From: Otis tarda
Taxonomy: Eukaryota > Chordata > Aves > Otidiformes > Otididae
Reading direction: 5' to 3'
DNA length: 64,000 bases
NCBI GenBank assembly: GCA_026413225.1
Contig: CM048552.1
Coordinates: 140,133,053 to 140,197,052 of the forward strand
Shown: in pieces, positions 1-64,000 of the stretch
How the letters are laid out: every line of letters starts with the position of its first letter
Numbering within the stretch: the first letter of the stretch is position 1
The notes under the pieces: model-generated
Told to the model about the DNA's origin: nothing
Database searches by the model: none
What the model saw: only the letters and a program-made list of their open reading frames with translations
Position numbers and translations under genes: made by a program

Positions 1-734
1 ACGAGGAGTAAAACAGCACTATAATGATGTCAGTGTCATTCAAGTAACAACCGAAGGCTACCACCTGAATATACTCACATTTCACATCTTCTATCTAAAG
101 GATTCCATAAAATAATATGTTCACATGGGAAAAATGATTTGTCAAGTTTGTTTTTTTGATTTGATTTTATTTTTAATTAACTATACCTGTGATCCCTTGT
201 AAGCCAGTGTTTGTGCTTTGCATTTACAGTGTTTTCACAGCATCATTCTGCACCCAGTCCAGTTTGTTTCTCCACGGCATCCCTGACAAGCCAAGTGGCA
301 TTCTCCCCTCCATTACACCAATATTAACAAGAGCAGAGCCAAGCCACTGCACTGCATGCAGTTCTCAGATGATGGCCTACAGCATTTATTTTTTAAACTT
401 ACAATAGTACTTTTATCTAAGTATAAAACTAAGCAATTAACTGTCCACATGTTCTCTGGTTTAACCACACCTGAGGGCTTGGGATGTTGCAGGAAGCTTT
501 GAGCTAACATGTTTACAAGTTCTAGAGTCCTCTAGCTTATAAGGGTAAAAGGACCAGTTTTCACTCATTGCTAAGAGTTGCATATACTTACAGCACAAAC
601 TGTGGTGCCCCCTCTGCTTTGCCTTAAAAAGAGCATTTAGGAAGTAGACCTTGACAACAGGACATTGTAACTTCTTTCTTATACACATAAGGAGTGAAAT
701 GCAGATGGGTACATCTTGTTCTGGCTACTGACAG
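1..734. other. Unique AT-rich DNA, nothing recognised
   Basis: Open frames here are short and on both strands, as expected by chance. No repeat family, RNA gene or exon signal is recognised. Confidence 0.5.
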
Positions 735-1218
735 AGCACTAAGGGTCTTTCCTGGAAAGTGCAGCACAAAACTGCAATTGAAGCTGTTGTACCGGTGTGC
801 CCCGATCTGGTGAGAAGCGAAGTGTTCGCCTGCCGCCACTCACAGGTGCTGCTCCACGAACTCCCAGGCAGCGATTTGATTTTCATGCAGTGTATGGACA
901 ACGTAACTTGAAACTCGGCTGGGGAGGTGACAGTGAAGCTGCTCATTGCCAAGCCACCCCGCTCTGTGTGGCACAAACAATGAAGCTATCCAAAAGCTGC
1001 TCGAACGAGTTCCACAACTGACATTCCTGGGCATCACAACCGCCTTCGCCTCTCAGGCGCCCACCACCAGGTCCCTGCTGAAGTCCTCTGCAGCAAACAG
1101 CCTTTTAGGTCAATTTCTTTCAGGAATCGAGCTCTGTAAAAAGGCCATGAGCTTCTTCCATTCCGTTGCCGGAGTTCTGGGTCAAGTCTGGAAGAGGATC
1201 TACTTAAAATTACTTCCA
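735..1218 (+). pseudogene. GC-rich coding-like block with in-frame stops; possible pseudogene, protein not recognised
   Basis: This block is clearly richer in G+C and CpG than its surroundings. One plus-strand frame, entered near 761, reads protein-like for about 150 codons, with stretches such as LVRSEVFACRHSQVLLHELP and AGEVTVKLLIAKPPRSVWHK. It is broken by TGA near 909, TGA near 979 and TAA near 1136, and ends at TAG near 1223. A second plus-strand frame, 946-1356, is open for 136 codons without any stop but begins at TTG rather than ATG. I cannot decide which frame, if either, was the original. No poly(A) tract or intron boundary is evident. It could be a degraded processed pseudogene, a lost exon or a CpG-rich non-coding element. 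I do not recognise the family. Confidence 0.4.
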
Positions 1219-2244
1219 AATTCTAGTTATGACAAGCATGACCGAAATACTTTTCAAAGGAAAATACCTCACAGTTTAACAAGCAGTTGCTTACTAACAG
1301 CTGCAGCGACCACACTAAATTCAGCCCAAAGAGCAAGGGGTTCAGTCTGTTATTAGCGTGTCACAAGTGAAAGACGTTGTCCATCAGATGTCCTTAGGCT
1401 CTTGAGTTTCATAATTTCACTTTTAGGGCTTCTACTTATCCTTGAAAACAGATTTTCTGAGTCACTGTTAGAAAGCAGGTATGCAAATAGCGAGTTTCAG
1501 ACAAAGCTTGACCCATAGTAGTCATTAAATATCAATGAATGAATGAGAAATAACTGCATAAACCTATGTAATTTCTTCTGTTTAAACACAGGAGGTCTCA
1601 CCTCTGTCTATGTAAGAAGCTTTCGAACCAAGGCAGGAAATGTATTTAAAATATGTTAAAAAGCACAGCTTTACACACGTGGACACAAAGGCAGGCAGGG
1701 TCAGCTCCTCGGCACCGAGCCCACAAGGGCCACGTACTCTGGTGGGTCCATTTGCTGCTCTCCTACTGACATCAGTGAGATGCAAACATTAAAACTCTAA
1801 TTTCATACTAAAGTTTTCAAATATTTTGACACTGCTGCTGGAGACAGAAGGCAGCTACGGGTCTTGGCATTTTCTCCCTGTCCATGTTTTTCCAATCAGG
1901 AGAGCTGGATGTGGCTCCCTTTGAACAGTCAACAACAGCTCCAAGTTTACTCCAAGAGAAACCAATAAGCATTTCAAGCCCTGCTATCTTCTATTCCCAA
2001 ACATTTGGTTGCTTTTAATGAGATAACGGGAAGATTTATAGATCCTGCTCTTACTCCAGAAACCTCTGGAAAATGGCACTAAGAACTGCAAGGCAGGACT
2101 GAATTCTCATCACCCGCTATTTCACGTTCTTCAAGAAACGAATTGTCGCTCACTGGGTGCAGCAAGGCTGATAGATAAAATCCTCTAGATTTCACACTTA
2201 GCTTTGCAATAACTTGGGCCAAAGACTCAATTAAAAAAAAATAT
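1219..2244. other. Intergenic DNA, no feature supported
   Basis: There is mixed-composition single-copy sequence up to a short A-run at about 2231-2240, where the next CR1 begins. A moderately GC-rich patch (1680-1760) has only a 67-codon open frame on the minus strand, which is not convincing. Confidence 0.4.
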
Positions 2245-2985
2245 CCCAGGCACAAATACAGGCTGGGCGGAGAATGGATTGAGAGCAGCCCTGAGGAGAA
2301 AGACTTGGGAGTGCTGGTGGACGAGAGGCTCAACATGAGTGGGCAATGCGCCCTTGCGGCCCAGAAGGCCAACTGCATTCTGGGCTGCATCAAGAGGAGC
2401 GTGGCCAGCAGGTCGAGGGAGGTGATTCTGCCCCTCTACTCTGCCCTGGTGAGACCCCACCTGGAGTACTGCGTCCAGTTCTGGAGTCCCCAACATAAGA
2501 AGGACATGGACCAGTTGGAAAGGATCCAGAGGAGGGCCACAAAGATGATCAGAGGGCTGGAGTACCTCTCTTAGGAGGACAGGCTGAGAGAGTTGGGGCT
2601 GTTCAGCCTGGAGAAGAGGAGGCTCTGGGGAGACCTGATAGCGGTCTTCCAGTACCTCAAGGGGGCCTACAGGAAAGATGGGGAGAGGCTGTTCAGTAGG
2701 GCCTCTTGTGATAGGACAAGGGGTAATGGGTTTAAATTAGAAGGAGGTAGGTTTAGATTAGATATTAGAAAAAAATTTTTTACAATGAGAGTTGTAGAGC
2801 ACTGGAACAGGTTGCCCAGAGAGGTGGTGGATGCCCCATCCCTGGAAATGTTCAAGGCCAGGCTGGATGAGGCTCTGAGCAACCTGATCTAGTCAGGGAT
2901 GTCCCTGCTTCTTGCAGGGGCGTTGGACTAGATGACCTTTGAAGGTCCCTTCCAACTCTAACCATTCTATGATTCTACGATTCTA
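2245..2985 (+). mobile_element. CR1 LINE, 5'-truncated 3' end
   Basis: CR1 is an avian non-LTR retrotransposon that moves by target-primed reverse transcription and is usually cut short at its 5' end. This copy holds the C-terminal part of ORF2 downstream of the catalytic reverse transcriptase core. The plus-strand frame 2305-2574 ends at a TAG, and 2593-2892 is the following piece, including [20 protein letters not shown] and ending [10 protein letters not shown]. The 3' untranslated part follows (ctagatgacctttgaaggtc), then the tail attctatgattctacgattc. It is well preserved compared with the other copies, so it is one of the younger CR1 insertions here. Confidence 0.95.
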
Positions 2986-4511
2986 AATTAATTAGTTTTT
3001 CCACCTTCTGGAGTTAGAGATTGTGCTGCTTATGTTTGACAATTTTAAGATGAAGCCCTAAGTGTTTTTATCTGCCTTTTTTTGGCCTCCAAGACAATAA
3101 GCAGAAGACTTGAAGGTGGCAGCATGATTGCACCAGCTCATATCAGAAAAACTGTTACATCAAGAGCAAATAAACACGCTTGTTTTCTGCCTTGTATGTA
3201 GTGAATAACTACATTGAGTCAATCATCTCAACTGTCCATCAAAATTGAATTTATTAAAGCACAACACTCCAGCTGAATACTTTTTGAAATCAATATGACT
3301 GATGGCTGACAGCGTGAGGTTTGCACCTACATTTACATTTTGAAAGACTGACCTTTTCTACCATCTTTGATTTTTCTTTAATGGGCTTCCTTCTGAAATT
3401 TAGAAAGTAAGAATGAATAGCTTAACATTCTAGAAGCAATACAAACAGTACGCTGTTTCCTCTAGGGTTACATAAACCACAAATGAAAGATGAAAGAAAA
3501 AACAACAGAAATAAATCGCCGATTTCTTGACCTGTCAACTACATAAAAAAGGCCCATGAAAGCAGAATAAGTGGCACACAGAAAGGCAGCTGCTGATACA
3601 GGAAAATCTCATTGCAAATATGCAGTAAGTCAGAGACATTACATTTTCATTTATTTAAAAATACACCCCGAAAGCACACCAGATCTATCAGACTGACTTT
3701 CTAACCCATAACTTCTAATGAATAGTACCTTGTTGGATCCAAAATCCTGTAAGATTATTTGACTGAGAGCTAACTTTCCTTTACCATTTGAATATTTAAG
3801 AGAATGAATATTTTCAGGGCTTGGAAAAGAATAACATTTTAAAAATATAAAATGCTTCTGGTTTGTTTGTTGTTTTTTTTTTTAACATTTTGAAAATATC
3901 ATCTGCTAAATGCAGAACTGTGTGATTTTAGTAAATGTTTTTATCACTATAGATTGTCCTGTTTTGGAGACCTGAAGAAAAGAATTATCTAAGGTCACCT
4001 GTACCTCTCCATTAAGCACTGAGGAAAGGGAAATAGGAACATCCCACTCACAGAAGATAAAAAGTTAAAATCTCCCATGATTAAGAAAAAGATACAAGTC
4101 TGGATCTTGTACAGATATGGTTGTAGGACACTATATTTACTTTTGCTCTGTAATCACATTCAGCAATTTTGTACCCCAAGACATTTGTTCTTGCTTCTGC
4201 AGTATAGTTGAAAACACTCTTATTTGGGATATTCTAGCTGAGAAATGTAATCTAATTAAATCAATGCAGATAGAGAAAGTAATTATGTGAAAATTATTGA
4301 GAATAATAAGATTACTACAGTATCATTGAGGAAATTCTTGAAGATATGCTTATTGATTTATTTAAACTGAGAAAAAAAGTAATTTTTCTTACTGTTATCT
4401 TGGAGCTTATCTTCCTTTTAACAGAAAGTTTATCTATATTCTCAAAGTTCATTAACAAAATATTTACTTAAGGTTTTAACCTATTCAACTAGGAACACAT
4501 TATACACAAAA
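2986..4511. other. Intergenic AT-rich DNA
   Basis: No coding frame or repeat is recognised. There is a T-run at about 3871-3882. Confidence 0.5.
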
Positions 4512-6960
4512 CAATCATAGTATGGTTTGCATAAGAAGGGACCCATCCAACCTAAGCTTGAACACTTCCAGGGATGGCACATCCACAACATCTTTGAGCA
4601 ATCTGTTCCAGTAACCACCCTCATACTGAGGAATTTCTTCCTTCTATCTAACCTAAATCTAACCCCTTTCAGTTTAAAGCCATTACCCCTTATCCTATCA
4701 CTACATACCCTTGTCAAAAGTCCTTCCCCATCTTTGTATAGGCCCATTTCAGGTAATGGAAGGCTGCAGTAATGTCCTCTTGGCGCATTCCAGGATGCGG
4801 TTGGCTTTCTGGGCTGCAAACACACATTGTCAGTTCATGTTCAGCTTCCCATCAACCAAGACCCCCAAGTCCTTCTTTTCAGGGCTGCTCTCCATCTGTT
4901 CTCCACTGAGCTTGTATTTGTGCTTGGGATTGCCCCGACTCATGCACAGGATCTCGCACTTGGAATCATTGAACTTCATGAGGTTTGCAAAGGCCCTGCT
5001 CTCCAGCCTGTCAAGATCCCTCCGGATGGCAACTCTTCCCTTCAGCATGTCGATTGCATCAAACAGCTCAGTGTTGTCAGCATACTTGCTGAAGATGCAC
5101 TCGATCCCATTCTACCTATTACAAACAATGATGTTAAACAGTGCCAGTCCCAATAAGGACCACTGAGGAATGCCACTTGTCACTGGTCTCCACCTGGACA
5201 TTGAACCATTGACCACAACTCTTTGAGTGCAATGATCCAGCCAATTTCTTATCCACCACATGGTCTGTCCCTCAAATCCATGTGTCTCCAATCTAAAGAC
5301 AAGGATGTCATGCAGGATGGTGTCAAATGCTTTGCACAAGTCCACGTAGCTGACATCGGTTACTCTTCCCTTATCCACCAATGCTGTAACCCATGTCGTA
5401 GAAGGCCACCAAACTGGTCAGGCACAATTTGCCCTTACTGAAGCCATGTTGGCTGTCACCAATCACCTCCTTGCTCTCCATATGCCTTACCATAGTTTCC
5501 AGGAGGATCTGCTCCATGACCTTACGAGGCACAGAGGTGAGACTGACCAGCCTGTAGTTCCCTGGGTCTTCTTTGTTTCCCTTTTTAAAAATGGAAGTTA
5601 TATTTCCTCTTTTCCAGTCAGCGAGAACCTCACTGGACTGCCATGACTACTCAGGTGTGATGGATAGTGGACATTTCACTCTGGATCCCTGGATGCATCT
5701 CATCAGAACCAACAGACTTGTGCAACTTCAGGTTTCTTAGACGGTCTCAAAGTTGATCTTCTCCTACAGTGGACAATTTTTCATTTTCCAGTTCTTGCCT
5801 TTGCCTTCTGCAACTTCAGTGATGCAGTTAGAGCCTTTTCAGGTGAAGACTGAGGTAAAGAAAGTCGTTGAATACCTCAGCCTTCTCCACGTCCCGGGTA
5901 ACCAGGTCTCCCATTTCCTTCCAGAAAGGGTCCACATTCTCCCTAGTCTTCCCCATATCCCAAATGTACCTACAGAAGCTTTTCTTGCTGCTCTTGAAGT
6001 CCCTGGACAGATTTAGTTCTATCATGGCTTTAGCTTTCCAAACTTGACCCCTGGCTGCTCTGACAATCTCTCTGTATTCCTCCCAGGCTACCTGTCCTTG
6101 CTTCCATCCTCTGTAGGCTTCCTTTTTTGCTTTTAAGTTTGTCCAGAATCAACTTGTTCATCCATGCAGACCTCCTGGTGTTTTTGCCCGACTTCCTCTT
6201 TTCTTGGGATGCGTTGCTCCTGAGCTTGGATGAGGTGATCCTTGAATATCAACCAACCTTTTTGGGCCCCTCTTCCCTGCAGGGCTTTATCCCATGGTAC
6301 TCTAACAAGCAGATCCCTGAAGAGGCCAAAGTCAGCTCTCACCAAGTTCAGGGCACTGAGCTTGCTGTCCTAAGGATCTTGATCTCCACTATCTCATGGT
6401 CACTGCAGCCAAGGTTGCCCTTGAGCTCCACATTCCCCACCAGCTCTTCCCTGTTGATGAGAATAAAGTCCAACATAGCACCTCTCCTCGTTGGCTCCTC
6501 TGTCACTTCGAGAGGGAAGTTATCATCCGCACATTCCAGGGACCCCCTGGATTGCTAGTGCCATGCTGTATTGTCACAGATATTGGGGTGGTTGAAGTCC
6601 CTCATGAGGACCAGGGCTTGTGATCGTGCGGCTACTCCTATCTGTCTGTGGAGGGCTTCGTCCATTCAGTCTTCCTGGTTGAGTGGCTGAAATTCCTTTG
6701 TGCTACTCTTCAGGTGCTGTGTCAGGTCAGCAAATGGGTGCCTCCATGCCTCTTAAAAGTCACCTACTACTATCACCAGTTGCCTTCTTAGTTGGGTTGG
6801 TTGTTATAAGGGGGGTAGATTGCGCTACCTTAGTCAGTTCCAGTGTCTCTTCTGATATGCCGGGTATTTCCTCTTCAGTCTGCAGAGGACTTCCAGGGTG
6901 GCTTAATCACCCTGTGCTGATGAGACTCCTTGAGGAGTTATCTCAGGTAAGTGTATGTTA
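4512..6960 (-). mobile_element. Long CR1 LINE relic with endonuclease, linker and reverse transcriptase segments
   Basis: Reading the minus strand from high to low coordinates, the order is that of CR1 ORF2. The end of the endonuclease lies at about 6620-6360 (a DFNHP-like stretch and an SDHE-like stretch). The linker to RT follows (6345-6133, ADFGLFRDLL; 6025-5828, [15 protein letters not shown] and EKAEVFNDF). RT comes next (5381-5112, DLCKAFDTI and [10 protein letters not shown], a decayed form of the LPQGS-type region), then the RT C-terminus and thumb (5048-4830) and the 3' part (4825-4512). Stops and frameshifts are frequent. Compared with the copy at 10115-10992, about 250 bases are missing near 4773 and most of the 3' untranslated region is missing near 4540. 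The 5' end is uncertain: 6660-6960 is only weakly CR1-like. Confidence 0.9.
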
Positions 6961-7771
6961 GGTGCTGTCCCCTTCCTTTTCAACATTTTCCGTTGTATCT
7001 GTGTGTTGTGGGGATGGAACTCTTTGATCCTATATCAAACTCCTATCCTTTCAAAAAGTAAACTCAATTTCATTACTTGGAGAGAACTGTCTCTCAAATA
7101 CATAAATATCAAAATATTTACAGTAATTCAGTCTTGAAGTACAGGAAACAAATTGCAATGCCCCACATAAACACAAAATTTTGCGCTTTCACTGGAGAAA
7201 ATATCCTAAATCTCTTAAGTAATTATTTTTTGCGTAGTACCTATTAAGTCATGATATTTAGGGGAAAATATTGTATCACTAACAATTTCTGTTTTCAAAG
7301 TAACATTTTCTTATTTCTTTATCATTTTCATCATGAAGGTCAAGAAAAATCATACTTTAATATGTCTAACATTTTAGCAGAATGCCTACCAGTCATCAAA
7401 ATGAGATCATCAACCACAATTAATCTGTCAATGAGAAATTACTCTGCAGGATAACAATAGAAGTACTGTGATAGAAGGTCAACAGATTTTGACCTGAAGG
7501 TGTAAATATGAATTTGCATTACTCAGGTCTTTCTGTGACAGAATTCTCAGCTCTAGAACTCAGTTTCATTACCATTCATATTAATATTAGAAACTAATCT
7601 CCAGGAAATATTTTTTCTATTTATAAATGAATATCAAAAGCACCAAGATGTACATATTTTCTTTCCAGATTATTTAAAATATCTTCACAGAAAGTTAACT
7701 TAACTCTTCTTGAGACAATCCTACAACTCTTGAAATACCTTTTTTTTTTTTGTGTAAGAAAATCTTCAGTT
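6961..7771. other. Intergenic AT-rich DNA
   Basis: No feature is supported. A T-run lies at about 7740-7751, just before the next CR1. Confidence 0.5.
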
Positions 7772-7995
7772 AGAATCATAGAATCATAGAATGGTTAGGG
7801 TTGGAAGGGACCTTCAAAGGTCATCTAGTCCAACCCCCCTGCAAGAAGCAGGGACATCCCTGACTAGATCAGGTTGCTCAGAGCCTCATCCAGCCTGGCC
7901 TTGAACATTTCCAGGGATAGGGCTTCCACCACCTTTCTGGGCAACCTGTTCCAGTTGCTCTACAACTCTCATTGTAAAAAATTTTTTCCTAATAT
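7772..7995 (-). mobile_element. CR1 LINE, short 3' end
   Basis: It begins at the low-coordinate end with the CR1 tail read in reverse (agaatcatagaatcatagaa) and runs through the 3' untranslated region into the last codons of ORF2. It stops near 7995, where it abuts the ERVL-like relic after about 37 unassigned bases. Sequence preservation is good. Confidence 0.93.
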
Positions 7996-8032
7996 AAATT
8001 AGCTTAGTGATTGGACCAGAACCCTTGAAGGC

Positions 8033-8906
8033 TGGCATGTTTTAGAGCCATTGGGCAGCTAAAATACCACATAGCTACTTAGTTACTCCATGCCACCTCC
8101 CAACAACCCCAGTAGGATGGGGAGGAGAATTGGGAGAAAAAGAAAGGTAAAACTCATGGGTTGGGATAAAAACATTTTAACAGAACAGGAAAGCAAGAGA
8201 AAACAGAGAGCAAAATACACTAAGCATATGATTCCCAATACAATAGCTCACAGTAAATCCTGATACCCAGATTAGTCATAAGTAGTGAAAATCTGTCCTT
8301 AAGCAGCATCCCCACTTTACATACTGAGCATGACATCCAATGATATTGAGTAGTCCTTTGGCTAATTTAGGTAAGCTATCCCAGCTGTGTCCCCTAGCCA
8401 CAGGTGCCACCAGCTGCTCTCCCAGCTCCAGCCAAGATTAACTCTACCTTAGCCAGAACCAAGAGATCATTCACTCCTTATTCTATAGCATCTACATCTT
8501 GCCCAGATCCTACACTTTCCAGTTAATCACCATTTTCCTTTTATATACACATACACACACACACACACACATCATTCCCTTAGTCTAGGGGCCATCCCTT
8601 CAAAATGTTTATTGAGTTCATTTAGTCCATGACTTCACGGTCCATATGTCATAACAGTCTCCCAGGGTAGGAGAGATGACGTGGAGTTCGCTCATTTGGT
8701 GTATTTGGCATGACTGGTGTATCGTGTCCTCGGTCTGCGGGTTGAAGATGCCGATCTCAAGGAAGCTTCTGGGAGCCAGTTGCTGAAAGTAGTTCTGGTT
8801 CCATCACAGTTGCACTTTGTTCTGTTTTATTAAAGTTAATTCTTCATTCATTTCTTGCAGAAGCTGCCACCATACCCCCCCTACCCCTCTAAACAAAACC
8901 AACACA
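8033..8906 (-). mobile_element. Composite ERVL-like relic: LTR plus internal or second LTR piece
   Basis: Bases 8033-8465 resemble the avian ERVL-like LTR family also seen at 57956-58623 and 62593-63157. The low end TGGCATGTTTTAGAGCC aligns with the TG...GTTTAGCCC termini of the LTRs at 29331 and 57956. Near 8440-8465 is the complement of the opposite LTR end. Bases 8466-8906 are different: they include a short minus-strand open stretch (8695-8618), an AATAAA on the minus strand near 8610, a CA microsatellite, and an end (8860-8906) resembling the start of the LTR family at 29331-30429. No matching target duplication was found (aaggc against gaaac), so the structure is either two nested elements or a rearranged fragment. 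Confidence 0.65.
8553..8571. repeat. (AC)n microsatellite
   Basis: There is an almost pure AC dinucleotide run inside the ERVL-like relic, preceded by an AT/AC-mixed stretch (8541-8552). Confidence 0.9.
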
Positions 8907-10114
8907 GAAACAAAGCTATTTTCATTTCCAGTCTTAGAGGCTTACTTCAGGCTCTTATGAATTTCTAGTATTTTTTTTTTTATTATTTCAACAGGCTTTG
9001 GATAGCTTACTTGCAATTAATTCTTAAAGCAGCTTTCTAAAATTAAACATCAGCCTTTTGTATATCTGATATTCTTTTGTATACCTGAATTATCCTGTGG
9101 AAGGTAAAAAGAAAGAAAAGATCGTAATAGGATTCCTGAAAACTGAGGGCAAATAATGGACACTTTCATTCATGCTAAGATGAATCTTTTCCCTTCTTGT
9201 TCCAATAATATCTATAGTTTTCAAAGCAAGTAATAGTGGAATGAACATAATAATAGAATTGAAATACTAAGGAAATAAACTGCCACTGTCACTTTACCTC
9301 TACTGAAAAATGTTGCTACAGACACAAACGCCATAATTTTACATATGACATAATACAATGCACCTATTTAGATAGCCCCTAGGGGGAAGAAAGAACCAGC
9401 TAACGAAAAAAGCCCACCAAAATGGAAAATGATTTGTTTAGCATGCTATGCAAAATGCTAGGCACTCACATGCACATAGTTATTTTGTCGATCTTTTATT
9501 AGACAACTGAGTGTAAACTTTTATTTTGGAATGTGTGTTCAAATTCTAGCATAAAAGAAAGATATTTTGTTAAGTAATGGACTGATTTAGGTGAAACTAG
9601 TAGTTTTTATTTTTTCCCTTCCCTCTGTCACACTGTCTGCTTTAATTGGTTTACAATAAAATAATACATTGATAGATTAAAAATATAATAATAAATTGTC
9701 TAATAAACAGTAGAATGACTTAACAGTTCTGACATAAAATCTATTCCGTCTTCTAGCAGTAGTTACAAGAATATGAAAGCAGCCTCTGTAGAAGGAGCCA
9801 AAATATATATAGCTGCAGATAATATGGAGGAGATATAGAAGTCATTTGATGCCATGAAATACACTTTTACATGTTCAGTGCAAATTGACAAACTTAACTG
9901 CCTTCATTCAACAAAGATGTCAATACTTCAAACACTTCTACTGTTGGGGAAGGCTGTATTATGAAGACAGTTTTAGCTGACCTATTTAAGATGCCTAGTT
10001 TAGAGAAGAGAGAAACTCAGCTCTGGAAATGTATTCTTCCTCTTCTTATCAAGGGAACTTAATTAACCATCCAAATTGCAGACATCTATATGGTAGAAAA
10101 GCCTCTGTTTGGTC
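8907..10114. other. Intergenic AT-rich DNA
   Basis: Nothing is recognised apart from a T-run near 8971-8981. Confidence 0.5.
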
Positions 10115-10992
10115 ACATAAATCTCATGCAAAGGGACCTTGACAGGCTGGAGAAGTGGGCCCGTGCCAACCTCATGAAGTTCAACAAGGTCAAGTGCAAG
10201 GTCCTGCACATGGGTTGGGGTAATCCAAAGCACAAATACAGGCTGAGTGGAGAATGGATCAACAGCAGCCCTGAGGAGAAGGACTTGAGTGTGCTGGCAA
10301 ATGAGAAGCTCAACATGAGCCAGCAATGTGCACTTGCAGCCCAGAAAGCCAGCTGCATCCTGGGCTGCATCTAGAGGAGCATGGCCAGCAGGTCAAGGGA
10401 GCTGATTCTGCCCCTCTACTCTGCTTTGGTGAAACCCCACCAAACTCCCACCTGGAGTACTGAGTGCAGCTGTGGTTGCCCCCAGCATAAGAAGGATATG
10501 GATCTGCTGGAGTGAGTCCAGATGAGGGCCACAAAGATGATAAGAGGGCTCAAGCAGCTCTCCTATGAGGACAGGCTGAGAGAGTTGGGGCTGTTCAGCC
10601 TGGAGAAGAGGAGGGTCCGGGGAGACCTTATAGCAGTCTTCCAGTACCTCAAGGGGGCCTACAGAAAAGACAGGGAGAAACTCTTCAGCAGGACCTGTTG
10701 TGAAAGGGTGAAGGGTAATGTTTTTAAAACAGAGGGACATAGATTCAGACTTAATATAAGGAAATATAAGGAATATAAGGAAACAATTTTTTACAGTGAG
10801 GGTGGTAGAACACTGGAACAGGTTGCCCAGAGAGGTAGTGGATGCCCCATCCCTGGAAACATTCAAGGCCAGGCTGGATGAGGCTCTGAGCAACCTGATC
10901 TGGTTGAAGATGTCCCTGCTCCTTGCAGAGGGGCTGAACTAGATGACCTTTGAAGGTCCTTTCCAAACCTAACTATTTTATGATTCTATGAT
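10115..10992 (+). mobile_element. CR1 LINE, 5'-truncated 3' end
   Basis: It starts at the CR1 segment encoding [23 protein letters not shown] residues and continues through the RT C-terminal region (10090-10374 and 10522-10881 frames) and the 3' untranslated region to the tail tatgattctatgatc. A TAG near 10372 and a small expansion of AAGGAATAT-type sequence near 10755-10785 break the frame. This is the most complete 3' segment in the window and serves as the internal reference for the deletions noted in the 4512-6960 copy. Confidence 0.95.
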
Positions 10993-10995
10993 CAT

Positions 10996-13900
10996 TGGTA
11001 CAGGAGAACACGTTCCACGTAGGAAGAAGTGCAATTTGTTACCAAAGAGTCTTTTTGTTTTGAAATTAATTCTCACTTTAAAAAAATTAATTCACCATCT
11101 CTGATATTTATTTTAGAGTAATTAATACAAAATTTGACCTTTAAATTTGATGAGAGAAAACTTAGATGTGTTTTTTATTAATTAAGATTAAAAAACACTA
11201 TTTCATGGTAGTGCTACTTCAGCGTAAATTGAGCAATTCACAGCATTAAGCAGATAAATATCTATACCTAACCAAGCCAATTAATGTGCATTAATCATGA
11301 TGATTAACTAAATTTAATGCATCTGGCTTTCATTAAATTTTTTATGCTGCTACCTCATCCATCATATACCTATGTTTAACAATCTAGGAATTAAGTTAAA
11401 AAAATGTATAGAATAGTACATAAAGAAGAAGTAAAAGGAGAAAAATTACAGGTTTACATAAGAACTATCAGTTTGTGTTTTGAGTATGTGTTTTTTTGGA
11501 GCATATTATTTAATATTTTCAGTGATGAATAGAAAGAGGAAAAGGGAAAATTTTAATTCAATGCATTGATGATGTGAGACTAGAAGTCATCATTGTGATG
11601 AAGGAGCAGTATACTCTCAGAGGAGCAACCGGATGACCATAAGGTATGAAGAATTCAAAATGGGAAGACAAAATAAGGACCAACCAGTCAGAGATTTTTC
11701 TATAAAATGTTAGGCCCATACTGTGGGATTATAAAAAAAGAAGAAAACTAGGCAGCGATGAGAGAGAGGAAAGAACTAGATAACTGTCACTGTATTGCTG
11801 CCATGAAGTGGCAAATTTAACCATAGGGTGAATGTATTATAATATATAGAGACAAAGAGCAGCAATATTAATTATATATACAAGATAGTGGTGAAACTGC
11901 ATCTGTAAATTTGTAGCTATTTTTATCCCCCATATTCCAGGAAGTCTGAAACTGCTGCAAAGAAATCCAATAAAAGCAGTCAGCGAAAAAAGAGAAAAAG
12001 AAATTCAAAACAACTTCCATTTTCACCTTAGAGAAATGGTAGTGAAAAGCTAATGTGATTGCTCTCATCTGAAAACCATGAATGAGTAAAAATAAATTAA
12101 GTGAAATTAAAATTGGAATACATGTGGAAGATTCATTTAGGATCCAGGAATAAGTGGAAAAATATTTAAAAGGTAATAAATTTAAGTTTGAAGTTAAACT
12201 TCTAAATATTAGATTTTTTTTTTAATTATTTTTATTCTTTTTTAACAAACTCCTTAGAGGCAAAGTGAAGTCAGAATTGTAGAGTTTAAAATAAGTTTAT
12301 GACATCAAACAAGTTCCCTGAAGTAAAAGAACTGATGAATTAATGAGTCCCTTCCAATCCCATGTTCCAAGTTCTGTTCAAACCATTTTGTCTTATCCAT
12401 GTGGGTTTTTTTTTTGTTTTAGGTAGAAGTTTTTATGTTTTCTTTACAATGTTGAATAAAAAAAATATGGCATCATGCTGGAAACTTGTATCAGTGTCCT
12501 GAATTACTGTCCTTCCTCTCAAGTTATTGGTTACTTAATGACAGCGCAATTAGAAATAAAAACTTTTTGTCAGAGATCTCTTTTAACTCCTTTCAAAAAC
12601 CTGGAAAGGACACTGTACATAAACTAAGGAAATCAACAGCTTCTGAAAAACATGTTATAAATAGAAGCATCAAGCATTTAAAGACAAATGTATTCGACAA
12701 AAAAATTGCATATAACTGAAAAAAACATCAGTGAAACTCAAAATTACCTAAGCTTGATTTGGCATTTTGATGAATTTGTAAGATTTGCTTTTGCCTTAGC
12801 AAACGGTGTTGTTCATTAGCATTTCTAATTATATTTAGCCTGAGAAGGTGTTTTTATTACAAGATTTTCTGTGATTGTTTTTCTATGTTACAATATAGAA
12901 TACTGTACATAGAATCAGAATGATTTATTAATTAGGTAAAAAATGAAAGCTCTATAGACTCCCTTACGAAAACTCAGGTTTTTTTTCTGTTGGTGTGCAT
13001 TGGCAGTTAGACAATATTTTTCCTTTCTTTCATTTAACTCTAAGGATAAAAACTACTTGATTATTCACTGAGGCATCAGAAGTAATGCAGAGGGTATGAC
13101 CACATATATATTGACTTGGTCATAAAACACAGGGGAGCAGTAAGGCAATGCTTTGAACTGGTGGATAATAGTTTTACAAAACTAATTTGAAAATGTATAC
13201 TTATGTAGTATTCCTGAGGCTCAAAGCAGCTTCTAGACAGAGAGAGCACAATTACCTTTTGGCTTAATATAGGTTCCATCATCTTTATTTAATTTAATTT
13301 TGATTTGTTACATTCTAAAGTCATTCAGTTACTTAGTTCATTTTCAAACTGCTTTTGTCTGAGAGCAACTTAGCTTTCAAAGTCTAAAACTTGTCCAATT
13401 TCATTCATATAGACAAGTCCAATTCATCATTATCAGCTTAAGAGCTCACTCACATTCTATAAACCTAAAAGCTTTTTCTGAATTTTCTTGTAGCTGCCAG
13501 CTAAGAGTGTAAGCAGGTAATATTTTTTTTCCACTTAATGCCATCAAAATTAGGCAACGTACTAAAGGTATTAATTTCCTCAGTTTCCCTTTTTACTCCA
13601 TGTAAGAAATTTGTGAGTCATTGATTCTAATAGTTTAGTCAGAATACTTGATTATTTAATTCATTCCACTGAGATTGAGAGAACTGTTTACAAAACAAAA
13701 GACTATTCAGTGTATCTAATGGTGGCAAAATCTTGAAGCCTATGGGAACCTGATTTTATAAAATAAGTGACATGTTACTGGATTTTAATTTGTTGGAAAG
13801 TATTTTGTGGTGCAGCAGCAGAAATATGTAAAGGTGTTTCTTTAGTCGTTGTAGTGCTTTCAAACAACCTGCTATAAAGAATTGAACAAAAATATAAAAA

Positions 13901-15206
13901 GAATGAAGTTGCACATTATAAGTAATACAAGTATTGTTACTATTGGTGCATTCTTATTTCAACTAATAAAAGAGAAGTAAATTATCACTAGCCCATAAAT
14001 GCAAAGTGCTTATTTTCTTGGATAATGCCCACATTGCTCAGTGTAGCTCTGGGTAAAGCTGTGTCAATGGAAAGGGGAAGAGTGGTGGGTACGCAGACAG
14101 TTTACATGCAAAGTGAGTAGCTAAAGGTAAGCCAAGCAGCTAATCAAACATCTTTAAAGCCTGCACTTTATCTGATTGAGTCAACATTCATAGAAAAGAG
14201 TTTGGCAGGTGAAAATTAGGGAGAATAGGTAGCTGTCCAAAGAAAATTGCTTTTTCAATTCTCTGTAAATTGTTGTGCTCTAGAACAGTATTAGAAGCAG
14301 ACATTCAAGCTGAATATAAAAGAGGTCTGAGTTTTTTTAAAAAGGGCAAGAAAGTGAGTAGAAAAAGTCTTCATACACTGTTATTGTATACTACTGAATC
14401 TTAGCTATCTCATGAAAACCACTACAGAAATAAAATGCATAATATACACCAATTATATCAATTGTAGATGTGTAAGTAGCATAATATGTAGGTCTTTTCT
14501 TTAAAATAAATACCTTCTTGTTCCATATTACTATATGCCTACTTTATTTATTTATTTATTTATACAATCCAGGTAGTTAAGTATTCACTGACAACCTTAA
14601 CTGCCCAAAGCCATTTCTGTAACATTTGTAAGGTAAAACATACCTGTCAAAGTTATTATACCTTTTCTTCAGCTGAGATTCAGTAAGTAAATGGAACTGT
14701 AAGATTTTATATCAATTGACTATCTAACCTCATCACATACTCAGACTGAGAATACTCTTATGGCAAGGGTTTGAGACACTTTTCTTGGTTCTGGAATACC
14801 AAGTAAAGGTCAAAGACAAAATAAGAAATTGAGCTAACATAGAAACTGCTATGCCATAGCTGTAATCAGTCAGTAGTTCAGAAGTCAGTGATGTAACTAA
14901 CTGTGTATTTGGCAGCCTTTTTGAATCTATAGCTGAAATGACCATGTACCTATTTACAGTTGGGCAATTCTGGGGAGAATTTCTGGCAAAAAAAAAAGCA
15001 AGTCATTCCAATTACCCTTTCAGTCATCAAGATGATCATACTTTTGGAAACAGTAGTTTTAAAAAGGTCTAGCTATGCATTTGGCTGCATCAGAGTTGAA
15101 ATGACAGACAAGAAAGAGAATAATATTTGAAGTTATTTTTTCCCATCTAAAAAACACACTTCAAATCCCTGCACCAACAAAAAAAAAATTAAAATTAACT
15201 GATACT
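10996..15206. other. Intergenic AT-rich DNA, no gene seen
   Basis: About 4.2 kb of AT-rich single-copy sequence. It contains short simple repeats such as (TTTA)n at about 14542-14562, and A-runs near 14990 and 15180. Open frames are at most 77 codons, with composition typical of chance AT-rich frames. Confidence 0.5.
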
Positions 15207-15546
15207 TGTTGAAGATGGTCATCTAACTAACAGGGATATGGGGCCCTGCAAGGCAGCAACAAGGCTACAAGTAGGGCTGCACGTACACAGGAAGGGCGGT
15301 CCGCAACAATTCGCGCGCTTGCTGATGCAATACCTCATGCTAGGTGCAGATAGGTACACGGGCGTAGGGGGCGGGTGCATTCTCATGCGTAGTGGGTGTA
15401 CAGGCTTGCATAGCGGGCGTATGGGTATATATCACGATGTGATGCAGCAGTAAATTGAGAGCTGACTCCACGGCATCTGTATCTGTGTCTCTCTCCCTGG
15501 GATGGGATCCTAGTAGGGGGGGGCGGTTCATTGTCATGCGGCGACA
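15207..15546 (+). repeat. Probable 5' LTR of the endogenous retrovirus
   Basis: The end is placed at ACA (15544-15546), two bases before the primer-binding site. The start is placed at TGTTG (15207), which forms an imperfect inverted repeat with CGACA. Inside are a TATATAT box (15426-15432) and an AGTAAA, one base away from AATAAA, 23 bases further on (15449-15454). That spacing suits a U3/R arrangement with a short R. The upstream part carries a degenerate repeat of GCGTAG/GGGCG-like units (about 15360-15425). The 5' boundary is the weakest point; no target duplication can be tested because the 3' end is lost. Confidence 0.6.
15426..15432 (+). promoter_or_regulatory. TATA box of the retroviral 5' LTR
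   Basis: TATATAT stands alone in a GC-rich U3 and lies 23 bases before the polyadenylation-like AGTAAA. Confidence 0.55.
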
Positions 15547-15548
15547 AG

Positions 15549-15566
15549 TGGTGACCTCGATGTGAT
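15549..15566 (+). other. Primer-binding site, tRNA-Trp type
   Basis: TGGTGACCTCGATGTGAT begins with the TGG that pairs with a tRNA CCA end. It differs at only two positions, both C to T, from the 18-base tRNA-Trp primer-binding site known from alpharetroviruses. It sits two bases after the presumed LTR end, which is the expected place. The identification rests on recall of the tRNA-Trp site and is strong because of the length of the match. Confidence 0.8.
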
Positions 15567-15595
15567 CTGATGGATCGGGTTTTCAGTGCACCAAA

Positions 15596-17383
15596 GTGAG
15601 CGGGGCTCGGGGTAATCCAGACCTAATTGTGTCGACGGTATCCGTCAAGGAAACGGTGAAGGTTCTAAAGGTACTGGCTAAGGAGGTAGGCGAGAAAGTC
15701 TCCTCTAGCGGTACAGAGGACCTTATCCAATGGATGATACATAAGGGGATGATCCAACAGTCTTCGCAGGTGATGGATCTGGAAAAGGTAGTAGCGGTGG
15801 GGGGGGAACTGTTAGCTTCTGCTGCCGCGGGGAACAAAATTGCCCTGTCCTTTATTCCCGAGTGGGGGGCAGTCAAGAGGTGCCTTGAGAAGGTCCGCGA
15901 TGTTCAGGGTGTCTGGCAAGCCGTGGCTTCAGTGGTTTGCGGGGATCCACTGAGTGAAAGGCAACCTGACTCGGGTTCCGACGGTCGGACTAGTAGTGAT
16001 ACGTGGAGCGATAGTGAGGCGGGAGCCAGTTTTGAGGTGGCGCCTGAGGAGCCGCAGGACGCGGAGCGGGGTCCTAGCACCTTCCCGGTGGGGAAAGGGG
16101 ATCCAGCTTATAAACCGGATGCAGCAGCTGATTCGTTCTTTGGGGGGGAGCCCGATTTTCCAGTGACGCCTGCCTGGGTGGGGCCTCTGCCCTCTGCGCC
16201 ACCAGCCTATGAGGGCTTACCCGCAGACGCAAGCACGCCTTCGGCCCAGCCAGAGAACGTTCCCCTACCCCCATCGGTGGGTCCGCAATCATGGTTGGGA
16301 TCAGGGGAGGACTTAGTGCACCGTTTGCTTTCAGAAGTCCGTCGTTTGGCAGTTAATTCGGGAGGGCTGGCGCAGGAGCTGGCGAGGTGGTCATCCCCGC
16401 CAGACCCAGTCAAAGGCAGGCGAAGCCCCTCGGGTCCAGACGAGTCCTCGCTGGGCCCTGACCCTGCCGCCCACTGGCGGTTTGTTGTTGAGAACTGCGC
16501 CCTCCAATGGGTAGCCCATGTGACTTCGATTTCACCGGATGTCCCCCAGGAGGGAGAACTGATGGCCTTCCCAGTGGTGAGGGGTCCCGGTGGGGCTAGG
16601 TGGGAGCCCATCAACTGGAAGATTGTTAAGGAAATCCGTAACGTGGTAACCACCTCGGGGTTAAGCAGCCCCACCTGTGAGGCTTTGTTGGATGTACTTG
16701 AGCCCAGTGCCTTCACGCTTTATGACTGGCGTAATCTGTGCAAGGCTATTCTTACGCCCGCACAGCTGGTGGTTTTTGAAAGCAAGTGGGAGGGTTTTGC
16801 GGTGGATGCCTCCATTGGCTTCACTACATCTGCAAATCACCCATGTTTTGGGGTGGGGGCAGACCAGTTGCGTGGTGTTGGGGCCCACGTCGATTCTCGC
16901 TGCCAATGCACCTGGGACCCTGCCATCCTCCAACAGGCTGGCCTCTTAGACAGGAAAGCGTTGAAGGCAGTTGCTCGGATGGACACGAAGAGCCCGCCAT
17001 ACACCTTGATTAAACAGAAGGCCAACGAACCTTACCTGGATTTCTTAGATCGCCTTAACAAGAGCCTTGATGTGTCTGGCCTGCCCAGTACCACTAAAGG
17101 TCCTTTGGGGAAAGACCTCACCTTTTTGAATGCAAATGATGTCTGTAAAAAGGTGATCCAGGGACTGCCGGCAGGTTCTGGGTTGGGCCAGATGATTGAA
17201 GCATGCATTAGAGCTGAGAGAGCGAGGGATGCAGAACCGTTAGCGTTTGCAGTCACCTCGGTGGGGAAACAAGTGGTCACTTTGCTGGATGGGGCCTCCG
17301 GACAAGGGCGATGTTTTCAATGTGGGAGTATGGGCCATGTGAAGAGGGACTGTCCCTCTGAGAAACCGGGGGGGAGCTGGTGA
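15596..17383 (+). CDS. gag: Retroviral Gag polyprotein (595 codons, open)
   Basis: Gag builds the immature virus particle at the membrane. The frame is open from the GTG at 15596; the upstream stop is TGA at 15563. There is no ATG until residue 47 (15734), so either the native start codon has mutated to GTG or translation began elsewhere. Residues 15-130 look like a helical matrix domain. Overlapping late-domain motifs PSAP (199-202) and PPAY (202-205) lie in a proline-rich region. Capsid follows, with a major homology region near residues 473-488 (QKANEPYLDFLDRL). The first CCHC zinc knuckle is at residues 573-586 (CFQCGSMGHVKRDC). The frame ends in TGA shortly after a seven-G run (17368-17374). 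The second knuckle lies further on in the next phase, so the frame is broken just before its natural end. Confidence 0.9.
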   Translation: MSGARGNPDLIVSTVSVKETVKVLKVLAKEVGEKVSSSGTEDLIQWMIHKGMIQQSSQVMDLEKVVAVGGELLASAAAGNKIALSFIPEWGAVKRCLEKVRDVQGVWQAVASVVCGDPLSERQPDSGSDGRTSSDTWSDSEAGASFEVAPEEPQDAERGPSTFPVGKGDPAYKPDAAADSFFGGEPDFPVTPAWVGPLPSAPPAYEGLPADASTPSAQPENVPLPPSVGPQSWLGSGEDLVHRLLSEVRRLAVNSGGLAQELARWSSPPDPVKGRRSPSGPDESSLGPDPAAHWRFVVENCALQWVAHVTSISPDVPQEGELMAFPVVRGPGGARWEPINWKIVKEIRNVVTTSGLSSPTCEALLDVLEPSAFTLYDWRNLCKAILTPAQLVVFESKWEGFAVDASIGFTTSANHPCFGVGADQLRGVGAHVDSRCQCTWDPAILQQAGLLDRKALKAVARMDTKSPPYTLIKQKANEPYLDFLDRLNKSLDVSGLPSTTKGPLGKDLTFLNANDVCKKVIQGLPAGSGLGQMIEACIRAERARDAEPLAFAVTSVGKQVVTLLDGASGQGRCFQCGSMGHVKRDCPSEKPGGSW

Positions 17384-17576
17384 GAAGGCTCAAGCCTCGA
17401 AGGAGTGTTTTAAATGTGGGAAGAAAGGACATTACTCGTATGAGTGTCGGTCGGGAAACGGGGTTCGGAGGGCCCGTCTGAGTGCGACGACACAAATGCG
17501 GGCAGCACCCCCTCCGCAGAGGCCTCTGGCTATGGCCAGGGTGCCATGGCCAGGGCCCAACCAGGAACGCGATTAA
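17384..17576 (+). pseudogene. gag: C-terminal end of Gag (second zinc knuckle), out of phase
   Basis: CFKCGKKGHYSYEC (17406-17447) is a second CCHC knuckle, the usual pair to the one ending the 595-codon frame, but it lies one phase over. The phase change falls between the two knuckles, near the G7 run at 17368-17374, a typical place for an indel. This phase stays open to TAA at 17574-17576. It therefore overlaps the protease frame by about 120 bases downstream of the slippery site, as in betaretroviral gag-pro overlaps. Confidence 0.8.
17453..17459 (+). promoter_or_regulatory. gag-pro -1 ribosomal frameshift site (GGGAAAC)
   Basis: The heptamer reads G GGA AAC in the phase of the second zinc knuckle, six bases after its last Cys codon. 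A -1 slip enters the protease frame. The same heptamer is used at the gag-pro junction of some betaretroviruses. Six bases downstream, CGGAGGG (17466-17472) can pair with CCCTCCG (17510-17516). GCCCG (17472-17476) can alternatively pair with CGGGC (17499-17503). This gives the GC-rich structure expected of a frameshift stimulator. Confidence 0.8.
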
Positions 17577-18135
17577 GAACTGACAAGCCCCTTTTTCTCC
17601 GGGGCCCGACTTGGACCTCGGTTGTGGGCTCGCCGCAGGGGGGAGGACCAGGGTTAGTCTGCGGGGGCTTTGGGGCCAAGGACTGGGGAATACAGGTGTG
17701 GCCGTCATATCAGGATGCAGCATCAGTGACAGAGGTTGAGGTGACACCGCTGACGGACACCCCTGTATACGTCCTGCAGGATCTGCCCCTTGCCATGGCC
17801 ACGTGGGATCTAAGTTCGAGAACGCGTACGAGCATGACACTTTCTCAGGGTTGGGACGAAATTCATGTCATCTGCCTTATCGATTCAGGTGCAGATGTTT
17901 CTGCATTTAGTAGAGAGGTCTGGCCCTCTGGGTGGAGGGCGGTTACCTGCCCACTGGGCATCTAAGGTGTGGGGGGTCATAGCAGTGCCCAACGCAGTGT
18001 GGATCTAGTAACGATTAAGCTTGAAGGGGAGGAAGGGGAAGCGCAAGTAAGACCCTATGTGCTTGCCAGACTCCCTCTCAGCCTGCTAGGCAGAGACGCT
18101 TTGGCACAGCTGCAGGCCCGGATCCTCATAGGGCC

Positions 18136-18142
18136 GGATTTT
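18136..18142 (+). promoter_or_regulatory. pro-pol -1 frameshift site (GGATTTT)
   Basis: G GAT TTT lies in the protease phase, directly before the pro stop codon TGA at 18143. A -1 slip enters the reverse transcriptase frame, whose open stretch continues from 18142. The heptamer closely resembles the G GAU UUA and A AAU UUU types known at betaretroviral pro-pol junctions. Confidence 0.7.
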
Positions 18143-19281
18143 TGACAGGGGACACTGAGGGTATTGGCCCGGTGAAGCTTTCCTGGAAGTCTGACCGGCC
18201 TTTGTGGGTCAGTCAGTGGCCCCTATCACAGGAAAAACTGGCCCATCTTCACACACTGGTACAGCAGGAGGTGGCCACTGGCCATCTAGTATCGACCACT
18301 AGTCCGTGGAACTCTCCGGTATTTGTAATACAAAAGAAATCTGGGAAATGGCGATTCATACACGACCTGCAAATTGTCAATGACTCCATGTACAACATGG
18401 GTCCTCTGCAACCAGGTTTACCCATCCCTTCTATGCTTTCCCGTGATTGGCAGCTGTTAATTGCAAGTTTAAAGGATTGTTTCTTTACTATACTCCTTCA
18501 TTCCGATAATTGCCCGAGATCTGCCCTTACAGTCCCCTCTCTGAATAACGGTGAGCCGGCTAGGAGATACCACTGGACGGTGCTTCCCCAGGGGATGAAG
18601 AATTCCCCCACCATATGTCAGTGGTATGTGGCGGCTGCTCTGCAGCCGTTCTGCCAAGAGCATCCCGAATACCTTGTGTACCATTACATGGATGACATCC
18701 TGGTTGCAGGGTGCCCCTTAGGCCCAAGTGTCGCCCTTAAGTTAGCGAGCCGATTGTCATGCATTGGGTTACAAATAGCCCCAGAGAAAGTCCAACACAC
18801 TGCACCTTTTAAGTACCTTGGGTCCGTTATCAGTAACAGAAGAGTCGCCCCCCAGAGACTGAAGATAGATATGCCAGTGTCAACTTTGAACGACTTACAG
18901 CAGCTGATTGGTGGTATCCAGTGGATTCGATCCTTTGTTCCGGTGACACCGGAAGAAACACGCCCACTGACTGAAGGTTTGGCGGGGGAGCCGGACCCGT
19001 TGTCCCTTCAGCAGTCAACACCAGCTCAACGGGAAGCAATCTCCTGCATTGAGGCCAAGATAGCTACCTTTGCTCTGGGTCGATGGATTCCAGGACGGAG
19101 CCTGGAGGCCCATCTTACAGTCGCTGTGGCTGGGGTTACAGTACTGCTGTACCAATGGGACTCAGGAGCTTGTGAGAAGGATAGGATGGTTCCAATCTTA
19201 TGGCTGTATTCAGCATCCAGGGGTCGAACAGTCATTAAGGTTTCTGAGGCGCTTGGAGATGCCATCCTGCGTGCTCGCTGA
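18142..19281 (+). pseudogene. pol: Retroviral reverse transcriptase (pol, RT and connection)
   Basis: The frame is open for 379 codons from the frameshift point and has no start codon of its own, as expected for a domain expressed by frameshifting. Motifs in order (residues from 18142) are: fingers with SPWNSPVFVIQKKSGKWR (about 54-71); motif A region ASLKDCFF (108-115), where Ser109 stands at the position usually held by the first catalytic Asp; LPQG (148-151); YMDD (182-185); FKYLGSVIS (about 226-234), the thumb start; and a connection region with LQQLIGGIQWIRSF. It ends at TGA 19279-19281, before RNase H. The missing motif A Asp means the encoded enzyme would be inactive even without the later stops. 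Relationship is to beta/alpha-type (ERVK-like) RT. Confidence 0.92.
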
Positions 19282-19925
19282 CAGGCCCTACAACTGTCAG
19301 GGACTGATTTGAGTCACTGCTCCTGTGACCTGCCACAGGCGATGTTCGAAGGGGCTCTTATGACTGACCCTTGCCTTCAGCTGGCCCTCGCTAACTACTC
19401 AGGTACCCTTGGGAGGCCACGCCCGCACCCGTGACTAGTGCGGTGTGCATCCTTCCCCTGTAGGCCTGTTGTTCCCCTCTCACCACGCCCTGTGTCCGGC
19501 CAGACAGTTTTCACCAATGCATCAGGGAAAACACGACAAGCGGCATACGTTTGGTACGATCGGGAGAAATGGCACTCAACAAACAGCATGTATGGGTAGG
19601 AATGGGGAATCTGCAAGACTTGGAGTTGCAGGCTATTCGAGCAGTCCTAGAGCGTTGGCTCACCGAGCTGATTAACATTGTCATGGACAGCGAATACTGT
19701 TTCGTCCTAGTAACTAGGCTGTCAAAAGCCTTAGCCATCCTGACTAAGGCCACCCAAGACCTGCGTACCTGTCTCTCAACACAAGCTGCCCCTTTCTTTA
19801 TTACCCATATTCACAGTCACACTCGGCTGCCAGGCCCACTTGCCGAAGGCAATGCCCGGGCGGACCAAGCCGCTGGGTCACCCGTTACTATGTACACGGA
19901 GCCGGTGCCAGGCCTGTTTGAATAG
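19282..19925 (+). pseudogene. pol: Retroviral RNase H domain, frameshifted
   Basis: The domain starts in the RT phase with FTNASGKT (19510-19533), where Asn replaces the first catalytic Asp. After TAG near 19597 it continues in another phase with LELQAIRAVLERW (about 19620-19660), IVMDSEY, and HIHSHTRLPGPLAEGNARAD (19807-19866), which holds conserved His and Asp residues. TAG at 19923-19925 ends the frame. RNase H degrades the RNA strand of the RNA-DNA hybrid during reverse transcription. At least one frameshift and a stop make this copy non-functional. Confidence 0.88.
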
Positions 19926-20218
19926 GCCCATCAGTCCCATGGGTTTTATCATCAGGGCGCACACGCCATACGACGTCAGTTCCAACTGCCCATCTCACAG
20001 GCTCGGGCTATAGTGGCAGCCTGTCCGGCATGCCAAGTAGCAAAGCCGAACCAGCCCTTATACTACCTAGGCATTAACCCCTGGGGGTATGCTTCGAACC
20101 AGGTATGGCAAGTGGATATCACAGAGTAAGCACCATTTGGCCGTCTTAAGTACATTCATGTTGTGGTCGACACTTGTTTCCGAGCTCTCTTTGCGTGTTC
20201 ATTCACGAGGTCCACGGC
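19926..20218 (+). pseudogene. pol: Retroviral integrase, N-terminal fragment
   Basis: It continues the RNase H phase directly after the TAG at 19923. The HHCC zinc-binding region is visible: two His in SHGFYHQGAH and the pair CPAC, followed by QVAKPNQP. The catalytic core begins with WQVDITE (about 20106-20126), holding the first catalytic Asp. A TAA follows at 20127-20129, and then a VVVDTCFRALFAC stretch that includes the second Asp. The sequence breaks off at about 20218, so the third catalytic residue and the C-terminal domain are absent. Integrase inserts viral DNA into the host genome; this fragment cannot. Confidence 0.88.
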
Positions 20219-20338
20219 GCAGATGACCTTTGAAGGTCCCTTATAACCCTAACCATTATGATTCCATGATTCTATGACAGGCTGAGAGAGTTGGGGCTGT
20301 TCAGCCTGGAGAGAAGAAGACTATGGGGAGACCTTAGC
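20219..20338 (+). mobile_element. Two CR1 pieces in reversed order
   Basis: Bases 20219-20274 match the CR1 3' end (agatgacctttgaaggtccc through the ATTCTATG tail), equivalent to 2931-2985. Bases 20275-20338 match an internal CR1 segment (gagagttggggctgttcagc), equivalent to about 2579-2640, which should lie some 300 bases before the tail. Both are in plus orientation. The pair abuts the truncated integrase directly, so it marks a rearrangement rather than a single insertion. Confidence 0.9.
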
Positions 20339-21558
20339 ACTTAATATGATCTATGAATGAACTTAGCTACTTAACCCATCATTTCTGGTATAATATCCCC
20401 AACAATAAACCTCGCCAACCAAGAGCTCACCAATCCTTGCTGTACTGTAAGGTATAAGTTATTGAAGAAAGCTCATTTAAATGGTTTTATAGTTAGGATC
20501 TACTAGTAGTCTAGACCTTAATCTCTTCCCGATTCTAAACCTAAATTTAGGTCTGAGGTTTTTTAGGGCTGCTGCCTGCAAGTTACAGAGAACTAAAGTA
20601 AGCATTGTTATTGACTACAATAAATGGCTTAATTTTAGTAATTTCTGGATTTACTTGACTATCTTTAAGAGTAGAGACAATGTTGACATAGGTTGAAGAT
20701 TTAGGAAAGTAGTGGATGAAAAGTAAAATTTATGGTTCATTCTGGAAATACGGTAAGCTAAAATGAGGGCAAATATAGCATCTGACTCATGTCAGCTTGC
20801 TGATGAATAAGACTACCAGGAACTACTGTATTTTGAAAGACAGTAGGTGAGCTCTTCTCTGTAGTTCAAATAAGGATTGTAACCATGGGATACATATGCC
20901 TACTGAAGACTCAGACTGATCTGCTGGTGGCACTTTGAGAGAAAGAATTTCTTCTGCCAAGTGTTTGAGCTCCTGCCAAGACAGATAAGATTAGTATTAG
21001 AGTAAGGCTGTTCTGGATTTCAGGATAGGCTTATTCTTTGGAACAGTTGTAACTGAGCAGTGAGGTCTGTTCAAAGACCCAGTAAATCTCAGAAGAGCTT
21101 GGCAAATCTCAAAAGTATCCTAAAATTATGTGTAAAATTAAGACACAGAGACTGAAAAGTTGGATTTTTTTTCCCCTTTGTACAGCCCAGATTCAGACTG
21201 CTAGAATAGGGGTTGCTGCCAGAAAGGATTGGTGGAAGTTTATGAGAAATACAGAGATATGTTTGATTTCCAGGAAAAATTTCCATCTAGTTCTTCTCAA
21301 AGGCAGTTCAGAAAAATAGGAACTAAAGTTCCATTGCAGATGTTAAGAAAAACATGTGGAACATGAGGAATGGTATAATCAAGAGCAATCATTTAACACA
21401 AAATTAGAATTATGGTAAGCATAATTTAGAAGTCAGAAAATAGGAAGTCAGAATTAAAAAAAAAAAAAAGTATCGTGAACTAGACGTGATGTACTTTCCT
21501 ACACTGTCTAATCTTGGACACTCTTGTCAAAGTGAAAGCCATATATTTAGTAAATATA
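20339..21558. other. Intergenic AT-rich DNA
   Basis: Nothing is recognised. An A-run lies near 21456-21468. Confidence 0.5.
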
Positions 21559-21763
21559 GAGTCATAGAATAGTTAAAGTCGGACTTTTAAAGGTCACCTA
21601 GTCCTACTCCCCTGCAAGAAGTGGGTACATCTTCATCTAAATCAGATTGCTCAGAGCCTCATCCAACCTGGCTTTGAATGGTTCCAGGGATGGGACATCT
21701 ACCACCTCTCTGGGTGACCTATTCCAGTGTTCCAAACTCCTCATTGTAAAAAAACAACCTTAT
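21559..21763 (-). mobile_element. CR1 LINE, short 3' end
   Basis: It starts with a degenerate reverse tail (gagtcatagaatagttaaag) and then follows the CR1 3' untranslated region and last ORF2 codons (cagagcctcatccaacctgg). It is more diverged than the 7772 copy. It ends near 21763 at an A-rich stretch. Confidence 0.9.
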
Positions 21764-24700
21764 ATAGTTATGACTTTTAAAGTTTTTAATTAGATAATTG
21801 GCATATCAAAATGTAGCTGTTATCTGTATATAGATAATCCAGCTGACTGCTAGAATATCCCTCTTCCACTAAACCATCCATGTGCATTCCTATATACATG
21901 TTTGAAAACAGCAGCCACAACTATGAGAACTGTAGTTTACTAAGTTTACACAGAGGTTGTCCACTCACTCACAGAAATGTTCCCCCTATTGCACTCCTGT
22001 TCAGATGTACCAAGAGGAGATCCAGTGCCATTCATTTCTTCACACTGGGTAGGGTCTCAACACAGTCATAAAAACCCGGTACGATGTGACATGAGGAATG
22101 GATTTCTCCGCCAAAATCACTTACAGATTTGGGGATTTCTGATCCTTATTGAAACACCCAGCTTGCAACCTGCCAGATGTGAGAATTCCAGAGAGACAAA
22201 AAGCCTCTTTTTTTAACCTTTTTTTTCTCTTTTTTTTTTTTTTTTTTCCTGTAACGATCACTGCCAATCCTGAAGCAGGAGACTAGAGTGACACATTACA
22301 CCATTTAACTCCTACATCTGTCTAGGCAGCTGCCTTACAGAAGGGAAAGTGCTGAGTTACAAGACAACAAATGTTTTTCTTCTTCTTTTTCTTCCACTTT
22401 TTTATATTCTCTGTCTTTTTATTGGATAAAAGGGGTTATACTCACACTGAATGGCAAGTAAAAGTCAGTAGAGCAACGTGGGTTTCCGACACATCTGTCT
22501 GCAGCACAAAACCAGGACAAAGAATAGCGTTCTGAGTTAAATTTTAGCTCTCCTACTCCCTGTCTCTTTATGACACAGGATTGGCTCTGCGAATCTCTAT
22601 TAAATGATCTTTTCTAGAACACAATGTTCCTTTGCACTTATGCCAGAGGAAACAGCTCTTAATGAGTGGATTTTTTGAGCAGTTCTGCCTCTCTTGATCT
22701 GAATTCAATTTTTAAAAATAATTTAATCTTTAACTATTTTATCAGTGCTCATTTTAGGACTTCTCTGAGCTTTGGACTGATTGATTTGTGGGTTTTTTTT
22801 GTTGTTGTTTATTTGGTTTTGATACTTTGATGTTGACTTAGTTTGCTTTACATCCTCTATATTAACACACATAGCCTTCTGCAGTCCTTTTTTTTGTCTG
22901 CATTATAATTCCCTCCTTTTCTGTTTTTACTCTGTTTTCAGCAATAAGGAAACTTAAATTCCATTTTTCCTTGTTTTTCTCTACCTGTCTTTTTCTTATT
23001 TCAGTATCTTGCAGTTTTTATAGATATTAAAAAAGGCACGTGCACATACACAAAACAGATCAATTATCTTACTGCAGCAATTGTTTGAATATCAGATAAT
23101 TGGAAAAGTTGTTCAGCTGGAGAACAGTGTTAGACAGATAAGTAAATAATAAATGTATGCACTTTATTACTTCAGGAAAACTCAGTGCAGCTCAGTACTT
23201 GTACTAGAGTCCCTGCACTTTTTGTACCTTAGAGCCTAAGACTGTTAAAGGATTTTACTTCACATTTAATCACAGAATTATTTAGTAAGTCATTCTGTGA
23301 ACTCCTTACATTGAAAGGCAGCGAATGAAGTCTAAGATCTCTTCTCAGGTATCTCTGTCAAAAGACTCACAATTTATTCTCTGTCTTCTTGCAAAGTAGC
23401 ATTCTGCTCGAGATAAAAGGTAAAGGCATGCAGTTAATGAGGTGAATGACACCTTGCACCAGATTTATGGAAGGATGAATTCATCCTGACCGAAAACAGC
23501 AAACAGGAAAAGAATATGGTAATGAAAGGCAGTGCTGAAACTATTCAACCTCAAAAAGAGTTGAGATACTTTTTTCTCTTACTATGTTGTTAAAACTCTA
23601 CGGTTATCATACATTGTCAGAGGAGTAAGGCTGTTAGATCAGCACTTACTACTCACTATCAAATAGAGAATTTCAGAATTTTTTATTTTTCTATTATTTT
23701 CTAAGAATTCAGTTTACTCAAATTTAGTAAGAGGTATAGTTCATTGGATTATCAAATTAAAGAAGCTTATTAGATTTATGAACTCAGGAAAATTTTGATA
23801 TGTTATTCCGATACCTTGAGAGTTCCTAGAGCTGAGACAGATAGTGCAATGTATATATGCAAGTACATGTATGACATGTACATTGTGTTCAAGCTCTCAA
23901 ACACTTCCCGTCTTGTAAATAATCTAAGGCTATTGCTGAAGCTTAAGTTAACGTTACAGCTCAGGCATGATACAGAGAGCACTCTTAATTGCTATATCAT
24001 TTTGTGCAGACAATATCAAATAGTTTTATGCTAATTTTAAGATCAGCTACTGGGATATTTGTAGGCTAGTCTTACTCTTTAAATTAGCTGATTGTACCTC
24101 GAACTAGTTCACTGTCTGACATAAGGTTTCAAATTTTCCATGCCCTCCAGAATGACCATTAGTAGCACCAGATATCTTACATCAGTTACAACACAGAAGT
24201 TGAACAATGCTGTATTAATACTACCTTTAGAATTCCCAGATAAGACCCTATTGATGTACCTAAATTTCTGTGGAGATATCTGAGGTTCTGTCAAGTCTCG
24301 TTTTAGATCAAGCTTTCCCACTTCTCACTTGCTACATTGAAAACATTGTCCTTGTCACAAGACAACAGTCTTTGTTCCTCCAGGCTTATTGGGTGAGGGA
24401 AGGAAAAAAAACCCCACCTCAGCAAACAACTCCTCGTCTTTTACTGAACTGTTAGTGCTGCATTTGTAGATGCTCAAATTCAAGCCAATAAGCTCCATCT
24501 CATTTACTCATCAGGACACTTAAATCTTCACCTGTCTTGGATGTAGCTTCTATATACATATTTTTCTAGGACACCTGGAGACTGTTTAAACTTCTCATCT
24601 GATTAAACAGCAAAAAACTGACTTTAAGAAGAATTTTAAAAATCCATCTAGTCTTCTGAAAAGAATGAGATGCCAATTTATGAATTAATAATATCAACAA

Positions 24701-27503
24701 TTAATTATATCAGGAGTATAATCTATTTCCTTCTTGCAAATAGTAGTTACCTTCTAACTTTTCAAATAATATATTTTTTTTCTCCTACATTCAACATTTT
24801 ACTGTTGAAGAAAATTAAAACAGGAAAAAACCTCTCTTCTTAGATTTACCCAATTTTAAAATCTGCTCGCTGAAATCATATCTTCTTAACTAAATCCCAT
24901 TGCTTGTATCTACATTACCTACGAAGACCAGATGATCTTCGAGATCCTCTGAGTGCCCAGTTTTGTACTAGGTTGAAAAGTTATTCTGGGACACTGAAAA
25001 AGCCAGAGCAGTAAGAACAGATATTCTTGTTTTTATTGAAACTAATTTTGAACCAGTTCACTGTTTTGATCTAACTATCCACACTAAATTCTAGATTCTG
25101 ACCTTTTCTGATACAGAGTGAATAAATTAAATGAGCTGTCATAACTGTTTGTGTTTTGAGACTCTCAACCTGATTCTTTGAGTCTCCAGACAAGACTAGC
25201 AAATGGGAAAAAAAGAGGAGGGGGAAAAAAATAAGAAAAAAATAATGTGAAAAAACAGTGGAGGAGTAGTTTAAATTAGAAACTGTTCTTAGTCGCTGAG
25301 AAAAGGCAGCTGATGGAATTAAATAGATTGATCCTGCAACAATCCATTTTGGGGACAATAGTAAAATTTCACTATAATTTTTCTAATAAAATAAAATGTT
25401 TCAACTTTTGTATCCTCTCAAAAAAAAAAAGAGATAAGAAACACTTTTATTTTTTCTTAGAGTTCAAACTTTGCCACATAAAATATCTTGAGATCGGAAA
25501 ATTGAGGTTAGTCTTGAGTTAGTAAGAAGTTAAGCTGAGGCTGTGTTTTTTTCTGTCCATAAGAAGAAATGAGAAAAGCATAAGGAGGGCTTGTTAAAGA
25601 CCTGTATTCTAGGTAAGAGGCAGATATTTGTAATAGTTATAATTCCTCATCATGAAGAACTAGAATGATTATCTAGTAGTGACACAAAATTTAAGAGCAT
25701 TATTAGACCTCACAGATAACCTTGTCCACTGAATAGATCTGATTTTCACAAGCAATATAATACACATGCATAAAAAAGGGATAGCAGGGATGACTGGTTG
25801 GTTTATTTGTACAGAATTCCCTTAGGCATTTTCCCACTATAGGTGTAATTCTTTCAGAATCTGCAGCTAAAGCAGTGCACTCTAAGAGGTAAAATCGTCA
25901 GTGAAAATCAGATTAATTATTTCAGTTCACAAAAGAGAGATCCAGTTCCCAACTAAATGTATACCTCAGACCCATTAAACAATAATCCATTGTCCTAGAG
26001 AAGAACTTTGAGAACGTTAAATTCATGTGGCTATTCATTAATTTTGAAAGAAATTGGTTCATGACTAAGAAAAATAAATAAATCTGGGACTAAAATCCCA
26101 TCACTGGGAATTTGTTATACAAAAATAGATAAATCTAATGTTCATGGACCATTAGATATGTTCTAGTAATGGAATCCAGAGTTATTCAAGCTTAAGAGCC
26201 CTAGTTGTAGAAAGCACATGAAGAACATTGTGATTATAGCTTTTCAAGCAATTTGCTATCCTGATTTCCCCAGCAGGATTACATCCTGGTTTTGCTGCCC
26301 AGAAAAACGGCAGAGCTGCTCGGGACAACATGTAGCCAACATGTAGAAGATGAGCTCATTCACTGCATCTCTGGGGCACCTTGTGTTAGCAAAGCTCCTG
26401 TGAAGCTTTGGCAAAGGTTTGCGTTTGCCTAAATCCAGATGGGATTCAGGGAAAGAAGAGCATTAGTATTGCTACATGCCTTTGCCAGCAGTTCAGTATC
26501 CCTGAGGCACAACTGAAGCTTATTCAACATAGCAGTTACAGTTCTTCATTTTTTATTTTTTTGTATCATAAGAAGGTGCATAAACCAGGATGTCTCTGTT
26601 GGTAAATGCAACAAAAAATTCCTTTTAGCTTTATCTCAGTTCTTGCATGCTGAGCTTTGTGGACATCTTATAGAAAGTTAGATGTTCTTGGCAGGGTACT
26701 CTGGTATGTCAAGTTCAGTTTACTCCATGTAAGCAGTATAAAGGGAACCTAAACCGGCAGGAGTCTGATCTCTGAGGATTCTTGCCTTATAAAGTCACAG
26801 AAAGCTATGGAAAGTAGCATAGCAGTTTTTTATGTCAGTCTTTCCTGTGTAATTACAGGGAGTAAATTAAGTCAAGGCTAAAGATCAAAGTTAAATGTCC
26901 GATGTCACTGACCTCCAGTATATCTGATTCTCTGGGGCACAAATTTGAGATCACAGAAATAAGGAAAACTAAAATAGGCCTAATTTCTACCAAGCTACAT
27001 GGTAAGAAAACAGAGATTCCAAAAAGTGTTCTGTCAGCAGCACTAGTCATCACTTCCAAGTACAATTTAAACATCAGAATTCAGGTTTTCCAACTCTGTT
27101 GGAACAGAGATCAATCAACAACCTATACATATGTATTGTTACCCTCTGCTAGAGACAGTAGAGTTACAGGAGGGCTGCAGGTGGAGCAGTCAGTGTTTAT
27201 AATCACAGACAACCTAATTTTATGTAAGTGCAAGGTAGGGGTAAAGTTTCAGTTACCTGCCTTTCAATTCAATTAATTTTCATTAATCATCTTCAGACTC
27301 TTATGGACTGAAACTTTTGGTATTGCGTTAGTATAAAAAATGACATTTTCAAAAGAAATATCATTGTGACATATCTTTTATGTATGTGCTAATGACAAAT
27401 GAAAGGTTTTGGGTTTTTTAGTTATTACTTTATTTGTTATTTTCCATTAGCATTTCATTTATTTCCAGTATTGATCATTCTAGAGACTGAAATTGTTTTG
27501 GAT
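21764..27503. other. Intergenic AT-rich DNA, no gene supported
   Basis: There is a poly-T/CT-rich stretch at 22208-22248 and other short homopolymers. The longest open frame (26902-27276, 124 codons, plus) has no recognisable domain and overlaps another open frame on the minus strand, so I do not call it a gene. Confidence 0.5.
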
Positions 27504-27728
27504 TTAATCCCCTTTAACTTCAGCTGCTTGCAATATAGCTGCTAAACCCTGAGCTAGAATTCTAGTTCCAGGAGAAAAACGAGCATGTTTAAGCAAAGAT
27601 TTATCACTTTCTAAGGCTAGTGGTTGAAACGGTTCATACAAATGTGCTATTGGAGTGAATACTTCTCTCCATTGACTATAGAGGAAGCACAGAGTTACTG
27701 TCTCAGATAACAATATCCGTAGACTCAA
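27504..27728 (-). other. Possible coding exon or retro-fragment, protein not recognised
   Basis: The minus-strand frame reads QWREVFTPIAHLYEPFQPLA and continues through KSLLKHARFSPGTRILAQGL to a TAA at 27504. This has protein-like composition that is unusual for the AT-rich surroundings. A pyrimidine-rich stretch ending in CTCTATAG lies just before the Gln codon and would serve as a splice acceptor. AATAAA signals lie on the same strand 40-80 bases after the stop (plus-strand tttatt at about 27458 and 27429). It could be a terminal exon, a decayed exon or part of an unknown retroelement. I do not recognise the family. Confidence 0.3.
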
Positions 27729-29330
27729 ACAATTTTAGGATCACAAAAGACCCTTTTAGTAGTTGGTAGAAGATTGGGTGAAACTATCTATAAGACAATT
27801 AATCACTTTCCCTAGAATGTCAGAAGTTAGGTATCCATTGCATCTGCTTTGAGAGTATATAGGTGGGGTTTTAAGAATTTCCCCTCCATTTCTTATTTTT
27901 TTTTAACTGTGAGAAAATAGATATCTGACCAGAATCAGGGAAAGACTATACATCTCTATTAGGAATCCAAGATCTGAAGCCACATTTAATCTTGCAAAAT
28001 GCAACTTATAGACTCACTTGATACCTAGTAAAACATTAACAAATGTAATCAGAGAGCATTGTTGATCACGGAGCCAGGAAAAATTTCTGGTATAGCTCGG
28101 GTATAAATTATCCTATCCCTTTAAGAACAAACTCAGATCGGCTTTGTTTATCTAATTTTATTCATATACTTCTGTGTGTGTTGTATGCATGTATATGTGC
28201 TATATAATACAGAAATGGAAAAAGTTTATGTTGTTACTAAGAACAAAAAAATTCGTTTTATAGTGTCTTCAAAAAAGTGGCTTCTGTGAGAATGGAAAGT
28301 ATATTAATGAAATGAAACATTTCAAACTGAAAAATCAATTTAAGAGTATAGAATAGATGAAAACTAGCTCTTATTTCTTCAGTTTTTCCTATAATGTAAC
28401 TTTCATATAACTGAAATGTAAGTTTCATATAACTTCAACTACATGTTTTATGGTATTTGTTTCTTCAGATCTTTTTTTTTACAACATCAATTATGTAATA
28501 GAATGACAGATGCATGAATGTTTTGCTCCATCATAGTCTTCCTTGACCCTTTCTTTCATTCTCGTAAAATATTTTAAATACAAAGAAAGACTTCACTTAG
28601 AACAAGTTGCAGTTGTTATAATGTGAGACCTACTTAGAATCTACACCAGAAGTATAACTTGTGTTTTGTTTGGTGGTCATTGATTTATCTTTTTTTGTTG
28701 TTTCTTTTTTTTTTTACCAACTGTGCATTTAATTCATGTTACTGGCAAGTTCTTTCCAAGATATGACTATACAATCATTCCTATTGTGTTGACCCAGTAG
28801 CTTAATTCAATCCTAACCAGTCAAGGGATGAATATTTCTTAGATGAGATAGCACAGTGCAGGAAGCAGATATTTTATTTACTTTTCTTTTTGATGAAATG
28901 AACCTATTGTGAACGAAGACTCTTCAGTTCTATGAAAAAGACACAGTTATCCACAGAGCTCATAACAGGAAGACAAACTGGAATTTTCATACAGCAAGGA
29001 ATGACAAGAACATAATAGTGAGCAGGGAAAAGTAATTTATCCCCACAATTATACATCGTTTGAGAAGTCTTAGAAAGAAGCAATATTCTGGCATTAAGCA
29101 TTTGTTTTATTTTTTAAAGCTATTTCAATGTTAGTTTCATCTAAACCCAAAATTCAGTACCAGATGGGAAATCACACAAATAAAACAAGAGAACACTAAA
29201 AGAGAAAAATCCAATATTTGTTGAAAATTGAATTTCTTTCTTAAGAGTTCCAGATGGTGTCCAGAAAAAAAAAAAAGCCTGTATTTTCTTACTTACTTAT
29301 TTTAGATTTTACTTTTATTCCAAAAGAAGT
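27729..29330. other. Intergenic AT-rich DNA
   Basis: No repeat or gene is recognised. Confidence 0.5.
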
Positions 29331-30429
29331 TGTCGTAGTTTAGCCCCTATCAGGACCAGACTACGCAGTCTTTCTCTCACTCCCCCCACCCTCCAAGAGA
29401 ATAGGGAGAGATAATATACGAGAAAGAAGGCTCAAGGTTTGAGATAAGGACAGGGAGAGATCCTGGAAGTTACCGTTAGGGGCAAAACAGACTTGACTTG
29501 GGGAAAACCATTTATTACTAAAACCAAAGCAGGATAGTGAGACATAGAACAAGATAACCTCCCCCTACCCCTCCCTCTTCCCAGGCTTAACATTATGTCT
29601 ACCACCTTCCCCTCCCAAGCAGCACAGGGCGGGAAGAGGGAATGGGGGTTACAGTCAGTTCATCACACGTTGTTTTACATTGCTGCTTCGTTGTCAGGGG
29701 AACTCCTCACATTCCTCCCCTGCTCCATTGTGGGGTCCCACTGTGAGGTCCCACCATGAGCTGCAGTCCTTCATGAAACTGCTCTGGCATGGGTCATTTC
29801 TTCTATGGGGTGCAGTCCCTCCAGAACAGCTGCCCCAGTGGGCTCTCCACAGGCCACAGCCTGCGTGGGGTCCTCCACAGGCTGCAGCTGGATCTCTACT
29901 CCTCTGTGGACCTCCATGAGCTGCAGGGGGACAACTTGCTTTGCCATGGTCTTCACCACAGGCTGCAGGAGAATTCTGGCCAGAAGGAGCATTACTCCTT
30001 CCCTCCTTCTTCACTGACCTTGGCATCTGCAGCCATTCCTCTCACAAGAAATTCTTCAGTTTCTCTTCACATCTGATCTCCTTTCCACTTCTGGCAGTTG
30101 GGCCGAGTCAGGCCCAGATGGCTGCCCGGTGGGAGGCCAGAGGATGAGGGCTGCAAGGTCCACAGGCCTTGCACCTCTGCCTCTCTGACCCTGCTCAACC
30201 TCTTCACATCTTCTTCTCTCTTCTTTTTTTTTCCTGTTTTTCCCCTTCTTAAATATGTTATCGCAGAGGCATTATCAGGGAACATTCTGTCACCAATTGG
30301 CTCAGCTCTGGCCAGCAGCGGGTCCACCCTAGGCCCAGTCGAGTCCACTGAACAAAGGGGAAACTACTTCTAGCAGCTTCTTACAGAAGCTACCACCTTA
30401 GCCCCCCCCCACTAAATAAAACTAGAACA
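29331..30429 (-). mobile_element. ERVL-like solo LTR, about 1.1 kb
   Basis: The ends are TG (29331, TGTCGTAGTTTAGCCCC) and CA (30429, CTAGAACA). The flanking five bases are GAAGT and GAGGT, a target duplication with one mismatch. On the minus strand a TATA-like CATATTTAA lies at about 30249-30257 and AATAAA near 29511. A C9-10 run sits near the U3 end (30402-30410). The middle (about 29740-29960) is a GC-rich array of degenerate repeats built around GCAG and GGTCCTCCACAGGCTGCAG-like units, which produces several open frames on both strands that are not genes. No internal retroviral region flanks it, so it is a recombined solo LTR. Confidence 0.8.
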
Positions 30430-33400
30430 GAGGTTAATTGACCTCCTCATTTAATTAAATAAGGTTTTATGCTTTTTAAATGCAATTTAAATGCTTTTTA
30501 AAATGTGATTTTATGCTTTTTTTGTTTGGTTGTTCTCAAAAGGAACAGTTTGCAGGGAAGAATAGTGTTAACTAATTTGCTTTAAGAAATTTCTTTTCCA
30601 CAACTTTGTGGAGGTTTTCCATCTATGTATCTGGGAGATATTTATCAGTTTCCTGGAACACTGCTAGGGACTGGATACCCAAGGTCCTTCCTTCTCCCTG
30701 CCTCATTGCCCCAAGGACAGTTTGGCTATAGGATCAATGGAGAGCCCTGGCTTCTTAAGATACCTGACAGGAAAAGAATAAAACTTAGAAGATCCTACAT
30801 GGTAGGGAAGTGTTGTATCAAGTTTTCAAACTAAAAAGTCAGAAATTCCTAGCAGATAGTCTGATTATTTTTCCAAAGAAATCGATATTTCCCAAAATTT
30901 ATTTAAAAAAAAATTCATATTATTCTAGTTGTTGAAATAAATTTTGTGAAAAAAATATTATATGTATATATATATCAATACATTAGGTATGAAATTTCAT
31001 TGTAGACTATTCAATTGTCAAAAGATCAGAATAGAACTTAGAATACTATTCATTTTTAATAAAATTAAATACAAGAAAGCAGTATTGTATCAAAATTGCT
31101 TTCCAGGATCAACATGTGTGTTGTGGGTCATGCCGAGAAAGTCCTACTTCAGGCTATTTCTGTACTTTTGTCACTGCTGGACCTGTGTTTTATGAAGAGA
31201 TTTATAAGCTTATTTTAAACTACATGGCTTGGGCTTGGAAAACAATATAGAAAAAAGCTAAAAATCTCTCCTGAAAAGCTGGAGATATGTCACTGGTTTC
31301 TTTGCACTGAGTTTTGCTCTGTTGTTGCTGTTATCACTTGCATCACTCTGGTGACTTGGGCACGTGCTGTAACTTGCACAAAAATACACCAGTAGTAGTG
31401 TTGTACAGTTGGTTTTCTCTTCAGCAAATTATTTTTATATCAATATGGCAGTGTTCAAAATACAGAGTTTGATGACTTTACTTGGTAAAATTTATATGTA
31501 TATGTACACAGATTAGATACATTTCATTAGACTGATTTCAGATAAACCAGTTGTGATTGTTACAAGGTTAAGTGCAACTTTCAGAAAACAGACATCAAGG
31601 AAAATGAATAAAAATGTTACCAGGGTAGGGAAAGGAAAATATTTATAAAACAAGCATGCAAATGACTAACAGAAGTAATTTTCAAGATGTTATTGAAGCT
31701 ACCCCTGGAATTTGCTTAGAAAGAAATGCTTCATGTTCTCATCTATGGAATGTGCTGTAGGTAATTAGATATTGATTCTCCATGTCAATGGATATACCAC
31801 CGATCATCCATTTCTATGCAATGTGAAATATATAAATTCTGAATTAATCTTGGAACTACCTTTAAGTAGTTTCATTTTAATTACATATTGCTTGCCACTA
31901 AGAAAATTAATCTCATTAAAAATTGAAGAGTATAAGACAGTTTTAACGGTTAAGTGACTCTCATTAAGAGCAGTAACAGAATTTTGCTTACTGCTCTTTT
32001 TCAGATGTACTTGCAATGCTTTCTGATCTGAAAGTGTTTGATCTCTTTTGTTAACAACCATCTGTAGAAAAAAATGTCAATAGTAATCACTAAGATCCAT
32101 TTGAACTTTATTGTTTTTCTTGAAAATGTATTACAAGATCAATGCCCACTTCCATTTACGGTAACTATTGTTTTTAGAGTTGTTAATGTAACCTTATAAG
32201 TGTTTAATTTTGTTCCAACTATTGAAGTCAACTTGATGACCTTATCCATTTTTGTCTTCCTTGAATACGATTTTCCTCTGATTTGGTCAAAGTGAAAAAA
32301 ATAAAAGATCAAAGCCAAACAGAATTGTTAGGAGAAACATATAAATTTCTGGGGAACTAGCTAAATGTGATATTAAGTTACATACATGTATTGAATATTT
32401 TGCTGGTATTAGCATAGGCTGATTTTTTTTGGTCCTGACTGAATCTCTGTCTGTATGTCTTACTACAGATGAAGAACTGAGTATACAGAGTAGAAGGCTA
32501 ATGTTTAAATGTGGTTTTTTTTTTTTTGCAAAAAGTATATCATATTTAATATAAAGGCAGAAATAATAATCTTTCCTTTGGAGGAATGGGTTTTCTTTAA
32601 TTGTATGGTGCTAAAAGGACTGAAAAATTCTGAAGTTTTTTCCTTGTTTATTGTCAAAATGTTTCACTTTCTGAATGGATTAAGAGCTTTATTTTTCCCT
32701 TCTTGGCAAGTTAGAACTCTTTAACATATTTAAAGGTCCACAGGAGAAATGGATCAACTTTGTCTGTGGATCTAGTACCTAATCTATATTACAAAAAGTA
32801 AAATAAAATAAAATAAAATAATCAGAATCTCAAAAGTTACTACAATCACTAGCTTAAGTAATTCCATTAGCCCTATCTTTGGAGGAATTAAATGAGACTG
32901 GATTGCTGATGCCTCAATGAGATTCTATTTTGTAGTACTCTTCCTATTATTGAAGCCCTGCAGGAAAGACCACATATAAAATTTTATCGTATATGATAAA
33001 GATGGAAGATTCCCAGATGTCAATAAAGTATTTTGTTACCAGCTTATTAGTAGTACAAGTCTTGGTGACAAATGTACAATTTTATCGACACTCTCTCATT
33101 TTCCCTTAAGGCTTGTCAGACTGTCGTCAGTAACTAAGAAAAAGAGCATTGGATTGAGCTATTCAGAGGAAAATGTAATAAGATGTTGCCACAGCCTGTG
33201 AGACCTTGAGTCTTTGAGAAAATATGCCAGTTGGAGGTCAGGTGGGGGAAAATAAAAATCAAAGAGAATTAATTATCAGCTGCTTGTCATCAGAAATTCA
33301 CACACTGATCTTCCATTGCTTCCTAAAACCTTGGTTCGTTGTCACAAAAGTACTTACACAGACAGTGAAAGTATGTTACAACGTTGTACAGAAGAAATGG

Positions 33401-33604
33401 TCAACAGTGAATATAATGGAAAATTACAACTCCTGAATAAGTTTTCAGCTACCTGATGCATCTGGCAAGTGAGAAGAAAGATATGAAGCTAGCATGTGTA
33501 ATTTAGACATAAGGAATCAACAGAGGAGTAAAGAGAAAGAAAAAATTATGTTAAATTAAAAAATGCCATTGAAACTTATAAAGTCAAATTCATAATCTCT
33601 ATTT
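30430..33604. other. Intergenic AT-rich DNA
   Basis: An (AAAAT)n-type microsatellite lies at about 32797-32820. Open frames are at most 93 codons and unconvincing. Confidence 0.5.
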
Positions 33605-34811
33605 ACTAACCTGATCTCCTTTTATGGCAAGGTGACTCGCTTAGTGGGTGAGGGAAAGGTTGTGCATTTTGTCTACCTAGACTTTAGTAAAGCCTTTGAC
33701 ACTGTTTCCCACAGCATCCTCCTGGAGAAACTGGCTGCTCACAGCTTGCACAGGTGTAGTTTTGGCTGAATGACCGGGCCCAAAGAGTTGTGATGAATGG
33801 AGTCAAATCCAGTTGGTGGCCAGTCAAAGGCAGTGTTCCCCAGGGTCTGTACTGGGGCCAGTTCTATTTAGCATCATTATCAATGATCTAGACAAGGAAA
33901 TTGAGTGTACCCTCAGCAAGTTTGAAGATAACACCAAAATGGGATGGAGTGTAGATCTGCTTGAAGGTAGGAAGGGTCTACAGAGGAACCTGCACAGGCT
34001 GGATGATGTGCTGAGGCCAACTGTATGAGATTCGGTAAGGCTAAGTGCTGGCTCCTGCACTTAGATCACAACAATCCCATGCAATTGTACAGGCTTGGGG
34101 AAGAAGGGCTGGAAAGCTGCCTGGTGGAAAAAAACCTGAGGCTGTTGGCTAATAATCAGCTGAATATGAGTCAACAGTGTACCCGGGTGGCCAAGAAGTC
34201 CAATAGCATCCTAGCTTGTATCAGAAACAGTGTTGCCAGCAGGACTATGAAAAAATCATCTCCCTGTACTCAACACTGGTGAGGCCACATTTCAAATACT
34301 GTGCTGAGTTTTGGGCCACTCATTACAAGAAAGACATTGAGGTGCTGGAGTGTGTCCAAAGAAGGGCAACAAAGCTGGTGAAGGCTCTAGAGAATAAGTC
34401 TTGCAAGGAGTGGCTGAGGTAACTGAGGTTGTTTAGTCTAGAGAAAAGGAGGCTGAGGGGAGACCTTATTGGTCTCTACAAGTACCTGAAAGGAGGTTGT
34501 AGTGCAGTGGATGTTGGTCTCTTTTCCCAAGTAACAAGTGACAGGATGAGAAGAAACAGCCTCAAATTGCGCCAGGGGAGGTTTAGATTCGATATTAGGA
34601 AAAATTTCTCCACCAAAAGGGTTATTAAGCATTAGAACAAACTGCCCAGGAAAATGGTTGAGTCACCATTGCTGGAGGTATTTAAAAGACCTGTAGATGT
34701 GGCACTTGGAGACATAGTTTAGTGGTGGACTTGATAGTGTTAGGTTTACTGTTGAACTTGATCTTAAAGTTCTCTTCCAGCCTAAATGATTCTATAACTC
34801 TACGATTCTAT
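33605..34811 (+). mobile_element. CR1 LINE of an older subfamily, RT to 3' end
   Basis: The copy starts in the reverse transcriptase core: DFSKAFDTVSHSILLEKLAA is readable near 33680-33740 and [22 protein letters not shown] sequence, a damaged form of the SGVPQGSVLGP region, near 33830-33880. It continues through the thumb (34025-34422) and the [11 protein letters not shown] segment (34429-34500). The 3' end is gattctataactctacgatt. Several stops and small indels are present and the sequence differs consistently from the other CR1 copies, so it is a distinct, older subfamily. Confidence 0.92.
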
Positions 34812-34921
34812 TCATTTTTGCAAGCAGATCCCCATTACACAGAGAGATCCCTCACTCACTGTTGTTGTATCCTCCGTCCTCTCACTCCCAGCTATTCTAA
34901 TCCACTTGCTCATATTCTGAT

Positions 34922-35596
34922 TGTTAGGGACTGAAAGTTAACGTGTGTTGATTTCTCAAACGTTGTGGCACAGGGTGTAGTTTGCATAGGGGCAGTAGGA
35001 GTTTGGTGGGGGATGTGCAGTTCCACAGGGCCCTGTTAAGGACTTACCAAACATGGCCAGGGGTCACAGAGTGGTCATTTGAGAAAGGGGCTTCTGACCA
35101 CCTCTCACATTTACCACCTGCTTTGCCTCTGCGCAGAAGACTCGGAACTCTCTGGAACTAGACCATACACACCTTCAAGGGGCATACCTGGAGACGGGGA
35201 TTAGACTATAAAAGGCACACGACTTCAGGGAGATGCGTGCGAGCCCCCCCCTGGAAGATTGTCACGGTCACCTGTCACTGCACCCCCGCCACCAGAATCC
35301 GTGTGCCTGCCACCCCACCGGAGGATTCCTGCGCCTGCGCCTGCCTGTCATCATTGTCACTGGATCCAAGGGTGGTGATACCTGTTTCCTTCTCTTTCTC
35401 TTTCTCTTTTCCATCTTCTCCTTTTCCTTCTTCTGATAAGACCCCTGGCTATCAATACCCTTATGCTTTCCAAGTTTTTCAAAGTTAAGTTTTTCCACTG
35501 AATGTTAAATAAAATGTTAAATCAATCATTTGGTGTCGTTTCACCTTAGTTTAGTCCAAGGGAATCACAAACCTACTATGGCCCTGGGTCGAAACA
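34922..35596 (+). mobile_element. Solo LTR, 675 bp, with perfect 5-bp target duplication
   Basis: The LTR runs from TGTTAGGGACTGAAAG to CTGGGTCGAAACA. CTGAT flanks both sides exactly (34917-34921 and 35597-35601). A TATAAAAGG box lies at 35207-35215 and AATAAA at 35508-35513, giving the plus orientation. A CT-rich stretch (35384-35436) precedes the polyadenylation signal. No retroviral genes flank it. The short open frames at 35233-35498 fall inside the LTR and are not genes. The exact family is not assigned. Confidence 0.88.
35207..35215 (+). promoter_or_regulatory. TATA box of the 34922-35596 LTR
   Basis: TATAAAAGG is a near-ideal TATA box and lies about 300 bases before the LTR's AATAAA (35508-35513). 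Confidence 0.7.
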
Positions 35597-35601
35597 CTGA
35601 T

Positions 35602-38600
35602 TAACTACTGTATATTATGGAAGCCTTGTATTCCACAATGATATCAGTTTGAACCATTGCCTATCAATGTCAAGTTCACTGGTTATGTATTCTGTTCCTT
35701 AGTTTCAAGTTGGTTTTTTTTTGAGGCTTAACAGTTTGTATTGACAATTTTGACAAGAAGCAGTTCTTGCACTTACTTTTAACTTGTTCTGATTACTTCT
35801 GTTTATAAACAGAATTCATGTACAATCACTTTGTAACAATGTAGTCATACTTTGGTGTCTATCAAATAGGAATATAGGAATAATCATTAATAATGATTAT
35901 CAAATGTAATATCTCAAATATTTTATGCTGGTAGCTATTGTTGTGTAACAGGAGCTGAATTTCAGAGGCAAGAAGGGTGTTTTCTGCCTGTATAAAATTA
36001 GATAAATTGAAGTGAGAGATCATAATTTTGTAAATGTTGTTAGCTTACTTAAACATTTGTATATGTTCCTAATTTTTGAGTAACATCAGGAACAAATTGT
36101 GAACTGGAAATATTTCCCTTTCTTTGCTTTTTAACCAGACTTGTCAATTATCTACATCAGTCAAAGCTGTAAAGACTAACATAATATTAATAAAAATAAC
36201 AGGAACAACAACAACTGCTAAAATACTTAATGTTCCTTTATCAGTGAACACATCGTTTCCACAGTTGAGTGTGGAAATTCTATCTCAGATTTCCCAAACT
36301 TTTATTTCGTACAACTTTTTTAAAATATATTTTTTTCTTTTGATGGAACACCAAATGGGAAAGTGTCTTTTGTTTTCACAAATGGACCTTTTTGTTGCAC
36401 TCCAAAGAAAGAATATAATTTGAAAAATAACCTTCACTCAAAAAAGTAAAAAACATCAGCTACTGTTTCTCTGTTTTGTTTTTTGTTTCGTGGGGTTTTT
36501 TTAAGTATACATTACTCTTATGCTGTAATAACAATAGAGTATAAGTAATAACAATACTCTTAAGCCGTATATGCATTTTAATAACATTTTCTGAATCTTA
36601 TTATGATAGGAGAAACTCTAAGTAATGGAAAAATAAAGTACTTCTTTTTTTTTTACTTTGGGTGGGTATCTGGAACGATAAGCAATGTTTCTGAGTGTCC
36701 TAAAGTGTTAAAAATTAATACTCTTCTCAAAGGAATGAAAGATCTCAAGCAACCAAGATCTAAATAATGTGAAATCTGTTATGGCACAGTACTCTACAGA
36801 GAAAAAAAAATCCATTCATTTCTAGTAATTTTTTAAGGTTTCTTTTTTCATGACATTGGAAATGTGTGGTGCTACTTGACATAACTAACTTACTCATACA
36901 GTAGCAGCTAACTGACAGATTTTTTTTACATTATATTTTCCAGATGGTTGAGTATGGATAGGAATGTTTTGTGAAGCCTTACTATATTTAAAAAAAACCA
37001 CTCTTTAGTCATCAGAGAAGCCTCTTAAACTTCTCTTGTGTTGAAGAACAGGCTTTCCTCCTTCCATCACTTCTGTACAACTAGATATATCTATGAGTAT
37101 ATTTTTCTGTTAATCGTACATCTTTTTCATATTTAGGAAATAAACCAAATTTTTTTTATTATTAAAATAAAGTGGAAAATATTTTTTTGCATATTTGTTA
37201 TATGGTGCCACACCATGGACTACATAATATTACTCAAAGTAATAGTTGTGAAAAACTAACTATGTGAAAAAGCAGCTAAATATATATATTTTTCTAGTCC
37301 TATGATTTTGGAGACATAAAACTATTTTATAGTTCTTTATTATTTTGTAATACACTATTTGTTTATTTATTTAATTAAATTGCATATAATGTTGTCTGAA
37401 ATGTTTACATAACCTGTTGATACCATTTCTGTGATTAGACTAAAAGAAATGTATTCTTGAACAAGAATACTTTAATATCTCAAAACAATTCTGGTTCAGT
37501 TGTGCATAAATAACTAACTATTCTTCAAAATTAGGAATTGAATCTGGACATCTCACACCTATTGCCATAAGGATCAAGCTCCTGAGTGATTATCTTGCAG
37601 CTGTTCTCTCTCTCCAGCTCAGTACCTTATGCTATTCCCTTAAAACCATGGTATGATTGGTTTTGTTAAGATTCAAGTAGTTTTGAATGGGCCTCCTCAG
37701 AGAAAACTAGCAAGCTACTAAAAAGTATCAGGATAGGAAAAGGTGTCAGGGAGCTGATCATCTGGAGATTTTAAGAGTGTTGATAGTGACTAAATAATAC
37801 ATTTGATTCAACTGTGTAATATATAATATATTTTAAAACACTGGAGATGCAAATTATTATTTTTTAACCCATTTCTGTATCCAAAAGTTTGGCTCATTGA
37901 AGCCTGACGCAGAGGGCTAAATAAATAAATAAATACATAAAATAGTTAAATTTAAAAAATTAAAAAGAGACATCTTGAAAATATAATAAATTGCTAACCA
38001 TGGCTGACTATTTCATTTTCTTTCTCATTTACATTCCAGATCTGTGATCTGAATATTGATCTACCTTCAGCACATTACTTTGCAGGAAATGGTACATAAT
38101 TGGTATTCAAATAATTCTCTGTATACAGCTAACAGTGAATAGTTTCTAGAAAGGACAAAAGTCTTAAGATTCATTAAAAAAAATCCAACATATTTTCTTA
38201 TATGTCATGGTTTTTTTCCGAAATAATTTAAATTGAAAAGAATAACATAAATTCAAAATTTAATCAATAACAAGACTGTGTTTAGAAAACAAGTGATACA
38301 GTGTGAAAGTAAAAACAACACACTCCATCACAATAATTTACATATATTATCGGTCATTTGAGTACACTTCATTTGGTATTCTATGAGATGGCTTTGAACA
38401 GAAGAGAGCAGAACAGAACAGAACAGAATGTATTCCTTATTGTCAAAATTTCATTCTTTTTTAAAAATATCTAATAGCATGGAAATCTTAAATATTAAAT
38501 TAAAACAGTGTTTTCCTTCCCTTACTGTGAGATTATTAAATATATAACAGTTTAAAATGCTATGTAGCACTATCTTTAACTGCAGTATATAAATGATGGG

Positions 38601-38774
38601 TTTTGGAAATGTGTGTTGCATGCTTTTATGGAGAGGAGTTATGTTAGTACTGCAAACAAACTTCTAGTCTGTTGACTAGGCTTTGGCCTGAAATTATGAT
38701 AACTAAAGAGGGTGAAGAGGGTGTTGAAAAAGACTGCTGAGGACAGGAAAAACTACTGATCATTTCTATATTGA
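35602..38774. other. Intergenic AT-rich DNA
   Basis: Simple repeats include (TAAA)n at about 37918-37935 and (GAACA)n at about 38405-38426. A 99-codon open frame at 36124-36423 begins at TTG, has AT-driven composition and is not called. Confidence 0.5.
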
Positions 38775-39820
38775 ACAACAACTGAACAACAAACTGACAA
38801 AAGTTGCAGATGAGGGAGGGCTCAATCTTACAGCTCTAAAGGGCAGTTTTGTGAGAAACAGCCAAATGCCATAGATAAATGGAGGGGATCATGTGAGAAA
38901 CTTTACAGGGTATGATCTTGCAGGAACAGCAGTGCTTGGGCAACTATGTCAGTAACATTACACAAGGCTGAGGTTGCTTATGTAGTGGTATGAGAATTGG
39001 CTGTATTGCCATTTGAAGGGACCTTGCCAGCCTGGAGAAATGAGCAAGCAAGGATCTCAGAAAGTTAATCAAAGGGATGTCCCAAGTCCTGCAGCTGAGA
39101 AGGAATAACTCCATGTGCCCATACATGCTGGGGGCTTACCAGCTGTAAAACAGCTTTGCAGAAGAGGACCTGGGAGTACTGCTGCACATTAAGCTGAACA
39201 TGAGCATCCTTGCAACAAAAAATCCCACAATCTCCTGGGTGGCATAAGGAAGAGAGTTGCCATGAGGTCGAAGGAGGTGATCCTTCCCCTCTACTTAACC
39301 CTAGTGAGACAGATTTGGAGTGCTGGGTCCAGTGCTGGGGTCCCCAGTTGAAGACAGGTATGAACATACAGAATTGAGTCCAGCAAACGGCCACAAAGAT
39401 GGTCAGGAGACTGGAGCATCTGTCACAGGAGGAGAGACTGAGAAAGCTAAGACGGTTCAGCTCGGAGAGCAGAAGGCTAAGATGAGATCTTAGCAATGTG
39501 TTTATATGCCTAACACGAGAGTCTAAAGAAGATGAAGCTGGACTCTGCTTAGTGGTGCTCAGTTAAGAAGACAAGAGTCAGTGGACACAAACTGAAACGT
39601 AGGCAATTCCAATTAAATATAAGAAAACTCTTCTACTGTGACGGTGGCAAAAAAATTGAACAGGTTGTATAGAGAGGTTGTGGGGTCTCCATCTGTGGAG
39701 ATATTTGTAATATGATTGGATCAGCCCTGAGAAACCTGCTCTAGCTGACTAGGTGAGACTAGAGGAGCTGCAGAGGGGCCTTCCAAATTTAACGCTTCTG
39801 TGGTCCTATGACTTTATGAA
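38775..39820 (+). mobile_element. Old CR1 LINE, RT C-terminal part to 3' end
   Basis: From about 39010 the match to CR1 is clear (gaagggaccttgccagcctg, then GAAGAGGACCTGGGAGTACTG-like sequence). It continues to a decayed tail at about 39790-39820 (cttctgtggtcctatgactt). Upstream, 38775-39010 is only weakly CR1-like (aaagttgcagatgagggagg). Many indels and stops mark it as older than the copies at 2245 or 10115. Confidence 0.85.
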
Positions 39821-42800
39821 ATGCCAAATTTGTATTCAGAGGTAGCAAAAACTGGGACAAATAGGGGGAATATCAATATGGGCTGACTATTTATCTGGAA
39901 AAACAGTAGGATGGAGAAAAGGGGGTCAGCAAGTAGGAGGGCAAGGGCTGTAGGTTGAGTGGCTTGTGTTTCCAGGCTTGTGTTTCCAGGCTGCCCAGAG
40001 TCACCATCATAGCCCTGCCTAGGTCACTGTGGCTGGGGCCAGGTGATAAACCAAATCCATCGCTATTAGTGTCTCACAGGAGAGAAGCCAGCTTAAGAAC
40101 CTGTGGAAGCATTTTTTGAAACAGAATTCTGGTAAGAGATTAAGAGAGCAGTGCTTACTTTCTAACATGAAGGAATTGAAACCCTCTTTGTATTTCAAAG
40201 CCACACAGATCTTAGGGTTTTGGTTTAGGTTTATCTGCAAACACTTAACCAAACAAGAAAAGTAGATCACAGCAGCAGAAGAATTAGTGAGCTTCTGGTG
40301 AGAGAAAGGATCCAGCTGTAGCAGTAGCAGAAGCATGGTGCAGGAGAATGGTAGAGCAACTGGATGTGAATAACATTTCCTAGCATGCTATCCTGGGGAT
40401 GAAAGCATCTGTATTTTTTTTCCCATTTTATTTATTTATTTGTTTGTTTTAAAAATTCTCTGTCTAAAGAGCATCATAGCCCAGATGAGTAGCGAATTCA
40501 TCCTTAAGATGTGTTAATTAGGACCTTTTCTTTTAGCAGATCTCCAGTCAACACTAAGTATGCAACACAGGGCCAGCTATAAAGTAGCTAGAAGAAAAAA
40601 AATGATGCATATTAAGAAGCCTGGACAGTCAGGAGGCCTTGCAGGGTCAGATTACCTAATTATGAGTTGAATAGATTTTTGATCTCACTACTCTTTTATG
40701 AAGAGGCAAAGTCAAACAAAAAAACAAATGTTTTCCTAGTGTTTGTAAAATTGTGGATCCTTTAAAACTCCATTACTTCAAGGACAACTGGGCTTTGGTG
40801 AATTGATAGTTTAAGATTTAGGTAGCTTCTGGTCTATTGAGCTAATCCCTGCACTGTAATTATTGAATCATGGTGTACATTAGGATGAGCTCTGGGCCTC
40901 TCTGGGTTGGCTGCACATGTCATTTTGGCTTTTGTGGCTTTCTATATTCGTGGAATCAGGAAAAATTATTCAGCTAAGCAGAAGATTATTACTAAGAGAT
41001 TGAATGAAGTCCTCAATTATTCAGATTTGGTTTAGGTGACTGCAAGCTTTATTAAGTATATTAATTTGTGGATGTGAAATGGTTGTATTTGAAGCAGGCT
41101 TTTGTGTGTGCCTGTGTCTACCTACATGGTTTATTGAAGATAAATGAAAGGAATTAAAAGAGTGGCTCAAAGTGCCTATTGGTATTGACAGATGTGAATA
41201 TTAAGCAAGGAGTTATGCTCTTGAAAATTAAGATATTAAAATACATCAAACCAGGAAAGAGACCACAGGAAAGCCAGGTAAATTTTCATGGAAATTGATA
41301 TACCCAATTTAAACTATCAGAATTCATTATATTTGTCCAGGGAAGGGCTACAGTTTCTCTATCTATACAGGGATACTAGCAATGTGACTCAATTTTTTAC
41401 TATGTAGATGGAGGCAACAGTTCTATAGATGAAACCCACTATCTCTGGAAAACATTTGAATTCAAGACTTCTTTGGCATCAGAGGGCTTTGATTACCAAA
41501 ATTGAATACAACATATGTAAATAATATAGAGGTACACATATGCATACAAACATATGCAAAAGTACATGCATACATAATAATATAGATAGAAGTATAAATA
41601 TAGGTGTAAATTTATGTATAAAAGAATTTGAATCTGAACTTTTTAAAATAGAAAAGGCTTTTTTTTAGCTAAAGAGTAAAGAAGGAAAAGAATTGCCTGG
41701 ACAGTGATTCATACAGAAAATTGTGGCTTTTATAGAAAGATCCTTGTATTTTAGGACTTTCCAAATTGGTCACCTGGTCTCAGTAGAAGACTACAAAATC
41801 AGAAAGAGGATCAAGTTTAAATCTTCATCTTGAGACTACCAGCTTTCAATTTTATGAGAGAAAAGACAAGGTCTTGCAAAGTCTGTCCATGTCAACGCCT
41901 TTGCTCTTTGCTCAGCTAAAGCAAACAGACTGCAGGGCCTCCACAGGTTTATGTACTGTTCAGTAACTGGCTGAAACCTATGACTGGGCCACATGTTTTT
42001 AAGGGACGTCGAGGGAGCTGACACTTAATTTAGGAAATTGTTTAGTTACGTGTTGCATACGGCTAATATGACTAGATCGTAGAGATTAATGAATACCTGA
42101 ACAACTTCTACTTTATGTTCATTTTCCTGGAAGAGATCAAACAATTTATCTATTTGAGGCTACATAAACTGAGACCTTATGAAAAATCCCAGTATACCTC
42201 AGTCATGCATATTATAATAAGTAATTAGTAGATAGCAATCTTAGCAAAATTCAGTTATGCATAATCACCCGTATAAAGCTATTTTTGAACTGTTTTAGTA
42301 CTTGGCAGAATTTTTCTTTCAATAGTGTTTCATTTTCCCTAAATCCAGCTGCTAATTCTTATGACTGTCAAATGTCTCAGTGAGGATTAACATGGTAAGT
42401 TTTACACTTTTTTAGCTTCAAAGAAACAGTGACTATGCACAGCACTGGTGGATATTTTTCCACACAGCTGCAGTATAAAGAATTTGGCTATACCTGTTTG
42501 TTTTAATGGAAACATCTGTTCCTTTTTGGCTAACAAATTTCAAAGTCATTCTAATGTCAAATTCAGATGCAGGCTGTGTTTTGAAGTGATTGTGTGTGAC
42601 AAGTTTATGCAATTTAGAAGCAGATTTAATTCTTTATAACTGCTTTTGAGAAAACGATAGCTGCCACAATGACATGTCATATATGGTTTAACTCTTCTGT
42701 TTTTAACCCTGCTAAACCCTTACAATTACCATTTTATAGAAGTCTGTATTGCCTCTTTCAGCGTACCAAAAATATTTCATCAGAGATCATTTTCCCGTCA

Positions 42801-43894
42801 TTCAGTAAAAAATTATTGAACATGTCTGCTAAGAGACATTACGCAAGGGCAAGGAATAAATTTTATTTCTTATAAATCTTCAACAGAAGTTGAAAATTTT
42901 ATATCATATTCACCCAACTGCTTCTGTCCCACACATTTAGATTCTGCTAATAAGACAAGACATTTCTATTCTTGACATCCTTCTTCAGTTAAAGCTGGAA
43001 TTTACAACAGTCAGTGAGAAGTAGCATTATGCTGAAGGAGGAATGTCTCTCCCCATCTCCACAGCCCAAACAGCTGCTTATCTTTCACTAGATCAGCTCA
43101 TAGACTCATAGTCCAGGCTTGGATTTGGGAGTCTGAAAAAAACTGTTGCCTGTCTCCTTTCGTAGTTTCACTCCTTATACATATAATCAGTATTACCAGT
43201 GAAGATACAAAAAACCACCATATTCTTTCAAGTTACTTTTAGATAGATGAGAACTCAGTTGACTAATTTTTAAAAGTTCTAGAAGTTCTGTAATTATAGA
43301 AGGGATTAATACAGCTGTAGGAGTAAAGAAAATCCAGGTGTTTGTAAGAAAGAATTAAAGAAAAACATCAGGGTCTATAGAACACTGCTCAGTGAAAAGT
43401 CTAAAGAACTGGAAAATTGTGGAAGTTACAGGGTTTTGATGCTTCAGAAATAATCAAGATGATTATGATCAAATGTTCCAGCGCTGTGTTCAGCAGTGAA
43501 TCGGCACCCACCAAAGGAGCTGGACTATCTGTAGACTTGTAGGTGTGGGATTATCAGGAAGAAATAAAAGGGGATATTATTACAAAGACAATTGAATTCT
43601 GACTTGGAATATTGGATGATATCTTTGCATCTGGTAAGAAGTTCTTATTAGATGATAGGAAATTAACTTAAATCAGACACTTTACAGACAGCAATTAATT
43701 GCATTTTTCTCACTTTTTGGGTGTCAGTACTGAGGCTCAAAAGCCTAATTTCTAGATGTGCTGAATGCTCACATTTGCAGACCAAAGAAAGAAAGCTGTA
43801 CTGAAGTATATAAGGGAATATGCACTGTTGAATCCTATGAGAAATTAGCTACTAGTGGTCTCATTCCAAACACCTAGAATTGATGGAAGTATTT
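39821..43894. other. Intergenic AT-rich DNA
   Basis: A short direct repeat (ggcttgtgtttccaggcttg region, about 39958-39992) is present. No gene is supported. Confidence 0.5.
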
Positions 43895-44010
43895 GTCTGC
43901 AATCACTCTATGCATCAGTTTTCCACTTATAAAATGAGGATGCTAATTTCTCTTTATTTCACAGGATTCAAATGTTCCTTTCAGGACAGCAAGGATTAAT
44001 GAACTACTTG
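43895..44010 (+). repeat. Possible MIR/CORE-SINE relic
   Basis: The stretch TATGCATCAGTTTTCCACTT, followed by ATAAAATGAGGATGCTAAT, a TTTCACAGG and then AAGGATTAATGAA, follows the order of the conserved 3' half of MIR-type tRNA-derived SINEs. Those elements are ancient and shared across amniotes. Length and identity are modest, so chance similarity is not excluded. Confidence 0.4.
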
Positions 44011-47000
44011 AAGAAGACACTGGGATGACACAAAATGCTAATGTTACATTTCAAACAAACAAACAAAAAACCTAAAAAGTATTACCTTTCATTTTAAGTT
44101 AAACTAAAAATATCTGAAATAAAATGCCTTTTAGAAGTGGACTACCACATTCTGAAAATATTGAAACAGAATTTTGTATATTTTATGTTTTTTTTCCATT
44201 TGTTTTCAGGAAAAATAAGTCAGTTAATTTGGTGCATATTATAATAAAATTTAGTTTAATTAAATACTAAACCATTTTTTCACTGATTTCTATATTAGCA
44301 ATGTAATACAGAAAAGCCTCAGATGAATTTAGCATTTTTTATTTAAAACAAGATTTAAGTAGACAACAGTAAATACTACTTTCAGTAACATTCTGAAATT
44401 GGTAATAAAATAATTAAATATTAATAGTCTATTTATTTCTTGGACTTTGTGAAATTTGTTCATTTTATAAGTAAGAAAACCTAAAAAACAGTTTTAGTCT
44501 TCCTTAAACAAGTGTATTTATGTGTTCAGTATAATTTTAATACAGGATGTAAGTATACTTGTGTCTATTTGTGTGGTTACAGTAATAAAAAAAGGATTAA
44601 GTGACCAAAAAAAAAGTTTTAAAAGTATCTATCTGAGTCACTCATTGATGAAATGATACTAAAACAGTGTTTTATACCTCCCGTATACTTTATAATTTTC
44701 CTAACCCCTATTTCAGGTTTAGCGCATTTTACTAGGACTATATGACTCTTATAGCACTTTTCCTATTCAGAATCTACATAAAAACTGCTTGCATTTAAAG
44801 AAAAAAGTTTCAACTCATTTTGTTTTGTTTGTAAATAAATTTTTATTGATTGCTGTTTTCTGGTATTTCAGTTATTTCTCTGTGTGAATGCAAATGAGAT
44901 ATCAGTGTCTTTTGAATGCTTGTTACAAGTAAAACAGATAAAGTAAATGTATAAGAAATTAAACTACGTGCTTTTTCAGATAAGGAATAGTGCTGCTTAT
45001 AAAGCACAAAACAATTATGGTATTCTATAGCATGCAATAGTAATTTATGGAGTTTTGTAATGGAGTTGTAGAAGTCTATACTCAGATATGTCATGTGTAA
45101 GAGAAGTCCACAGAGATAATAGGGAACTAAGAGAGTTTTCCAGAAAGAGTGAATTATTTTGAATAATTATTTTTATTATTTTATTTTAATGCAACCAGAG
45201 CATTCATTCAATATGTTAATTTCAGGGAGAAGTGTTTTCCTAGTATATCTAAAATTGCAAGGTAAGGGAAGTATTTTCTTTTTCTTCTCTGTGCCTTGCA
45301 AAGATAAACAAACACTGGAACAATTCATATTTTACATAGTGATATAAAGCTAGGTCAACTTGGTATGGAGCTCATTATCCCGTGATTCCCATGATCATAG
45401 AATCCTCTTTAAGGGATTCTATTTGACTACTTTCCTAGTAAATTCAATGAGCTTCTTGTAGGTGTTTATTTTTAAGCTGAATCCAAGGATTTCTGTAAAT
45501 TAAAAATAGCTCTCTGCAGAGTAGCCTTCAGATTTCCAACTTCTAAATCCAGTTCTGCTGGTTTTGTTTGTGTTGAAAGAGATAATTAGAATCCCTGTGC
45601 AGTAAAATACTGCTCAGTATGCCTGACAGTGAAAGAATCAGCTCCCATCTATTTCAGTCATAGAAACATAAATAAATAACTAGGCCCTGCATTTGCATAT
45701 GTTTGTAGATATTCAATTTGACTTTTAGATACCTTGGTTGAGATGTTCAATATTAATAGATACTCGATTCAAAGATTAAGCTTTGAGCTGCAGAAAATAT
45801 CATCTTATGGAAAGTAATTTCTCAAAGCATTTTATAAACAAAGCATCAAATAAATTTGCAGATCGTTTAATATCCTGTTTTTACTTACTTTCAAATCCTG
45901 AAAGAACACATTTATTCCTATTTGAAAGGAACGGCCTATAGTTCATTACACTAGGAAGTATGCTTGCAAATGCAACTAAATGAACAGTGTCACAATTTCA
46001 AGTCTCCTTAAACCTTTTTTTTTTTTTTTTTTTTTCCCCCAGACTGCTCATGCAAAAGGAAGACATACTTCCCTTGCCATTCCTTAGTTTTCACTGGGAA
46101 TTGATAGTGAGATGATAGTGCAAACCCACTCAGCTCCTTTTCTCTGTTCTGGAAAGAAATTCCCTCCTATGTCCTAAAGATACTATGAATGACAGCATAG
46201 GAGACTGCTATTTCCCCCAGTAGACACTTTAGGGAAAATTAAAGCCACACAATAAAACAGTAAGGCTCCTTTTATTTTTTTCCACAGCCCTCAAACAAAG
46301 ATATTTTGGAATATCTCTTATGTTGGTTTGTTTGGTTGTTTGTTTGGGTTTTTTTTTTTTCTGGTAAAGAAATGTGGCTGCACCTGAAAAGAAGTAATAT
46401 ATTCTGCTGTTATTGAAGTCACATGCCTTTTAGTTACCCATTTGATGTATGAACAATTGACAGAATTATTTCCCAGACAATTCAGAAGGTGAGTTAATAG
46501 CTTGGTTTTTTATTTAAGGTATGTGTTGTGCTGCAGAGCTACAAAGCTATATTATAATGGTTCCTGTAAGCCTGTCTTTCCTTAAAGGTAGTGTTCAATA
46601 ACTTTGTATTCCACTTAACAAGTTATTAAGATTTAATGAGAAGTGGTGTCACACTTGCGTGAATAGTTCCTTATATTTAAAAAAAAGGAGTGCATTCTAC
46701 ATTATTTTGCTTATTATCTCATTTTGTTTCCCTTCCTCCTCCCTAAAAGTTATGTAAGAATGCTCAGCAAAAAGAGTACATGTTTTATATAAGAAATTTC
46801 AAGGGGCTTGCACTTTCCTAGCTCAATTTCATGCCCTTGAATACTTTGGAAAATGAATTTATGAATATACTTAAATAGCTAACTCTTCATTAGGCCTGTC
46901 ATTAGGCCTTCCTGAAAGAAGCGTCTACAGTGTATAAACTGGTATGACTAGAGAGATTTTCCAATTCACCTTGGATATGTCCTCTTATGTTGATAGTTAC

Positions 47001-48554
47001 ATGAACAGCCAACAGCACTTTTATGTGGATGATGTATGACTTACATATAAAAGAGTGCCAGCCATGTATCTTCTACCTACTATAAATGAAATATTAGGCA
47101 AGTCTTCAAGATATTGCCTTTTTTTCATTTGAACTTCCATAAAATTATTTTACTGACAACTGAAAGTGCCGTCAAACTCTAAATGCAAACTTGCATTTAT
47201 CACTGAAACAAAGGTTTTATCGCTTCAAGGTCATATTAAGAATTACTTATTTTTCTTTTATCATATTACAGAGTGTATAAGTGCTTATATGATGAAATGT
47301 TAATGAAGTATTATATTTGGAACTGAAACAATAGTGGTTATTATAAAACACATTTTTATCCAAAATTGGACTGCCTTTCAGGTATATTGCAATATGAGGA
47401 TCTGATATTGAAAATTCTCCCCAGTGTCAATTTTTTTTTTTCAGAATTCTGCCTCTTTTAAAAATCTTCTTAGTGTGAATACAATACAATTCAGTACATT
47501 CCTATTTCATCTTTCAAACAAAATACTAACTAATTTAAAATTCCGTAGAAATGCGGCATCTCAGGAGTGCAAATTTGTTAAACTAAATGCTATAATTTCC
47601 TGAAACTTCTTCACAACTCTAGTTCTCATTTGTCTCCATGAGGACAGGCAGTTATCTCAAAAAATCCATTTTAAACTTATCTCTAAAACCATGGAAGTAT
47701 TGCAATTTTATCTTGTAAAACACTATTTTCTTAAGTCAAAGCCCTCAGATCTTTTTTACAGTGTTAAGTTCGGTTCAGTAGAAGTTCCATATGGTGGACT
47801 AGAGTTACTTAAATGGGGAAAAACTGCATTAGGAAAGCAATCAAAGGAAGACACCTCTCATGAGAAGAAGCAGCATGCATAATGAAGTATGGTATCTATG
47901 TAAAAGCTTTTGAAGTATGAACAATGAGTGGGGAACCATATGCTTCAGAATTTGTTCCTTTTGTGATCAGCTGAAGAATAATGTTCTCTACATCAGCAAA
48001 AATCAGTGAATGAAAATAAAAACGCATTGCAAAAGGAACCCTCTATGGACAGTTGTCCTGAAAAGGGTGAAATGTTAGATACAGAAATATAAAAGACAAT
48101 TTTCTATTTGAAAATATGTTAGCAGTTCAGTAAATGATCCTACCCTTTTCAAGTCAGACTCTTAGACTGAGCTTCATGTGGTTAAACAAGTTTTCTTTTT
48201 ACACAGAGAGAGCTGACAAAGTGATTTGTTTTCATTTACTTTTCCTTTTCTACTGTTTTGATTGCAGGGACATAATAAACTAAAAAGTATGTATTTTCAT
48301 TTAAAATAACTACCTTGAAAAAAGATTGTTTGATTTTCTCTTTTTTTTCCATCAATTTCACAGTGTTTTTCTTATGTTTTACCAGAGGACTTCGTGTTGC
48401 TTGAACTTATTTCTATTTTATGTCTTTTTTTCATATATTAAAATAAAAGAAGATGGCAAGCCAGAAAATATGCTCTTGTCACAAACAAAAAAAAAAACAA
48501 ACCTCATTGCGATTTAAATGCTACCTGGAAGTTTAATTGGTAATTACAGGAAAA
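44011..48554. other. Intergenic AT-rich DNA
   Basis: A long T-run lies at 46015-46035 and a TTTG-rich stretch at about 46325-46362. No gene or transposon is recognised. Confidence 0.5.
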
Positions 48555-48947
48555 CATAGAATCATAGAATGGTTCGAATCATAGAACGGTTAGGGTTGGA
48601 AGGGACATTTAAAGGTCATCTAGTCCAACTGTCCCTGCAAGGAGAAGGGACATCTCCAACTAGATCAGGTTGCTTAGAGCCCCATCCAACCTGGCCTTGA
48701 ATGTTTCCAGGGCTGGGGCATCCACCACCTCTCTGGGCAACCTGTTCCAGTGTTCTACCACCCTCAGTGTAAAAAATTTCTTCCTAATATCTGATCTAAA
48801 TCTATCTCCCTCTATTTTGAAACCGCTGCCCCATGTCATGTCACAACAGGCCCTAGTGAAGAGTCTCTCCTCATCTTTCCTGTAGGCCCCCTTCAGGTAC
48901 TGGAAAACCACTATAAGGTCTCACCGGAGCCTCCTCTTCTCCTGACC
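48555..48947 (-). mobile_element. CR1 LINE, 3' end with duplicated tail
   Basis: The minus-strand frame 48911-48660 gives the CR1 ORF2 C-terminus ([20 protein letters not shown], ending LDGALSNLI). The 3' untranslated region follows. At the low-coordinate end the tail is extended: the AGAATGGTT unit is followed by a second GAATCATAGAACGGTTAGGG unit. The 5' truncation is near 48947. It is well preserved. Confidence 0.95.
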
Positions 48948-51244
48948 ACTATTAAAAACCAACCAACCAATTAAAAAAAAAAAAAAGGTTTGAATTTTGC
49001 AATATACTGTTCTGTTGAATGACCTTTAAACATAGCTAAGTTTTAGAAGGAAGTTATTGCCATGAAAAAACTCCAAGAAACCCCCTAGAACAGAGTCATG
49101 TGCTGGAGGTGTATAAGAAGGTCAATAACGCAGCTCTTTGTAACATGCAAGTTTAGTCCCACACACAAGCACAAACTCTACAGCTTGGTTTACATGGATT
49201 GTGTAAAAATTGGTAAGATACAAACACAATTTTGAGTTGTCAGTGGTGGTAACTGATAAAATGTCAGATGGTTAAACTGCAAAGCTCTAACAATGACCCT
49301 GGTGATTTTTATTTTCATAAATTATTTACAACATTCAAATGGTCTTCTGAATTGGAACTTCTAGTTGCTTCATTGATACAAGTTGGAGCACTTAAACAAA
49401 ATTTAAAAAAATGATGCAAATTTCACATTTTTCTTTCTTTTTTTTTTCTAGAAACTGAATCAGCATACATTTATCTTTGAACCTCTTTTTATTTTTGTCT
49501 TTTTTCTTTTTTTTTCCCTGTTAGCTGTATTTCTTTTGCTAAAAGTGCTTGAGAAGGATTGTTTTGTTGTCCAGAGTTCGACATCTTTTCATATGCTTAA
49601 GACTTTGCAATAAATCAATGCATATCATCCTGAGAAACACATATATTTCTTCTGATAATATTGCATCCCTATAATGGAGATTTGAGAGATTACTTTTTTT
49701 TTTTTTTGTAATATCTTCTCTGCTTTATCTTTCCTGAAATGAGAGTAAAGATAGCACAACTTTCATCTTCCAAGTTCTTTAGCATCAGATGTTCATCCTG
49801 AAACAGCCTTTGACTATGCTCAACATCAGTCACACCCAATCATCAGCTTTTATCAAACATCCCAGCTTCAACACATCTGACATGGACCATGATTTCCCAG
49901 GTGATGCTCAAGACACTACAAGATTTCAAATCCACAGAAAACATGCTGCAACAGCATATGAATGAGAAAGCTAGCTCCCTTGCCAAAGACTCATGAATAC
50001 TTCAGAGAACAGAAAGTGCAGGTTGTTATTATTTTTTCCTAGAGAATCTCAAGCATAATTCTTTTAATAAAATGTCAGTTTGGAAAATAAATTTTTCTTA
50101 TTCCACAATGGCATAGGAAAATATTAACTGAATTTCCACAAGGGTGGATAAGCCAGTTGCAACACACTGGGCTATAATGAAGAAGCTTAATTTTTAATTC
50201 ATCAGATATCTTCATGCAAGCAAATGTTCTTCTAGCAAATTCAGTAAATATGCTGATTCATATTCAGTGCAGGAGTAATACATATTTTAATATTAATTCA
50301 TACAGTTTGTACTCATCAACAATGTTGGAATACATTTACCAGAGGTGCTCCTGAAAAGAAAGATAAGCTTGTTGTACAACTTTGCAAACACATGGGTTAC
50401 CTTTCTGGAGACTGCACTCTCAGTCAGTGGCATATTTTCTGAGAGGAGAAAGAGGAAAGGGGGATATGTTTCCAATGTTTTGCTTTATGTAAATATTGCT
50501 TCAATGTTGCTCAACGAACATCATCAGAATTTTCCTTTATAAGATTTATTTGCCTTTATAATCTATCCTATGTAAGTGAGGGATGGCTTTCCTGTAAGAA
50601 CTGACTATGTCTGCACTTGCAAACACATAAAAGTAGGCAGCTTGCAAAGCAAGATATAACAGGCTTTTGTATTCTTAACGTCTCAGTGCAGAAATCCATG
50701 CTGTAGTGGTTTACTCTGAATGAATAGTGAGTAACAGAATTCTATCCTGAGCTTGAAACACTAATGAAGGATTTTATACTAGATTATTCTAGTTTCCCTT
50801 GCTCCTGCTTGTTCTCAGTTATTGAGAACTTTGTTGCAAAATATAAGAGAAATGCATTAAACTAAAAATTCCACTCCATGTACATGTTTAAAGTACAAAA
50901 AAAAAAGAAAAAAAAATTCTCAAATTAAAAAAGAAGGAACCATAAAGAAAATTAAATTGTTAATAAATTCCTCAAAATACTTAAATCTGATTTTAAACTC
51001 CAAACATAGTGTCCTGGATTAGATTCACAGACAAAGCTCAGAAAAATAATATCCCCATAGTCTGAAAGTTTGTGCTCTACTTCATTTTCGGTTTTCACTT
51101 GCAAAACTCTAACTCTGCTGAAGACTATGCCATCAAAAATATACAGGGTTCAGGTTTTTTAATCTATGAAAGTAGTGTTGGTTAGCTATTCCCAATTTTA
51201 TCTGCAGAGATTATTAGACTAAAATATTATCAATGTAAGTATGG
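48948..51244. other. Intergenic AT-rich DNA
   Basis: There are A- and T-runs (48974-48987, 49439-49448, 49690-49707, 50899-50917). No gene is recognised. Confidence 0.5.
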
Positions 51245-52080
51245 ATCCAAGCTGACTATGAAGAAATGAAAATAGTCCTAGCAGTGCTGAAGAGCTGGGA
51301 AATAAAATGCAAATGAAATTCAACACAAAAATGTAAAATTAATGCACACAAGATATAATATTCTTAATTTTATGCATATGTAATGGATTCTAACTTGACA
51401 TTTACTATTCATGAACGATATCCTGAAGTTATTAAAGAAAATGCTATGAAAAAATCTGAGCTTATCATTTAAATGTTAAAAAAAAAAGAGGTAGAGGTAA
51501 GAAATGAATGACAATAACTATTAAGAAACTAGTTGAAATATTGAAACAGCACTGAGACACTACATATTGTGGCCTCAATTTGAATACTTTGGTTCTCATT
51601 CCCTATGTCACAATATATGTAACACAATTGGGCCAGATATAGAGAGGAAAATCTAGAACAATTAAAGGCAAAGATGCTCTAAGGGAATAACTGCATTTAA
51701 AAGCACTCTTCAGCATTCAGATAGGGAGAAGATATGATAAAGAAATGTAAGGTCATGTGTGCCATGAAGAATTTAAGCACTTGCCATCATTCACTTTCTC
51801 CTCAAACAAAGGAGCAAAGGATTCTTCAAAGACATTGGCAGGCTGCAGATTCAAAATAGGAACCCCTTCACACAACACATGTTGTGCTAAGCTGTGGATT
51901 GCGTGATGAAGTCATTACAGACTTCTGGAATCCATATTTTTAGTGTTCAAAAAGCTGTTAACTGCACAATATAAAATGTCAATCCACCCAGGGATATCAA
52001 ATGGAATTACCAATACAAATACAAATATTGTTGGCTCAATAGGTCCTAGAGCAGGACCTTGCTGTGGGCTTAGTAAAATA
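51245..52080 (+). mobile_element. Very old CR1/L3-like LINE relic
   Basis: Segments such as gcaaatgaaattcaacacaa (about 51310) and the later gcaggctgcagattcaaaat (about 51839) with ccccttcacacaacacatg keep the order of the 3' portion of old CR1/L3-type LINEs. There the encoded protein and 3' end read as wage-marker phrases like FNTKM and LQIQNRNPFTQHM. The copy is too decayed for a continuous frame and its ends are approximate. Confidence 0.5.
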
Positions 52081-53204
52081 CTGGGAAAAAAAAAAGTTTT
52101 TGTTTTTTCTCCCCCTTATACTCTTTCTTAGGCCTTAACTATAGGGCAGTGTTGTTGGAATTATACTATTGGGCTAGATTAATATTTTTTTTCTGATTCA
52201 GTATAGCCATTCTTACATCTTATGGAAATTAAAATAAAAAAATGAGTTGCATTTTTGCATTCTGCCTAATTTTATTAGTGGGTTTTCTTCAGAGGTTGCT
52301 TAAAGGCTCAAAGATGAATAATATCATTTTCCTAATTGACCTTCCATTCAAATCTTCTGCTAAAACCTAAGAAAGCAGTTTATTAAACATGCTAAATTTA
52401 TAGGTCAAGCTTTGGTTTTGCCTGTCTGCTTAGAACACCTGGAGAAGTACAGATGTGAAAAAAAAGTAATTTGATCCTCAAAGTTTAAGGAGGTTTGTCA
52501 ATCATAAATGTTTTGAGCTGAATTAGGTCAAAAGAACTTAGTAGATTATTTGTTCTGATCGGCAAATATCGTCTCTGTTCTATTGGAAAACCAGGGTATT
52601 TCCCTAAGCTTTTAAAAACAGTTTCTTTTTCACACAGAAACATTAAAAAATGGAAGAACAAGTATACACCATAAGTAGACATTTCCTGAAATTAGCATTA
52701 GACCTAAACCTTTCTTAATTGTTCATTTTTTCTATTATTCTCAATTAATCAATTTTAAATTACTTTAATTATATGTTAAAAATATTTTAGTTATACGAGT
52801 AATTAAGAAATTAGTATTTTAAATACATGGTAGCATAAACAACAGCATAAGTGGTATTTCTATGCAATTCTAATTTATGCACATCTTGAAATACTAAATT
52901 TTAATATTTCTCTTTCATTATCTCTCTGCAGAAAAGTAATGTATGTCCGGAGACCAGTAAGAAAATTTCTGAAGGATGTAATTTGGGTATAAGTCTAGAA
53001 GTAATTTGCTTTATTTTCACATATACTCTGCAAGTAGTGGATAGAAAAAAGAAATCATTTTTTAGAGACTTTTCTCATATATGTCCATCAATAACTTAAT
53101 CTACTTGACAATACAGACAAGGTCACGAACAATGTATTTAATTTAATCTTTCTAAATAGTTGATACTGTTGTAGGTCCTAAATGACCCAAAAAAACCCAG
53201 GGTT
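52081..53204. other. Intergenic AT-rich DNA
   Basis: No feature is supported. Confidence 0.5.
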
Positions 53205-53455
53205 TTGAAAGCAACACTGAACCTTACTGTCCCTGTCCAGCCCACTCATGGCTTTTCTCCACCATTGCTCATTACCCTGTTTCAGCTTTGCTTGGGGCCA
53301 TCAATCTGTGCCCCAGCCATGTTGCAAGACTGCTGGTCTCCAGCCTCATCTCTTTTTGCCCCTGTCTGGACTCAGGCCCTAACTTACCACTTACCTGGGG
53401 CCTGGGGCCATTGATGACCCTGTTACCACCCAGCTCTACCTGGTGCTGGTTTTAT
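53205..53455. other. GC-rich patch of unknown origin
   Basis: A 250-base C/T-rich block (ccctgtccagcccactcatg through ctctacctggtgctgg) lies in AT-rich sequence. Two overlapping plus-strand frames are open (69 and 83 codons), but neither shows a recognisable domain or a consistent codon pattern. It may be an unrecognised repeat fragment. Confidence 0.3.
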
Positions 53456-53779
53456 TTTTTAAGGCATATTTTAAATTTTTTTTTAAGGCCTACTAGCCAA
53501 GGATCTTATCAGGTTACTATTTGTGAGGAGCATATATAACTCACTTCTGTTTCAAACAACTGAATTGCTTGATACATCTTCCATGAAATAAATGGGAAAA
53601 AAAAGTACATATAGCAGCATTTGCTTAAGAAAATGGAAGTCTATTTCAGGAAGGGAAAATCGAAGGGGAAAATGTTATGTGAACAAGCCTGAATTATTTA
53701 AATCACAATCATAAAGTTCTACAAACTTAGAAGGGTATCTTAGTTTCAGAGTGAACAAGTTAAACAAAAATAAAAGTGA

Positions 53780-54420
53780 GGATTGATGATTCAAGCCATA
53801 CTTACTGACAGACTGTAGAGAGCATCAGATATAGTTCTTAATCTACAGTATTGTAGGCAGTTGTGCCCAAGTTCATTATAACATTCAAAAGCTGTAGTGA
53901 AGGCTTACGTATTATACAAAAATACAGAAGCATGAGAGTGTGAAATAAGCTGAAGCTGAAGATTAATATGATGTGAGGAACAGATACAATAAGACATCAA
54001 TAGTAAACCTATGTCTAGGTCTAGGAAACAAGTCAGAAAGCACACTGAAACCTGAAAAGAGCTCTGAAAAGAGCTATAAGAATGACTTTCAATGACCTTT
54101 ATAAAACTCAGTCTTTAGAAGTTCAGTGTGTGAAATTTATGCAAGAAAAGACCATAACATACCTACATCTTGTGTTGCAAGTATCTAGAAAAGGGAAAAA
54201 AGACATCAGAGAGCTCTAATGTCAATGTCTACCTGTGGTGAAATGCCTAGCTAACCAAAAACAATCTGACCATTGATACTACACACCTTTATTTTCTTTT
54301 GACAGTGACAGCACTGTAGAACTCACCTAAAGATGTGGCAGGATTCAAGTCAAGAGCAGGTATTTTTCTTATTACCTTAGATAGCTTGTTGCAGAAGTTA
54401 CAAGCTGAGGTTCTGTGGAA
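53780..54420 (+). mobile_element. Possible very old CR1-like relic
   Basis: The stretch around 54070-54160 (gagctataagaatgactttc, then agtctttagaagttcagtgt) and the later aactcacctaaagatgtggc have the order of an old CR1/L3 3' region. Similarity is weak and boundaries are guesses. Confidence 0.35.
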
Positions 54421-56885
54421 CCATTACAGAGACAGAGGTTAGGTAGCTGAAAACAGCAGTTGCTTTCCTACTACAAAGGCCAAGTGTCTATAAAACCTCT
54501 GTCGCTGGTATTATAAGCAATTTAGGAAACAGAAATTTACTTTTGTTGAGAATTTAAGAGAAAAAAAAATGTTGTTGATGTATGAAAGCAGTTTAATTCA
54601 ACAAAGATATATAATTACTTTTGTAAATGCAACTTTAACTATATTATTATTTAAGGGCATTGATATTCAGTTATGTTTGAGATGTCTCTTCCTTCAATTA
54701 CCTGTATAAAATATGATAACATTTCATAATATAATTAAGTAGCTGATTAATTAAATAGCTGCAAACTAGACAGGCTATACCACATTGTCCCTGATGATTA
54801 CATAAGAAAAAAAAAAAAAGAGAAAAAAACCCCTATGTCAGAGCTGATTGTTTTATTGATCTGCACTTAGTGAAAGGCAAAACAATACAGTGTATTACAA
54901 AGAAAACTACATAGTGACACAAAAATCCAGGATAAACCTGGTCAGTTCAGTCGCAGTGGATGTCCCAGAAAGGCAATTTTTTCTATTACTTTTGAAATCT
55001 ATATATAGAAGTGTTCTTTCAAAAACAACTGATTCAAAAAAACTCAACAACTTCAGTGTAGACCTCATATTTCCCTCTATATTTTTTGGGGGTTCAAATT
55101 GAAACTCTTGTTAGACTTATTAGAAACACTAACTTCATTAAGAAATCTTCAGTAAAACCTAGTCTGTCAAGCTGGATAAAACAACAGAAGGCATGACTTC
55201 TGAAGAAAGTCTGAAATACATAACTGAGGGTAATTTTTTTTCTTCACATTTTTGATTTGGAAAATAGAAGTATATCCTGAGACACATAATCTCCAGTTAT
55301 AAAGAGAACAGTATTCAAAATGTATATTGATGGCATTCAAAAGGCGTATTTCAAAATCTCTGGTAAATGTGGGTTTAGTTAAGATTTTTTCTACAAAATA
55401 ATTTAATAGTGAAAAAATCATTCACCATATGGAAATTCCAGATTAAGTTCTTTCTTTTGTTTCAGTAGACTATAGGCTATCATGCACTTTTCAAATGAAT
55501 ATTGTAATAACGTGCCATGGTATGTTTAGAGAAGTGTTACTCCCTAGCAGTACATCAAAATTGGTTTAATTTTGCTATAAAAATAGAAAGACTTTGTTTG
55601 AGTCTAGCACAATTCTACAATTCAGGCATTAGAATATTTGCTAAGGGGTGTAATAACTTCACAATCATGTTAAAATGATTACTTAATATTACATAGTGAA
55701 TTAAACCAGATGAGGGAGTCACTCTTTCTTTCTGGACCAATGAATATTTAATTAAGCTGTGCAAAGAGGAAAGAATTTTAGTCAGGGAGAGTGGGAGGTG
55801 CACAATTCCTGAGAAATTATGTCTACTATTTCCATTAAATGTATGCTTACTCTTAGAAGAGAATTGAATACAAATCTTCTGTAACTTGAGTTAATGCTCT
55901 AAACATACAGAACAATGTTAAAGGGAAACTGGTAGCAAGAGTATCAGATGAACTGTACCTTACAGTTAGATATGCTCTTGGAATGCTTAGCAGGTCCCAT
56001 ATCTACAGATGGGAGAGGGAATGTATCTAACTTACCCTTTTGTACACAGGAAAGAGTCAAGCTATTCAGCACTGAGTATGGCCATGACTCAGGCATGTGC
56101 AACCTCACCAGTAATAGCACTCAGATACTAGGCACTTAAAATACTCTAAAGGTTAGTTTCCAGCTAAAATTGCATTTTGAAGATCTAGATGTTGGAATTA
56201 TGAACTTACAGGTTCAACTAGCCAGAAGACAAGTCTGTAACATAAATCTTCTAGATTTTATCTTCTAATACATGTACTTCTTTTTTTTCCCCAAATATAT
56301 AAAGTAAACTGAATCTTGAAATAGAGGGAAATATAAGGTACTTAGGCAATGTTTTCTTTTTTAATTTGTAACATATGAAATTTTCTTGAATTCGTCTCTG
56401 GCAGCTGTAACCCTGACAGACCTCAAAGAATGCACAAGTGGACAAAGGTGCAGAAACTAAGACCTGTATACTCACCAGAGATTTTACTGTCCATGGACAA
56501 GCTGTTCAAGAAACAATGTTCTCAAAGTTTTCTTATATTACCCCTTAACAGGTATTACAGACCCTTAAAAGTCTGTAAAAATTTCATTGTGAGATGTCTG
56601 AGCTAATTTGTCTTATGAGACTACATATTTAAAACTAAACAAATTCTGATTTTACTGAGTGTGGAACTATTGAATCACACAGGTTTTTGGTTTGGGTTTC
56701 TGTTTGTTTGTTTGTTTTAACTATGAACATATTGACCAAAAAAAAAAAATAAAGTCAATATTTTGCCATGCCAGTAAGAATGTTACATTCCACACAGGAG
56801 AGGGAGTGAGTGTGCAGGTATGTGCTGTCTCATGAGGAGGGGGTCAAAAGTGAGAAAAGTACTCCGAAGATAGAAATTATATGTG
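54421..56885. other. Intergenic AT-rich DNA
   Basis: No gene or repeat is recognised apart from A-runs near 54807-54820. Confidence 0.5.
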
Positions 56886-57478
56886 AATCACAGAATCATC
56901 AGATGATTGAGGCTGGAAGGGACATCTGGAGGTCAACTGATTCAATGTCTCTGCTCAAGCAGGGACATTGTCACGGTTTTGGCAGGGATGGAGTTAATCT
57001 TCCTCTCAGTAGCCTCTGGGGAGGGGCAGGGGGACTGAGAAACTGTGGTGACTAAGGCTAAACCACAACAGACACTTATGCCCAGGACCATGCCCAGGTG
57101 ACATTTAATATCTCCAAGGAGGGAGACTCCATAACCTCCCTGGGTAATCTGTGTCCGTGCTTATTCATCCTCACAGTAAAAAAGTGTTTCCTGATATTCA
57201 GAGGGAACCTCCTGCATTTAAGATTGTGCTCATTGCCTCTTACCCTGTCACTGGACACCATTGAAAAGAGTCTGGCTCCGCTTTCTTTACATCCTACCTC
57301 CAGATCCTACCGTATTTGCATCCTACCTAGCTTTTCCAAACTAAACAGTCCCAGCTTTTTCAGCCTTTCCTCACAGGACAGATTCTCTACTTCCTTCAGC
57401 ATCTTTGTGGTCCTTTGCTGGACTCTCTTCTGTATTTCTTGTACTGAGGAACACAGAACTGGACACAGTAGTTCACAT
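56886..57478 (-). mobile_element. CR1 LINE relic, interrupted by a miniature LTR
   Basis: It starts with the reverse tail (atcacagaatcatcagatga) and the 3' untranslated region to 56968. It resumes after the LTR at 57071 with tatctccaaggagggagact and ctccctgggtaatctgtgtc, running to gaactggacacagtagttca near 57478. The minus-strand frame 57261-57076 (RVRGNEHNLKCRRFPLNIRK) is the ORF2 C-terminus. It belongs to a different subfamily from the 2245 and 10115 copies. Confidence 0.88.
56969..57070 (+). mobile_element. Miniature (internally deleted) ERVL-like LTR, 102 bp
   Basis: The ends TGTCACGGTTTTGGCAGGGA and GGCTAAACCACAACA are the two ends of the LTR family found at 57956-58623 and 62593-63157, but only about 100 bases remain between them. 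Flanking bases GACAT and GACAC form a 5-base target duplication with one mismatch. It sits inside the CR1 relic 56886-57478, so it inserted after that CR1. Confidence 0.75.
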
Positions 57479-57955
57479 ACAACATATAGCTGTAATTTGT
57501 CTGTTTTGTTTCTGTCCTCGAGTTATTAGTTATTATTACACCTGGAAACTGTGAAAAGCATGGATCTTTTGCTACCTAACATCCAAACATAGCTGCATCC
57601 AGTGCAGTCCTCCAGGCTACAGGATCACAAGAGGAAAGCTTTCCAGCTAAGTGAGGCGCTGGCAGTCTATGCCATATCTCTGCCAAGAGAAATACAATGC
57701 TCATTTTCAAACAGCAGTTTTGTGTTTCAGGAAGTTTAGTCATTGGCGGATTTAGTAATTTTGCCTTGGTCTGCATATTATTTTGTATATGATTAATTAA
57801 TGTGATATTATAACAAACTAAAATAAAGCAAGTATTTTCCTATGACATTCTGATATCTATCATCAGGTCCTGTACAATGGAAAAGGAAAATCTGTCATCT
57901 ACAGTAAAGTTTTATTTAGTAGACTTGCATAAAAAGATAGATTCCATTTCAGAAT

Positions 57956-58623
57956 TGCGGTGGTTTAGCCCGAGTCACCAGACTGTTTCTCACTCACCCT
58001 TCCCCTACCCAGCGGGACGGGGGAGAGAAATTGGGAAGAAAGGAAAACTTGTGCGTTGAGATAAAAACAGTTTACTGAAATACTAAAAACTATAAAAATA
58101 ACAGAATATAAGGATATTAATACATACAAAATATACAAAATGAACAATGTATGATTTCTCATCACCTGATGTCCAAATGACCAACACAGCCTGAGCAGCA
58201 ATCACGGAAGTGAAGACCCAGCAGCAAGCAAAACGCAGGGAAGAGTGAGCCAGCCAGGTAGAGGGAATAATGCCAGCAAGCAAGAGAGATGGAAAAAAGA
58301 TGGATGCCAAGGATGCATGCCAGAATGGATGCCCGAATGGATGCTGCCTCCCATGGGTAACCCCCACTTACATACTGAGCATGGAATACTCTCTTTGGCC
58401 AGTTTGGATCAATTATTCTGTCTGTCTTTCTCCCAGCTTCCTGCATCTGCACATTAATGAGACTTTAACGAGACCTGGAAAGCCAGACAGTGTCCTTGGT
58501 CTCATTAACAACAACTGGTATCACCAGAGTGTTGATAATTTATCAACATTCTTCACACACAAAATCCAAACCACACTGGCTACTGTGGGGAAAATTAACT
58601 CCATCCCTGCTGAAACCAGGACA
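57956..58623 (-). mobile_element. ERVL-like solo LTR, 668 bp, with perfect target duplication
   Basis: The LTR runs from TGCGGTGGTTTAGCCCG to GCTGAAACCAGGACA. AGAAT flanks both sides exactly (57951-57955 and 58624-58628). The minus orientation follows from comparison with 62593-63157: plus-strand tacaaaatgaac (about 58134-58145) and tcatcacctgatg (about 58159) are the complements of bases near 63010 and 62978 there. Open frames inside on both strands (58083-58653) are LTR sequence, not genes. Confidence 0.88.
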
Positions 58624-58628
58624 AGAAT

Positions 58629-60815
58629 TTTCATTAATTATCTGAACGAATAGTTGAAGGCTGAAATATCACCCAAGCTGGGTTTTGTCAGCATGCTTTT
58701 CGGACTATGAACGTCTCAGAGACAAAATACTAGCACCTACAATGTGCTATTTTATACTTACGCATTCTATTTAAGAAAAAAAAGGAGAAAGTCTTATTCA
58801 ACATTGTCATATACCTAGTTTGGCAAATACACTTAATTTGTTTCAAATGTATCTGAATTAATATTTGTATATACAAAGAGTAGATAATCTAATCCAAAAC
58901 TCATCAAAAATTTTCAGTCAAGGACTATCAATCTTTTCAAAGGTATTTGCATCAAAACCAGAATGTATATGCACAAAACTGTTTTTCAGCCTCCATAAGA
59001 TTTTCTCAGTCAAACGGTTTTGAAAAAATCAGGTGGTGTAAAGTTCATGGCTACATTTCGAAATCTGGTCTCTAAAAGCCATAAAATAGCAAAGTCTAAT
59101 AGCTGATCAAAACAAATTTTATTTTTAAAGATTTTCTTTCTAGACTAACAAAAATCTGTTAGGTTACAATATCATCTTAACTATACAGGCATAGTGACTG
59201 ATTATCTTAATATTTTATACTATTAGCTTGAAGTATCACTGATTGAATTGAAAATTATTCAGCCAAAATTTATTTAGAAATACATAAATTTTAGGGCTTA
59301 TATGGCCCTTTATAATACCAAGAGAAACAGATGCATTTATTACTCTGAGAGATAATGCCGAACATTACTGATTGGTATTGTCAAAGGACAATCGACTTAA
59401 TAGAAAATTCTAGCTGAAATAACAGATTACTGTGTGACTTAAATACTAACAAAGATTGATTACATTCTTAACAGTTGAATCATATTGCAGATATCACAGC
59501 TTAATCCTGAAAAAGCACTTGTAAAAACAGCCATTCAGGTCTGTCAGGTAAATAGATGTATACTAGTTCCAAAAGTAACTACTTTCAAGCCTCTTGAAAA
59601 CCATATTTTAGGGGAGGATTTCTTCTTCCTAATTAGTGCATAGAAAAATAACAACATTGCGCACAGCATCTACCAACTCATTCAGTGCTTGATGAATTAT
59701 CAATGCATAAACATTACAATAACAAAATACTGTACTTACATTTTCAAAAGGGAGTACTTGCAGTGTTCATTCCTTTAAATTGAGATAGCATATTGAAGTT
59801 GGGAGCTGCATTTTTTTCAGTAGAGTGTAAAGTATTGAGGAAGAGTATGGATGAGAACTTATGACAACACTATTTGCAAAGTGCTAACCTATATATAATT
59901 CCTATATCTCACATATAGTAGACTTTGGTTTTGGTTAAATTTTCATCTGTCTATAGCACATCCTTCTAACTTGTTAAAGTAATCTGAATTGAAAGGCAGC
60001 ATGGTATGCTGCACCAAAACTCCTGAAATTATTAAAAAAAAAAAAAAAGGGAAGATTTGGTGTTTTGCTCTGCTCTGCTATTATGTATGAGTGGAACATT
60101 TGTATGCCATGTTTATACTTAGCAATCTATGTCTTTGTAATCTTTATTTGATTAATTTTTCTTAAATGATCAAGCTTCTCTCACATGTGTACTCAGACAC
60201 AGTGGATATGAAAAGTAGTATTATTATGCCATCATTTGGGATATCGGGTTAAGGACACTATACTATAGATGTCTAAACTATAGGTTTTTTTTTTTTTCAA
60301 CTTAAGAAACTATCTTGCTTTCAGCTATTTGTCAACACAGTCATCAAAATAATTATTTCTGATATTTTTATATGCATTAATTAATGAAAGCAATAATAAG
60401 AATAATGCTAGCATACTATCACATTTATTATGACAGTATCAGGGATAATAATTGTGCTACATGAACTGGTAAACTTCATTCTTGAATTTAAGCCTTAGAG
60501 GTTGTAACATAGAACATATCTAAACCCCAGCATTTTAGAGACTGAATTTTTGTAGAAATGACCTAAGTGTTGAAGACTACCCATCCAGGTTTCATAGTGA
60601 AACTCAAGTTATTAATATCGGTAATGTAAGAATTAACTGAAATACATACACAGCCATTGACTGAACGATGTCACTTCCACATGTATTTCAAGAGCTGACA
60701 GAGCTCCTTTGGTACTTGGGCTTAGCTGACAACTCAGTTCTTTTTGAACTTCTTTCTAAAATCTTAGTGATACAGGGAATTAATGGTCTGCTAAATATTG
60801 CTTGATTTAGGAGAC
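58629..60815. other. Intergenic AT-rich DNA
   Basis: No feature is recognised. There are an A-run at 60032-60047 and a T-run near 60285-60297. Confidence 0.5.
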
Positions 60816-61298
60816 TGTCTGCTAGAGAATGCCTAACAATCCTGTTTGCCTTGAAACTCACTTAAGCTTATCAGGGACTGGTATGTGTCAAGAAATTGGT
60901 ATTTGTCAAGGACTAATATGTCTAGCAAAGGATGGAATGTTAGTTCCACTGCAAATTCGGTCAGAAGTCAGGAAACTGCTGAAATCACCAAGCGAAAGGA
61001 GAGCATGGGTGAATGACTAAGGTTCACCTAGAGGAAGATAAGACCCCTGAAGAAGTAAACGACCACCAGAGATAGATCTGAAATGTTAACGCAAGTGTTT
61101 TTTTAAATAACCCCGCCTCACTTATGCATATGTACGTTTGAATTGTGCAATCCTATGAATATGTATACCTGCACTGTATAAATTTTTGCTAAAATGTGCT
61201 GTCAGTGTGTGTGCTTTTGGAGGAGCGATCCCCCACACACCCGGTGCCAAAAAAACATGCCTGCTTTATAACTCTTTCCGAGTTGTAGAGTTTGATCA
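60816..61298 (+). mobile_element. LTR-like sequence (probable solo LTR), boundaries approximate
   Basis: The stretch contains a TATA-like ctgtataaat (about 61174), then a C-rich gatcccccacacacccggtg (about 61227) and a damaged polyadenylation site (ccaaaaaaacatgcctgctt). It closes with agttgtagagtttgatca. This is the layout of an avian retroviral LTR with U3, R and U5. I place the start at TGTCTGCTAG and the end at GATCA, but no clean target duplication supports these ends. The frame 60829-61020 is not a gene. Confidence 0.5.
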
Positions 61299-61306
61299 GC
61301 ATGTCA

Positions 61307-61358
61307 TTAGGTCTATCTTTGATCTTAAGTTTAAGCTTAAGATCAAAGATAGACCTAA
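61307..61358. repeat. Perfect 23-bp inverted repeat with 6-base loop
   Basis: Arm 61307-61329 (TTAGGTCTATC...GATCTTAAG) and arm 61336-61358 (CTTAAGATC...GATAGACCTAA) are exact reverse complements around TTTAAG. Weaker pairing extends outward (tgatcagcat at about 61293 with atgccctggtca at about 61362). It lies just after the LTR-like sequence. It could be a fold-back made by template switching, the end of a small transposon, or a hairpin RNA precursor. Nothing else in the sequence decides between these. Confidence 0.95.
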
Positions 61359-62592
61359 GATGCCCTGGTCAGCTTCTACTCTAGTTATGGTCAAGGGGCA
61401 CATGTACTGTCATCTTCTTCACTGGCACTAATAAAATGGTATTATCTATTAACTTGTTTGTGGTTTATAAAATAACAAAAGTTGAAATATAATTTATGTG
61501 GAAAGTTTGTAGCAAAGAATGAGGACAAATAAATCCACAAATATTCCACAATGCAGAATCCAAAGTATGATGATAATGCCAAAATAATTTAAAGAAAAAA
61601 TAAACTTGAATAGGGTGTAAAACTACATAGTTACTTGTGAAATCAGTGGAAAGACCTCTTCCACTGTACAAAGTAGAGTGAAACAGAACTGGCAAATCAG
61701 TAGACAAGAAAAAACGATTTTCCTTAGAAAACTAAAGTGGGTTTTTTTTTTATAATATAGCTGATAATTATAACATAGATTCTGAATAAAAAGTGTTCCC
61801 CAAAATGAAAGATCAAAAACTAAAGAAAGATTGAAATTTATTTAGGACATAAATAAAAATATTTCATCATTCCTGTATTCAGCAAAAATAATCCCAGTGA
61901 ACTTGACTGTGTAGGTGCATCTAGAGTAATCCACAGCTATTTAAAACATGTAGAGGACTACTTAATGAATATAGAGACACAGAGATTATATGGATGGCTT
62001 TGACACTTAAATTCCAACTGAGGTGAGATTTGGGCAGACTTTTTAAAAGTTTTTCAAAGGTGAGAAAAGCTTCTTTTGTCTTTCTAAGGTCACTTTGTTA
62101 AAGCAAAAAAGTGTTTGTTTGTTTGTTTGTTTTTAGTTTTTAGTTTTACTTCATAATTTTGAAAATATTTTTGGTTTTTATTATTAAGAAAATAAAATAA
62201 ATGCAATTAAATCTGGTTCAGTCTCATATTCAAATGATTAAGCTATTGTTCTTTCAAAAAGCTGTATAATTTTAAAGCTCATGTTTATAAATTGTATTAT
62301 TATTTTTCTGAGAGACATTAGAAGAAAATGGATAATTTCTACAGTTGTTCACTGGGTTCATTTTAGGATTTTCATTTGGAATTGATACATTTTTCATATA
62401 TCACCTATAAACACCTTTCTAGAAGATTAGATTAGGGCTAAATATGAAATCTGTAAAATATATTAAGTCTTTATATGAAATGTCTAAAATATTTTATTTG
62501 TTCATATTGTAAAATATTTTGAAATTAAATTTAGAAATATTTATTTAAATGATACTACTTAGCTAAATATAGTGTAAAAAAAGATATCTATA
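61359..62592. other. Intergenic AT-rich DNA
   Basis: A (GTTT)n stretch lies at about 62115-62132. No gene is recognised. Confidence 0.5.
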
Positions 62593-63157
62593 TGTTCTTA
62601 TTTTGGTCGGGATGGAGAAAATTTTCTTCCCAGTAGCTGCTGTGTTTTGGATTTAGTATGGTATTTGTTATGGGAAGAATGTTGATAATACACTGATGTT
62701 ATCAGTTGTGGTTAAGAGATCAGGGACTTTTTTCAACTTCTCAGGTTTTGCTAATGTGCAGGTGCAAAAAAGTTGGAAGGAGTAGAGCCAGTACAGCAGA
62801 CCTAAACTGTCCAAAGTAAGTATTCCTTACCATAGAAGTTATGCTCATCATATAAGTGGGAGTTGGCCAGTGAACAAAAATCCAGAAATTGCTGGGATCA
62901 CTGCTTGGGATCATTCCAAGATTCCTCTTGGTTCTACTCTTTGATTGCTTTTCAGGATCTCAGGACGGACTGTATCAGGTCATCAGGTGGTGAGAAATTG
63001 TGCATCATTCATTTTGTATATTCTATTATAATTATTATAATTAATTACATATATCATTATTGTTATTATCTTTTCCTTTGCTGTCCTAGTAAATCGCCTT
63101 TATTTCAACACGAGTTTCACTTAGTGCTTAGTTGCCAACTGGAGTTAAACTATGGTA
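62593..63157 (+). mobile_element. ERVL-like solo LTR, decayed
   Basis: It begins TGTTCTTATTTTGGTCGGGA and continues with attttcttcccagtagctgc, ttggatttagtatgg and gttgataatacactgatgtt. A later part (atcaggtggtgagaaattgt, then an ATT-rich stretch, then ctcaacacgag-like sequence) matches the complement of 57956-58623. It ends near gttgccaactggagttaaac and tatggta, where the family normally ends in CA. Target duplication is uncertain: CTATA at 62588-62592 recurs at 63166-63170, eight bases beyond the apparent end. The 108-codon frame at 62863-63189 is LTR sequence. Confidence 0.8.
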
Positions 63158-64000
63158 GTATGAATCTATATGAAAGAAATGGATTATAAACATAGATTAG
63201 ATTTAAAATCTACCTAAATTACAAGAATAAAAATGTAGAGTTAAAACCAAAATTATTTAGTCTACTTACAATATTTTTTTATTTATCTCTATATTGCGCT
63301 TGTTTCTAAGCAAACTTGAAAACCAATCTTTTGTTTTAGAACAATGATTATCACAAACAGGGATAGCTTGTTAGACATTATGTCCAGGAGAGAATAGTTT
63401 CATAGCATTTACCTTTACAGAACAGACTGAAACAGTAGATCAGACAAGATTAATCCCTGCTCTGTTTCAAGAAAATAATAGAAACCCTAGTGATACACAG
63501 AGAGAAAACTAGTGCGACACTCTGTAACTCATTAAACATCTTCAAGCAGACAGGATTTCCCCTAAGACTGCCAGTATGTTGCAGGGTTAAGGACAAAATC
63601 CTGATATTTGCATAATTGTTTATATAAAAGAGACAACGGTGAACTTTGTTCTGTGAGTTTGGTATCTGGTATGACTTTGGAAAGTTATTGACACAGTTCA
63701 AAAAAGAAGACTGGATGCTCAAGGTCTGCTCTTGAAATAGTTCACATGAAGTAATCATTCATTTTGATTTAGACTCAATGGCTAGAATCCTTTGTAGAGA
63801 GAAACAGATTTCATTGTTTTGTCTAATGTATTATTTTTTTTCCCTTTTAGATATAGCACCTTATCCACTGGGCTTTCAAGGTCTTAATCTCACCAGTCTC
63901 ATTTGTTTTATGCAAATAACATAGGAGCTATTACATCACTTAATAAGACATTGCTGGACTGAGTAACCTGTAATAACTACTCAAATTTTAAAATATCCCT
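63158..64000. other. Intergenic AT-rich DNA
   Basis: Nothing is recognised. The 102-codon minus-strand frame (63758-63450) shows no domain. Confidence 0.45.

What the first reader, a model, noticed from the sequence alone, without database searches (positions are those of the whole stretch)
15207..20218. Endogenous retrovirus combining a tRNA-Trp (alpha-type) primer site with a three-frame (beta-type) gag-pro-pol
The PBS differs from the tRNA-Trp site of alpharetroviruses at two bases. Gag, Pro and Pol occupy three phases joined by two -1 shift sites, as in betaretroviruses; alpharetroviruses have a single shift and Pro inside Gag. The mix suggests a lineage between or beside these genera.
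Basis: partly seen in the sequence, partly recalled or inferred. Interest (0 to 1): 0.75.

Follow-up and report, generated by a model that had tools for sequence, protein, structure and literature searches.

The report
Broken bird retrovirus, alpha-beta intermediate type
A decayed, cut-off retrovirus in what looks like a bird genome mixes traits of two retrovirus genera, but it resembles a bird group already described as intermediate between them, so it is a new member rather than a new kind.

Summary
The element is real: one 340-base 5' LTR, a primer site matching the recalled tRNA-Trp complement at 16 of 18 bases, then gag, pro and most of pol, cut off inside integrase at about 20220, where CR1-like repeats begin. 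No env or second LTR was found in the window.

One correction: as the sequence stands, the long Gag frame and Pro share a phase. The three-phase, two-shift layout (GGGAAAC at 17453, GGATTTT at 18136) appears only if the frame change between the two Gag zinc knuckles is a lesion, which I favour but did not prove.

The RT is about equally far from python ERV, HERV-K and avian leukosis virus (37-40%). Its nearest relatives are an unnamed protein (65% over 57% of the piece) and a white-tailed-eagle protein. No dUTPase or G-patch was detected.

Chicken 'alpha-beta' intermediates with -1/-1 frames, no G-patch and often no dUTPase were published in 2005 (PMC1224870). I found no statement of their primer tRNA, but key papers were not held and no relative's DNA was seen. 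Verdict: new member of a known kind.

The parts
15207..15546 (+). 5' LTR, 340 bases, TG...CA; TATATA at 15426, AGTAAA at 15449
   Evidence: no second copy in the window
15549..15566 (+). primer binding site, 16 of 18 to the recalled tRNA-Trp complement; both differences C to T
15566..17383 (+). Gag frame, phase 2: matrix-like start, PSAPPAY (16190), CA N and C domains, zinc knuckle 1 (17312); first in-phase ATG is codon 57 (15734)
17384..17576 (+). zinc knuckle 2 (17406) and Gag tail, phase 0; frame change against the Gag frame lies between the knuckles
17453..17459 (+). GGGAAAC, candidate gag/pro -1 shift site, in phase with knuckle 2
17460..18145 (+). Pro, phase 2: about 125 residues without detected kin, then protease (DSGA at 17882); stop at 17963, end stop at 18143
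18136..18142 (+). GGATTTT, candidate pro/pol -1 shift site, directly before the Pro stop
18143..19278 (+). Pol, phase 1: RT (YMDD at 18685) and thumb; stop at 19279
19464..19922 (+). RNase H piece, phase 0; stop at 19923
19926..20219 (+). integrase zinc domain and start of the core, phase 0; stop at 20127; cut off
20220..20334 (+). CR1-like 3' end followed by a CR1-like internal piece, joined to the cut integrase
   Evidence: the name CR1 is recalled

Best explanation
This is the 5' part of a dead class II endogenous retrovirus, most likely in a bird, of the 'alpha-beta' intermediate kind that gene catalogues call ERVK-like. In its live ancestor tRNA-Trp primed minus-strand DNA synthesis at the PBS, and ribosomes slipped back one base at the end of gag and again at the end of pro to make Gag, Gag-Pro and Gag-Pro-Pol. 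After insertion it gathered stops and frame changes and lost the integrase end, env and the 3' LTR at a junction with CR1-like repeats. Shown: the anatomy, the phases as they stand, the lesions, the truncation and the RT likeness. Inferred: the bird host, primer use, frameshifting, and that the frame change between the knuckles is decay.
For: PBS 16 of 18 to tRNA-Trp at the right place; slip heptamers at both boundaries in the right phase, and Pol reads on directly behind the Pro stop in the -1 frame; RT hits with organism names are birds, window grouped with P0002 (SH-aLRT 95) and white-tailed-eagle P0024 (98); 37-40% to alpha, beta and python ERV alike; CA nearly as close to RSV-type (54 bits) as to HERV-K (61); no dUTPase, no G-patch, as in most of the published alpha-beta group; LTR 340 against a published mean of 290.
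Against: The gag/pro shift needs one lesion to be assumed. The heptamer has a chance rate of 93 in 2000 shuffles, with two stray in-phase ones in Gag, and the fold behind it is no better than shuffles (z -0.27; 77 of 200). HERV-K RT scores 305 bits with the window piece, inside the 291-358 range of the 120 listed hits, so the RT is not shown to be closer to birds as a group than to mammalian betaretroviruses. The tree has no alpha or mammalian row. No Gag relatives were found.
Confidence: 0.7

Rival explanations
1. Alpha-type layout: Gag and Pro were one frame, with a single -1 shift at pro/pol, and two opposite frame changes around zinc knuckle 2 only make it look three-phased.
For: The 605-aa Gag frame and Pro are in the same phase as the sequence stands; tRNA-Trp is the alpha primer (recalled); the N-terminal protease piece matches only alpharetroviral proteases among retroviral chains in PDB (19 bits).
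Against: Needs two compensating lesions within about 200 bases instead of one; an in-phase GGGAAAC sits just behind knuckle 2; RT, RNase H, CA and IN pieces score best with HERV-K or MMTV-type chains.
Confidence: 0.15
2. Recombinant: a beta-like gag-pro-pol joined to an alpharetroviral LTR and leader carrying the tRNA-Trp site.
For: PBS and a short 340-base LTR look alpha-like (alpha mean 325) while pol pieces score best with beta-type chains.
Against: Gag and protease are themselves mixed; the intermediate group with short LTRs already exists; no alpharetroviral LTR was available to compare.
Confidence: 0.1
3. The PBS belongs to another tRNA, and the tRNA-Trp likeness is an accident of decay.
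For: Two mismatches; only seven tRNAs were compared, all recalled, and no host tRNA set was available.
Against: 16 of 18 against 7-11 for the other six; both differences are C to T, keep G-U pairing, and one is at a CpG of the tRNA-Trp complement.
Confidence: 0.04

Closest known systems
Chicken 'alpha-beta' intermediate ERVs (GGERVAB; Jern et al. 2005, PMC1224870)
   Same: -1/-1 frames as most often scored there (Gag-Pro 5 of 7, Pro-Pol 5 of 9), no G-patch (0 of 67), dUTPase often missing (found in 21 of 67); short LTR (mean 290 of 47)
   Different: their primer tRNA was not found in print, and no sequence of theirs was at hand to compare
Bird proteins named ERVK-like Pol (P0024 of white-tailed eagle; unnamed P0002)
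   Same: nearest RT relatives: 65% over 57% of the piece (P0002), 56% over 60% (P0024); grouped at SH-aLRT 95 and 98
   Different: short protein pieces; their LTR, PBS and frames are unknown here
Betaretrovirus (MMTV, M-PMV, HERV-K)
   Same: -1/-1 pattern; HERV-K and MMTV-type chains score best for RT, CA, RNase H and IN pieces
   Different: PBS not tRNA-Lys (9 of 18); no dUTPase, no G-patch; RT 38-40%
Alpharetrovirus (ALV, RSV)
   Same: tRNA-Trp-like PBS; short LTR; no dUTPase or G-patch; N-terminal protease piece matches alpharetroviral proteases
   Different: Gag-Pro layout (if the lesion reading holds); RT 37% to ALV; CA and IN pieces score below HERV-K and MMTV types
Python endogenous retrovirus
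   Same: top viral match of the RT by E-value, tied, 38%; called intermediate in PMC1224870
   Different: reptile host; no closer than ALV or HERV-K

Membership tests
Alpha-beta intermediate bird ERVs | Pol placed between alpha and beta genera | tested here: inconclusive
   37-40% to ALV, HERV-K and python ERV alike; no tree with named alpha and beta rows
Alpha-beta intermediate bird ERVs | -1/-1 frames | tested here: inconclusive
   pro/pol -1 is met; gag/pro -1 is met only if the change between the knuckles is a lesion
Alpha-beta intermediate bird ERVs | no G-patch; dUTPase often absent | tested here: met
   Pfam up to E 1 shows neither in the Pro pieces; the dUTPase-bearing hits do not match the Pro N-part; Pro ends at 18143
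Betaretrovirus | tRNA-Lys primer | tested here: not met
   9 of 18 to recalled Lys1,2 and Lys3 complements
Betaretrovirus | dUTPase and G-patch in Pro | tested here: not met
Alpharetrovirus | tRNA-Trp primer | tested here: met
   16 of 18, recalled tRNA only
Alpharetrovirus | Pro fused to Gag in one frame | tested here: inconclusive
   same phase as the sequence stands, but knuckle 2 between them is in another phase
Alpharetrovirus | RT nested among alpharetroviruses | tested here: inconclusive
   37% to ALV, no closer than HERV-K or python ERV; no alpha row in the tree
Alpharetrovirus | env type and splice pattern | not testable with these tools
   env is missing from this copy

The most novel reading that the evidence does not exclude
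A distinct, so far unnamed bird lineage, shared at least with the white-tailed eagle, combines a tRNA-Trp primer with two -1 shifts and lacks dUTPase and G-patch. tRNA-Trp priming would then predate the genus Alpharetrovirus, and the fusion of Pro to Gag would be the later alpharetroviral change.
Probability: 0.2. Interest if true: 0.45.

Novelty: new member of a known kind. Interest (0 to 1): 0.25.

Why it matters
If close relatives share the tRNA-Trp site and the two shifts, the order in which alpharetroviral traits arose could be read from bird genomes: primer first, Gag-Pro fusion later. By itself this single broken copy adds one more data point to an intermediate group already in print.

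Tried and rejected
Without result: a second LTR and other stretches like the 120 RT relatives, some of which carry env or integrase-end domains, elsewhere in the window (tblastn, E up to 0.001): none. A dUTPase in Pro: none (Pfam up to E 1; blastp against the 120 hits gave one chance match, E 7.1). Viral contig scans with the RT, with the tRNA-Trp complement and with alignment A1: nothing confirmed. Gag protein searches, whole and CA part: nothing at E up to 0.001. CA model from a single sequence: mean pLDDT 39, not used. RT model: mean pLDDT 66.9, pTM 0.45, used only to reach named viral Pol entries; I use the identities, not the low TM-scores. tRNA genes and Rfam families in the window: none. 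The ARAGORN run used the bacterial code.

Papers: eight searches (one search was aimed at turkey LPDV, at chicken families). Seen: PMC1224870 passages plus sections 5 and 9; passages of PMC11067759, PMC10820513, PMC2717909, PMC8744268, PMC11009239, PMC5260121, PMC5006616, PMC2664473; part 1 of 2 of PMC2329609. None of what I saw states the PBS type of the alpha-beta group. The DOI tried for Bolisetty et al. 2012 and the 2014 LPDV paper PMC3925403 are not held.

Considered and left: a tree with HERV-K and an outgroup; I had no sequence of them in file form. The bit scores stand in for it and are told as a result against nesting.

Full report
What is there. On the plus strand, 15207-15546 reads as one LTR (TG...CA, TATATA at 15426, AGTAAA at 15449), followed by two bases and an 18-base site that matches the recalled tRNA-Trp complement at 16 positions. 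It is the only site in the 64 kb window with up to three mismatches; the shuffle mean is 0.01. Both differences are C to T and keep G-U pairing, and one is at a CpG of the tRNA-Trp complement, so decay of a perfect site is the simplest reading. Six other recalled tRNAs match at 7-11 of 18. Only seven tRNAs were compared, none taken from the host.

Genes. The Gag frame 15566-17383 (phase 2) holds both CA domains and zinc knuckle 1. Knuckle 2 is in phase 0 (17384-17576), protease in phase 2, and RT with thumb in phase 1. RNase H and the integrase start are in phase 0. The first in-phase ATG of Gag is codon 57, behind a matrix-like stretch, so the start codon seems lost. The copy is dead: a frame change between the knuckles, stops at 17963, 19279, 19923 and 20127, and a frame change before RNase H. 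It ends inside the integrase core at about 20220, where a CR1-like 3' end and then an internal CR1-like piece follow, with copies elsewhere in the window. CR1 is named from recall, and it is one reason for calling the host a bird.

Frames. The three-phase claim is an inference, not a plain reading: the long Gag frame and Pro share phase 2. If the change between the knuckles is a lesion, Gag-Pro is -1 at GGGAAAC (17453) and Pro-Pol is -1 at GGATTTT (18136), and Pol reads on behind the Pro stop in the -1 frame. Results against: an in-phase canonical heptamer occurs in 93 of 2000 shuffles of the overlap; two more lie in phase inside Gag at 15577 and 16792; the fold behind GGGAAAC is ordinary (z -0.27; 77 of 200 shuffles fold at least as well). 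Behind GGATTTT the fold is somewhat better than shuffles (z -1.55; 12 of 200). GGATTTT is not of the canonical XXXYYYZ form; from recall it resembles the MMTV pro/pol site, and GGGAAAC is the M-PMV-type gag/pro site. The rival, an alpha-type Gag-Pro fusion with two compensating lesions, is less economical but not excluded.

Kinship. The RT search gave 618 hits, of which the best 120 were listed: 38-65% identity, 291-358 bits. The rows that show an organism name are birds by my reading; many rows have no name. Over about 90% of the piece the best bird proteins are 44-46% identical; 65% and 56% are reached over 57-60% of it (P0002, P0024). In a quick tree of these 120 and the window (311 columns, midpoint root) the window pairs with P0002 (SH-aLRT 95), then with P0024 of white-tailed eagle (98), inside a set of 48 rows (95). 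The tree holds no alpharetrovirus and no mammalian betaretrovirus. HERV-K RT scores 305 bits with the window piece, within the range of the 120 listed hits, and 376 bits with the swallow protein P0041. So bird and mammalian ERVK-like RTs interleave, and nesting within birds alone is not shown. Against viral models the RT is 38% to python ERV, 38% to a human ERV polymerase and 37% to ALV, and 39-40% to HERV-K RT in PDB; these identities come from Foldseek alignments and are not strictly comparable with BLASTP values.

Other genes. PDB bits, with virus names partly recalled: CA HERV-K 61, RSV-type 54; IN start MMTV-type 40, RSV-type 30; RNase H HERV-K 33. The N-terminal protease piece matched alpharetroviral proteases at 19 bits. 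The C-terminal piece matched M-PMV-type at 20.6, a probably HTLV-type protease at 19.5 and an RSV-type one at 15.5. No alpharetroviral RT appears in the 60 chains shown of 205. No Gag relatives were found in two protein searches. Overall it is a mixture leaning to beta.

Known or new. Jern et al. 2005 (PMC1224870; passages and sections 5 and 9) list 67 chicken alpha-beta ERVs: Gag-Pro -1 in 5 of 7 scored, Pro-Pol -1 in 5 of 9, dUTPase in 21 and G-patch in 0 of 67. They place several chicken ERVs and a python virus between the genera. Chicken alpha-beta LTRs average 290 bases over 47, exogenous alpha 325 over 3, exogenous beta 382 over 3 (PMC2664473 passages). The window element fits that group by frames (if the lesion reading holds), lack of dUTPase and G-patch, and LTR length. 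The primer tRNA of the group was not found in what I saw from eight paper searches; Bolisetty et al. 2012 was not held.

Limits. The host genome tool did not complete. No DNA of any relative was seen, so PBS and frames of relatives are untested. Age cannot be dated without a second LTR. CpG observed/expected is 0.58 in the element against 0.17 in the rest of the window, which may reflect a fairly recent insertion or its GC-rich make-up.

Noticed in passing
2179-2574 and 10516-10881: Open frames that look like remnants of CR1 LINE reverse transcriptase, by eye and recall; the same repeats flank the provirus cut.
   Followed up: partly
17460-17840: About 125 residues at the start of Pro, where betaretroviruses carry dUTPase, match no Pfam family up to E 1 and none of the 120 relatives except one chance match.
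   Followed up: partly
15566-15734: Very short leader and no in-phase ATG before Gag codon 57; start codon lost, or leader deleted.
   Followed up: no
16190: PSAPPAY in Gag combines two late-domain motif types in seven residues (motif names recalled).
   Followed up: no
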